From the NCBI GenBank assembly GCA_022340465.1, contig JAJDNW010000131.1, positions 1 to 40,188 on the forward strand: a DNA stretch of 40,188 bases. The letters run 5' to 3'. Source of the DNA: Deltaproteobacteria bacterium (GTDB taxonomy: Bacteria; Desulfobacterota; Desulfobacteria; Desulfobacterales; B30-G6). How positions within the stretch are numbered: the first letter of the stretch is position 1; every line of letters begins with the position of its first letter. Positions 1 through 40,188 of the stretch are shown here, in pieces. The translations under genes were made by a program, and so were the position numbers. The notes beneath the pieces are model-generated. The model was given only the letters and a program-made list of their open reading frames with translations. It was not told where the DNA came from and made no database searches.

Positions 1-148
1 TTTGCAAGAGCACATTGATAAGCCCTGTTTTCTTGACATGGGAATGGATAAAAGCATTGAGCTCCGCCAGCAGCAGCGGGCTGTTCTTTCTGACGGCGCT
101 GGCGATGCGGCCGCCGGTGTTGACGGCGAGATCCGTGCGAACTTTTAT
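1..148 (-). pseudogene. Fragment of an MltF-like lytic transglycosylase (solute-binding part)
   Basis: Read on the minus strand, about 49 codons encode a peptide containing KVRTDLAVNTGGRIASAVRK, then NSPLLLAELNAF and GLINVLL. This is the pattern at the end of the periplasmic solute-binding domain of MltF-type murein transglycosylases (WAVRKxSPxLLxxLNxF). The reading frame stays open to the window edge, so the catalytic SLT domain, if present, lies outside. Upstream of about position 148 the composition drops to AT-rich and the family resemblance stops, so the N-terminal part is missing here. The plus-strand reading of this stretch has no family resemblance. Identification rests on motif recall only. 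Confidence 0.5.
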
Positions 149-388
149 ACTATCGAAACAAAAGCTGAAGCAGTACTTTTACCTGGATACCAGATTTCAG
201 ACATGGGTTACTCTGAGGAAGGTTATTATATGGTTGTTCTTGTGGGTAAAGTTCAACCAGTTAAAAAAAATGATAGTAAAGAAAAAATCTTCCTCTATGT
301 TAAATTAACTGTAGATGTGTCTGGATCTTCAACGGTCATGACAGTTAGACCAAAAGCAACTATTGATTCTATGGTATTTGATAATTGA
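142..388 (+). pseudogene. C-terminal fragment of an unrecognised secreted or lipoprotein-like protein
   Basis: An open frame running to a stop at 388 encodes a peptide with PGYQISDMGYSEEGYYMVVL and GKV, followed by a beta-rich tail. The 'PGY-I-D-GY-x-G-Y-VVL-GKV' wording resembles C-terminal domains of bacterial surface or lipoproteins, but I cannot name the family. The frame is technically open from position 2, but bases 1-140 are better explained as an opposite-strand transglycosylase fragment. The true gene therefore appears cut at about 142-150, with no start codon or ribosome site of its own. It is clearly more AT-rich than the neighbouring 1-140 segment. Confidence 0.4.
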
Positions 389-444
389 TAAATTTTTGCC
401 TGTGTCCCTTCTGTGAATGTACGATTGCATCAAAGATTTTAAAG

Positions 445-589
445 ATGAAATGTCCTGAGTGCCATGTCAAGTTCGAATATGACGACAGCGTATCGGGTTT
501 ATGGAAAAAAGATAAAACAGATTGCCAGGGAGACAGGACATTCAAAAAATACAATTAAGAAGGTGCTGCGGGGAGAATACAGCGGTTAA
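445..589 (+). pseudogene. IS21-type transposase (IstA) N-terminal remnant, with a zinc-ribbon-like mini ORF
   Basis: From 479 to the stop at 587-589 a 36-codon frame contains YRVYGKKIKQIARETGHSKN followed by TIKKVLRGEYSG. That is the helix-turn-helix at the start of IS21-family IstA transposases (xQIAxxxGxSxNTVxKxL). It ends after about 35 residues where IstA normally has about 400-500. A second frame from 445 (MKCPECHVKFEYDD) looks like the start of a zinc ribbon and runs out of frame over the same bases to 558. The two could be pieces of one frameshifted gene. No IstB, terminal repeats or target duplications are visible. The rest of 389-703 holds nothing I recognise. Confidence 0.5.
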
Positions 590-703
590 AAGCCAAGGAT
601 TACGCAACCGTATCCAACCCTGGGTCCCTATTTGAATTTTCATCTACCACAATATATGGTATCCGTAATTTTATATGATTCGTGATCAAATAGGAAGTAC
701 CCA

Positions 704-1732
704 ATGACGATTCTTGATCTCTTCGCTGAAGAAAAACAACGTTTTCTTGAAAACTGCGTACAATGTGGGCTTTGTGCCGAAGAGTGCCCAATTTTACCCT
801 ACACTGAAATAGGTAATCTTTCCGCTCAGGAAATTCAAGAAGGTGTGTTCGATTACATAATAAATGGGAATCCCAATCAACAGGCTTATACCAAAGCTTT
901 TGCCTGCATGGAATGTTTCAAGTGCACGACTGACATCTGTCCCGAAGATCTTAACCCAATGCTGGTTAACGAACTCATAAAGAGGAACTATATTTCCAAG
1001 GGATTAGCAAATAGGGCATACGGTGACGCTACGCAGCCAGAAAGCATTCATAGGGTTCTTGCAAGCATTCAAGTTCCAGCTTCAGACTATAAAAAAATAA
1101 CCAAACAAAGCAACAAACAGAATTCACGGTACGTATTCTTTCCCGGTTGCAACGTTTACTTTCAACCGGAAAAAATTCTCAATGCACTGGACATCATGGA
1201 TGCTATCGGCGACGATTACACATTTCTTCCCGGGTTAGATAACTGTTGCGGTGACGGTTTTATGTTTTTAGGTGATATTAACGAGGGAAGCCTGAATGCG
1301 GAAGCTCTGGTGTCTACCATCGCTGGTTTTCAGCCCGAAGCTGTCATACTCTGGCGCCCTACATGCCAGTGCCGTGTTGATAAAACCATAGCGTCCGCCT
1401 TGGATATGCACTTCAAGGTACTTTCCTTTCCCCAATATTTGGCCGAAAACATGAACAGGCTGAACCTTTCCGATGCGTCGGCTGGAACAGTGACCCTGCA
1501 TGAGCCCTGCAAGTCAGCATACACAGGTGTGGATCTCAACGGACCGCGTGAGGTTTTGCGGCAATTACCTGGGGTAACGCTCAAGGAAATGGAGCATCAC
1601 GGTAAGAACACAAAATGTTGCGGCAGTGGTGCCATCTGCTGGTTTCCAGAAAGTTGCACCCAATTTCGAGAAGATCGTTTAAAAGAGGCTGCTAAAACAG
1701 GTGCTGAACGCTTGGTGGCGATATGTCATTAG
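704..1732 (+). CDS. HdrD/GlpC-like iron-sulfur protein with two CCG domains
   Basis: A 342-residue cytoplasmic electron-transfer protein. The N-terminus carries two 4Fe-4S motifs: CVQCGLCAEECP (residues 18-29) and CMECFKCTTDICP (68-80), the latter with four instead of three residues before the last Cys. Two CCG domains follow: FFPGC...NCCGDG and HEPC...KCCGSG. This is the layout of heterodisulfide reductase subunit D and of the Fe-S subunits of glycolate or lactate oxidases, which pass electrons to or from disulfides or quinones. Start 704 is preceded by AGGAAG at a good distance. No partner flavoprotein or HdrE-like cytochrome lies nearby, so the redox partner is unknown. Its base composition is AT-richer than the core of the window. 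Confidence 0.85.
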   Translation: MTILDLFAEEKQRFLENCVQCGLCAEECPILPYTEIGNLSAQEIQEGVFDYIINGNPNQQAYTKAFACMECFKCTTDICPEDLNPMLVNELIKRNYISKGLANRAYGDATQPESIHRVLASIQVPASDYKKITKQSNKQNSRYVFFPGCNVYFQPEKILNALDIMDAIGDDYTFLPGLDNCCGDGFMFLGDINEGSLNAEALVSTIAGFQPEAVILWRPTCQCRVDKTIASALDMHFKVLSFPQYLAENMNRLNLSDASAGTVTLHEPCKSAYTGVDLNGPREVLRQLPGVTLKEMEHHGKNTKCCGSGAICWFPESCTQFREDRLKEAAKTGAERLVAICH

Positions 1733-1893
1733 TGTCATACCAATATTGTGGGTCTAAATATTAGGGCAATCTGAAGCTTTCTGGCATAAGTTACGGGCCG
1801 CTTTTGACCCCTCCAACAAAACTGTAGATATCGGGCACCTGAAAGATTACCGGTATGTGAATATTATAATCACCGACAAATTAGGAATAAAAA

Positions 1894-2352
1894 ATGATTT
1901 ATAGACTTATCATATTCTTGGCACTCAATTTTACGGCACTTACAATAGGAGGATTATTTACAAGCAACGGCGTGCCGTCTGATTGGTATGTTGGTATTGC
2001 TAAGGCCCCTTGGACCCCTCCTGGTTGGGTCTTTGGAGCCGCATGGACTACAATCATGATTTGCTTTGGTGTTTACATGGCATATTTATGGCCAGTTTTT
2101 GAGAACAAAAAAATCCTCATTGGTTTGTATGCCGTTCAATGGATATTAAATGTAGGGTGGAATCCAACTTTCTTCTATTACCATAATGTTTTGGCAGGAC
2201 TACTTTTAATAAGTTTGCTTACTGCACTAATTGGATTCCTCCTATTCTTTTATTGGCCTGAATTGAAACTCAAATCTGCTCTAATACTTCCATATTTCAT
2301 TTGGTTATTAATTGCCACATCATTGAACGGGTACATTTTTATTAAAAATTGA
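1894..2352 (+). CDS. tspO: TspO/MBR family membrane protein
   Basis: A 152-residue integral membrane protein with five hydrophobic segments, the normal size for TspO. Family landmarks are visible: KAPWTPPGWVFG near residue 40, W-x-x-LN-x-x-W in the fourth segment, and a final PYxxW...A..LN. TspO proteins bind porphyrins or other hydrophobic ligands and are linked to tetrapyrrole, stress or light/oxygen responses; the ligand here cannot be deduced. AGGAA lies about 8 bases before the ATG at 1894. The gene stands alone, 161 bases after the Fe-S protein gene, is strikingly AT-rich and is followed by small palindromic repeats, which suggests it arrived separately from the GC-rich core. Confidence 0.9.
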   Translation: MIYRLIIFLALNFTALTIGGLFTSNGVPSDWYVGIAKAPWTPPGWVFGAAWTTIMICFGVYMAYLWPVFENKKILIGLYAVQWILNVGWNPTFFYYHNVLAGLLLISLLTALIGFLLFFYWPELKLKSALILPYFIWLLIATSLNGYIFIKN

Positions 2353-2470
2353 ACCGAGATAGCGAGCGCATTCCCTGCAGCTTGCTGCAGGGTAAGCGAG
2401 CGAATCATAATTGATAGAATTCCTTACGGTGAAGATTCCTCGCAGCTTGCTGCGGGGAGTGTTCAATTTA
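2353..2470. repeat. Pair of REP-like palindromes (GCAGCTTGCTGC core)
   Basis: Two related hairpins follow tspO: CCCTGCAGCTTGCTGCAGGG at 2373-2392 and CCTCGCAGCTTGCTGCGGGG at 2438-2457. Both are joined by similar AT-rich linkers with 'gcgagcg' and 'gtgaagattcc' phrases. The identical GCAGCTTGCTGC core with covarying flanks (TGCAG/CTGCA against CGCAG/CTGCG) marks them as two units of one small repeat family, probably REP-like. No transposase of the REP-associated (TnpA-REP) type is in the window. Confidence 0.75.
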
Positions 2471-2572
2471 AAAATGAACTATGTATAACAAAAGTTAAGA
2501 TTCATTAAAATACAGTTTAGCCAACCCACTAAGTTTATCCATAAAAACACCTATAACAAACCGCTCAACACT

Positions 2573-2683
2573 GAACAAAAACGCATATGGGTTGCCGGTA
2601 ATTTAATTAGGGCCAATATTGAGGAACTGGATCTTAAAAAAGCCGGGATAGAGACCGAAGGGGGCAGTATAACCGTTGATCGG
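2573..2683 (+). pseudogene. Internal fragment of a dihydrolipoamide-dehydrogenase-like flavin oxidoreductase
   Basis: A stretch of about 37 codons reads RIWVAGNLIRANIEELDLKK then AGIETEGGSITVDR. It aligns with VNGAGRSANIKDLDLSKAGIE and GGITVDR in the intact oxidoreductase gene at 37768-39141. No start codon, FAD-binding N-terminus or C-terminal domain is present, and the frame becomes meaningless after 2683. It is therefore a remnant of a second gene copy of the same family, not a duplicate of the intact one (many substitutions). Confidence 0.6.
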
Positions 2684-2865
2684 TTGAGCCGCTGGGGATG
2701 GTGGACATGATCCGGCATCAGCCTGCCCCGCTCGCAGATTATGCCCCGGGTGACCGGATGGTCCGGATCTCCCGTCACCTTGACGATTCTTCCGTCTTCA
2801 ACGCGCAGCAGGGTACCGCATCTCGGATGACAGAGCCCGCAATAGCTTTTTCTGATTTCCGTCAT
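2683..2865 (-). pseudogene. N-terminal stub of a molybdopterin-dependent oxidoreductase
   Basis: On the minus strand from ATG 2865 (GAGGG ribosome site before it) about 60 codons encode SYCGLCHPRCGTLLRVEDGR, IVKVTGDPDHPVTRGIICERG and HHPQRLN. This is the [4Fe-4S]-binding Mo/W-bisMGD N-terminal domain of DMSO-reductase-superfamily catalytic subunits (C-x2-C-x3-C and a later C). A full subunit is about 650-750 residues; here the match ends exactly where the plus-strand flavin-oxidoreductase fragment begins. It follows the DUF169 gene on the same strand with a 63-base gap, so the two probably once formed an operon. Confidence 0.7.
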
Positions 2866-2928
2866 TTTACCCTCTTATCCCGATTGCCCAACCAGGGTTT
2901 TGCCTTTATGTTCCATTGCAAAAAGCGG

Positions 2929-3774
2929 TTACTCACCCTCTCCCCAGGCCTTTGCGCTGCGGCTGACCTTTTTTCGAACGACCTTCCAGTCCTGACCCAC
3001 ATTAAACATGGATTCCGGCAGGGCCTGCAGCATTTTACGGTACAGGGGCCAGGGAACCGTGAAGGTCAGCTCATCGGTTTTCATATATTTTCTGGCCGAC
3101 GGGTCAAACCCGCCGAGTACCGCCTTTTCAATTCCCTGCTCCTTGTAGAACAGCGGCCAGGCAATGATATTGGTACACCCGGCTCCAAACGGGGAGGCCA
3201 CACTGTCCACCTCTCCTGTGGTGAACATCGTATGGGTGAAAAGGCCGGTCAACACTTCGGGCCGGGCAAAAAAGATGACAAATTCAGGTTCCCCTCCATC
3301 CAAAAAATGGGATAACGGTTTGAAGATACAATATTTTGCCGGGGCTTTCCGGGGATTGACCTTATCAAGAAATTTTCTCATGGATTCAGGGGACGGGAGA
3401 TACCGCTCCCCATGAATGGGCGTCCCTTCGAATCCTGTGGTCACGTAATGCTCGATAAATCTGATATTGGGTTTCATCATGGAGCAGTAGAACACCCCCC
3501 CGGGACAGCCGTACGCCTCGGTTGAGATGTACGCGGCACACTGCTTTTTTCTGGCCAGCCAGATGTTGCCGATAACGCAGGAAAACGTTTTAAAAACCGC
3601 CTGCATGTCAACCTGACCCCGTTCTTCCATTTCACGCGAGATGGGGACGCCGGGTTTGGGTCCGAAGGATTTCTCGGGTTTCGTATCATCGTAATACACG
3701 CCAAAAGGCTCCTCGGCCAACCCCAGATGTTCCAAAAAAATGTTGGTCTCTTCAACGATTGATTGCACGCTCAT
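2929..3774 (-). CDS. DUF169 family protein
   Basis: A 281-residue soluble protein with the DUF169 hallmarks: an N-terminal 'FLEHLGLAEEPFGVYYDD' segment, then conserved cysteines including YGCPGGVFYC and GAGCTNIIAWPL. Members are widespread in anaerobes and archaea and their function is not established; the conserved Cys residues suggest metal or cofactor binding. I chose ATG 3774 (MSVQSIVEE) because GAGGAGG sits 5 bases upstream, whereas the longer frame to 3798 has no such site. It precedes a truncated molybdopterin oxidoreductase gene, hinting that it once served that enzyme. A palindromic operator candidate lies at 3819-3838. Confidence 0.8.
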   Translation of the reverse strand: MSVQSIVEETNIFLEHLGLAEEPFGVYYDDTKPEKSFGPKPGVPISREMEERGQVDMQAVFKTFSCVIGNIWLARKKQCAAYISTEAYGCPGGVFYCSMMKPNIRFIEHYVTTGFEGTPIHGERYLPSPESMRKFLDKVNPRKAPAKYCIFKPLSHFLDGGEPEFVIFFARPEVLTGLFTHTMFTTGEVDSVASPFGAGCTNIIAWPLFYKEQGIEKAVLGGFDPSARKYMKTDELTFTVPWPLYRKMLQALPESMFNVGQDWKVVRKKVSRSAKAWGEGE

Positions 3775-3818
3775 CTTGCCTCCTCTTTCCCATTTCATTC
3801 AAATTGGCTTAGTTGTGC

Positions 3819-3838
3819 ACACAACTAATTTAACGGTG
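3819..3838. promoter_or_regulatory. Palindromic operator candidate upstream of DUF169 gene
   Basis: TTAGTTGTGCACACAACTAA has perfect 8-base arms around a GCAC centre and lies 45-65 bases upstream of the DUF169 start. Length and form resemble MarR- or TetR-family operators. No such regulator gene is next to it, so the binding protein is unknown. Confidence 0.5.
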
Positions 3839-4013
3839 TCAAGCTATTATAGAATAACGGACCTATAATCAATAACAAGGTAAAAGCCTGCCGGCCGGGG
3901 CGGTATTATTCCTCGGCAATCGTTGTGCCTTATTTTGGGTTATAGACCCGTAGAATAATAAGGGGCAGATACTTTATGTAATCGCCCAGATCAGGTCACC
4001 GTGTATTTGAGAT

Positions 4014-4028
4014 GTTTAATTGTTAAAC
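4014..4028. promoter_or_regulatory. Inverted repeat GTTTAA-TTG-TTAAAC upstream of tauE operon
   Basis: Perfect 6-base arms around a 3-base centre in AT-rich DNA, about 200 bases before the tauE-like start. It could be a regulator site for the five-gene operon, but short AT-rich palindromes also occur by chance. Confidence 0.25.
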
Positions 4029-4227
4029 GTTTTTAACCTATTGAAAATAAATCATAAAATAAACATACCCTTCCGCTGCGCATGCCATATGTTGCATTTT
4101 TAAACCTCCATCCTTTTCCACTTCTCATAACTAGCTGATAATATAGATATAATTTGATTTTTACCCGGTGGCATCACTTTTGCTTATGGATGGGCTGGCC
4201 ACAATAATCCCTAAACCTGGAGTGACT

Positions 4228-5157
4228 ATGCCCTGGTACATTTATCTTCCGATTGCCCAGCACAGTGTCGCCCTGCCGATCGTGCTAGGGCTTGGTTTTA
4301 TTGTCGGACTGCTGTCCGGACTTTTCGGTGTCGGCGGTGGTTTTCTGATGACACCTCTACTCATTATGATCGGAATTCCGCCGACGGTTGCCGCGGCATC
4401 GGATTCCAACCAAATTGTGGCGGCTTCGGCCTCCGGAACCTATGCCCACTACCGGTTGGGCAACGTGGATTTCAAAATGGGAATCTACCTGTTGATCGGC
4501 GGGGTCATCGGCGGGACCGGCGGCGTTCAGATTATCCGAGTTCTCCGCCAAATGGGCAATGCCGATTTTTTGATAATGATTACCTATGTGGTCATGCTGG
4601 CATTCGTGGGCTTTTATATGTTCATCGAGAGCCTTCAAGGACTGCGGGCCGAAAAAACCGTTCAGAAGGCGGCGCCGGCCAAGTCGGCTTCCATTTATTC
4701 CCGGCTCATTCAGAGTCTGCCCTTCCAAACCCGCTTCGAAAAATCGGGCATCGTTCTGTCGCCGGTGGTGCCGTTGTTCCTGGGAGGGCTGGTCGGTATT
4801 CTGGCAGCAATCATGGGGGTCGGCGGGGGCTTTATCATGGTGCCGGTCATGGTATATCTGCTGCGTATGCCCATGCATGTGGTGGTGGGAACAAGCCTTT
4901 TTCAGGTCCTGTTCACCTGCATTGACGTGACGATCATGCAAGCCTATTCAAACCGCACCGTGGATTTTGTTCTGGCACTGCTGCTGCTGATCGGCTCCAC
5001 CTTCGGGGCCCAGATCGGCGCGCGCCTGAGTACGAAGCTTAAAGAGGATCAGCTCAAGATCTTTCTTGCCTTGCTGGTGCTGGCGGTCATGGTCAAAATG
5101 CTTTTCGGCCTGGTGCTTCCCCCGCACAACCTTTTATCATTCCATGGAGGTCACTGA
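4228..5157 (+). CDS. TauE/SafE family sulfite/organosulfonate exporter-like permease
   Basis: A 309-residue polytopic inner-membrane protein with two homologous halves, each containing the family signature (GLLSGLFGVGGGFLMTPLL near residue 35, GILAAIMGVGGGFIMVPVM in the second half). Members export sulfite, sulfoacetate or related anions. ATG 4228 (MPWYIYLPIAQ) is preceded by CTGGAG at 5-6 bases and is preferred over an upstream GTG at 4168. The next gene starts 4 bases after its stop, so the genes are co-transcribed. In sulfur-metabolising bacteria TauE next to TIGR02186 is a recurrent pair; the actual substrate cannot be read from the sequence. Confidence 0.88.
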   Translation: MPWYIYLPIAQHSVALPIVLGLGFIVGLLSGLFGVGGGFLMTPLLIMIGIPPTVAAASDSNQIVAASASGTYAHYRLGNVDFKMGIYLLIGGVIGGTGGVQIIRVLRQMGNADFLIMITYVVMLAFVGFYMFIESLQGLRAEKTVQKAAPAKSASIYSRLIQSLPFQTRFEKSGIVLSPVVPLFLGGLVGILAAIMGVGGGFIMVPVMVYLLRMPMHVVVGTSLFQVLFTCIDVTIMQAYSNRTVDFVLALLLLIGSTFGAQIGARLSTKLKEDQLKIFLALLVLAVMVKMLFGLVLPPHNLLSFHGGH

Positions 5158-5161
5158 TATC

Positions 5162-5929
5162 ATGCGACGATTAATCCATTTAACACTGCTGTTGGTTTGT
5201 GTTAGTTTGGGACTTGCGGCTGCCCCGGCGGCATGGGCGGTACAATCGGATGGGGTGTTCATCCACCCCGAAGTCATGGATATCGGCACTTTTTATTCGG
5301 GGGAAGTCGTTACCGTTTCCGGTGAAGTCCCCAACGGTCAGGATGTGGTGATCGAAATCATCGGGCCGGCCGCGAACGACCAATTCAATATCAAGGGGAA
5401 AGTGGGACCGTTTTGGATGACCCAGGGCAAGGCCGAATTGGACGGTGCGCCGGCCATGTATGCCCTTCTACTGCCCGGCGGCCCACAGTGGTTGCAGAAA
5501 GCCTCGGCACATGGATTGGGCCTGGAGAACTTGAAAAACAGCGTCAAGATACAATCCACATCCATACCTGCGGACGATCTTCTCGAAATGTTTGTAAAAT
5601 TAAAAAAAGATCAGGGCCTCTATGTCGAAAAAGGGAATGCCGTCACCTATGAAGCTGCCGATGGCGGAGGCAGACGGTTTTCGGCGGCCTACCGGTTTCC
5701 GCGGTCCACTTCCGCAGGCAGGTATTCGATCAACGCGACCACGTTTGCCGACGGTGTCAAAACGAGGGAGCGTACGACCCTTTTAACCGTAAAGGAAGTC
5801 GGATTCATCCGCCTGGTAGACAACCTGGCCACGAATCGACGCCTGGCTTATGGAGTCATGGCAGTGGCTATTGCGTTGTTCACCGGCGCTGTAATGGGCC
5901 TCCTTTTTAAAGGCGGCGGGAGCCATTGA
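5162..5929 (+). CDS. TIGR02186-type secreted, C-terminally anchored protein
   Basis: A 255-residue protein with a signal peptide (MRRLIHLTLLLVCVSLGLAA, cleavage after a 'AAWA' site near residue 24), an extracytoplasmic beta-rich domain beginning 'IHPEVMDIGTFYSGEVVTVS', and one C-terminal membrane segment (about residues 228-248). I take it as the TIGR02186 family, predicted membrane-anchored periplasmic proteins that sit beside TauE permeases. A role as a periplasmic partner of the exporter is an inference from neighbourhood. ATG 5162 has GGAGGT about 10 bases upstream; ATG 5144 is an alternative. Its TGA overlaps the ATG of the next gene (TGATG), indicating translational coupling. Confidence 0.75.
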   Translation: MRRLIHLTLLLVCVSLGLAAAPAAWAVQSDGVFIHPEVMDIGTFYSGEVVTVSGEVPNGQDVVIEIIGPAANDQFNIKGKVGPFWMTQGKAELDGAPAMYALLLPGGPQWLQKASAHGLGLENLKNSVKIQSTSIPADDLLEMFVKLKKDQGLYVEKGNAVTYEAADGGGRRFSAAYRFPRSTSAGRYSINATTFADGVKTRERTTLLTVKEVGFIRLVDNLATNRRLAYGVMAVAIALFTGAVMGLLFKGGGSH

Positions 5930-8511
5930 TGGCCTTGAACCGCAACATCTTAAAATTTTTCAGCATCGGCGGCCACGGGCGAAGGCGCGTTGCGTTGCCT
6001 TTCAACGAATTGTTCGTCCGCTTTCACCAACTGCTGGAGGAAAATACCAAGGCCTTGGAAATCATCACCGAGATGGAAGACAAGCTGGGGGGAGAATACG
6101 TCTTTGACCGCAAATTTCTAGTTGACAAAGTACAGGAAATTAAAGCGACCATCCTCAGCTGCGCCTACTACTTCAACGCCATCACCAATAACGCCTATCA
6201 GCGCATCTATGATGTCATCGAGTCCTTGACCCAAGAGCTGCAGTTGGAACTGAGTGGCCTCCTCGTGTTTCCGCATGGCCCCAATGTCGTTTCATTGGCC
6301 GAGGTCAATGACACCTTGAGCGTGGCGGTGGGCAACAAGGCTTACAGGCTCTCCAAGATCGTTCCCCTGCCCCAGGCGACCGTTCCGCCGGGAATCGTCG
6401 TCACCGCCATGGGGTTTCGCAATTACCTGGCATACAACAATCTGTTTGATGAGATAAACGCACTGCTGCCTTCGTGCCGGGAAGGCAGTCAGCAGTTAGA
6501 AACCGTTTCCCAGAAAATCCGCCTGATGATTCTAGCCGGAGAGATTCCCCCCGACCTGCGCCAGGAAATCCTGAAGGCTGTCGAGCGAATTTTCCCCAAC
6601 CATCCCGAATCAGGCCTTTTCTCGGTTCGCAGCAGCGCCGTGGGAGAAGATGGTGAGTTGAGTTTTGCCGGATTGCACGACACATTTCTGAACGTCCCTC
6701 TCCGCGATTTGCTGTCGAGCTATAAAAAGGTCCTTGCCAGTTTGTACAATCCGGCCGCCTTGGAGTATCGCATCAAGCACCAGATCCCTTTTTCCGACAT
6801 GGCCATGGCGGTAATTTACCAGCGAATGGTGCCGGGGTGGATCAGCGGCGTTACGTACACCATCGATCCCAATACCCCCCAAAAGAACATTTGCCTGGTT
6901 ACCGCGACCCCGGGACTCGGCAAGGGGGTGGTGGAAGGAAGCGCGGAGACCGACACGTTCAGGCTCTCCCGCAACCCGCCCCACGCCATTGAATCGTTTC
7001 GCACCGGCGGAAGCGAATCCCTTTCCCGTCCGGAAGCCCCTGGAAAGGATGCCTGCCTCCCGGACGAGCACGCCCTCCGGCCCTGCCTGACGCCTCAAAT
7101 GGCATCCTCGCTGGTCGAAACGGCCATGATCCTGGAGCGCTTTTTCAAGCGCCCCCTGGATATCGAATGGTCCATCGATTCCGAAAAACAGAAGTGGGTA
7201 CTGCAGGCGCGTCCCCTGGGACTGCCCCGCATCAGCCGTCCCCGCAGTCCGGCCCTGAAAAGCCTTTTGCAGCGCTATCCGGTGGTCATCAAAGATCAGG
7301 GAACCATTGCTTATCGGGGGATCGGTGCCGGTCCCGTATGGTTGAGCAGAGAAGGATCGGATCTGGATCATTTTCCGACGGGTGCCGTCCTGGTTTCACG
7401 GTACAGCCTGCCGATTCTGGCGCGTGTGCTTGCCCGTGCCAGCGCGGTCATTACCGACGTGGGCAGCCCCACAGGCCACATGGCAACGGTTGCGCGCGAA
7501 TTCAGGGTTCCCACGATTGTGGACACCGGTTCGGCCACCGAGATATTGAAACCGGGTCAGCTGGTTACCGTGGATGCGGAAAGGAACGTGGTGTATGAAG
7601 GCCGGATCAGCGAACTTCTCCATCACCAGGTTTTGGAACGGGCCTCTTTTGAGACCAAATATGAATTTCAGCTCTTGCGGCGCCTGCTCAAACGAATCGC
7701 TCCCCTGACGCTGACGAATCCAGAGGCGTCCGAATTTACCCCCGACGGCTGCCGGACCCTGCACGACGTGCTCCGGTTCATGCATGAAAAATCGATCGAT
7801 ACGCTGGTTCGCATAGCCCAGGAGCCGCGGAGCCTGATAAAACATGGCGGGCGGCATTTAAAGGCCGATCTGCCTCTCAACCTGATCCTGGTGGACATCG
7901 GCGGCGGTCTGGACGCCAACTTGCCAAAAACCGATTGGGTGGCACCCGAGCAGATTACATCTCAGCCGATGCTGGCCCTGTGGGCGGGCATGAACTCGCC
8001 GGACGCCTGGGATACGGCTCCGGTTGCCGCTGATTTCAAGGGACTGATTTCAAGCGTGACCCGGACCCAAACCGCGGCCCTGACGGGGGATGTGATCACG
8101 GGCTTGAATATGGCGGTCTTGGGAGCCAATTACCTGAATTTGACGCTGCGGATCGGCTACCATTTTACGGTGGTTGATGCCAGTCTTTGGCCGGCTTCCG
8201 AAAAAAATAATATCTTCATGCGCTTCATCGGCGGAGCGACAGACATCACCCGGCGTTCGCGGCGGGCGGCCTTGCTGGGTGCCATTCTCGAAGAGTTCGG
8301 TTTCAAGGTGGAAAAAAAAGGTGATCTGGTCATCGCCCGCGCTGTTAAAGGAACGGAGCAGGACACGCGCTTTCGTCTGACCATCGTCGGCCGGCTGATC
8401 GGATTTTTGCGACAACTCGATATTCTGATGAAAAACGACGGTGCGGTTGAGCATTATTTCAACCATTTTATGAACAAGTACAGGCATGTTTTTCAGGATG
8501 GCAACAACTAA
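5929..8511 (+). CDS. PEP-synthase-like protein: ATP-grasp plus phosphohistidine domain, no PEP-binding barrel
   Basis: An 860-residue soluble protein. Residues 1-110 are helical and unassigned. About 130-430 is a PPDK-N-type ATP-grasp nucleotide domain (SVRSSAVGEDGELSFAGLHD near 233; ERFFKRPLDIEWSID and WVLQARPL near 404-431). About 480-560 is a mobile phosphohistidine domain with VGSPTGHMATVAREF, the GH histidine near residue 517 being the expected phospho-carrier. The C-terminal 290 residues are an unassigned domain containing LILVDIGGGLD and NLTLRIGYHFTVVDA. The catalytic TIM barrel of PEP synthase or PPDK is absent, so canonical PEP formation is unlikely; the architecture is closer to rifampicin-phosphotransferase-type enzymes. 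Phosphoryl acceptor unknown. Start ATG overlaps the previous stop. Confidence 0.8.
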   Translation: MALNRNILKFFSIGGHGRRRVALPFNELFVRFHQLLEENTKALEIITEMEDKLGGEYVFDRKFLVDKVQEIKATILSCAYYFNAITNNAYQRIYDVIESLTQELQLELSGLLVFPHGPNVVSLAEVNDTLSVAVGNKAYRLSKIVPLPQATVPPGIVVTAMGFRNYLAYNNLFDEINALLPSCREGSQQLETVSQKIRLMILAGEIPPDLRQEILKAVERIFPNHPESGLFSVRSSAVGEDGELSFAGLHDTFLNVPLRDLLSSYKKVLASLYNPAALEYRIKHQIPFSDMAMAVIYQRMVPGWISGVTYTIDPNTPQKNICLVTATPGLGKGVVEGSAETDTFRLSRNPPHAIESFRTGGSESLSRPEAPGKDACLPDEHALRPCLTPQMASSLVETAMILERFFKRPLDIEWSIDSEKQKWVLQARPLGLPRISRPRSPALKSLLQRYPVVIKDQGTIAYRGIGAGPVWLSREGSDLDHFPTGAVLVSRYSLPILARVLARASAVITDVGSPTGHMATVAREFRVPTIVDTGSATEILKPGQLVTVDAERNVVYEGRISELLHHQVLERASFETKYEFQLLRRLLKRIAPLTLTNPEASEFTPDGCRTLHDVLRFMHEKSIDTLVRIAQEPRSLIKHGGRHLKADLPLNLILVDIGGGLDANLPKTDWVAPEQITSQPMLALWAGMNSPDAWDTAPVAADFKGLISSVTRTQTAALTGDVITGLNMAVLGANYLNLTLRIGYHFTVVDASLWPASEKNNIFMRFIGGATDITRRSRRAALLGAILEEFGFKVEKKGDLVIARAVKGTEQDTRFRLTIVGRLIGFLRQLDILMKNDGAVEHYFNHFMNKYRHVFQDGNN

Positions 8512-8523
8512 AGGAGTGTAGCA

Positions 8524-8910
8524 ATGGATGAGAACACGACCGTATGCATTTTGGATGACGAACCCATTGTCGGGGACCGTCTCCGGCCTGAAATGGAAGA
8601 CGATGGATACGAGGTTGAAGTCTTTACCGACAGTGCCGCGGCGATCCAACGATTGAAAGATGGCTGCTTCGATATTTTCATTACGGATTTGAAAATGGAG
8701 GGCGTCGACGGGATGGGTTTCCTGGAAGAAGTCAAGCAACACTGTCCGCATAGCGAAGTAATCATCATTACCGGATATGCGACCATCGAAACTGCCCGGG
8801 AGTCCTTTGTCCGGGGGGCTTACGACTTTATCGCCAAACCGTTCCGAATCAGTGAAATTCGTGATGCGGTCAAGAAAGCCCGGCGGCGGGTTCGCAAAAA
8901 ACGGTCCTGA
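8524..8910 (+). CDS. Single-domain response regulator (receiver only)
   Basis: A 128-residue CheY-like receiver. Acidic pocket DDE at residues 11-13, phospho-acceptor Asp near 56 in ITDLKMEG, switch Thr in IITGYA, and Lys in AKPF are all present. There is no output domain, only a basic tail (ARRRVRKKRS). The sequence around ITGYATIETARESF...GAYDFIAKPF is close to the receiver of the NtrC-type regulator at 9831-11177. The ribosome site AAGGAG is well placed, 12 bases after the previous stop. As the fourth gene of the operon it probably acts by protein-protein contact, perhaps with the phosphohistidine protein or in a phosphorelay with the adjacent kinase. Confidence 0.9.
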   Translation: MDENTTVCILDDEPIVGDRLRPEMEDDGYEVEVFTDSAAAIQRLKDGCFDIFITDLKMEGVDGMGFLEEVKQHCPHSEVIIITGYATIETARESFVRGAYDFIAKPFRISEIRDAVKKARRRVRKKRS

Positions 8911-8933
8911 TTTCCGGAAAGGAAGAGACACAT

Positions 8934-9728
8934 ATGCTCAATCTACTTGTCACCATTGACCATAGTTTGGAATCCAGTTTTGCCCTAAGAACGGCCTGCC
9001 TGTTCGGAACGGATTTGAATATCCAACCGATCCATGTGTTTGACCGTCCGGGACGCGATATCGCTTTTGGCGCCGGGTGGGCCCGTAAATCCTGGGAGCG
9101 TGAGACCAGCCGCCAAGTCGAGGAAACGATGGAGGACCTCGTGGTGGCAGAAAGGAGTCAATGCCCGAATATCCATGACCCGCTGGTCCTGACCGGCGAT
9201 CCCATCCAGGAACCTGCCGACCGCTTCTGGTCCGGTCAATTCGATCTGCTGGTGGTGGGCGCTCCCTTCCGAGGCATGGGACCGCTGGCCCTGTATCGGC
9301 GCTTTCGACATGTGGCGCACAAAGCCGGCCGCCCCCTGCCCCTGATGGTGGTCCGCCATCTCAAGACCATCGAAAAAATCGTCGCCCTCACCGACGGCAG
9401 CGAACTGGCTGAGAACGCCCTGGGGCTCCTGCTCAAAATCAACACGTTCATATCCGGCAGGATCACTCTGGTGGGGATATCCGGTACGGAATCGAGCAAC
9501 CCCTCGGCAGAAGCCTTGAACCTTGAAAGGGGGCTGGCGATTCTGAACGAAAAAGAGATCCAGACAGTGGGCCACTGCGCCTCGGACCTGGGACCGGAGC
9601 GCCTGACCCGCATGCTGAAGAAGGCGCAGCTGCTTGTTCATGCGGTTTATCCGAAGGACACGCATCATTTTTTATTCGATCTGCATGAGGAAGAAATTCA
9701 GTCTGTTTTGCTGTATTTGGCAGGATAA
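8934..9728 (+). CDS. Universal stress protein (UspA-like), two divergent halves
   Basis: A 264-residue protein with an N-terminal UspA-like start (MLNLLVTIDHSLESSFALRT) and a second start-like strand at about residue 147 (IEKIVALTDGSELAENALGL), so it is probably a tandem Usp. The glycine-rich ATP-binding motif (G-x2-G-x9-G-S/T) is not clear in either half; FDLLVVGAPFRGMGPLALYR occurs at about 105. It therefore may not bind ATP. AAGGAAGAG precedes the ATG. It is the last gene of the tauE operon. Usp proteins generally protect cells under energy or redox stress; no specific role can be assigned. Confidence 0.78.
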   Translation: MLNLLVTIDHSLESSFALRTACLFGTDLNIQPIHVFDRPGRDIAFGAGWARKSWERETSRQVEETMEDLVVAERSQCPNIHDPLVLTGDPIQEPADRFWSGQFDLLVVGAPFRGMGPLALYRRFRHVAHKAGRPLPLMVVRHLKTIEKIVALTDGSELAENALGLLLKINTFISGRITLVGISGTESSNPSAEALNLERGLAILNEKEIQTVGHCASDLGPERLTRMLKKAQLLVHAVYPKDTHHFLFDLHEEEIQSVLLYLAG

Positions 9729-9830
9729 TTACCGCATTCGGCCAGGATTTTGAGGCACCGGCCAGCCGCCGGCAATCGTCGACGCCGGCGTCGCCTGGAT
9801 GTCACCGCACCCCCTCATGAATCCTGTCGG

Positions 9831-11177
9831 TCAGATCAGGTTGTACTTCTTTATTTTACGCCAAAGGGTCGATCGCGTGATGCCCAGAATGGCGGCGGCC
9901 TTATCCCGGTGGCCGTCGACTTTACGCAATACGTTGGCAATATGCACGCGTTCCAACTCCTCCAGACTTTGGAGCGTGTCGGCGGCCGATGCCGCCTGCG
10001 TGTTTAGAAATTGCGGCAAATCGTCGACCTGGATCTCCTTTCCCTCCGCCAAAGCCACCGCGCGTGCGACGATATTCTCGAGTTCACGGACATTGCCGGG
10101 GAATTCATATTGTGTCAGAAGCTCACGGGCCTGATCCGAAAAGCCGTGTACATCTTTGTCGTACGCCTCGTTGAACATATGGAGGAAATGATCGGCCAGC
10201 AGCCACAGATCACCCGTGCGATCCGCCAGCCGGGGCACAAAAATGGTCATGACATTCAGCCGGAAGAACAGGTCCTCGCGAAACAGCCCTTTGACCACCT
10301 GTGCTTTTAGATCACGGTTGGAGGCGGCCAGGATACGGATGTCCAGATTGACCGGTCGGCTGCTTCCCAAGCGGTAGATCTGGCCTTCCTGGAGTACTCG
10401 CAAGAGTTTGACCTGCATATCCGCCGGCATGTCGGCGATCTCGTCTAACAGAACGGTGCCGCCATCGGCCGACTGAAGCAATCCCATGCGGGTGGTGAAG
10501 GCGCCGGTAAAGGCACCTTTTTCATGGCCGAACAACTCGTTGGCTATCAGTTCCTGGGAAAAGCCGCCGCAGTTGAAGGAGGTGATCGGCGCTTCGTGGC
10601 GGTGACTGAGAAAGTGAATGGCACGGGCCACCAGCTCCTTGCCGGTACCGCTATCCCCCTGGATGATCACGGGACAATCCAGGGGAGCGATTTTTTCGAT
10701 CATCCGGTAGACCTGTTCCATCTCGGGACTGGTCCCGATAATCCCGGCCTTGCCGGCTTTGTGCGCCATCAGGGCCCGAAGACCGCTGGCTTCTTTGCTG
10801 ATCCTGATCTTTTCGGCCACCCGGGAGATCAAATTGTCGAATTCTGCCAGCCGAATGGGCTTGGTCAAATAATGAAACGCCCCCTCCCGGACCGCCTCGA
10901 TGGCTGAATCGATGGATGCATAGCCGGTGATCACGACCACCTCGGTATCCCGGCAGCAGGCTTTGATGCGCCTTAAAATCTCTATGCCGCCTATGCCCGG
11001 CAATTTCAGATCGGTGATCACCAGGTCGTAGGGCAAAGCGGAAAACGCATTGATAAAGGACTCTCCCTCGAAGAACAGGTCAACCGTGTATCCGGCTTCG
11101 GCCAGGTGTTCCTGCAGCCGCATCCCTGAGATTTTTTCATCTTCGACAACGGCAAGGCGAACCGGCGGTTTATCCAT
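9831..11177 (-). CDS. NtrC-family sigma-54-dependent response regulator
   Basis: A 448-residue activator. Receiver at 1-120 with phospho-acceptor Asp56 (VITDLKLPG). AAA+ central domain with Walker A GDSGTGKE (174-181), the sigma-54 contact loop GAFTGA (221-226), Walker B TVLLDE (241-246) and an arginine-finger region. C-terminal Fis-type helix-turn-helix DKAAAILGITRSTLWRKIKK. ATG 11177 is chosen because GAGGA precedes it and it overlaps the kinase stop by 8 bases (ATGGATAA). It forms a two-component pair with the upstream kinase. It converges on the tauE-usp operon and may control sigma-54 promoters nearby, although I did not find a clear GG-N10-GC site. Confidence 0.93.
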   Translation of the reverse strand: MDKPPVRLAVVEDEKISGMRLQEHLAEAGYTVDLFFEGESFINAFSALPYDLVITDLKLPGIGGIEILRRIKACCRDTEVVVITGYASIDSAIEAVREGAFHYLTKPIRLAEFDNLISRVAEKIRISKEASGLRALMAHKAGKAGIIGTSPEMEQVYRMIEKIAPLDCPVIIQGDSGTGKELVARAIHFLSHRHEAPITSFNCGGFSQELIANELFGHEKGAFTGAFTTRMGLLQSADGGTVLLDEIADMPADMQVKLLRVLQEGQIYRLGSSRPVNLDIRILAASNRDLKAQVVKGLFREDLFFRLNVMTIFVPRLADRTGDLWLLADHFLHMFNEAYDKDVHGFSDQARELLTQYEFPGNVRELENIVARAVALAEGKEIQVDDLPQFLNTQAASAADTLQSLEELERVHIANVLRKVDGHRDKAAAILGITRSTLWRKIKKYNLI

Positions 11178-12606
11178 CGATGGTTTCCTCACTGACCGGC
11201 AAAACAACGGTAAATGTACTGCCCTTGCCCGGAGAGCTGTCCACGGTGATGCGTCCACCGTGTTTTTTAATAATGCCGTAGCTGACCGAAAGCCCCAACC
11301 CCGTTCCCTGTCCCACTTTTTTGGTGGTGAAAAAAGGATCGAAAATGTATGGAAGGTGTTCTTCGGCAATACCGCTCCCCGTATCGCCCACCGTAATCAC
11401 AATTTTGGCGTCAGGCCCCACAGCGGCACGCACCGACAGTTCGCCGCCTGAAGGCATGGCGTGGATGGCATTGGTCAACAAATTGATAAAGACCTGGTGC
11501 AAAGCCTGCCGGTTTCCCTTGACCACCGGCAGGTCGGCGGCAAGATCGAGGCTTAGCTTAATGTTGCTGACCGCGACCTCGTTTTCGGTGATGCGTATCG
11601 TTTCCCTGAGAACATTGACAATGTCCAGCTCTTCGATAAGGGCGGTATTCGACCGCGAGAAGTCGAGCAGGTTCTTGACGATCTCGCTGGCCCGAACAGC
11701 CTGGGCAAGTATGTCGTTCAACATGTCGAGACGTTTCTCGGCGCTGATTTTTCGTTTTCCCGTCAGGCTGTCGATGGTCAGGATAATATTGTTGATCGGA
11801 TTGTTGAGTTCATGCGCCACGCCCGAAACCAGGGTGCCCAGCGATGCGATTTTGCGTGAATGGATGATCTGCTCCTGCCGGGCTTCGAGTTCTTCAGCCA
11901 TGCGGTTGAATGCCAGAATCAGCCGGTCCACTTCGCTCTCGATCCGGTTGGGATGATGTATCAGGCCGAAATCGCCGCGGCCGATTTTCGTTGTCGCCTG
12001 CTCGAGGCTGGACAAGGGCTGGATGACCTTGCGGTTGACCAGGACCGCCCCGATCGCGAAAACGACAAGGATCAGACCCATTGAGATCACCGGCCAGCGC
12101 AATGCCCGATGAGCGGCCACCGCCACCTGATTTTTCCCTTCGGCCAGCAGTTCATGGGACAGATCCACCATGCGTTTCCCAATGGTTCTGATTTTTTCCT
12201 GGACCGGTTCACCGGGAGCGTTAAAAGGTTGTTCCCGGCCCAGAGTCGAAAGGATATCGCCGTATTCCGACAATGCCGATTCCAATTCTTCCCTCGCATA
12301 GGAGTGGGCGTTTCTTCCCGTGTTAAACGGCGGGTTGGCCAGCATCAGCCGGGTATGATCGAACTGCTGTCGGGTTTCATCAAAGTCTGCCCGATCCTGG
12401 TATAGCAGGAAGTTTTTTTCGTATCGTCGTATTTCGAGGACCGTGTTATACAGGTCCTCGTATATCTCCAAATCCAGCGTGGCCTCGTTGATGCCATGGA
12501 TCTCGAAATAGATGATGGAAAAATTGGACAGCCAGATCAAGAGGCCGATCATAGACAGAGCCCTGAATTTCCCCTGCAGGTTGAGATGGAACCAAAGCCG
12601 TTTCAT
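11170..12606 (-). CDS. Membrane sensor histidine kinase, NtrB/ZraS-like
   Basis: A 478-residue kinase counted from ATG 12606. First membrane segment at about 17-35, a periplasmic helical sensor of about 135 residues (36-170) with coiled-coil character, second segment 172-190, HAMP 191-245, HisKA with phospho-acceptor His265 in [12 protein letters not shown], and a complete HATPase domain ([40 protein letters not shown]). The frame is open to ATG 12651; a GAGGGAGGG stretch lies about 20 bases before 12606 and a TTG at 12618 is another candidate, so the start is uncertain. It is translationally coupled to the NtrC-like regulator. Confidence 0.9.
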
Positions 12607-12988
12607 GTGTTTACGCAAGGGGTGGACGCCCCTCCCTCCCTCAAATATCAATATGTCATAATATCAACGCTGGGGTCGATTAGTCGAAGGGGCGGGGAGT
12701 TTTAGCTTAGAACCCTCGTCATCTTCGCGCAGACGGAACACGTAGTGAAGCTTTTACGCTATCCAAAAATCGATTAGCCATATGCACCGGATCCCGGCCT
12801 TCGCGGGGATGACGGAAAAAAACACCCCGACGGCTCCATTAGTTGATTAGTACAGGGAGTGGACCGCTGTCAAGCAAGCCAAGGCAGGTTTTGTTTTTAG
12901 CTGGATAGCGTAGCAAGATTATCTGTTTTGGTTGGATTTGTCCTAAGTGTTTATGAATTTGGTGGGATTAAAAACGTAAACCAAGAAA
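12607..12988. other. Intergenic region with one small palindromic repeat
   Basis: About 380 bases without a convincing gene. At 12787-12815 lies ATCCCGGCCTTCGCGGGGAT followed by GACGG, a form of the very common 'GGGATGACGG' dispersed palindrome of proteobacterial genomes. The region must contain the promoter of the kinase-regulator operon, which I could not place. ATTAG-containing words at 12678, 12772 and 12838 (CGATTAG, GTTGATTAG) recur but show no regular spacing. Confidence 0.4.
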
Positions 12989-13020
12989 GCCGGGCACTGA
13001 TTCGCATGTCAGTGCCCGGC
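12989..13020 (-). terminator. Terminator hairpin after the hsp20 pair
   Basis: GCCGGGCACTGA and TCAGTGCCCGGC form a perfect 12-base-pair stem with an 8-base loop, 11 bases past the stop of the second hsp20 gene. On the minus strand it is followed by CTTTCTTGG, a weak T-tract. Confidence 0.75.
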
Positions 13021-13030
13021 ATTGAACGGA

Positions 13031-13441
13031 TTATCCTGCGGATACAGAAATTTTCCGCGGGGTTGCTCTCTCGACCTTCGGAAGCACAAGACGCAGCACG
13101 CCGTCTTTGAGCTCCGCGGTAATCTTGGCCTGATCGATCACCTCCGACAGTGTAAACTGACGATAGTATTTTCCGACACCGTACTCCATCAGGATGGGAT
13201 CCTCGGATGTTTCACCATCGTTCTCGGCCTCGCCTGTCAATGTGAGCACATCGTCACGCAAATCAATGGTCATGCTATCAGTCGACACACCAGGCATATC
13301 CGCCAGCAGGGTAATATCCTTGTCTGATTCAAATATGTCCACATCGGGGGTATAGACCGGACCCGGGCGCGTTTGTTCCATATCGGTGGACACCTCGTGT
13401 TTTTCTCTGACTTTCAGTTCTTTGGCTTCAGCTTCCGTCAT
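13031..13441 (-). CDS. Small heat shock protein, Hsp20/alpha-crystallin family
   Basis: A 136-residue chaperone-type protein. The alpha-crystallin domain spans about 32-130: YTPDVDIFESDKDITLLADM at the start, the A-x-x-x-GVL-like KDGVLRLVLPK near its end, and a short tail with PRKISVSAG (IxV-type motif). Hsp20 proteins form oligomers that hold unfolding proteins without ATP. It is the second gene of a two-gene operon, 14 bases behind the larger Hsp20, with a strong GGGAGGG ribosome site. Pairs of dissimilar Hsp20s often co-assemble; whether these do is unknown. Confidence 0.92.
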   Translation of the reverse strand: MTEAEAKELKVREKHEVSTDMEQTRPGPVYTPDVDIFESDKDITLLADMPGVSTDSMTIDLRDDVLTLTGEAENDGETSEDPILMEYGVGKYYRQFTLSEVIDQAKITAELKDGVLRLVLPKVERATPRKISVSAG

Positions 13442-13455
13442 AATGATCCCTCCCT

Positions 13456-13914
13456 TCAGTTGATCGTAATTTGCTTGGGTTTGGCTTTTTCGGCTTTGGC
13501 CACACTTACCTTTAAGATCCCATTGGTCAGCGAGGCACTGACGCCATCGGCATCGATCTCACCTGGGAGGTTTATGGCCCGAGAAAACGTACCCTCCTCC
13601 CTCTCTTTGCGATGATAACGAACATTTTCCTTTTCTGCCTCGATCTTGCGCTCCCCCGATATTGACAGACTGCTGCCGGCTGCCTGGATATCCAATTTTT
13701 CTGAAGAGATACCGGGAAGCTCTGCCCTGATGTAATACTTGTCCTGATCTTCTGTCAGGTTGATGGATGGAAACACCCCGGCATGAGGGCTCGGTATACC
13801 ACTTTCAGAAACGCTGCTCAGGAAACTCTCCATCTGTTGACGCATACGCTCCAATTCATGAAATGGGCTTCTCACATTCCAACTCGGTATTCCAAACATT
13901 TTTCTGTAAATCAT
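13456..13914 (-). CDS. Small heat shock protein, Hsp20 family
   Basis: A 152-residue Hsp20. A 40-residue N-terminal arm (ELERMRQQMESFLSSV) precedes the alpha-crystallin domain (FPSINLTEDQDKYYIRAELP ... LTNGILKVSVAKAEKA), with a C-terminal PKQITIN (IxI) motif used for oligomer contacts. ATG 13914 (MIYRKMFGIPSW) follows AAGGAGGGATGTGAA; the longer frame to 13953 lacks such a site. A consensus-like sigma-70 promoter lies at 13976-14003. No CIRCE element or clear sigma-32 promoter is visible, so heat control is not evident. It is divergent from the ribbon-helix-helix-like gene at 14093, a candidate regulator. Confidence 0.92.
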   Translation of the reverse strand: MIYRKMFGIPSWNVRSPFHELERMRQQMESFLSSVSESGIPSPHAGVFPSINLTEDQDKYYIRAELPGISSEKLDIQAAGSSLSISGERKIEAEKENVRYHRKEREEGTFSRAINLPGEIDADGVSASLTNGILKVSVAKAEKAKPKQITIN

Positions 13915-13975
13915 TTCACATCCCTCCTTTGGCTCTTTTTTTTCATGGAACATCGCGTTTCTACTCGCTGTGAAT

Positions 13976-14003
13976 ATGATAAAAATGTTTTTGACGATGT
14001 CAA
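13976..14003 (-). promoter_or_regulatory. Sigma-70-type promoter for the hsp20 operon
   Basis: On the minus strand TTGACA (14003-13998) and TATCAT (13981-13976) are separated by 16 bases, about 60 bases before the first hsp20 start, within very AT-rich DNA that also serves the divergent gene. Confidence 0.6.
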
Positions 14004-14092
14004 TATAATTTTTTTATTTTTTTATTGAATTATTTTTAAATAAATTATATATTAAGTAATGAAAATGAACCGAACGAACGGGGGTGATTTGA

Positions 14093-14710
14093 ATGTCTGA
14101 CAAATTCATCAGAAAAGAGGTTTCGGCCGATACCCTTCCCAGGATGACAACCCTGGCACTCAAGGGGAAACAATCCGTACGGACAAGTTTCAAATTGTCC
14201 GAAGGATCTATTCAGGCCATTAATATTGTTGCTACGCAACTGGGTATCAAGCACCGGTCTCTGTTTGATTATCTCGTTGAGGACACCGATTCGCTCGAAA
14301 CCCTTGCAAAGGAAATTGTCAAAATAGAGCCCGCCAGGAATAAAGGATCTCAAAAAAGTTTCATCGTCAGCCGAGAAACGCTGCAGGTTATCGACAGCCT
14401 TTGCGCAAAACTGAAGATATCCCGGGACACGCTGATCGAATTATCGGTCAGACGCCTGTTGCCGATTATAGAAAAAGAAATAAAAAACCACCTCAAGCGG
14501 AAAGAACTCTTTGAACTTGTGGACAAACAATATCAGGAGAGCAAAAAGGTGTTGGATTCTATCAAAAAAAGTGTCGGGACAGAGGACCCGGCCTACAAAG
14601 CGTACCAGGCCGCCGTCGTTGCCTGCAGGCAGGTAAAAAAACAGTTCAATAAAATTATATCAAAAGGTAGAGTGGCTGAAGGCTTCGACCCCGATACCTT
14701 CAAGGATTGA
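14093..14710 (+). CDS. Uncharacterised protein with two ribbon-helix-helix-like repeats
   Basis: A 205-residue protein I do not recognise by name. Two internal segments have the same pattern: QSVRTSFKLSEGSIQAINIV-ATQLGIKHRSLFDYLV (about 27-62) and SQKSFIVSRETLQVIDSLCA-KLKISRDTLIELSV (about 86-120). Each is a short strand (SFKLS, SFIVS) followed by two helices, with 'LGI-x-R' or 'LKISRD' turns, as in ribbon-helix-helix DNA-binding proteins. A tandem RHH in one chain would bind DNA as a monomeric pseudodimer. The C-terminus (125-190) is basic and probably helical. GGGGGTG lies 7 bases before the ATG. It is divergent from the hsp20 operon across about 180 AT-rich bases, so control of that operon is plausible but unproven. 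Confidence 0.65.
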   Translation: MSDKFIRKEVSADTLPRMTTLALKGKQSVRTSFKLSEGSIQAINIVATQLGIKHRSLFDYLVEDTDSLETLAKEIVKIEPARNKGSQKSFIVSRETLQVIDSLCAKLKISRDTLIELSVRRLLPIIEKEIKNHLKRKELFELVDKQYQESKKVLDSIKKSVGTEDPAYKAYQAAVVACRQVKKQFNKIISKGRVAEGFDPDTFKD

Positions 14711-14784
14711 CAGCAGCAAAACGATGGAGGTAATGTATCTTAAACCTAAATTGAGGTTAAAGCAAAGGGAAAGCGATAGCGGAC

Positions 14785-15162
14785 ATGTCTGAGAACATAC
14801 TTAGTAAATCGAATCAGGATAAAGTTACCTGTACGGAGGATTCCATAGATGCCGACGCCATTATTATCAATGAGGCGCAGCTGATCCTGGCTGAAAAACG
14901 CACCTCCCTGGCGGCCATGCGTACCGGAATAGCCGTTTTTGCCTTGCCCCTTACCGTTTTGGGCCTGCTTATCGCCACATCGAAGTATTATAACATTCTG
15001 CATGTGCTTCACTTGATCATCCCCCTGGGAATCATGTTGACCGCTTTGATCATCCTGGGGACCTATTTAGTCATCCGGTCTCTGCGAAACATTCATCATT
15101 ACGATCAGATGTTGACGCAATTGAAAGCCTGCCACAGCAAGCTTTCACGGTTTCTCGACTAA
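14785..15162 (+). CDS. DUF202 family membrane protein
   Basis: A 125-residue inner-membrane protein. A soluble N-terminus is followed by LILAEKRTSLAAMRTGIAVF, the 'L-A-x-ERT-x-L-A-x-x-R-T' signature of DUF202, and two membrane segments (about 46-66 and 73-95). The C-terminal 25 residues are charged and helical. DUF202 proteins are small and of unknown function, often near stress or respiratory genes. No strong ribosome site precedes the ATG (weak GGAAAG at about 17 bases). It lies 74 bases behind the RHH-like gene and 51 before the PAS kinase gene on the same strand, so co-transcription is likely. Confidence 0.8.
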   Translation: MSENILSKSNQDKVTCTEDSIDADAIIINEAQLILAEKRTSLAAMRTGIAVFALPLTVLGLLIATSKYYNILHVLHLIIPLGIMLTALIILGTYLVIRSLRNIHHYDQMLTQLKACHSKLSRFLD

Positions 15163-15213
15163 CGAAGGATCAGCTGAAAAGCACGTTGAAGCCAATCCCT
15201 GAGGACAGCCCAC

Positions 15214-16338
15214 ATGCAACAAAAGCCTACCCGCGAAGAATTCGAAGCCAAAATAAAGGCGTTAGAGGCTAAAGTAGCGGCGTACAAAAAACAAGACGAC
15301 ACCATGGTCCGACAGCTTTCAGAAGAATTTCAAAGGCTTGTAGACCGATCCCAGGACGCCATCTATCAGTTCGACATCGAATCGCAAACCTTTCCATTTT
15401 TCAACAAGCGTTTTCTATCGCTGTACTCAACGGAAGAAAACGGTGTCAAACGGTTATCTCCTAAAAGTGTCTTTCTGCATATTCACCCCGACGACCGTGA
15501 AAAGGTTAAAGCCGCCCAGGCATTATCTTTCCAGTCTCAAAACGAGAAGGGGGAAATGGAATATCGTTTTTTGCACCCCGATGGTTCCGTGCGTGTAATG
15601 CATGATCGCTGGACAGTCGTGCGTGATCACAAGGGGCGCGCTCTAGTCGTCGAGGGGTTCATCCGGGACAACACCCGGCGCGAACGGGCTGAAAATAAAT
15701 TTCTGCTGAGCTTACGCACCTCCCTGATTGGCTGTTATATCGTGCAGGACGCCAGATTCAAATATGTCAATCCGGAATTTACACGCATAACGGGATACAG
15801 TGAAGATGAACTGCTCGGGAGGTTTCCGATCGACCTCGTCCATCAAAAGGATAGACACCAGGCCCGGGAGAATTGCATCGAGATGCTAAAGGGAGAACGT
15901 CTTTTTCCATACGAATTTTGCATCGACGACAAATACGGCCACACCAAATGGATTTTGGAAACCGCATCTTCAATTCCGTACAAAGGCAGGCGCGCGGCGT
16001 TGAATTATTTTATGGATATCTCCCAGAGCAAACAGGTTGAAAAAGAACGGCTGGCAAAAGAAAAATTACTGTCGGTCCTGGAGGTGGCGGGCGCCATGGG
16101 GCATGAGCTAAACAATCCTCTGCAGGTATTGTTAACATGCACCGAAAAATTGACCCCAACGCCGGGTGACGATCAGCGGACCCGCAAACTGATCGGCCTG
16201 CTAAAAAGCAACGTAGAGAAAATGAAAAAAACGATCGAAAACTGTAACAACATTACCCAGTATGCCACTAAAGATTATGTGGACGGGGAAAAAATTTTCG
16301 ATATCGATACGGCATCTTCGAGAATGCCTGACAAGTGA
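15214..16338 (+). CDS. PAS-PAS histidine-kinase-like protein without an ATPase domain
   Basis: A 374-residue soluble protein. An N-terminal coiled coil (1-35) is followed by two PAS domains (about 38-155, with a PAC-like EYRFLHPDGSVRVMHDRWTV, and 160-272, with YVNPEFTRITGYSEDELLG). A HisKA/DHp-like helix pair follows with the H-box VAGAMGHELNNPLQ, His297. The protein then ends (KDYVDGEKIFDIDTASS); no N, G1, F or G2 boxes of a HATPase domain are present. The stop is followed by a normal gene spacing, so it does not look like a recent truncation. It could be phosphorylated by another kinase or act as a phosphatase or histidine phosphotransferase. GAGGA lies 12 bases before the ATG. Confidence 0.85.
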   Translation: MQQKPTREEFEAKIKALEAKVAAYKKQDDTMVRQLSEEFQRLVDRSQDAIYQFDIESQTFPFFNKRFLSLYSTEENGVKRLSPKSVFLHIHPDDREKVKAAQALSFQSQNEKGEMEYRFLHPDGSVRVMHDRWTVVRDHKGRALVVEGFIRDNTRRERAENKFLLSLRTSLIGCYIVQDARFKYVNPEFTRITGYSEDELLGRFPIDLVHQKDRHQARENCIEMLKGERLFPYEFCIDDKYGHTKWILETASSIPYKGRRAALNYFMDISQSKQVEKERLAKEKLLSVLEVAGAMGHELNNPLQVLLTCTEKLTPTPGDDQRTRKLIGLLKSNVEKMKKTIENCNNITQYATKDYVDGEKIFDIDTASSRMPDK

Positions 16339-16377
16339 ACCACGCGAAAAAGCGAGAACTGCTATCGGGTTCAAGCT

Positions 16378-17874
16378 ATGAAAACATTTGCTTACCGCTT
16401 TGCGCTTCTGATGCTTGCCGCCACCCTGTCGGCGGCTCTGTTCCCACTGCCCCTTTGCGCAAAATCCGTCCGCAAGCCCTTGTGGGCCGGCCGCTTCTAC
16501 GAATCCGATCCTTCCGGTCTTGTGCACCACATCGATGCCCTGACAAAAAAGGCCGCGCAAACCCGCATCACTCCCCCCGAAGGCAAATTTCTCAGGGCAA
16601 TTGTGATGCCGCATGCCGGCTACACATACTCGGGTTGGACCGCAGCCCACGCCGCTCAGGCGATAGCGAAAAGCCGGTATGCCAAGGTCGTCCTCATCGG
16701 GCCGGATCACCGCATCGGCCTGAGGACCGCCGCCATAAGTGACGCCGCCGCCTATGAAACCCCTCTGGGCAGAATCGATCTTCACCACGACATCACCCGG
16801 CTGAGGCGACAAAAGGATCTGTTCGAAACCCTGCCGTTGAACCGGGACAGAGAGCATTGCCTGGAAGTCATCCTGCCCTTTCTACAGCGATACCTCGGCA
16901 CGTTTCAGCTCGTGCCCGTCGTGGTTGGATCCGGCGATGTCGAAAAGCTGTCCCATGCCCTGGATGCGATCGTGGACGACGACACCTTGCTGGTGGTCAG
17001 CTCCGATCTCTCGCACTACCTTCCCTATGCCGAAGCTGTTGAAAGGGATCACGAAACCATTGAAGAGATCATCAACCTAACACCGGACAAACTGATGCGG
17101 GATGACAACCGGGCCTGCGGCAAAACGCCGCTTTTGATTGCCATCCAGATGGCCCGGCGTCATCGATGGCAGCCCGTGCTGCTCCATTATTCAAACAGCG
17201 GAGACACCGCCGGTGACCGGTCGCAGGTAGTCGGGTATGCGGCCATCGGCTTTTTCGGCGACCGGCCCGCAAATGCCGGAGAAAATCAGGGCAAACCGTT
17301 CGGCGACACACAGGGGCAAATTCTGATCAGGCTGGCCCGCAGAACCATTATGGAAAAACTGGGCATGGACACATCGGGACCTGCCTTTACAGATCTCGAT
17401 GCAGACCTCCGGGATGACCGCTTCAAACGGCAGCGCGGCACTTTTGTCACCCTGACGATTGACGGCCGCCTGAGGGGCTGCATCGGTAATCTGACAGCCA
17501 CGGGGGATGTTCTGAACGGTGTGCGGCGAAATGCCCTCAACGCGGCTTTTCGCGACCCCCGCTTCCCCCCCTTGACAATAGCGGAAATGAACACGACCAG
17601 GATCGAAGTCAGCATACTGACAGACCCCCAACCGCTCGACTTCAAGAACGGTCAGGATCTTGTCGAAAAGCTTCGTTGCCATGTGGACGGTGTCATTGTT
17701 CGAAAGGGTCTCGCCAGGGCAACCTTTCTACCCCAGGTATGGGAGCAGTTGCCCGCACCTGAGGATTTCCTTTCCCACCTGTGCCGGAAGGCCGGTCTGC
17801 CGCCCGATGCCTGGAAAAAGAAGGGGGTAGATATTCTAACCTATCAGGTTCAGTATTTTGAGGAAAATCGATGA
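16378..17874 (+). CDS. Secreted MEMO-AMMECR1 fusion (AmmeMemoRadiSam proteins B and A)
   Basis: A 498-residue fusion. Residues 1-28 form a signal peptide (MKTFAYRFALLMLAATLSAA ... LCAKS). About 32-300 is the MEMO domain, related to class III extradiol dioxygenases, with putative metal ligands in MPHAGYTYSG, GPDHRIGL and SSDLSHY. About 312-495 is an AMMECR1 domain with its diagnostic LRGCIGNL. The two are separate genes in many bacteria and fused in others. Together with a radical SAM enzyme they define the AmmeMemoRadiSam system, whose substrate is unknown. The downstream genes are a SpeE-like membrane protein and the radical SAM enzyme. The signal peptide places the fusion in the envelope. 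Confidence 0.9.
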   Translation: MKTFAYRFALLMLAATLSAALFPLPLCAKSVRKPLWAGRFYESDPSGLVHHIDALTKKAAQTRITPPEGKFLRAIVMPHAGYTYSGWTAAHAAQAIAKSRYAKVVLIGPDHRIGLRTAAISDAAAYETPLGRIDLHHDITRLRRQKDLFETLPLNRDREHCLEVILPFLQRYLGTFQLVPVVVGSGDVEKLSHALDAIVDDDTLLVVSSDLSHYLPYAEAVERDHETIEEIINLTPDKLMRDDNRACGKTPLLIAIQMARRHRWQPVLLHYSNSGDTAGDRSQVVGYAAIGFFGDRPANAGENQGKPFGDTQGQILIRLARRTIMEKLGMDTSGPAFTDLDADLRDDRFKRQRGTFVTLTIDGRLRGCIGNLTATGDVLNGVRRNALNAAFRDPRFPPLTIAEMNTTRIEVSILTDPQPLDFKNGQDLVEKLRCHVDGVIVRKGLARATFLPQVWEQLPAPEDFLSHLCRKAGLPPDAWKKKGVDILTYQVQYFEENR

Positions 17875-17964
17875 AAATTACCGACCCCTGACATTGGAAT
17901 TGTTCAGGATTTAGATATTCGATATTGGAATTTCCGGTTTACCGGGTTGGAGAGGAGGTTGTCG

Positions 17965-20076
17965 ATGCGTCATCGGAGGGAACGCGCCGTCATCCGGGTG
18001 GTCGTCGCAACGGGCATCTCCTCCGTGGTTACCCAGCTGATTACCATCCGTGAGTTTATAACTCAATTCTCGGGTAATGAAATCGTCATCGCACTGATTC
18101 TCTTCAACTGGTTGATTCTGGGCGGTGCCGGCACCCTTGCAGCGAGAGCCTTTGCCCGTCGATCGAGGCCCACACCCGGAAAACTGGCCGGTTTTTCGCT
18201 TTTGCTATGCATCCTGGCCCTGCTGCAGATTATGGCTATCCGCCAATTGCGCAACCTCATTTTCACCCAGGGCAGTTCGGTGGGGTTTTATCCCGTTCTG
18301 CTGTTCTGCTTACTGACATTGGCGCCCTACTGTCTGCTGCTCGGTTTCGTTCTGCCGTACAGTCTTTTTGTGCTGCGATCCGAACGGAACGATTATCCTG
18401 CGTCACGCATCTATATCGGCGACAACATCGGTGACATCGCCGGAGGCGCCCTGTTTTCGTTTGTGCTGATTTTTCTGGTAAGTCCCATGACGGCCCTGCT
18501 CATCGGTCACGTGCCCCTTATTCTGGCAAGTTATATGCTTTTCCCTTCCCCCGGCCGGAACAGACCGGTGGTATGGTCGGCCCTCATCCTGGCCCTCGCC
18601 ACCCTGGGCAGCGGAATCGCTCTTGAAAACGTTTCGCTGACGCCGGCAAAGGGGAGGCTGGCCCTGTACCGGGAAACCCGCTACGGCCGTATCACGGTCC
18701 ACCGTGACAGGGAGCAATTCACCCTGTTTGAAAACGGCATCCCCATGTTCAGCAGCCACGACCGGAGCACGGCCGAAGAAACCGTTCACTACCCGCTTTC
18801 CCAGTTGGATACCGTGCGGAAGGTACTGCTGATATCGGCCCGGGGCGGCGTTATGGATGAGATTAAAAAATATCCGATCCAGTCGGTGGATTACGTGGAG
18901 CTCGATCCCGAAGTCGCCGCGGTTCAATTCCGCTTTGGCATCATCCACAAAGTGAATGGGTTGCACGTCATCCATCAGGATGGCCGGGTCTTCCTGTCCC
19001 AAACCCCCAAGAAATACGACGCCATCATTGTCAACCTGCCCGAACCCGACACGTTTCAACTGAATCGTTTTTACACGAACACCTTTTTCAAAATGGCCCG
19101 GCGCCACCTCGCCCCACAGGGCGTTCTCAGCTTTTCCATGCAGGGCTTCGACAACTATCTTGCGGAATCCCAGCGCCGGAAACTGTCCGCCCTCTACCAT
19201 ACCGCCCATGTCCATTTTGAACATGTCACCCTTTTCCCCGGGCAGAAGGTCTATTTCGTATGCAGCCGTCAACCGCCCCATATGGATATTCCGGCAGTGT
19301 TAGAGCGAAAGGGCATCCCGACCACGTACATCAGCGGATATTTTTACGGCAATGTGACACCTGAAAGGATCGACGCCCTGAACCAGAGCATGGACCCCTC
19401 TGTCCCCCGCAACATCGATCAGAAGCCCTATCTCATGCGGCTGATGTTTTCCCAGTGGTTTGCAAAATTCCAGACCTCGCCAACCGTTTTTTTTCTCGTA
19501 ATAGGCGTGCTTGCCGCCGCCTATGTGGCCCGGAGTACCCGGGAAGAATTCATTCTATTCTCGACCGGGGGCATGGTCATGGGCAGCGAAATATTGGTTA
19601 TCTTTGCATTCCAGATCTATTTTGGCTATATTTACTCTCAGATCGGTATCATCGTCACCGTTTTTCTGACAGGGCTCTTGCCCGGTGCCTGGTTCGGCAA
19701 CCGGCTCTGTGAGCGGGGCAAACCGGCTTTGATCGTGAGCGATCTGTTTCTGATCGTTTTATTGGCGCTTTTCATCCTGGTGATCTACACGTTTGCCGAC
19801 CGCCTGCCCGAAGCTTTCTACCTGGCCTTCGGTTTCGCCGTATCGCTGGCTTGCGGGTTTCAGTTCCCGGTAGCGCTGCATCTTAAGGGCGGCGGGAACA
19901 CCGCCATCGCCCGAGCCTTTTCCGCCGATCTGATCGGCGCCGCCTGCGGTACGCTGATGACGAGCGTTATCCTGATACCTTATTCGGGTATTTTCTGGAC
20001 GGCCGGGGGATTGATTGCGATAAAGGTGATCAGTCTGGCTTTAATACCCTGGATAAAGGTAAAGGGGGCTGCGTAA
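17965..20076 (+). CDS. Polytopic membrane protein with spermidine-synthase-like domain
   Basis: A 703-residue protein. About seven membrane segments (10-235) lead into a cytoplasmic methyltransferase-fold domain (about 240-490) and about six C-terminal segments (500-700). The domain aligns with spermidine synthases: AEETVHYPLSQLDTVRKVLL, VDYVELDPEVAAVQF, DGRVFLSQTPKKYDAIIVNL. The glycine-rich loop is ISARGGVMDE rather than GGGDGG, and the catalytic-region Asp is replaced (VNLPEPDT for VDxxDP), so aminopropyl transfer is doubtful. ATG 17965 has AGGAGG at 6 bases and is preferred over TTG 17947. The radical SAM gene begins 4 bases after its stop, so they act together. Confidence 0.85.
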   Translation: MRHRRERAVIRVVVATGISSVVTQLITIREFITQFSGNEIVIALILFNWLILGGAGTLAARAFARRSRPTPGKLAGFSLLLCILALLQIMAIRQLRNLIFTQGSSVGFYPVLLFCLLTLAPYCLLLGFVLPYSLFVLRSERNDYPASRIYIGDNIGDIAGGALFSFVLIFLVSPMTALLIGHVPLILASYMLFPSPGRNRPVVWSALILALATLGSGIALENVSLTPAKGRLALYRETRYGRITVHRDREQFTLFENGIPMFSSHDRSTAEETVHYPLSQLDTVRKVLLISARGGVMDEIKKYPIQSVDYVELDPEVAAVQFRFGIIHKVNGLHVIHQDGRVFLSQTPKKYDAIIVNLPEPDTFQLNRFYTNTFFKMARRHLAPQGVLSFSMQGFDNYLAESQRRKLSALYHTAHVHFEHVTLFPGQKVYFVCSRQPPHMDIPAVLERKGIPTTYISGYFYGNVTPERIDALNQSMDPSVPRNIDQKPYLMRLMFSQWFAKFQTSPTVFFLVIGVLAAAYVARSTREEFILFSTGGMVMGSEILVIFAFQIYFGYIYSQIGIIVTVFLTGLLPGAWFGNRLCERGKPALIVSDLFLIVLLALFILVIYTFADRLPEAFYLAFGFAVSLACGFQFPVALHLKGGGNTAIARAFSADLIGAACGTLMTSVILIPYSGIFWTAGGLIAIKVISLALIPWIKVKGAA

Positions 20077-20080
20077 CACA

Positions 20081-21274
20081 GTGAAAAAAATTTCCAGAAG
20101 GCAATTCTTCAACCGCTGTTCGACCTGTCTTGCAACGGTCGTTGCATCCCCGTGGCTGAACCCGTTCGGCCTCGACGCCTGCCGGGCGGCAACCCGCGAC
20201 GACATCCGCGGCAAGGTGTTCAGGGGGGATGCGCCGGAAAAGCTCTGGAAATGGTCCCGTGAAGCTTTTTTGTATAAAAAAACCGGCAACGGCAAGGTCA
20301 TCTGCGGCATCTGCCCCAACCGGTGCATGCTGTCACCGGGCGACCGCAGCGTCTGCCGCTCCAAGGTCAACATAAACGGCAAGCTCTACAGCCTGACATA
20401 CGGCAATCCCTGCGCCGTCAACACCGACCCCATTGAAAAAAAGCCGCTTTTGCATTTCAAACCGCGAACGAAAGCTTTTTCACTGGCGACAACCGGATGC
20501 AATTTTCGCTGTCTGAACTGCCAGAACTGGGAAATTTCCCAGGCCAAACCCCATGAAGTCAGCCCGGCCTACGAACTCTTCCCGTCCGATGTCATCGGTG
20601 CCGCGCAGAGCGCACAGGCGCAATCGATCGCCTACACTTATTCCGAGCCGACAACTTTTTTTGAATACATGATCGACACCGCCCGCCTTGCCAGAAAAGA
20701 GGGCCTCTGCAATCTTTGGGTGTCCAATGCCTACATCAATGAAAAGCCCCTGCTTGCACTCTGCGATGTTCTGGATGCGGCCACGCTGAATATCAAAGCC
20801 TTCGACGACGGCATCTACCGCAAACTGAACGGCGGGCGCCTGGCGCCTGTTTTGAAAACCTTTCAAGTCCTGCACGCCAAAAACATCCATTTCGAAATGA
20901 TCAATCTCATTGTGCCGGGCTACACGGATGACGAAAACATGGTGGCGGCGATGTGCGACTGGATTCTCGATCACATCGGACCCGACCACCCCCTGCACTT
21001 TCTGCGCTTCTTCCCGCGCTACAAGCTGGACCGGCTGCCGCCCACGGCGGTGTCCACCCTGACGCGTTTTCGGAAACTGGCCATGGAAAAGGGAATTCAT
21101 TATGTCTATGTCGGCAACGTGCCCGGTCACGAGGGCAACAACACCTATTGTCACCATTGTGGAAAACTGCTGATCGAACGGCGGGGCTACGTGATTCCCA
21201 CCTACAACCTTTCGGAAAACCGCTGCCGGTTCTGCAACACGATCATCCCCGGTGTGTGGACGGCAGCGTCATAG
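20081..21274 (+). CDS. AmmeMemoRadiSam system radical SAM enzyme with Tat-type signal
   Basis: A 397-residue member of the PflA-like radical SAM group. The Fe-S motif is CNFRCLNC (about 148-155) in LATTGCNFRCLNCQNWEISQ. An N-terminal cysteine cluster CGICPNRC precedes it and the C-terminus has zinc-ribbon-like CHHCGKLL and CRFCNT pairs, as in other AmmeMemoRadiSam enzymes. The first 35 residues (MKKISRRQFFNRCSTCLATV) form a twin-arginine signal with SRRQFF. The start is GTG 20081. It is the last gene of the MEMO/SpeE-like set. Its TAG stop is also the first three bases of a dispersed repeat (21272-21345). Confidence 0.9.
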   Translation: MKKISRRQFFNRCSTCLATVVASPWLNPFGLDACRAATRDDIRGKVFRGDAPEKLWKWSREAFLYKKTGNGKVICGICPNRCMLSPGDRSVCRSKVNINGKLYSLTYGNPCAVNTDPIEKKPLLHFKPRTKAFSLATTGCNFRCLNCQNWEISQAKPHEVSPAYELFPSDVIGAAQSAQAQSIAYTYSEPTTFFEYMIDTARLARKEGLCNLWVSNAYINEKPLLALCDVLDAATLNIKAFDDGIYRKLNGGRLAPVLKTFQVLHAKNIHFEMINLIVPGYTDDENMVAAMCDWILDHIGPDHPLHFLRFFPRYKLDRLPPTAVSTLTRFRKLAMEKGIHYVYVGNVPGHEGNNTYCHHCGKLLIERRGYVIPTYNLSENRCRFCNTIIPGVWTAAS

Positions 21275-21345
21275 AGTGGTTGCCCGAAAAACGTTCCGAA
21301 TGGCGTGCATGGCCGTCCCTGATATTTTCAAGGCGGCATATCGAT
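21272..21345 (+). repeat. Dispersed short repeat, copy 1
   Basis: Starts TAGAGTGGTTGCCCGAAAAA and ends with TTTTCAAGGCGGCATATCG. The central part (GGCGTGCATGGCCGTCCCTG) is shared with 25424-25485 almost base for base, and both ends are shared with the minus-strand copy at 26959-27050. The first TAG is the stop codon of the radical SAM gene. Confidence 0.8.
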
Positions 21346-21389
21346 CGGTATAGACCCTTTCGTGAACGGATTTTAATGGCGCAGCCGAA

Positions 21390-22127
21390 TCAGACGATCC
21401 AACGTCTGCGGATATTATAAAGACTTACTGCAAACAAACCGATACAGAACAAGCTGAGAAGCGCCAAGTCGATTGCATAAGGCAGGGTGTTCCCACCGTG
21501 CACGGCCCCGTGCAGTACATCGGCCCCATAGGTCAGGGGTAGCGCATAAGAGAGCGGTTTCAAAAAGACAGGCAGCTTTTCGATAGGAAAGAAAAGGCCG
21601 CACAGGAAGATCATGGGAAATCGGAAAAAGTTGGAGAAGGTTTGGGCCTCGAACACTTCGCTCACCGCCACGGCGATAAAGAGGCCCAGAAAGCTCGATG
21701 CGACCGCAATCAGAAAGACAGCCGGTACAAAAACCGCCCAAGCCACATGAGAGAGGTCTATGATAAAAGCCGCCATGATGACCGGTACAAAGGCGTTGGC
21801 AGTACCGAACAAGATGGCCCCACCGGTTTTGGCCAGCATCAAAAGTTCCAAAGAAATAGGTGCCAGCAGGAGTCGTTCAAAGGAATGGTTCTTCTTTTCA
21901 AAGGTGACCGTCACCGCAAGCATCGATGTGGTGCCGAATAAAATGGATACGGCAACGACGCCCGGAAGCAAGGTCGATATGTTTTCCAGGCCGCTGCCCG
22001 ACTTGATGAAAAACATACCGGTCCATGCCAGGGGGAAAATAATGCCCCAGCTGAGGTTGGGCGGTTTCAGATAGTAGGTTCGTATATCCTTAAGCACAAT
22101 ATTCCAAAAGGCGATCCAACGCTTCAT
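21390..22127 (-). CDS. ABC-2 type transporter permease
   Basis: A 245-residue integral membrane protein with six predicted segments and the ABC-2 permease layout: a cytoplasmic N-terminus with an amphipathic start (WNIVLKDIRTYYLKPPNLSW), and the family's loop FRFPMIFLCGLFFPIEKLPV before the last segments. It pairs with the ATP-binding gene upstream through an ATGA overlap (22124-22127). Such two-gene exporters move drugs, lipids or polysaccharide precursors; the substrate is not evident. The gene is convergent with the radical SAM gene, 115 bases away. Confidence 0.9.
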   Translation of the reverse strand: MKRWIAFWNIVLKDIRTYYLKPPNLSWGIIFPLAWTGMFFIKSGSGLENISTLLPGVVAVSILFGTTSMLAVTVTFEKKNHSFERLLLAPISLELLMLAKTGGAILFGTANAFVPVIMAAFIIDLSHVAWAVFVPAVFLIAVASSFLGLFIAVAVSEVFEAQTFSNFFRFPMIFLCGLFFPIEKLPVFLKPLSYALPLTYGADVLHGAVHGGNTLPYAIDLALLSLFCIGLFAVSLYNIRRRWIV

Positions 22128-23098
22128 CTGCCGCTTCCCATTTTTTCTTTCTCTCTACGCATGCAGTCTGCTTCGATGCCGGTTACCCTGACAAAGACAT
22201 CCTCGAGGGACGGCCGCAGCCGCCGCGCCTCCGTCACCTCCCCTCCCTGGTCCTCTATGTAGCGAATCAACGGCCCGACGGGGACAGGTTGATCGGCTTC
22301 CACACGAATCAGCCCCTGTCCAGATGCGGAAAAGCGTATGCCGTCATATGCTTCGGAAAGTTTGCCTTCTATTTCCGCGGGCATCTCCAAACAGGTTATC
22401 TGCACCACATGTTTTCCCTGAACCGGCTGAATCAGATGCTCCACCGAATCGACCCGGACAATGCGGCCGGACACAATGAAGGCGATGCGGTCACAAAGCC
22501 GCTCGGCTTCTTCGATGTAGTGGGTCGTGAGAAAAATCGTCGTCCCGTTTGCGTTAAGACGGGAGATGAGCTGCCGCAACTGCCTGGCGCTGGCCACGTC
22601 GATGCCGGTGGTGGGTTCGTCCAAAAACAGGATTTCAGGCTGCTGGATGATGCCGGCGGCAATGGTCAGCTTGCGCTTCATACCTTTGGAATAGCCGCCG
22701 AACTTGCGGCCGGCAGCCTTGCTCAGACCGAAATCATCCAAAAGCTTTGTTGCGAAGGCTTGCCTTTCGGCTTTCCTCAATCCGTAAAGCGCCGCACAGA
22801 AACATAGGTTTTCGAATCCGGTCAGCTCCGGATATAGATTGCTCTCGTCAGGCACCACGCCGACAAGATGTTGCGCCGCCCTCGGCCTCCCGGTGCAGTC
22901 GATGCCGCCGATACGCACACGCCCTTCGTCCGGGCGTGCGAGACCTGTTAACATGTTGATCGTGGTGGTCTTGCCCGCGCCGTTGGGACCTAGAAAACCA
23001 AAGATTTCGCCCTGTCTGACACGGAACGAAATCCCTGAAACCGCCTCCACTTTTTCAAAGCGTTTGGCAATATTTTCAACGACGATGGCGTCAAACAT
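22124..23098 (-). CDS. ABC transporter ATP-binding protein (ABC-2 exporter, DrrA/CcmA-like)
   Basis: A 324-residue ATPase. Walker A GPNGAGKTT (about 43-51), Q-loop, signature YSKGMKRKL, Walker B ILFLDEPTTGID and switch histidine LTTHYIEEAE are all present. A 100-residue C-terminal extension ends LRPSLEDVFVRVTG, typical of DrrA-like exporters. The frame is open to 23167, but ATG 23098 (MFDAIVVENIAKRF) matches the usual start of the family; neither has a strong ribosome site. Its stop overlaps the permease start. It sits 44 bases behind the PiT gene on the same strand, so it may be co-transcribed with the phosphate module. Confidence 0.9.
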   Translation of the reverse strand: MFDAIVVENIAKRFEKVEAVSGISFRVRQGEIFGFLGPNGAGKTTTINMLTGLARPDEGRVRIGGIDCTGRPRAAQHLVGVVPDESNLYPELTGFENLCFCAALYGLRKAERQAFATKLLDDFGLSKAAGRKFGGYSKGMKRKLTIAAGIIQQPEILFLDEPTTGIDVASARQLRQLISRLNANGTTIFLTTHYIEEAERLCDRIAFIVSGRIVRVDSVEHLIQPVQGKHVVQITCLEMPAEIEGKLSEAYDGIRFSASGQGLIRVEADQPVPVGPLIRYIEDQGGEVTEARRLRPSLEDVFVRVTGIEADCMRREKEKMGSGR

Positions 23099-23141
23099 TT
23101 TTGTGTCGGTTTTATATGGCTTCGAATATGATCGGAATTTG

Positions 23142-24614
23142 TCAATCGCCGAGGCGTAATTTATCATATATATGCGTCAATTTATTGAGCAAAATGTCGT
23201 TGTGCCTCTTGTCGCCCTCGATGGGTTTCCAACGGGGCGATAGGTGGGCGAGGGCTTCACGCAACTGCCATTTATGCTTGAAATATCTTCCTTCAAGTTT
23301 CTTCAGGTCATCCTTTTCCCTTGCGGTGATCCAGTTCGGATTGAAATCGATCGTATCCAAATTGCCCGTGGTAATTTCCATGGGGTCTATTTCCGCCGAC
23401 TCCAAGATGAAGGCTTCGTCTTCCGGCGTTAAATGCCCATTAGCTTCCAGTGCCCGCATGAAATGAACCGCATCCGGAAACTCCTTTCCGGCCAGGCCCT
23501 CCAGTTCATCAAGAACAATGCCTTTTTGCTGGATTCGAGCCATTGCCTCCGCCGTGAGCAGGTAGGATACCGGGCGATAGGTTTTCTGTTCGAAAACATT
23601 TTGCAGAAAAAAAAGCGCAACAAAGCTTACCAGCGCGGCGATTACCGGCGTTACGACCCAGCTGCTGCCGATTCCGCCCAGAACCCTCCAGCGGATACCG
23701 CGCCCGCGCTTGAGCAGCCCGATCCCGATAACGGCTCCCACGATCGCCTGGGAGCTCGAAACGGGAACCAGAGGGATGGTGGGCAACCCGTGCTGCTTTA
23801 AAAAAGTTTCCAGCCCCTGCGATGCAAACAGGAACAACACCAGCGAGTGGGCGGCCACCACGACAAGGGCGGCAATTGGAGAAAGGTCCATAATGCCTTC
23901 ACCGACGGTTTCCATCACTTTTCGCGAATAGGTCAGCACGCCGATGCCGATCGCAATCCCGCCGATGAAGAACAGTTGCTGTGTCGAGCTCAATCGGAAC
24001 AATCCAAAAATAGAGATGTCGGCAAAGGGGGAAACGGGCACAAAAACACCCATCACATTGGCAATATTGTTCGCCCCCAGGCTGTACGAGCCGAAAGCGC
24101 CGATTACGAGCAGGCCGTAGCGTGTCACGGCATCGAGCCTGAACATGTCGATTTTTATCCGCCTGATGAAAAAAACGATCGTTTTGTGTAAAGCCAGTGC
24201 GATGACTGCGGAAAGCATCGGGCAGGCTACCCAGGTTAAGACAATCTTCAGCAATGTATGGTAGTCGGTCAACGAACCGCTGAAAAAGTTCCACCCGATG
24301 ATGGCGCCGACGATGGCTTGGGAAGTGGATACGGGATAACCGAGTTTGGTCATCGAATAAACACTTATGGCGGCTGCAAATGCAACGATGAAAGCACCGG
24401 CAATGGCGTTGATGGAGCCGAGTCTCCCAAGTGTGTGCGAAGCGCCGGAACCACTCATGACGGCACCGAGAATGATGAACAGGCTGCAGCAGATGGCGGC
24501 CGTTCTGAACCGGATCATTTTACTGCCAACCGCCGTTCCGAATACATTGGAAGCATCGTTGGCCCCGAGCGACCAGCCCAGGAAAAGACCGCTTGAAAGA
24601 AAAAATAGAAACAT
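23142..24614 (-). CDS. PiT family inorganic phosphate transporter with C-terminal cytoplasmic extension
   Basis: A 490-residue transporter. The PiT signatures occur in both halves: LGWSLGANDASNVFGTAVGS (residues 12-31) and YSLGANNIANVMGVF (about 178-192), with SSSQAIVGAVIG and STSQAIVGAIIG repeats. About ten membrane segments end near residue 350; the last 135 residues form a charged cytoplasmic domain absent from most short PiT proteins. PiT carriers import phosphate with protons or Na+, or related oxyanions. The DUF47 gene lies 8 bases upstream, the standard pairing. It is unlike the second PiT at 33564-34793 in length and sequence. Confidence 0.9.
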   Translation of the reverse strand: MFLFFLSSGLFLGWSLGANDASNVFGTAVGSKMIRFRTAAICCSLFIILGAVMSGSGASHTLGRLGSINAIAGAFIVAFAAAISVYSMTKLGYPVSTSQAIVGAIIGWNFFSGSLTDYHTLLKIVLTWVACPMLSAVIALALHKTIVFFIRRIKIDMFRLDAVTRYGLLVIGAFGSYSLGANNIANVMGVFVPVSPFADISIFGLFRLSSTQQLFFIGGIAIGIGVLTYSRKVMETVGEGIMDLSPIAALVVVAAHSLVLFLFASQGLETFLKQHGLPTIPLVPVSSSQAIVGAVIGIGLLKRGRGIRWRVLGGIGSSWVVTPVIAALVSFVALFFLQNVFEQKTYRPVSYLLTAEAMARIQQKGIVLDELEGLAGKEFPDAVHFMRALEANGHLTPEDEAFILESAEIDPMEITTGNLDTIDFNPNWITAREKDDLKKLEGRYFKHKWQLREALAHLSPRWKPIEGDKRHNDILLNKLTHIYDKLRLGD

Positions 24615-24622
24615 CGCCCGCC

Positions 24623-25273
24623 TTAATACGACCGCTTGATTACGTAAATCCTCAACTTGTCTGAAACGTCTTCGGCCCTGTCCGCTATTTTATCCACATG
24701 CTTGACCAAATCCCTCAGTTGCATCTTATGGCTCAGGTTTAGGTCCGTATTGCCGAATATGGTTTGCTGCAATTTCGACGACACCTTATCGGACTGCGTC
24801 TCCCAATAGGGGACCTTGTGGATGTGGTCCGCCACCGATGAAATGTCTTTGAAAAATGAGCGTGAAGAACGCACGATGGCCTCGACGGCCTCGACAACAC
24901 AATTTGTCAATTCCTTGAAATCGTCGTTCATACCTTCGATAAAATGCGGGCGCTCGATGTTGAACTGCCACAGGGCGCCTTTAAAGCGGTCGAGCAGCGC
25001 ATCCATGCTTTCCAAAAGCTCGAGAACATCGCCCCTGGATTCCGGAATGAGGGTTTGAATGTACAACACCTCCTCCAGGCTTCTGCGCAGGGCGTCGCCG
25101 GCATGCTCCGTTTCGATGATGTCCGTGAGCTTTTTTTCAAAGGATTCAATATTCCCGGACAAATATGCGTCCAGGGCCGTTTTGAAAAGCAACCCGGCCT
25201 CACTGACTTTGTCCAGAAAGGCATCGAATTGCCCGCCGATATCGGGTCTCTTTCTAAGTATCCGGAAATCCAT
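24623..25273 (-). CDS. DUF47 (PhoU-like) PiT accessory protein
   Basis: A 216-residue all-helical protein of the DUF47/PhoU-like family. Recognisable elements are DIIETEHAGDALRRSLEEVL (the E-x3-D metal-binding type helix) and the second-half repeat DLVKHVDKIADRAEDVSDKL. DUF47 proteins are encoded next to PiT transporters and are thought to modulate them. AAAGGA precedes ATG 25273 by 8 bases. It is the first gene of the DUF47-PiT-ABC run. A weak promoter-like TTGATG-N17-TAGACT lies on the minus strand near 25335-25365. Confidence 0.88.
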   Translation of the reverse strand: MDFRILRKRPDIGGQFDAFLDKVSEAGLLFKTALDAYLSGNIESFEKKLTDIIETEHAGDALRRSLEEVLYIQTLIPESRGDVLELLESMDALLDRFKGALWQFNIERPHFIEGMNDDFKELTNCVVEAVEAIVRSSRSFFKDISSVADHIHKVPYWETQSDKVSSKLQQTIFGNTDLNLSHKMQLRDLVKHVDKIADRAEDVSDKLRIYVIKRSY

Positions 25274-25423
25274 GGAGTATCCTTTATCTTTTAAGGCGGT
25301 GCGCTGGAACTTGTCGGTTGGCGATAACTTATTAGTCTACTAAAAAACGCTTGCGTCATCAAGTGACAAGTGGCGATATTTTTAAATTAGGGGAGGCGGC
25401 GGGGCGGGTGAGGTATCGTGTTT

Positions 25424-25485
25424 GTCAGAAAAACGTTCCCAATGGCGTGCATGGCCGTCCCTGATGCTTTGAAGGCGGCATATCG
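25424..25485 (+). repeat. Dispersed short repeat, copy 2
   Basis: Shares GAAAAACGTTCC, the long block AATGGCGTGCATGGCCGTCC and GAAGGCGGCATATCG with copy 1 at 21272-21345. The leading TAGAGTGGTT is missing here, replaced by TGTTTGTCA. Confidence 0.8.
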
Positions 25486-25603
25486 AAAAAATGCCTTTTT
25501 TGTGGCCGCCGAATCGATGACGAAGGTTGGGAGATTTTTTAATAAAATGGAACCATCATCAATCCGGCGGGGCACTGCGACAGCCATGCAGAATATTAAT
25601 GGT

Positions 25604-25642
25604 ATGCCGCCTTGAAAACATCAGGGTCGGCCTCTATTGCGG
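25604..25642 (-). repeat. Dispersed short repeat, partial inverted copy
   Basis: On the minus strand it reads AATAGAGGCCGACCCTGATG followed by TTTTCAAGGCGGCAT, matching the second half of copy 1. It lies about 40 bases past the stop of the msrAB gene. Confidence 0.65.
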
Positions 25643-25681
25643 AATAGACTTATGGCAATCGGTATAAAACGCCGCAGCCCT

Positions 25682-26827
25682 TCAGTTAAATATGTCGGCG
25701 TATTCTCCATATCCCTCTTTTTCCAGGTCCGCTTTGGGGATAAATCTCAAGGCCGCCGAATTGATGCAGTAGCGCAGGCCTGTGGGCTTTGGCCCATCAT
25801 CGAAAACATGCCCCAGGTGGCTGTCGGCATGCCGGCTTCGCACCTCGGTGCGCATCATGAAGAAGCTCATATCCTTTTTTTCGACAATATTGTCGGGCTC
25901 AAGGGGGCGGGTGAAACTCGGCCACCCGGTTCCGGAGGGATATTTGTCCCTGGAACTGAAAAGGGGCTCACCGGAAACGACGTCCACGAAAATGCCTTCG
26001 GCCTTTAAATTCCAGAATTCGTTGTCGAAAGGCGGTTCCGTGCCGTCTTCCTGGGTCACCTTGTACTGCATGGGGGTCAGCGTATCCTTCAATACGCTTT
26101 TGTCGGGGACCGCATAGGTTTTCATCATTTTCCCATTTTTTTCACCCGACGTCTTGTCCATCATCTTTCCCGCATCCATGCGCGGCTTGTATTTAACTTC
26201 CCGCCAGGCCATTTTTAGAAACTTGTCACGGCCTGAACCGGACCGATACCATCGATACCGGATCGGGTTTCTCTTGTAATAGTCCTGGTGATATGCTTCC
26301 GCCTCATAAAATGCACCCAATGGCAGAATTTCCGTGACAATGGGTTTTTCAAACTGCCCCGAAGCATCCAGTTCCTTCTTTGTCTTTTCGGCCAGACGGC
26401 GTTCTTCCCCGTTTTGGTAAAAAATGGCGCTGCGGTACTGGGATCCTCTGTCGACAAACTGACCGCCGGGATCCGTGGGGTCCACGTGCCGCCAGAACAC
26501 ATCCAAAAGGCCTTCATAGGTGATTTTGTCCGGGTCGTAGAAGACCTTCACCGCTTCGACGTGCCCGGTTCCGCCCCTTGACACCTCTTCATAGGATGGA
26601 TGGGCCACCGTGCCGCCGGTAAAACCCGAAACCGCCTCGATCACCCCCTCCACCTTTTCAAAATCCGACTCCGTGCACCAGAAACACCCGCCGGCAAAAA
26701 CGGCTGTCCGGGTCCCGGCCGGCATGTCCATCGCCCCTTCTCCCGTGGATTCATCCATGCTGCGGGCCGGATACCCAGCAAACAGAACGACCATCACCAC
26801 GGCCATGGCAAACAGTATATTCTTCAT
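25682..26827 (-). CDS. msrAB: Exported MsrA-MsrB fusion, peptide methionine sulfoxide reductase
   Basis: A 381-residue bifunctional enzyme that reduces both S- and R-methionine sulfoxide in proteins. Signal peptide at 1-23 ([20 protein letters not shown]). MsrA domain at about 40-205 with catalytic Cys48 in GGCFWCTES. MsrB domain at about 245-370 with [32 protein letters not shown] and catalytic Cys354 in [12 protein letters not shown]; the zinc-binding CxxC pairs of some MsrB are absent. No thioredoxin-like domain is attached. ATG 26827 has AAGGAGG at 6-7 bases; the longer frame to 27046 is only an open extension. It follows the OmpR/BaeS-like pair on the same strand, suggesting control by it. 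Confidence 0.92.
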
Positions 26828-26958
26828 AGGACACCTCCTTTGCTGCATATATTGAGCGTTTTTTTCTTGCCCGTTCAAATGAAATATAAGACACGCTTTT
26901 AAAGGGCGCTTAAAGGAAGTGTAAAGATTCGGTAAAGATATGGGGGTAACGGATGGGT

Positions 26959-27050
26959 CCGCCTTAAAATTACATCGGTTGTCATAATATATGTTCCGAT
27001 TGAAACTCGAAATAGAGGCCGTCCGGACCGTTTTTCTGGTAACCACTCTA
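26959..27050 (-). repeat. Dispersed short repeat, copy 3 (divergent middle)
   Basis: On the minus strand it starts TAGAGTGGTTACCAGAAAAA then CGGTCCGGA, CGGCCTCTATT, and ends AATTTTAAGGCGGA. The ends match copy 1 and the inner CGGCCTCTATT matches the inverted partial copy at 25604-25642. The opening TAG is the stop codon of the histidine kinase gene. Confidence 0.65.
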
Positions 27051-28139
27051 AAGGGATTCGATCATGGAAGGGACGGTGGATAGCTTGAACCAAATGGTGA
27101 TCGTTTCATCGGCAAGCGATGCGCCTACAGTGCCGCCGTGTGCCTCGACCAGCTCTTTTACAATGGAAAGGCCGATACCGGCGCCCCCATGTTCCCTGGA
27201 TCTGGATTTTTCCCCGCGGTAAAAGCGCTCAAACAAAAAGGGAAGGTCCTCCGGTTTTACATCCCGGGAGGTATTGGTGAAGGAAATCTTCACGCTGTCA
27301 TCTTCAAGCGCCGCGCGGATGACCACCGCTCCGTTTTCGGGCGTATACCGGGCCGCATTGTCGGCGATATTTCTGATGACCCGGTTCACCTGTTTCCCGT
27401 CGATGGGAATGACCACGGGGAATTCACCAAGATCCATGGTAACGGTCAGTTTTTTTTCCGCGGCCAACCGCGAAAACACGGTTTCCGAAACAGCCCTGAT
27501 CAGCTGCGTGAGATCGGTCGGCGCCAGGGCAAGTCGGCCCTTGACGGCATCGGCCCGGGCCAACTGGAGAACGTCTTCAACAAGCTGGGCCAAGCGCAAG
27601 GTTTCGTCCTGCAAAAGGGACACATTTTGCCGCGAAACAGGCAACACGCCGTCACTCAAGGCTTCCAAATATCCCCGCATATTGGTCAGTGGCGTGCGAA
27701 GTTCATGGGCCACATCGATCATCAGGGACCGCCGCAACTTTTCAAGCTTGTCCAGGCTTTCGGCCATGCGGTTAAATGCCCGGGCGAGCTGCCCCACCTC
27801 GTCTTTGGTGGTGGCCGGTACCCGGACGTCGAAATTGCCGGCCGCGATTTCCCTGGTGATGATTGTCATGCGGGTCAAGGGGGACAGCGCCCTGCGGGTC
27901 ATGACAAAACTGAGCAGAACGGCCAGAATGGCGGCTGAAAGGCTCGTCCAAATCAGATAGCGATGGATCGAGCCGACAAACATCTCGTGGGATGGTTCGG
28001 GAGAAATGTGATATTTTTCCATCAACGTCACGAAATAACCGGCGGCCAGGGTGTCGATGGAAAGCCATATGACCACCATGACGAAGGCGATGACCAGCAG
28101 GTTGATGGCCAGCAGCTTGAATATCAGATATCGTTTCAA
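27048..28139 (-). CDS. Sensor histidine kinase, BaeS-like
   Basis: A 363-residue membrane kinase. Membrane segments at about 9-29 and 62-80 enclose a very short periplasmic loop (30-60). HAMP domain 81-133, HisKA with His145 in [14 protein letters not shown], and an HATPase domain with [25 protein letters not shown] and [19 protein letters not shown]. Its start overlaps the regulator stop by 4 bases (ATGA). The small loop suggests it senses membrane or envelope state. msrAB lies 220 bases downstream on the same strand, so methionine oxidation in the envelope is a reasonable guess for the signal's context. Confidence 0.93.
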
Positions 28140-28864
28140 TCCAGCGCCCCGTTGCTGTCGATCTCTTCATCTGCAAACCGGTATCCGATCCCGCGCACGG
28201 TCAAAATATACCTGGGAGCGGAAGAATCGTTTTCTATTTTCTGCCTCAGTTTGCCGATGTGAACATCCACGACCCGCTCGATGACAATGGCTTCTTTACC
28301 GGGATAAAGGCGGTCCAACAGCTCGTCTCTCGAAAAAACCTTGCCGGGAAAGGACAAAAGAGTTTCCAGGAGAACGTACTCGTGCCGGGTAAGGGCAACG
28401 GTTTTGTCCGCCACCACGAGCCGGCGCCTGTCCAGATCTAAAACGATCTTTCCATGGATCAGGCGCTTGGGTGTCCGTCCCGGGGGCTTGGTCGTCCGCC
28501 TGAGAACGGCTCTGACGCGGGCGACAAGCTCCCTGGGGCTGAAGGGTTTTACAACATAATCGTCGGCGCCCAGGGTGAGACCGGACACCTTGTCGATCTC
28601 CTCCCCTCTTGCGGTGAGCATGATGACCGGAACGTCGGATCTATTTCTCAGCTGCCGGCATACCTCCCAGCCATCGATTTTGGGAAGCATTAAATCCAGG
28701 ATAACCAGGGCCGGATCGTGCCTTTCGGCCAGCGACAGGCCGGCTTCGCCATCGTGCGCCTTTACCGCCCTGAAACCGTCGTTTGTCAGATACAGGGCGA
28801 TCAGGTCGGCTGTCTTGGGATCGTCCTCGACGACCAGTACGGTCTTCTTCCTGCTTCGGGACAT
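28136..28864 (-). CDS. OmpR/PhoB-family response regulator
   Basis: A 242-residue regulator. Receiver 8-120 with acidic pair EDD, phospho-acceptor in VILDLMLPKIDG (Asp near 56), Thr in MLTARG and Lys in VKPFSP. C-terminal winged helix 130-232 with LTRHEYVLLETLLSFPGKVF, the VIERVVDVHIGKLRQKIE recognition helix region and the wing RYILTVRGIGYRF. CAGGGA precedes ATG 28864. It is the first gene of the regulator-kinase(-msrAB) run and divergent from the amidohydrolase gene. Confidence 0.95.
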   Translation of the reverse strand: MSRSRKKTVLVVEDDPKTADLIALYLTNDGFRAVKAHDGEAGLSLAERHDPALVILDLMLPKIDGWEVCRQLRNRSDVPVIMLTARGEEIDKVSGLTLGADDYVVKPFSPRELVARVRAVLRRTTKPPGRTPKRLIHGKIVLDLDRRRLVVADKTVALTRHEYVLLETLLSFPGKVFSRDELLDRLYPGKEAIVIERVVDVHIGKLRQKIENDSSAPRYILTVRGIGYRFADEEIDSNGALD

Positions 28865-29140
28865 TGAGGTTTCCCTGCCTTTTCCCGGTCGGTTACTCCC
28901 GCCTAAGTTAAGATTAGGTGCCAGGTACCACGGAAATCCCCATCAATGCAAGCGATGACCGGCCGTGATGCTCCGAAAGCGCCCGGCAAGACTGATTGTA
29001 CCAGCGGAAATCAACCCGATAAAGCTTTTGAAAAAAATGTAAAATCCTATTATATTTTATATCAAGCATGGATGTAAGCTATCGGTCGTTCACTTTCAAT
29101 TTATAGCATTAGGTCATTTGATATTTGAAGGATACTTCGC
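28865..29140. other. Divergent promoter region between response regulator and amidohydrolase genes
   Basis: About 276 bases with no gene. The plus-strand promoter candidate is listed separately. No clear direct repeat of the kind bound by OmpR-family regulators was found. Confidence 0.5.
29028..29055 (+). promoter_or_regulatory. Sigma-70-type promoter for the amidohydrolase gene
   Basis: TTGAAA (29028-29033) and TATATT (29050-29055) with a 16-base AT-rich spacer, 85 bases before the start codon. Confidence 0.5.
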
Positions 29141-30721
29141 ATGGAAAATACAACCGACAGGACAGGCAGCGGCAACCACAAGATTGGACACGATACGCTG
29201 GTGGCGTTAACCAACGGCAGGTTCGTGGATGTTGAAAACGGGTGCTTTTTCACCCCGGGAACCTGCGTGATGATCCAGGGCGGAACCATCGCCGCCGTGA
29301 CAGCCCCCGGGGATGAAGGCCGGGCCGATGCCCGCGTGGCAGGTGAGACCGGCATCGCCAAACCGGACGTTACCTTCGACCTCCAGGGCAAAACCGTGCT
29401 TCCCGGCCTTTTCAACGTCCACTGCCATGTCCAGATGGTCATCCCCACGGTATTTGCGGATCTGAAAACCCTGAAAGCCAGGCGCCGTTACCACGCGCTG
29501 CAGGTTGAAAAAAACATGGCCGCCTGCCTGGAAAGAGGCGTCACCAACATACGAGACGCCTTTGCCGACGACCTGCGAATGAACCGCCGTCTGAAAGAAC
29601 GCATCGCAGCAGGGGACATCCCGGGTCCCAGAATACAGCAAGCCGTTCTCGTCGGCCCCCTCGGCGGCTACCTGACCCCCGAGCTGAAGGGCATGAAAAA
29701 AGTCTTATTGGGCCTCTTGGGCCTCGGGAAAATAAAATACGAGGCCCCGCATTCCGGCGCGATCGCCTTTGCTCCGGACGCAGACGACCGGACGGTAAGG
29801 GATGCGGTTGACCGGGCCATCGACGAACGCGGCGCCGAACTGATCAAGGTCGGGGAATCCATGGAGGAAAGCCTGCTGAATGCCAACCCGATGACCATGG
29901 CCGTGCACCAGCTCGACGCCATTGCCGACCAGGCGCGGCGGCGGGGCGTGCAGTCCACGATCCACTCCGTATCCGTGGACACCTTCCGCAGGGCGGTCAA
30001 GGCCGGTTTTTCCTCTCTTGCACACATGGCCAGGGACGGGGACCTCACCCGTGATGATATAAAAGCCTGCCTGGGCGCAGGCGCCGTCATCGATCCGACG
30101 CTTTCGGTGGGATACGACATGAGCTGGAAGCTGAAAAACGACCCCTTTGCGGAAATTCCCCGCATGGAAGCCATGTACGAATTCAGGAACGGCACCTTCG
30201 CGGATCTTGCCCAGCAGTTCTGGATACCGGAACTCAGGCCGTTCGTCGTCGAGGGTTTCCAAAAAGCCAATGCCGGCAAGTACCGGATGCTCGGCTTGAT
30301 CGATCTGTCCAAACTGCTGGCCCACTTCAGCCGCATGATGCATTACGGCTGCCTGAACACCAAACGATTGTACGAAAAAGGTGCATCCGTTGCCTGCGGT
30401 AATGACGGCGGCATTCAGGCCTGCACCCCCGCAATGGTCTCCCACGAGTTGTCCTGTCTCGGCCTGTGCCTGAACACGCCCGGGGAAAGGAAAACCTTTG
30501 ACGGCGCTGCCGCCCTGAGGACAGCGACGATCAACAGTGCCCGGTCCATGGGCCTCGATGATCGCTTCGGCTCTATCCAGGCAGGAAAAAAAGCGGATCT
30601 GGCGGTTGTCGAGGGCAACCCCTTTGAAGATCCTGCCGTGATCGGAAAGCGCGTCGATGCCCTTTTCATGGATGGGAACCTGGTAATAGACAAATGCGGT
30701 CTGAATTTAGTACGGATTTGA
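29141..30721 (+). CDS. Metal-dependent amidohydrolase family protein (imidazolonepropionase-like)
   Basis: A 526-residue cytoplasmic hydrolase of the amidohydrolase superfamily. The metal ligands are in place: H94 and H96 in FNVHCHV, a probable carboxylated Lys236 in LIKVGES, H275 in STIHSVS, H295 in LAHMARDG and Asp422 in CGNDGG. The C-terminus has the family ending GSIQAGKKADLAVVEGNPFE. The set with a lysine and NDGG resembles prolidase-like or imidazolonepropionase-like enzymes that cleave C-N bonds of cyclic amides or dipeptides; the substrate is unknown. AAGGA precedes ATG 29141. A nitrilase-family gene follows 93 bases downstream, so both may act on one amide-containing compound. Confidence 0.87.
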   Translation: MENTTDRTGSGNHKIGHDTLVALTNGRFVDVENGCFFTPGTCVMIQGGTIAAVTAPGDEGRADARVAGETGIAKPDVTFDLQGKTVLPGLFNVHCHVQMVIPTVFADLKTLKARRRYHALQVEKNMAACLERGVTNIRDAFADDLRMNRRLKERIAAGDIPGPRIQQAVLVGPLGGYLTPELKGMKKVLLGLLGLGKIKYEAPHSGAIAFAPDADDRTVRDAVDRAIDERGAELIKVGESMEESLLNANPMTMAVHQLDAIADQARRRGVQSTIHSVSVDTFRRAVKAGFSSLAHMARDGDLTRDDIKACLGAGAVIDPTLSVGYDMSWKLKNDPFAEIPRMEAMYEFRNGTFADLAQQFWIPELRPFVVEGFQKANAGKYRMLGLIDLSKLLAHFSRMMHYGCLNTKRLYEKGASVACGNDGGIQACTPAMVSHELSCLGLCLNTPGERKTFDGAAALRTATINSARSMGLDDRFGSIQAGKKADLAVVEGNPFEDPAVIGKRVDALFMDGNLVIDKCGLNLVRI

Positions 30722-30814
30722 ATAACAAACAGATGCCAAGGGCCGATCTTGTGTGCATGGATATTGGCCTGAATTTCGTTTTCCAGTTTCCAACACCTAC
30801 GGAGGAAAAGTCAT

Positions 30815-31687
30815 ATGCGCAACGTCAAAGTCGCCGCAACCCAGATGGCCTGCAGCCTGAAAGAGGAAGAGAATATACAGACCGCCGAAAGACTGGTGAG
30901 GCGGGCGGCCGCCGAGGGCGCCCAGATCATTCTGATGCAGGAGCTTTTTGAATCGCTCTACTTCTGCCAGGTGGAAAATCCCGAGTTCTTCGGCCTTGCT
31001 TCCGAAACGGAACACAGCAAGGCGGTCAACCACTTCTCGAAACTGGCCCGGGAGCTGGAAGTGGTTCTTCCCATCAGCTTCTTCGAAAAAAAGAACCAGG
31101 CCCGTTTTAACAGCGTTGCCGTGATCGATGCCGACGGCACCGTCCTCGGCATCTACCGCAAAACCCACATCCCCGACGGTCCAGGATACGAAGAGAAGTA
31201 CTACTTCAGCCCCGGCGACACCGGTTTCAAGGTGTGGCATACCCGCTACGCGCGCATCGGCATCGGCATCTGCTGGGATCAGTGGTTCCCGGAAACGGCC
31301 AGAAGCCTGGCCCTCATGGGGGCCGAGATTCTTTTCTATCCCACGGCCATCGGGTCGGAGCCCCCGGACCCCTCTTACGACAGCCGGGACCACTGGCAGC
31401 TGTGCATGCGGGGGCATTCCGCCGCCAACATCATGCCGGTGGTGGCCTCCAACCGCATCGGCGCCGAAACCGTGCAGGGGTCCACCATCACCTTCTACGG
31501 TTCATCCTTCATCACCGACAACAAAGGCGTAAAACTGGCCGAGGCCGACCGGGAAACCGAGACAGTCATCACGGCCGAACTGGACCTGGACGCATACGCG
31601 GCGCAAAGAAGCTATTGGGGCGTGTTCCGGGACAGGCGCCCCGAAGCCTACGGCCCCTTGCTGACACTGGACGGCGTCACCCCGTAA
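30815..31687 (+). CDS. aguB: N-carbamoylputrescine amidase-like nitrilase-superfamily enzyme
   Basis: A 290-residue amidase. The Glu-Lys-Cys triad is E43 (LMQELFESLYFCQ), K116 (YRKTHIPDGPGYEEKYYF) and C153 (GIGICWDQWFPE). The size, the ELFE...YFCQ block and the RKTHIPDGPGYxEKxYF block match AguB, which converts N-carbamoylputrescine to putrescine, CO2 and ammonia. The usual partner, agmatine deiminase AguA, is not in the window, so the substrate assignment is by resemblance. GGAGG lies 8 bases before the ATG. The upstream neighbour is the amidohydrolase gene. Confidence 0.85.
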   Translation: MRNVKVAATQMACSLKEEENIQTAERLVRRAAAEGAQIILMQELFESLYFCQVENPEFFGLASETEHSKAVNHFSKLARELEVVLPISFFEKKNQARFNSVAVIDADGTVLGIYRKTHIPDGPGYEEKYYFSPGDTGFKVWHTRYARIGIGICWDQWFPETARSLALMGAEILFYPTAIGSEPPDPSYDSRDHWQLCMRGHSAANIMPVVASNRIGAETVQGSTITFYGSSFITDNKGVKLAEADRETETVITAELDLDAYAAQRSYWGVFRDRRPEAYGPLLTLDGVTP

Positions 31688-31759
31688 CACGCTAAACAGT
31701 AAGAAAAAACGTCGGATGCAAAAGGGGGGAACCCTACCGCAACGTTGCAACCTTGCGGC

Positions 31760-32665
31760 CTAATTCCGGGGCGCCTTCAGCTGCAGCAATACGATGGAGG
31801 CCAGCACTATCGCCCCGCCCACGATCTGCAGGGGCACCATGGTCTCCCCCAGAAACAGGGCCGCGATGACGCCGGCCGCGATGGGTTCCAGGGTCGCCGT
31901 CAGGCTGGCGTGGGTCGGTTTGATGCGCCGGATGCCCTCGAAGTAGAGCCCGAACGGCGCGACGGTGCCGAAAATCCCCACAAAACCTATGCACAACCAC
32001 TGTAGGGCGGAATAGCTGTGGAAAAAGGCTTCGAAAGGAGGGTGCAGCACATTCCACATCAGTGCGGCAAACAGCATGCCGTATAAAAGGACCGTCCAGG
32101 GCTTGTAGGTGCGCATGCCGTATTCGCTGAAAATCGAATACACCGCAAAGGCGACGGCCGCCAGGAAGCCGCCGACAATGCCCGCCCGGTTCAGGGACAG
32201 GATCTCCAGATTGTAGGCACCGACAACGAAAAAGCATCCCACCAGGGTACCGAAAACAGCCAGCAGGCTGACGAAGCCCAGTTTACGCTTCTGGACCAGC
32301 ACCGCGTACAGGGCCACGAACACCGGGCCGGTGTAGTGGAGGAGAATAGCCGCGGCCACATTGATTTTAGATATGGCGAACAGATAGAAAAACTGGGCGG
32401 AACCGATACCCAGAATGCCGAGGCCTGCGAAGTAGCCCAGATCTTTTACGGCGATCTTCAAAAGCCCTGCGTCTTTCGCCGGCAGCCATACCAACAGCCC
32501 CGCGCATGCCAGGGTCGTTCGCAGTTGAATCATCTGAAAAGCGGAGAGGCCGTTGTTGAAGAGAAACTTTGCAACCGTTCCGGATGCGGCGAAAAGAATC
32601 GCCGCCAGGGCGACATACAGGTATCCCAACCGGTCGTGCCGCTGAGTGATACTTGAGTTTTTCAT
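31760..32665 (-). CDS. EamA/DMT family permease
   Basis: A 301-residue inner-membrane transporter with ten predicted segments and two EamA repeats. The repeat ends are recognisable as ASGTVAKFLFNNGLSAFQMI in the first and LTATLEPIAAGVIAALFLGE in the second. DMT carriers export or import amino acids, nucleosides or metabolites; the substrate is unknown. It begins 27 bases after a hairpin with an uninterrupted T run that lies in its 5' region, so read-through or attenuation of that hairpin may set its expression. It is convergent with aguB. Confidence 0.88.
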   Translation of the reverse strand: MKNSSITQRHDRLGYLYVALAAILFAASGTVAKFLFNNGLSAFQMIQLRTTLACAGLLVWLPAKDAGLLKIAVKDLGYFAGLGILGIGSAQFFYLFAISKINVAAAILLHYTGPVFVALYAVLVQKRKLGFVSLLAVFGTLVGCFFVVGAYNLEILSLNRAGIVGGFLAAVAFAVYSIFSEYGMRTYKPWTVLLYGMLFAALMWNVLHPPFEAFFHSYSALQWLCIGFVGIFGTVAPFGLYFEGIRRIKPTHASLTATLEPIAAGVIAALFLGETMVPLQIVGGAIVLASIVLLQLKAPRN

Positions 32666-32690
32666 GCAGAATAGACCTCAACGCCGAGGT

Positions 32691-32726
32691 AAAAAAAGTC
32701 CTATCGATCTTGCGGATCGATAGGAC
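32691..32726 (-). terminator. Rho-independent terminator between DUF47/PiT operon and DMT permease gene
   Basis: On the minus strand GTCCTATCGATC and GATCGATAGGAC form a perfect 12-base-pair stem with a 5-base loop, followed by seven T residues. It lies about 110 bases after the DUF47 stop and 27 bases before the permease ATG. A TTGACA box at about 32785 upstream of it means it could also work as a leader attenuator for the permease. Confidence 0.85.
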
Positions 32727-32834
32727 CGGATAGGTTCGTTTAAAAATCCCGCGCCTGTTCCCTGTATAACAACAGGGGCGTTTGTCAAGTATAAATAGAA
32801 TGACCCACGGCATATTTCACCGCTGGCGTCAATT

Positions 32835-33503
32835 CTATTTGGCGACCATGGCCCGCATCATGTCGCCCGCGTTTTCGGCGTGGTCGGCGATGCCCCCGAT
32901 GGTTTCGGCCAGCCTCACGACGTGAAACACGGTAACCGCATCCGCGTTCATGCCGAACACCTTGCTCTTGATGGTGTACTCGACCCGGTCGGCCTCTCGC
33001 TCCTGATGCCGGAGCCTCCTTATGATCTCCTTCACCGCCACGCGCCGGCTCTCGTCGTAATTCTTGAAATATTTGCGGGCTTCCGCCACCATTTCACTCA
33101 TCTCGTCAATGGGATCCACGACAACATCAACGAAGGTGCTGAAATCCGTCTTCAATTCTTCGGGGATCGCCGATTCCGGACGCAGCGATATCCAATCCAG
33201 GGCATCCTCCACGGCATCCATGACCGAATCCTGCTCCCTCAGATAGCGAAACAGTTGAAATTTGTCCACCGGCATGAGCGTGCCAAGTGGAATGTGTCCT
33301 CGAATGCGTCGTTTCACCGCATCCGCCTCGCGTTCCATCCGGATGATTTCCTCACGCAATTCACCGAACCGGCTGCATTTTTGAAGGACATGGCACTCCA
33401 CGGCATGCTGGAAAACCCCTGCGCAATCCTTTACGATCTCGGCATGCTCCTGGAGGCCTTCGAACGGGGATGTCACAAACATGGATATAAAAGGTATGCG
33501 CAT
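32835..33503 (-). CDS. TIGR00153/DUF47 PhoU-like PiT accessory protein
   Basis: A 222-residue helical protein. IIRMEREADAVKRRIRGHIP and IRRLRHQEREADRVEYTIKS are the two E-x3-D metal-site helices of the PhoU-like fold, and RLAETIGGIADHAENAGDMM is the closing motif. It matches the TIGR00153 branch rather than the shorter-range homologue at 24623-25273. It lies 60 bases behind the second PiT gene on the same strand and probably regulates that carrier. GAGG precedes the ATG at 33503. Confidence 0.88.
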   Translation of the reverse strand: MRIPFISMFVTSPFEGLQEHAEIVKDCAGVFQHAVECHVLQKCSRFGELREEIIRMEREADAVKRRIRGHIPLGTLMPVDKFQLFRYLREQDSVMDAVEDALDWISLRPESAIPEELKTDFSTFVDVVVDPIDEMSEMVAEARKYFKNYDESRRVAVKEIIRRLRHQEREADRVEYTIKSKVFGMNADAVTVFHVVRLAETIGGIADHAENAGDMMRAMVAK

Positions 33504-33563
33504 AACCGACTCCTCTGAAATTTCATACGGTCGACATCGACCTGAATTGAGCGATTTATGATG

Positions 33564-34793
33564 CTAATGATACAGTAGTCTTATAATCTTGAAAATCAGC
33601 ATACTCGTTACCGCGGCCGCCGGAACGGTCAACACCCAGTAAACCACGATCTGAAAAATGATTCTGAAATTGATCGCCTCGAGACCCCTGGCGATGCCGA
33701 CCCCCATGACACCCCCCACGGCCGCATGCGTGGTGGACACCGGCAGACCGAGCTTGGAGGCCACCAGGACGGTCGTGGCGGCCGAAAAATCCACCGCGAA
33801 ACCACGGGTGTTGGTCAGCGTGGTAATTTTTGTCCCGATGGTGGTCATTACCCGGTTGCCGGCCATGCCTATCCCCATGGCAATACCGATGCCGCCAAAC
33901 AGAAGCAGAAACAAGGGCACCGGCACCTTGGCCCCCACGGTTCCCGTTTTCACCAGAAAATAGATGACCGCCAGCGGGCCGATGGCATTGGCGACGTCAT
34001 TGGCCCCCTGGGCCAGTGCCACATAGCAGGATGTCCCGATCTGTATCCGGCGAAAAATCTCTTCCGCCCCGCTGCCGGTCTCTTTGGGGACGTATCTCTT
34101 CAAAAGCAGCCTTCCCGCAAATCCCAAAATAAGGGCTGCAGCAATCGCGATGACCAGGGCCATGGGCATGGAAAGGGCCAGTTTCTTGCCCAGAGGCGTC
34201 TTGAACAGAAACGAAAGCGCCACCACGAAAATCGCGATGCTGATAAAATAGGGTGAAAGACGCACGGCTTTTTCGAACGGATTCTCGCGGGAAAGGATCA
34301 AGCGGATGATGATCTTGAACATCACGAAAGCGATGACCATGCTGAAAACCGGGGAGATGATCCAACTCATCACCACGGCCCCCAATTTTCCCCAGTTGAC
34401 CATATCGAAACCGCCGGCCACGATACCGAACCCGACCATGGCCCCCACGATGGAGTGCGTTGTGGAAACCGGGAGCGAACGCCAGGTGGCAAAACTGACC
34501 CACAGCGCTGCCGCTAAAAGGGCTGCCAGGGCGCCGGCCAGGGCCAGATGAGGGTCTGACATTACCTCGGTGGAAATGATCCCCTTGCGAATGGTGTTGG
34601 TCACATGCGACCCGATAAAAGTAGCACCGGCAATGTTCAATATCCCGGCAATGAATATGGCCTGACGGATGGTGATGGCCTTGGCGCCGACGGCCGACGC
34701 CATGGAATTGGCCACATCGTTGGCACCGATGTTCCAGGCCATGTAAAACCCGAAGGCGAAGCCAAGCATCAGGATAATCGTTTCAGGTGTCAT
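33564..34793 (-). CDS. PiT family inorganic phosphate transporter
   Basis: A 409-residue transporter with both PiT signatures, WNIGANDVANSMASAVGAKA (about 21-40) and LAQGANDVANAIGPLAV, and paired SLPVSTTHSIVGAMVGFG and GLPVSTTHAAVGGVMGVG motifs. About eleven membrane segments and a short central cytoplasmic loop (about 215-240). It lacks the C-terminal extension of the other PiT in the window. It is the first gene of a PiT-DUF47 pair. AAAGG lies before ATG 34793. Confidence 0.92.
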   Translation of the reverse strand: MTPETIILMLGFAFGFYMAWNIGANDVANSMASAVGAKAITIRQAIFIAGILNIAGATFIGSHVTNTIRKGIISTEVMSDPHLALAGALAALLAAALWVSFATWRSLPVSTTHSIVGAMVGFGIVAGGFDMVNWGKLGAVVMSWIISPVFSMVIAFVMFKIIIRLILSRENPFEKAVRLSPYFISIAIFVVALSFLFKTPLGKKLALSMPMALVIAIAAALILGFAGRLLLKRYVPKETGSGAEEIFRRIQIGTSCYVALAQGANDVANAIGPLAVIYFLVKTGTVGAKVPVPLFLLLFGGIGIAMGIGMAGNRVMTTIGTKITTLTNTRGFAVDFSAATTVLVASKLGLPVSTTHAAVGGVMGVGIARGLEAINFRIIFQIVVYWVLTVPAAAVTSMLIFKIIRLLYH

Positions 34794-34964
34794 CTAAGCC
34801 TTTTTTCATTTGAAATGCTCAACCTAGGTGAAAATGTGAGGGATAGCATGTCACTAACCTTTCCCTGACGAAATCCTAACATGTGCGGGGATCATTAACA
34901 CGGCGAATAAACAGAAGCAAACCAAATCTGGTTCATAAGAGTATCGGTTATCCATGGTTAATAA

Positions 34965-34988
34965 TTCCCGCTTCCACGCTTGCGGGAA
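34965..34988. promoter_or_regulatory. Hairpin in the divergent PiT / HTH-regulator region
   Basis: TTCCCGC and GCGGGAA arms of 7 bases around a 10-base loop, about 95 bases before the regulator gene. It may be a regulatory stem or a small repeat; nothing distinguishes these. The rest of 34794-35080 shows no gene. Confidence 0.3.
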
Positions 34989-35080
34989 TAGATATTGACT
35001 AACTCCGACAGGGGTTGTAGATCACAGTCAGCGACCCGCGATAGAGTCGAAGGCATAACAATGCGCGAGGAGGATCGGAT

Positions 35081-35986
35081 ATGGAAAATTTAATGTCTAC
35101 CAAAGAGGTAGCCGCTTTTTTAAATGTCAACGAAAAGATGGTGTATACGCTGGTGGCCGAAAAGAACCTGCCCGCGACCAAGATCACCGGCAAGTGGCTA
35201 TTTCCCAAACACCTGGTGGAACAGTGGATTGAAGCCAATACCAGCAACTTTCCGGAACCAAGCCAAAAACTTCCCCCCTACCACGGACTGCTGATCCTGG
35301 CCGGCAGCAACGACCTGCTTCTGGATAAAACCATCTCGTTGTTCAATTCCCTGGATTCGGAGCAGTTGGCCGTGTTCGGCAATTTGGGAAGCGTGGGCGG
35401 GTTGAGCGCCTTGCGTAAAAATCTGTGCCACATCGCTTCGAGCCACCTGCTCCAGGAAAACGGCAACGATTACAATTTTTCGTTTGCCTCCAGGGAACTG
35501 GACACCATGCCTGCCGTCGTTAACTTCTGCAGTCGCGAGCAGGGCATCATTCTGCAAAAAGGAAACCCTAAAAGGATCAGCAGCGTGAAGGACCTGGCCA
35601 AACCCGGTGTCACCGTTGTCAACCGTTCACTGGCGACGGGGACCAGGCTGCTGCTGGACAGCGAACTCAGAAAGGCCGGCATAAACGGTGAAAAAATCGC
35701 CGGATACCAGCATGTGGTCAACCGGCATATGGATGTCGGCCTCGAAATCCTCGCCGGAAAAGCCGATGCGGGCCCGGGCATACGGCCGGTCGCTTCCCTG
35801 CTGGGCCTTGCTTTCATCCCCCTGCGCTGGGAACGGTTTGACCTGCTGATGTCCAAAGACCGCTTCTTCGACAAGGGCGTCCAGCGATTCCAGGGGCTGC
35901 TGCACGAAGATGCCTTTAAAAAGCTGGCCTGCTCCCTGGACGGGTACGACATCAAAGACGCGGGCAAGATGGTATTTCCCCAATAA
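35081..35986 (+). CDS. HTH (excisionase-type) regulator fused to a periplasmic-binding-like domain
   Basis: A 301-residue cytoplasmic protein. Residues 5-52 form a MerR/excisionase-type helix-turn-helix (STKEVAAFLNVNEKMVYTLV ... GKWLFPKHLVEQWI). Residues 68-295 form a PBP_like (type 2 binding protein) domain without a signal peptide, with HIASSHLLQENGNDYNFSFA and VNRSLATGTRLLLDSELRKA. This layout is known for regulators that sense oxyanions such as molybdate or tungstate, or other small ligands. AGGAGG precedes the ATG. The divergent PiT gene is an obvious candidate target, so an oxyanion such as phosphate or molybdate is a reasonable but unproven ligand. Confidence 0.85.
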   Translation: MENLMSTKEVAAFLNVNEKMVYTLVAEKNLPATKITGKWLFPKHLVEQWIEANTSNFPEPSQKLPPYHGLLILAGSNDLLLDKTISLFNSLDSEQLAVFGNLGSVGGLSALRKNLCHIASSHLLQENGNDYNFSFASRELDTMPAVVNFCSREQGIILQKGNPKRISSVKDLAKPGVTVVNRSLATGTRLLLDSELRKAGINGEKIAGYQHVVNRHMDVGLEILAGKADAGPGIRPVASLLGLAFIPLRWERFDLLMSKDRFFDKGVQRFQGLLHEDAFKKLACSLDGYDIKDAGKMVFPQ

Positions 35987-36028
35987 AAAGGGGTCCCGGG
36001 ATTTAAAATCCCGGGACCCCTTTTTATT
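35982..36028. terminator. 47-bp near-perfect palindrome, bidirectional terminator
   Basis: Two 23-base arms, AATAAAAAGGGGTCCCGGGATTT shortened here as AATAAAAAGGGGTCCC plus GGGATTT, and their exact reverse complement, flank a single A. Each strand gives a G+C-rich stem followed by TTTTTATT. The left arm contains the TAA stop codon of the HTH-regulator gene. Confidence 0.85.
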
Positions 36029-36098
36029 GGATAACGATTTCACTGCATTCTTAATTTTCTCGGCCATCCCTATTCAAGCGTTGAGGGGGGGGTGACCC

Positions 36099-36347
36099 AT
36101 GGACATTGCCATCGTCGGCGCCGGTGTTCTCAGATCCATTTTCGGCGGAATATTCCAGGAAAAAGGCTTCACGGTAACCCTGGTCGAGGTTTTGAAGGAG
36201 CGGGTAAATCTCATCGACAAAGAGGGCCTGTGGCTGCAGTCGCCCGATGAAAAACGCACCCATGCGAAGATCGCCATCACCTCGGCAGTGAACGCAGGCC
36301 GAATTTCGACCGCATGGTCGCACCGTTGTTTTTTTACAGCAAATTAA
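36099..36347 (+). pseudogene. N-terminal stub of a ketopantoate-reductase-like (PanE/ApbA) gene
   Basis: An 82-codon frame starts MDIAIVGAGVLRSIFGGIFQ, the NADP-binding Rossmann start of PanE/ApbA proteins, and continues VTLVEVLKERVNLIDKEGLW. A complete enzyme is about 300 residues; here recognisable sequence ends near residue 65. The third glycine of GxGxxG is Arg (GAGVLR), which would weaken nucleotide binding. The ribosome site GGGGGG is good, so a short peptide may still be made. Likely a decayed gene. Confidence 0.7.
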
Positions 36348-36356
36348 GGGTTGGCA

Positions 36357-37466
36357 TTATTTCAATGAACTTTGCAGATCCGCATCCGTATTTAAGGATT
36401 GCGAATTGAAAGTTTGTGAAAGATCATTCTGCACAAATACCGTTTGCGTAGGATAGGCAAATTTTATTCCTTTATCTTTAAATTGTTTGAAAATCGAAAG
36501 ATTAATAATTTGTTGAATATCCATATAAACATTGTAATCAGGGTTTTGAATCCAGTAGACAACCTCAAAATTCAATGAATATGCACCGTATTCCTTAAAG
36601 TGCGCCCTGTCGAAACGTACTGGGCTTTGGCTTTCGATAATGCTTTGGATCATTTTTGGGATCTCTATCAAATGCTCATATTGGGTCTGATAAAGCACGC
36701 CAATTGAAAATACCACTCGCCTTTCATACATTCTTTTAAAATTTCGTATACGGCTGCTGAGGAGGTCCCCGTTTGAGAAGATGAGCTGCTCCCCGGATAA
36801 ACTACGAACTCTGGTGGTCTTCAGTCCTACATATTCGACGGTTCCTAAGAAATCGCCTACAATGATAAAGTCACCGATGACAAAAGGTTTGTCAAAAACG
36901 ATGGAAAAAGACGCAAAAAGGTCACCGAGAATATTTTGTACTGCCAAAGCAACGGCTATGCCGCTAATCCCGAGGCCAGCGACGAGGGCTGTCACATTCA
37001 CCCCGAAAGCATCAAGGGCCAAAAGTAGCAAAATAAACCATAGCAACGTTTTAAGCACAAAACTCACCGAGCTTAAAGTCGTTACTGCCGCTGCGTTGCT
37101 TTCAATTTTTTGATGCCGGTAGCGCTCAATCAAGAAATTAATGGCTTGTGAACCAATTAAAGCCGATTGAAACAGAAGTATTACAAAAATACCTTTTTTG
37201 AAAAAATATGAAACATTCAATGGCAATTCGAGTATTAACGACCCAGCATAAACGCCAAGGGCAAGCAAAAATAGACTGTGAATCCGGTCTATGAGCAGCA
37301 CGATTAAATCATCCCAATCCTTAGTAGATTTCTTTGACAAATGATCTAAGCGCCTTTTAGCGATCATTTTTCCGAAACGCATTACCAGATAAATAGCTCC
37401 AGCAATTGTTAGAGCAGTAAGCCAATTATAAATAGGATTGTGATAGAGTATTAGATCGGACACCAT
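36357..37466 (-). CDS. MscS family mechanosensitive ion channel
   Basis: A 369-residue inner-membrane channel. Four to five membrane segments lie before the MscS core: pore helix region ALVAGLGISGIAVALAVQNI (about 158-177) with LGDLFASFSIVFDKPFVIGD after it, then the beta domain GTVEYVGLKTTRVRSLSGEQ and ISNGDLLSSRIRNF-type segment, and a C-terminal alpha-beta domain. It opens on membrane tension to release solutes. The gene is clearly AT-richer than the core of the window, which suggests separate origin. Adjacent genes are a PanE stub and a non-coding region, so no operon is implied. Confidence 0.92.
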   Translation of the reverse strand: MVSDLILYHNPIYNWLTALTIAGAIYLVMRFGKMIAKRRLDHLSKKSTKDWDDLIVLLIDRIHSLFLLALGVYAGSLILELPLNVSYFFKKGIFVILLFQSALIGSQAINFLIERYRHQKIESNAAAVTTLSSVSFVLKTLLWFILLLLALDAFGVNVTALVAGLGISGIAVALAVQNILGDLFASFSIVFDKPFVIGDFIIVGDFLGTVEYVGLKTTRVRSLSGEQLIFSNGDLLSSRIRNFKRMYERRVVFSIGVLYQTQYEHLIEIPKMIQSIIESQSPVRFDRAHFKEYGAYSLNFEVVYWIQNPDYNVYMDIQQIINLSIFKQFKDKGIKFAYPTQTVFVQNDLSQTFNSQSLNTDADLQSSLK

Positions 37467-37767
37467 CTTATCTCCTTATTTTGAGCACAGCAAGTTCCTG
37501 GATAGAACTACCGGTGCATTCCAAGGATCTTGCCTATTTTGTCATGTTGTTTACCCTTCAGGCTTCGCTTTCAGCTACGCCCGACAAGCCCGGAAAACCT
37601 GAGAACTTCAGGCTCTACGAGCAGCGCCTGCGTCGCCTTTATAGCTGAGGGTTCGAAGTAAAGAACTACGACTTCACGCTCAGACGCATTGACTCTGAAG
37701 CCCTCAGGCTTTTGCAACGTTGGGGTAAAGTGAGGGTTTAGCTTTTCATACTATTGATTTTGGTCGG
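37467..37767. other. Intergenic region with a coding-like but start-less segment (possible dispersed repeat)
   Basis: About 300 bases between two minus-strand genes. On the minus strand 37571-37741 is open for 57 codons (LNPHFTPTLQKPEGFRVNAS ... ending VLRFSGLVGRS, stop) without any ATG or ribosome site. The DNA holds repeated CCTCAGGCTT / CCTTCAGGCTTC / CTTCAGGCTC words on one strand that could pair with each other. It may be a dispersed repeat or structured element rather than a gene. Confidence 0.4.
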
Positions 37768-39141
37768 TCAAACAAACGGCTTAAGCATATAGATGATATC
37801 GCTTTCCCTGGATGGATATGGGGTCATGATACTCTGGCGAAACAGTACATCAATAGCGATGTTGTTGACCATGGCAAGGGTAAAGATGGTAATCAATCCC
37901 GTGGTATTGTCTGACAACAAATGGGCCCCCAGCAAGCGGCCATCTTCTCCCACAAGCACCTTATAGGCCGCCGATGTCATCCCCACCCGTTTGTAGGTGG
38001 GCCAGTCAAGGCCTTTTTCAAAACGCTTCCGATAGGCCATGCCCTTATCCTTGAGGCTGTCCTCCGTAGCCCCCACCATCCCATATTGCGGGTAGCTAAA
38101 TAGCACTGTCGGCACTGCCGAATAGTCCATGACCGATTTGCTTTTCTCACCCCTGATATGACCGGCAATGGCATCGGCCGCCACTTTTGCTTCAGCGTCC
38201 GCCACCCGGGCCAGCTGGACAGTAGCGGCGCAATCACCCACGGCATAAACCTGTGCGTTCGTGGTCGCCATTTTTCGATCAACGGTTATTCCACCCCTTT
38301 TACTCTCTATCCCGGCTTTGCTCAAATCCAGATCCTTTATATTGGCGCTGCGGCCAGCGCCGTTGACCACGATATCCGATTCAAAGCGGCGGCCACCCTT
38401 GGTTAAAACCGAGAAACCGTCTCCATCTTTTCTAATGGCTTCAACATCCACATCACAAACAATATCGATACCTTCCCGTTTGGATGCTTTTGTCAGCAGA
38501 TCAACCATTTCCCGGTCAAAGGGCCTTAACGGATGCGGTCCGTTTTCCAGTATCGTGCAACGGTGCCCCGTCGACCCCATTCGTGCGGCGAAATGGGCAA
38601 ATTCAAACGAAATAAAACCGCCGCCGATAAATGTGATCCGGGGGGGCAATTGAGCCAGTTCCATAAATTCTGTGCTGGTAAGCATGAAATTCGCACCATC
38701 TATGGGCAATTGTACCGGAACCGCACCGGTAGCCAAAACAATGTACTTGGCGGACAGCGGGTGATCGTCTACAGAGAGAGTCACAGGGCCTGTAAACCGG
38801 GCACGCCCCCGTATTAAATCGATATTGGCTTCTTTCAACCCGTTGACTGTATTGTCTGGCACCTTTGCTGTATATCTGTTTTTCGCGTCGCGTAGAGCGC
38901 GCCAGCTAGCAGTTGCCGGCGCAGTGCTCCCTATCCCGGATAGATCACGGGACCTCGCCACTGTCTCTGCACCTTCATAAAACCACTTCTTGGCTTGACA
39001 CCCTCTCAGAGCGCATGTACCACCCGGGCGCTTGCTGTGCTCCACCATTCCCACGGTCAGGCCTTTGCGGTTTAATTCATCTGCCGCGGTTAAACCCGCA
39101 GTCCCGGTTCCGATGACCAATACATCGTATCTCTTAGCCAT
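37768..39141 (-). CDS. NAD(P)/FAD-dependent disulfide-type oxidoreductase (dihydrolipoamide-dehydrogenase-like)
   Basis: A 457-residue flavoprotein. FAD site GTGTAG (11-16), redox-active cysteine pair C43 and C48 in GGTCALRGCQAKKW (same C-x4-C spacing as Lpd), NAD site near 170 (FIGGGFISFEFAHFAARMGS), and a second FAD motif YAVGDCAATVQLA. The interface motif HPTLSE of Lpd is replaced by PYPSRES, so the catalytic His of Lpd/GR is missing and the enzyme is not a typical dihydrolipoamide dehydrogenase. ATG 39141 has GAGGA at 5 bases; the longer frame to 39210 is not supported. A fragment of a related gene lies at 2573-2683. Confidence 0.85.
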   Translation of the reverse strand: MAKRYDVLVIGTGTAGLTAADELNRKGLTVGMVEHSKRPGGTCALRGCQAKKWFYEGAETVARSRDLSGIGSTAPATASWRALRDAKNRYTAKVPDNTVNGLKEANIDLIRGRARFTGPVTLSVDDHPLSAKYIVLATGAVPVQLPIDGANFMLTSTEFMELAQLPPRITFIGGGFISFEFAHFAARMGSTGHRCTILENGPHPLRPFDREMVDLLTKASKREGIDIVCDVDVEAIRKDGDGFSVLTKGGRRFESDIVVNGAGRSANIKDLDLSKAGIESKRGGITVDRKMATTNAQVYAVGDCAATVQLARVADAEAKVAADAIAGHIRGEKSKSVMDYSAVPTVLFSYPQYGMVGATEDSLKDKGMAYRKRFEKGLDWPTYKRVGMTSAAYKVLVGEDGRLLGAHLLSDNTTGLITIFTLAMVNNIAIDVLFRQSIMTPYPSRESDIIYMLKPFV

Positions 39142-39324
39142 GTGGTCCTCTTTGTTTTTAGCTTTCCCCGTTACAGCGTTCGCCACCCCCCTTGAGAAAC
39201 ATGACGGCATGTTCGAATGCCCTTAAAGATCGTTGTCTCGACCGGGGTTCTTATATGGGTGACAAACTATATATTCCTAATAAATGATGCCTCGTGTGTT
39301 TTCGATATAAATCAATAGGCTGCC

Positions 39325-39841
39325 TTAAGCTTTTCCTTTCTTTTGCATTCGTTGATGCCCGTAGATTATTCCCCCTGCTGCCATCCAAACAAATACAACA
39401 GGCCACGCAATCGGGCTGATTTGCAGCAGCCACAAGAATAAGACTAAGCCGGCGATGATACCCGCAGCCGGAATCCATGGAAAAGGGGCACCTTGAAAGG
39501 CCGCTCGCGCTCTGGCCTTTTCATACGCATGCGAATCAACGTAGCGCAAACCAGTACAAAAACCAACAGAAACATAATATTGGTACTTGCCGCAATATCC
39601 TCTATCGGCAAGCTTACAGCCATGATAACCATCAAAGCCCCTAAAATGATTAGTGCAATGTAGGGCGTTTGTCGTTTCCGGTGAACCCACCCGAGCGCTT
39701 TGGGCAATTCACCGTCTCTGCCCATGGACAATACAATACGGGTTGAGTCATATTCGAGTCTCTCGGCATTCCCACACTGCGTGCCAACTTTTTGGACTGC
39801 GCTGGCTCACCTTCCTCGGGATGTAACGTATGATGGGTCAT
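39325..39841 (-). pseudogene. APC-type amino acid permease, internally deleted and frameshifted
   Basis: Read on the minus strand from ATG 39841, about 24 codons give EEGEPAQSKKLARSVGMPR, the usual soluble start of APC permeases. The family then expects ten membrane segments, but the sequence jumps at about 39765 to a late part in another frame, YDSTRIVLSMGRDGELPKAL then GWVHRKRQTPYIALIILG and two further membrane segments. Near 39480 the frame shifts again: RPFKVPLF in one frame continues as PWIPAAGIIAGLVLFLWLLQ in another, consistent with one lost T in a T run, and ends at 39325. Roughly 250-300 residues are missing. The start overlaps the preceding P-type ATPase stop (ATGA). Confidence 0.65.
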
Positions 39842-40188
39842 GGCTCAAATAATAGTTTGGCATTGATGGCAACAATTACCGTTGAAAGCGACATGACCAC
39901 AGCACCGGCAGCAGGTGGCAACAGGAACTGATACAACGGATAAAAAATACCGGCGGCCAGGGGTATGGCCACAGCGTTAAATCCCGTGGCCCGCCACAAA
40001 TTCTGAACCATTTTCGAATGGGTTCTACCGGACAACTCAACCACCGCCGTGACATCATTGGGATCAGAGCGGGTCAAAACGATGTCGGCCGCTTGCATGG
40101 CCACATCGGTACCCGCACCAATGGCAATGCCCAAAACCGCCGTTTGAATTCAGCTACCATATGAGCGTGATGATCCTGATGGTTACCG
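39838..40188 (-). pseudogene. Copper-type P1B ATPase, internally deleted; N-terminus runs off the window
   Basis: On the minus strand 40188 to about 40146 reads GNHQDHHAHMVAEFKRRFW, the start of CopB-type copper ATPases before their first membrane segment. From 40134 the frame shifts and reads GIAIGAGTDVAMQAADIVLT ... KMVQNLWRATGFNAVAIPLA ... and ends INAKLLFEP at 39838, the C-terminal ends of the same family (after the missing DKTGT and GDGxND parts). About 500 residues, including all catalytic motifs, are missing. An intact gene of this type would be about 700 residues. It is followed by an ATGA overlap with the permease remnant. Confidence 0.7.

Follow-up and report, generated by a model that had tools for sequence, protein, structure and literature searches.

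The AmmeMemoRadiSam system comprises three protein families, AMMECR1 (TIGR04335), MEMO (TIGR04336) and a radical SAM enzyme (TIGR04337). In the literature that we searched, we found no reaction for this system, and only passing mentions of either the system or periplasmic radical SAM enzymes. To our knowledge, radical SAM enzymes are considered to work in the cytoplasm, since this is where SAM and low-potential electrons are available. Residues H49, H81 and C244 of human MEMO1 are iron/copper ligands (PMC11081632). Two other described types of protein bear on the locus reported here: aminopropyltransferases, in which the Asp or Glu of the GGG(D/E)G motif binds decarboxylated SAM (PMC10349129, PMC11107197), and the fungal NHMT, an N-terminal histidine methyltransferase with seven transmembrane (TM) segments (PMC10349129).

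The locus and its recurrence across genomes

All three AmmeMemoRadiSam families are adjacent within 4.9 kb of the window, that is, the whole stretch of 40,188 nucleotides that we analysed, and all exceed their curated cut-offs (Table 1). The source genome is 4.39 Mb in 162 contigs and is 95% complete; the nearest relatives that have names are Desulfobacterales MAGs. MEMO (TIGR04336, 240.4 bits, cut-off 26) and AMMECR1 (TIGR04335, 194 bits, cut-off 99) are domains of one protein with a Sec-type N-terminal signal, MKTFAYRFALLMLAATLSAALFPLPLCAKS; H79, H111 and C247 are the equivalents of the MEMO metal ligands, and the AMMECR1 motif is LRGCIG. The radical SAM enzyme (TIGR04337, 330 bits, cut-off 220) begins with VKKISRRQFF, a Tat motif that is followed by a hydrophobic stretch, and the genome has one copy of TatC (PF00902, 247.7 bits). 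Its cysteines form a CxxxCxxC motif at C140, C144 and C147, an N-terminal four-cysteine motif and a C-terminal CxxC...CxxC. The gene between them encodes a SpeE-like membrane protein (Pfam Spermine_synth, 49.4 bits, cut-off 22.9); its reading frame is open from a TTG at 17947, and the most likely start is the ATG at 17965, which is preceded by GGAGG. Four bases separate its stop (20076) from the GTG of the radical SAM gene (20081). A preliminary description of this DNA had placed the set at 16378-21274 and had reported the fusion behind a signal peptide, the twin-arginine signal and the 4-base spacing, all of which we could confirm. Elsewhere in the window (25682-27046, minus strand) is a fused MsrA-MsrB methionine sulfoxide reductase, composed of PMSR and SelR domains; a signal-like segment precedes its MsrA part, and the protein may serve extracytoplasmic repair.

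Table 1. Positions of the module's genes and features in the window, and of radical SAM genes of a second family at other loci
Feature	Position	Strand	Evidence
MEMO + AMMECR1 fusion, 498 aa	16378..17874	+	TIGR04336, TIGR04335, conservation, solved MEMO1 and archaeal AMMECR1 relatives
Membrane protein of MFS fold carrying a spermidine-synthase-like, SAM-binding insertion; 703 aa, counted from the ATG	17965..20076	+	
SpeE-like soluble domain, predicted to lie in the periplasm; ~residues 229-505, counted from the ATG	18649..19479	+	
AmmeMemoRadiSam radical SAM enzyme, 397 aa, Tat signal	20081..21274	+	
Tat motif SRRQF of the radical SAM enzyme	20093..20107	+	TatC in same genome
Second-family radical SAM gene	L110:3922-4987		
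Second-family radical SAM gene	L134:6586-7684		
Second-family radical SAM gene	L135:2596-3706		
Second-family radical SAM gene	L137:9805-10900		
Second-family radical SAM gene	L263:11198-12299		

We surveyed the window's phylum (192 genomes of the order, 80 GTDB contigs and 247 genomes of the phylum) and annotated ~250 loci by means of profiles that we made from the proteins of the window; since most of these loci were found through SpeE or the radical SAM enzyme, the frequencies do not come from a blind sample. Nearly all of the 192 order genomes have MEMO and radical SAM genes, and 119 of them have a P0002-like match.

The preliminary description had put forward the SpeE-like gene as a fourth part of the system. 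The gene is a consistent neighbour: the full trio of MEMO, AMMECR1 and radical SAM enzyme is present at 67 of the 72 distinct close SpeE-like loci (≥750 bits, at least 3 kb of flank on both sides, partners sought within 6 kb). The five remaining loci comprise two with AMMECR1 and the radical SAM enzyme and three that lack the latter; at the well-flanked L046, L083 and L179, MEMO-AMMECR1 and SpeE are present and the radical SAM gene is not adjacent. The trio recurs in ~110 distinct loci, in which the partners are kept while the gene order varies: MEMO-AMMECR1/SpeE/radical SAM (M-S-R, the window type), SpeE/radical SAM/MEMO-AMMECR1 (S-R-M; L090-L094), or radical SAM/MEMO-AMMECR1/SpeE (R-M-S; L100-L106, L264-L266, L282 and L295). 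Retention of the partners despite reshuffling argues for a functional unit. We found no further constant neighbour in the module; the next commonest family, present at 13 of ~80 loci, looks like regional context.

SpeE-like proteins are also found in other settings. At L109, L133, L268 and L294, a TIGR04337-like radical SAM enzyme with a Tat signal accompanies the SpeE-like protein with no MEMO in the stretch; at L109 the pair is directly followed by a lipoprotein-like protein with a CxxCH (LSCRRCHARPE; 9818-11014). In 9-10 other loci (L110-L112, L134-L137, L246/L263, L280 and L289), which have neither MEMO nor AMMECR1, a more distant SpeE-like protein adjoins a different family of Tat-signalled radical SAM enzymes, which belongs to the PFL-activase superfamily and is claimed by no NCBIfam equivalog. 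L136 holds both kinds of enzyme, and its copy of the second kind (4702-5761) has a lipobox-like Cys. Because the second family is also found beside SpeE-like proteins, the constant pairing is that of the MFS-SpeE protein with an exported radical SAM enzyme. A further ~25 distant SpeE-like loci have no radical SAM gene nearby, and ordinary SpeE proteins with seven TM segments (L147-L152) have other neighbours and no radical SAM gene; the genes of these ordinary proteins belong to a conserved cluster, in which they follow those of a ~228-aa lipoprotein-like protein and a ~285-aa membrane protein. At L141-L144, SpeE-domain membrane proteins of ~820-1120 aa are encoded beside an amino-acid-permease-like gene.

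Predicted export as a property of the radical SAM lineage

Among the distinct TIGR04337-like radical SAM enzymes, 145 have both a Tat signal and a SpeE-like gene within 6 kb, 44 have neither, and eight are mixed (two with Tat only, six with SpeE only). The mixed cases include L146, which stops at a contig edge where a SpeE fragment remains, L187, which has a run of N, L102, which looks frame-shifted, and L283-L286, unsignalled enzymes near SpeE that are placed on the unsignalled side of the tree. In this tree (117 rows), L283-L286 and the unsignalled enzymes sit behind one branch (SH-aLRT 100, length 0.46), and every Tat-signalled enzyme lies outside it. One clade has TRKEFLK, an R-K variant of the Tat motif that keeps xFLK. 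Predicted export is a property of the lineage. The locus had been read earlier as pointing to modification of an extracytoplasmic or membrane-associated substrate; homologues in the lineage do carry export signals, a separate paralogous lineage does not, and the lineage-wide signals support that interpretation.

The genome from which the window comes also has a second AmmeMemoRadiSam set, which is unlinked (MEMO on C56, the radical SAM gene on C10, AMMECR1 on C93) and in which none of the three proteins has a signal. This unsignalled set provides a built-in comparison for the exported trio. The second-set MEMO gene (L002) adjoins genes with HypA- and HypB-like products (hydrogenase maturation).

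The exported proteins retain their catalytic residues. CxxxCxxC is intact in 153 of 153 exported radical SAM homologues, the MEMO ligand equivalents are kept in 120-121 of 121, and RGCIG of AMMECR1 is kept in 139-141 of 142; on these grounds we rejected the idea that the exported enzymes are degenerate or decaying. We take the stops within some radical SAM matches to be read-through past the C-terminus; all three stop codons occur, and nothing points to recoding. The closest solved fold to the radical SAM core is that of pyruvate formate-lyase activating enzyme (Z 22.9, rmsd 2.2 Å over 225 residues); the score with that enzyme's equivalog, 51.6 bits, is far under the cut-off of 231.75.

In nearly all cases the trio MEMO carries a Sec-type signal. 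In ~7 loci, AMMECR1 has a reading frame of its own and no signal (L053, L056, L059, L060, L065, L067 and L078), and in one clade (L212, L218-L232) MEMO is absent and AMMECR1 stands alone, mostly with a signal of its own; thus, not all parts need be periplasmic, or even present. Programmed frameshifting as an explanation for the split AMMECR1 was rejected, because the seven junctions are mostly overlapping or close start and stop codons with no slippery run before the stop; an A8 run at the L060 junction would allow a shift there. We left the split AMMECR1 and MEMO partners as separate proteins. In the lone AMMECR1 genes that have a signal, a Met is kept internally, close ahead of the domain and after a run of codons rich in Lys, Glu and Gly; dual translation starts are possible in these genes.

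The radical SAM enzymes of the R-M-S clade differ in the segment between the Tat signal and the radical SAM domain: 10 of 12 (L100-L106, L266, L282 and L295) have a CxxCH that precedes the usual cysteine motif by ~20-30 residues and is followed by a conserved His ~13-18 residues beyond, and L264 and L265 have lost the CxxCH and the His together. Such joint loss is what one would expect of a c-type haem in the periplasm, which could pass electrons to the enzyme, and a haem acting as an electron inlet is possible. Covalent attachment of haem c takes place outside the cytoplasm, so that the haem, if real, fixes the location of the enzyme. Unsignalled radical SAM enzymes sometimes have a CxxCH within the ordinary cysteine motif, and therefore the sequence suggests a haem rather than proves one.

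The membrane protein, a proposed mechanism and competing readings

Hydropathy gives 14 TM segments (7+7) for the SpeE-like protein, and an AlphaFold model built on an alignment with 47 relatives (pLDDT 93.9, pTM 0.92) has 13 membrane helices, of which the last, at 52 residues, may be two. The protein had been described as having 13 segments; its polytopic nature stands, and the count is better given as 13-14. The membrane part matches SV2A (Z 28.8), OCTN2 (27.2), NarK (26.6) and FLVCR1 (26.3). For the soluble part, the match is to spermidine synthase 1uir (Z 27.0, 265 aligned residues, rmsd 2.9 Å). The whole model has the two pseudo-symmetric halves of an MFS fold. As modelled, the protein is an MFS transporter fold into which a spermidine-synthase-like domain is inserted after TM7; in SV2A, a lumenal domain likewise lies between TM7 and TM8.

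The mean number of Lys and Arg residues per sequence in the N-terminus, alternate loops and the C-terminus is 2.85, 3.08, 2.31, 2.19, 1.13, 3.13, 1.95 and 1.26, and is 0-1.1 in the remaining loops, assigned outside, including the side of the SpeE-like domain. By the positive-inside rule, this pattern places the N-terminus inside, and the SAM-binding domain is predicted to sit in the periplasm. The name SpeE-like, used in the preliminary description, is apt for the fold of this domain; the protein as a whole is better described as one of MFS fold whose SAM-binding domain is predicted to be periplasmic.

Pyruvate formate-lyase activating enzyme, to which the radical SAM core is closest in fold, forms a 5'-deoxyadenosyl radical from SAM, and the radical SAM enzyme therefore needs SAM at its own location. 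A neighbouring MFS permease with a predicted periplasmic SAM domain, common to two Tat-signalled radical SAM families, is a natural candidate for the supplier. We give an even chance to the reading that the trio is a periplasmic radical-SAM modification module that obtains its SAM, outside the cytoplasm, from the MFS-SpeE protein. The radical SAM enzyme would be folded, loaded with its [4Fe-4S] cluster and then exported by Tat, and MEMO-AMMECR1 would be exported by Sec. The permease would move SAM over the membrane, hold it for the radical SAM enzyme, or both; the enzyme, with its PFL-activase-like core, would generate the radical and abstract hydrogen from an envelope substrate, and the MEMO metal site with AMMECR1 would perform a second step on the same substrate. 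The extracytoplasmic location of the module is well supported by the predicted signals and topology; we infer actual export, the supply and movement of SAM by the MFS-SpeE protein, the electron source, the order of steps, the MEMO-AMMECR1 step and an envelope substrate. A more specific form, with the MFS-SpeE protein as a dedicated exporter or loader of SAM for at least two Tat-signalled radical SAM families, one clade of which has its own c-type haem, is tentative, and we consider it possible rather than probable.

The main rival to SAM supply is that the SpeE-like domain is itself an extracytoplasmic, NHMT-like methyltransferase acting on the same envelope substrate, with an MFS scaffold that imports SAM or only serves as an anchor, and with the radical SAM enzyme and MEMO-AMMECR1 catalysing other steps of the pathway. 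The SAM-site residues E318 and D345 (numbered from the TTG) are invariant in 85 of 85 relatives, as are P367, N373 and R374 of a PEPxTxQxNRFYT-type motif; METTL13, a protein methyltransferase, is both a sequence and a fold match; and NHMT, which methylates secreted proteins, combines seven TM segments with a spermidine-synthase-like domain without the GxG(D/E)G acid (PMC10349129). However, NHMT lacks a second membrane half, whereas here the domain is flanked by both halves of a full MFS fold, and the pairing with Tat-signalled radical SAM enzymes at loci without MEMO or AMMECR1 is more simply explained by a shared role in supply. We hold a methyltransferase to be somewhat doubtful, and the two readings do not exclude each other.

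The MFS part might instead carry a substrate or product of the pathway, with the SpeE-like domain only sensing or binding that molecule. MFS proteins move many small molecules, carriers of choline and carnitine are among the best matches in fold, and D153, D157, E542 and D655 are invariant acids within the membrane helices of the trio-type proteins. Such a carrier leaves unexplained both the source of SAM for an exported radical SAM enzyme and the invariant SAM-site residues, and we regard it as unlikely. That the signals are misread, and that the enzymes are cytoplasmic or bound to the membrane on its cytoplasmic side, is less likely again: location is predicted, a few AMMECR1 copies are unsignalled and the lone AMMECR1 has its domain-proximal Met, but a Tat motif with a hydrophobic stretch is present in 147 distinct radical SAM enzymes, nearly all of those linked to SpeE, and in 0 of 44 paralogues; the R-K variant of one clade is conservative, and the topology of the SpeE-like domain agrees with export.

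That the protein is an aminopropyltransferase in the membrane, which produces polyamines or adds aminopropyl groups to the envelope, was rejected as very unlikely in spite of the Spermine_synth domain, the SpeE fold and the relatives that do have Glu at the motif position: the GGG(D/E)G acid (position 299, TTG numbering) is Arg in the window (CGG, 18841-18843) and varies among the 85 relatives (Glu in 26, Val in 16, Gln in 14, Ala in 8), the second acid position, which we take from known spermidine synthases to be the catalytic Asp, is Asn in 45 of 85 and Asp in 11 of 85, and the S-adenosylmethionine decarboxylase SpeD (PF02675), without which no decarboxylated SAM is expected, had no match in the window's genome (95% complete) or in ~20 other trio genomes.

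Comparison with known systems

Pyruvate formate-lyase activating enzyme shares the core fold of the window's radical SAM enzyme, which differs in having extra cysteine-rich N- and C-terminal parts and a Tat signal. The ligands H49, H81 and C244 of human MEMO1 have counterparts in the window MEMO (H79, H111 and C247); unlike the human protein, the window MEMO is predicted to be exported and is fused to AMMECR1. Fungal NHMT, which acts in the secretory pathway, resembles the membrane protein in its seven TM segments ahead of a SpeE-like domain in which the GxG(D/E)G acid is missing, but has no C-terminal TM half and no radical SAM, MEMO or AMMECR1 partners; the likeness is one of design. The fused MFS/spermidine synthase family NF037959 (window protein 43.7, cut-off 40) and SpeE proteins of the PRK03612 type with seven TM segments likewise have TM segments ahead of the SpeE-like domain. 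The window protein differs from both in having a full MFS fold whose halves flank the domain, in the loss of the aminopropyltransferase acids and in its Tat-signalled radical SAM neighbour; the PRK03612-type proteins that we sampled have other neighbours and no radical SAM gene.

The AmmeMemoRadiSam trio is known, whereas an exported lineage with a fixed MFS-SpeE partner is undescribed in the literature that we searched. If our reading is true, an exported radical SAM lineage tied to a SAM-binding domain on the outside would imply that the periplasm of these bacteria receives SAM, with the MFS-SpeE protein as a named candidate carrier. Such a lineage suggests that radical-SAM chemistry can take place outside the cytoplasm, contrary to expectation. 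It also gives a handle on AmmeMemoRadiSam itself, since the substrate of the exported version is to be sought in the envelope. The locus agrees with AmmeMemoRadiSam in having all three families, adjacent and with intact catalytic residues. It departs from it in predicted export, in the fusion of MEMO to AMMECR1, in a Tat-signalled radical SAM enzyme that belongs to its own lineage apart from the unsignalled enzymes, and in a constant fourth partner.
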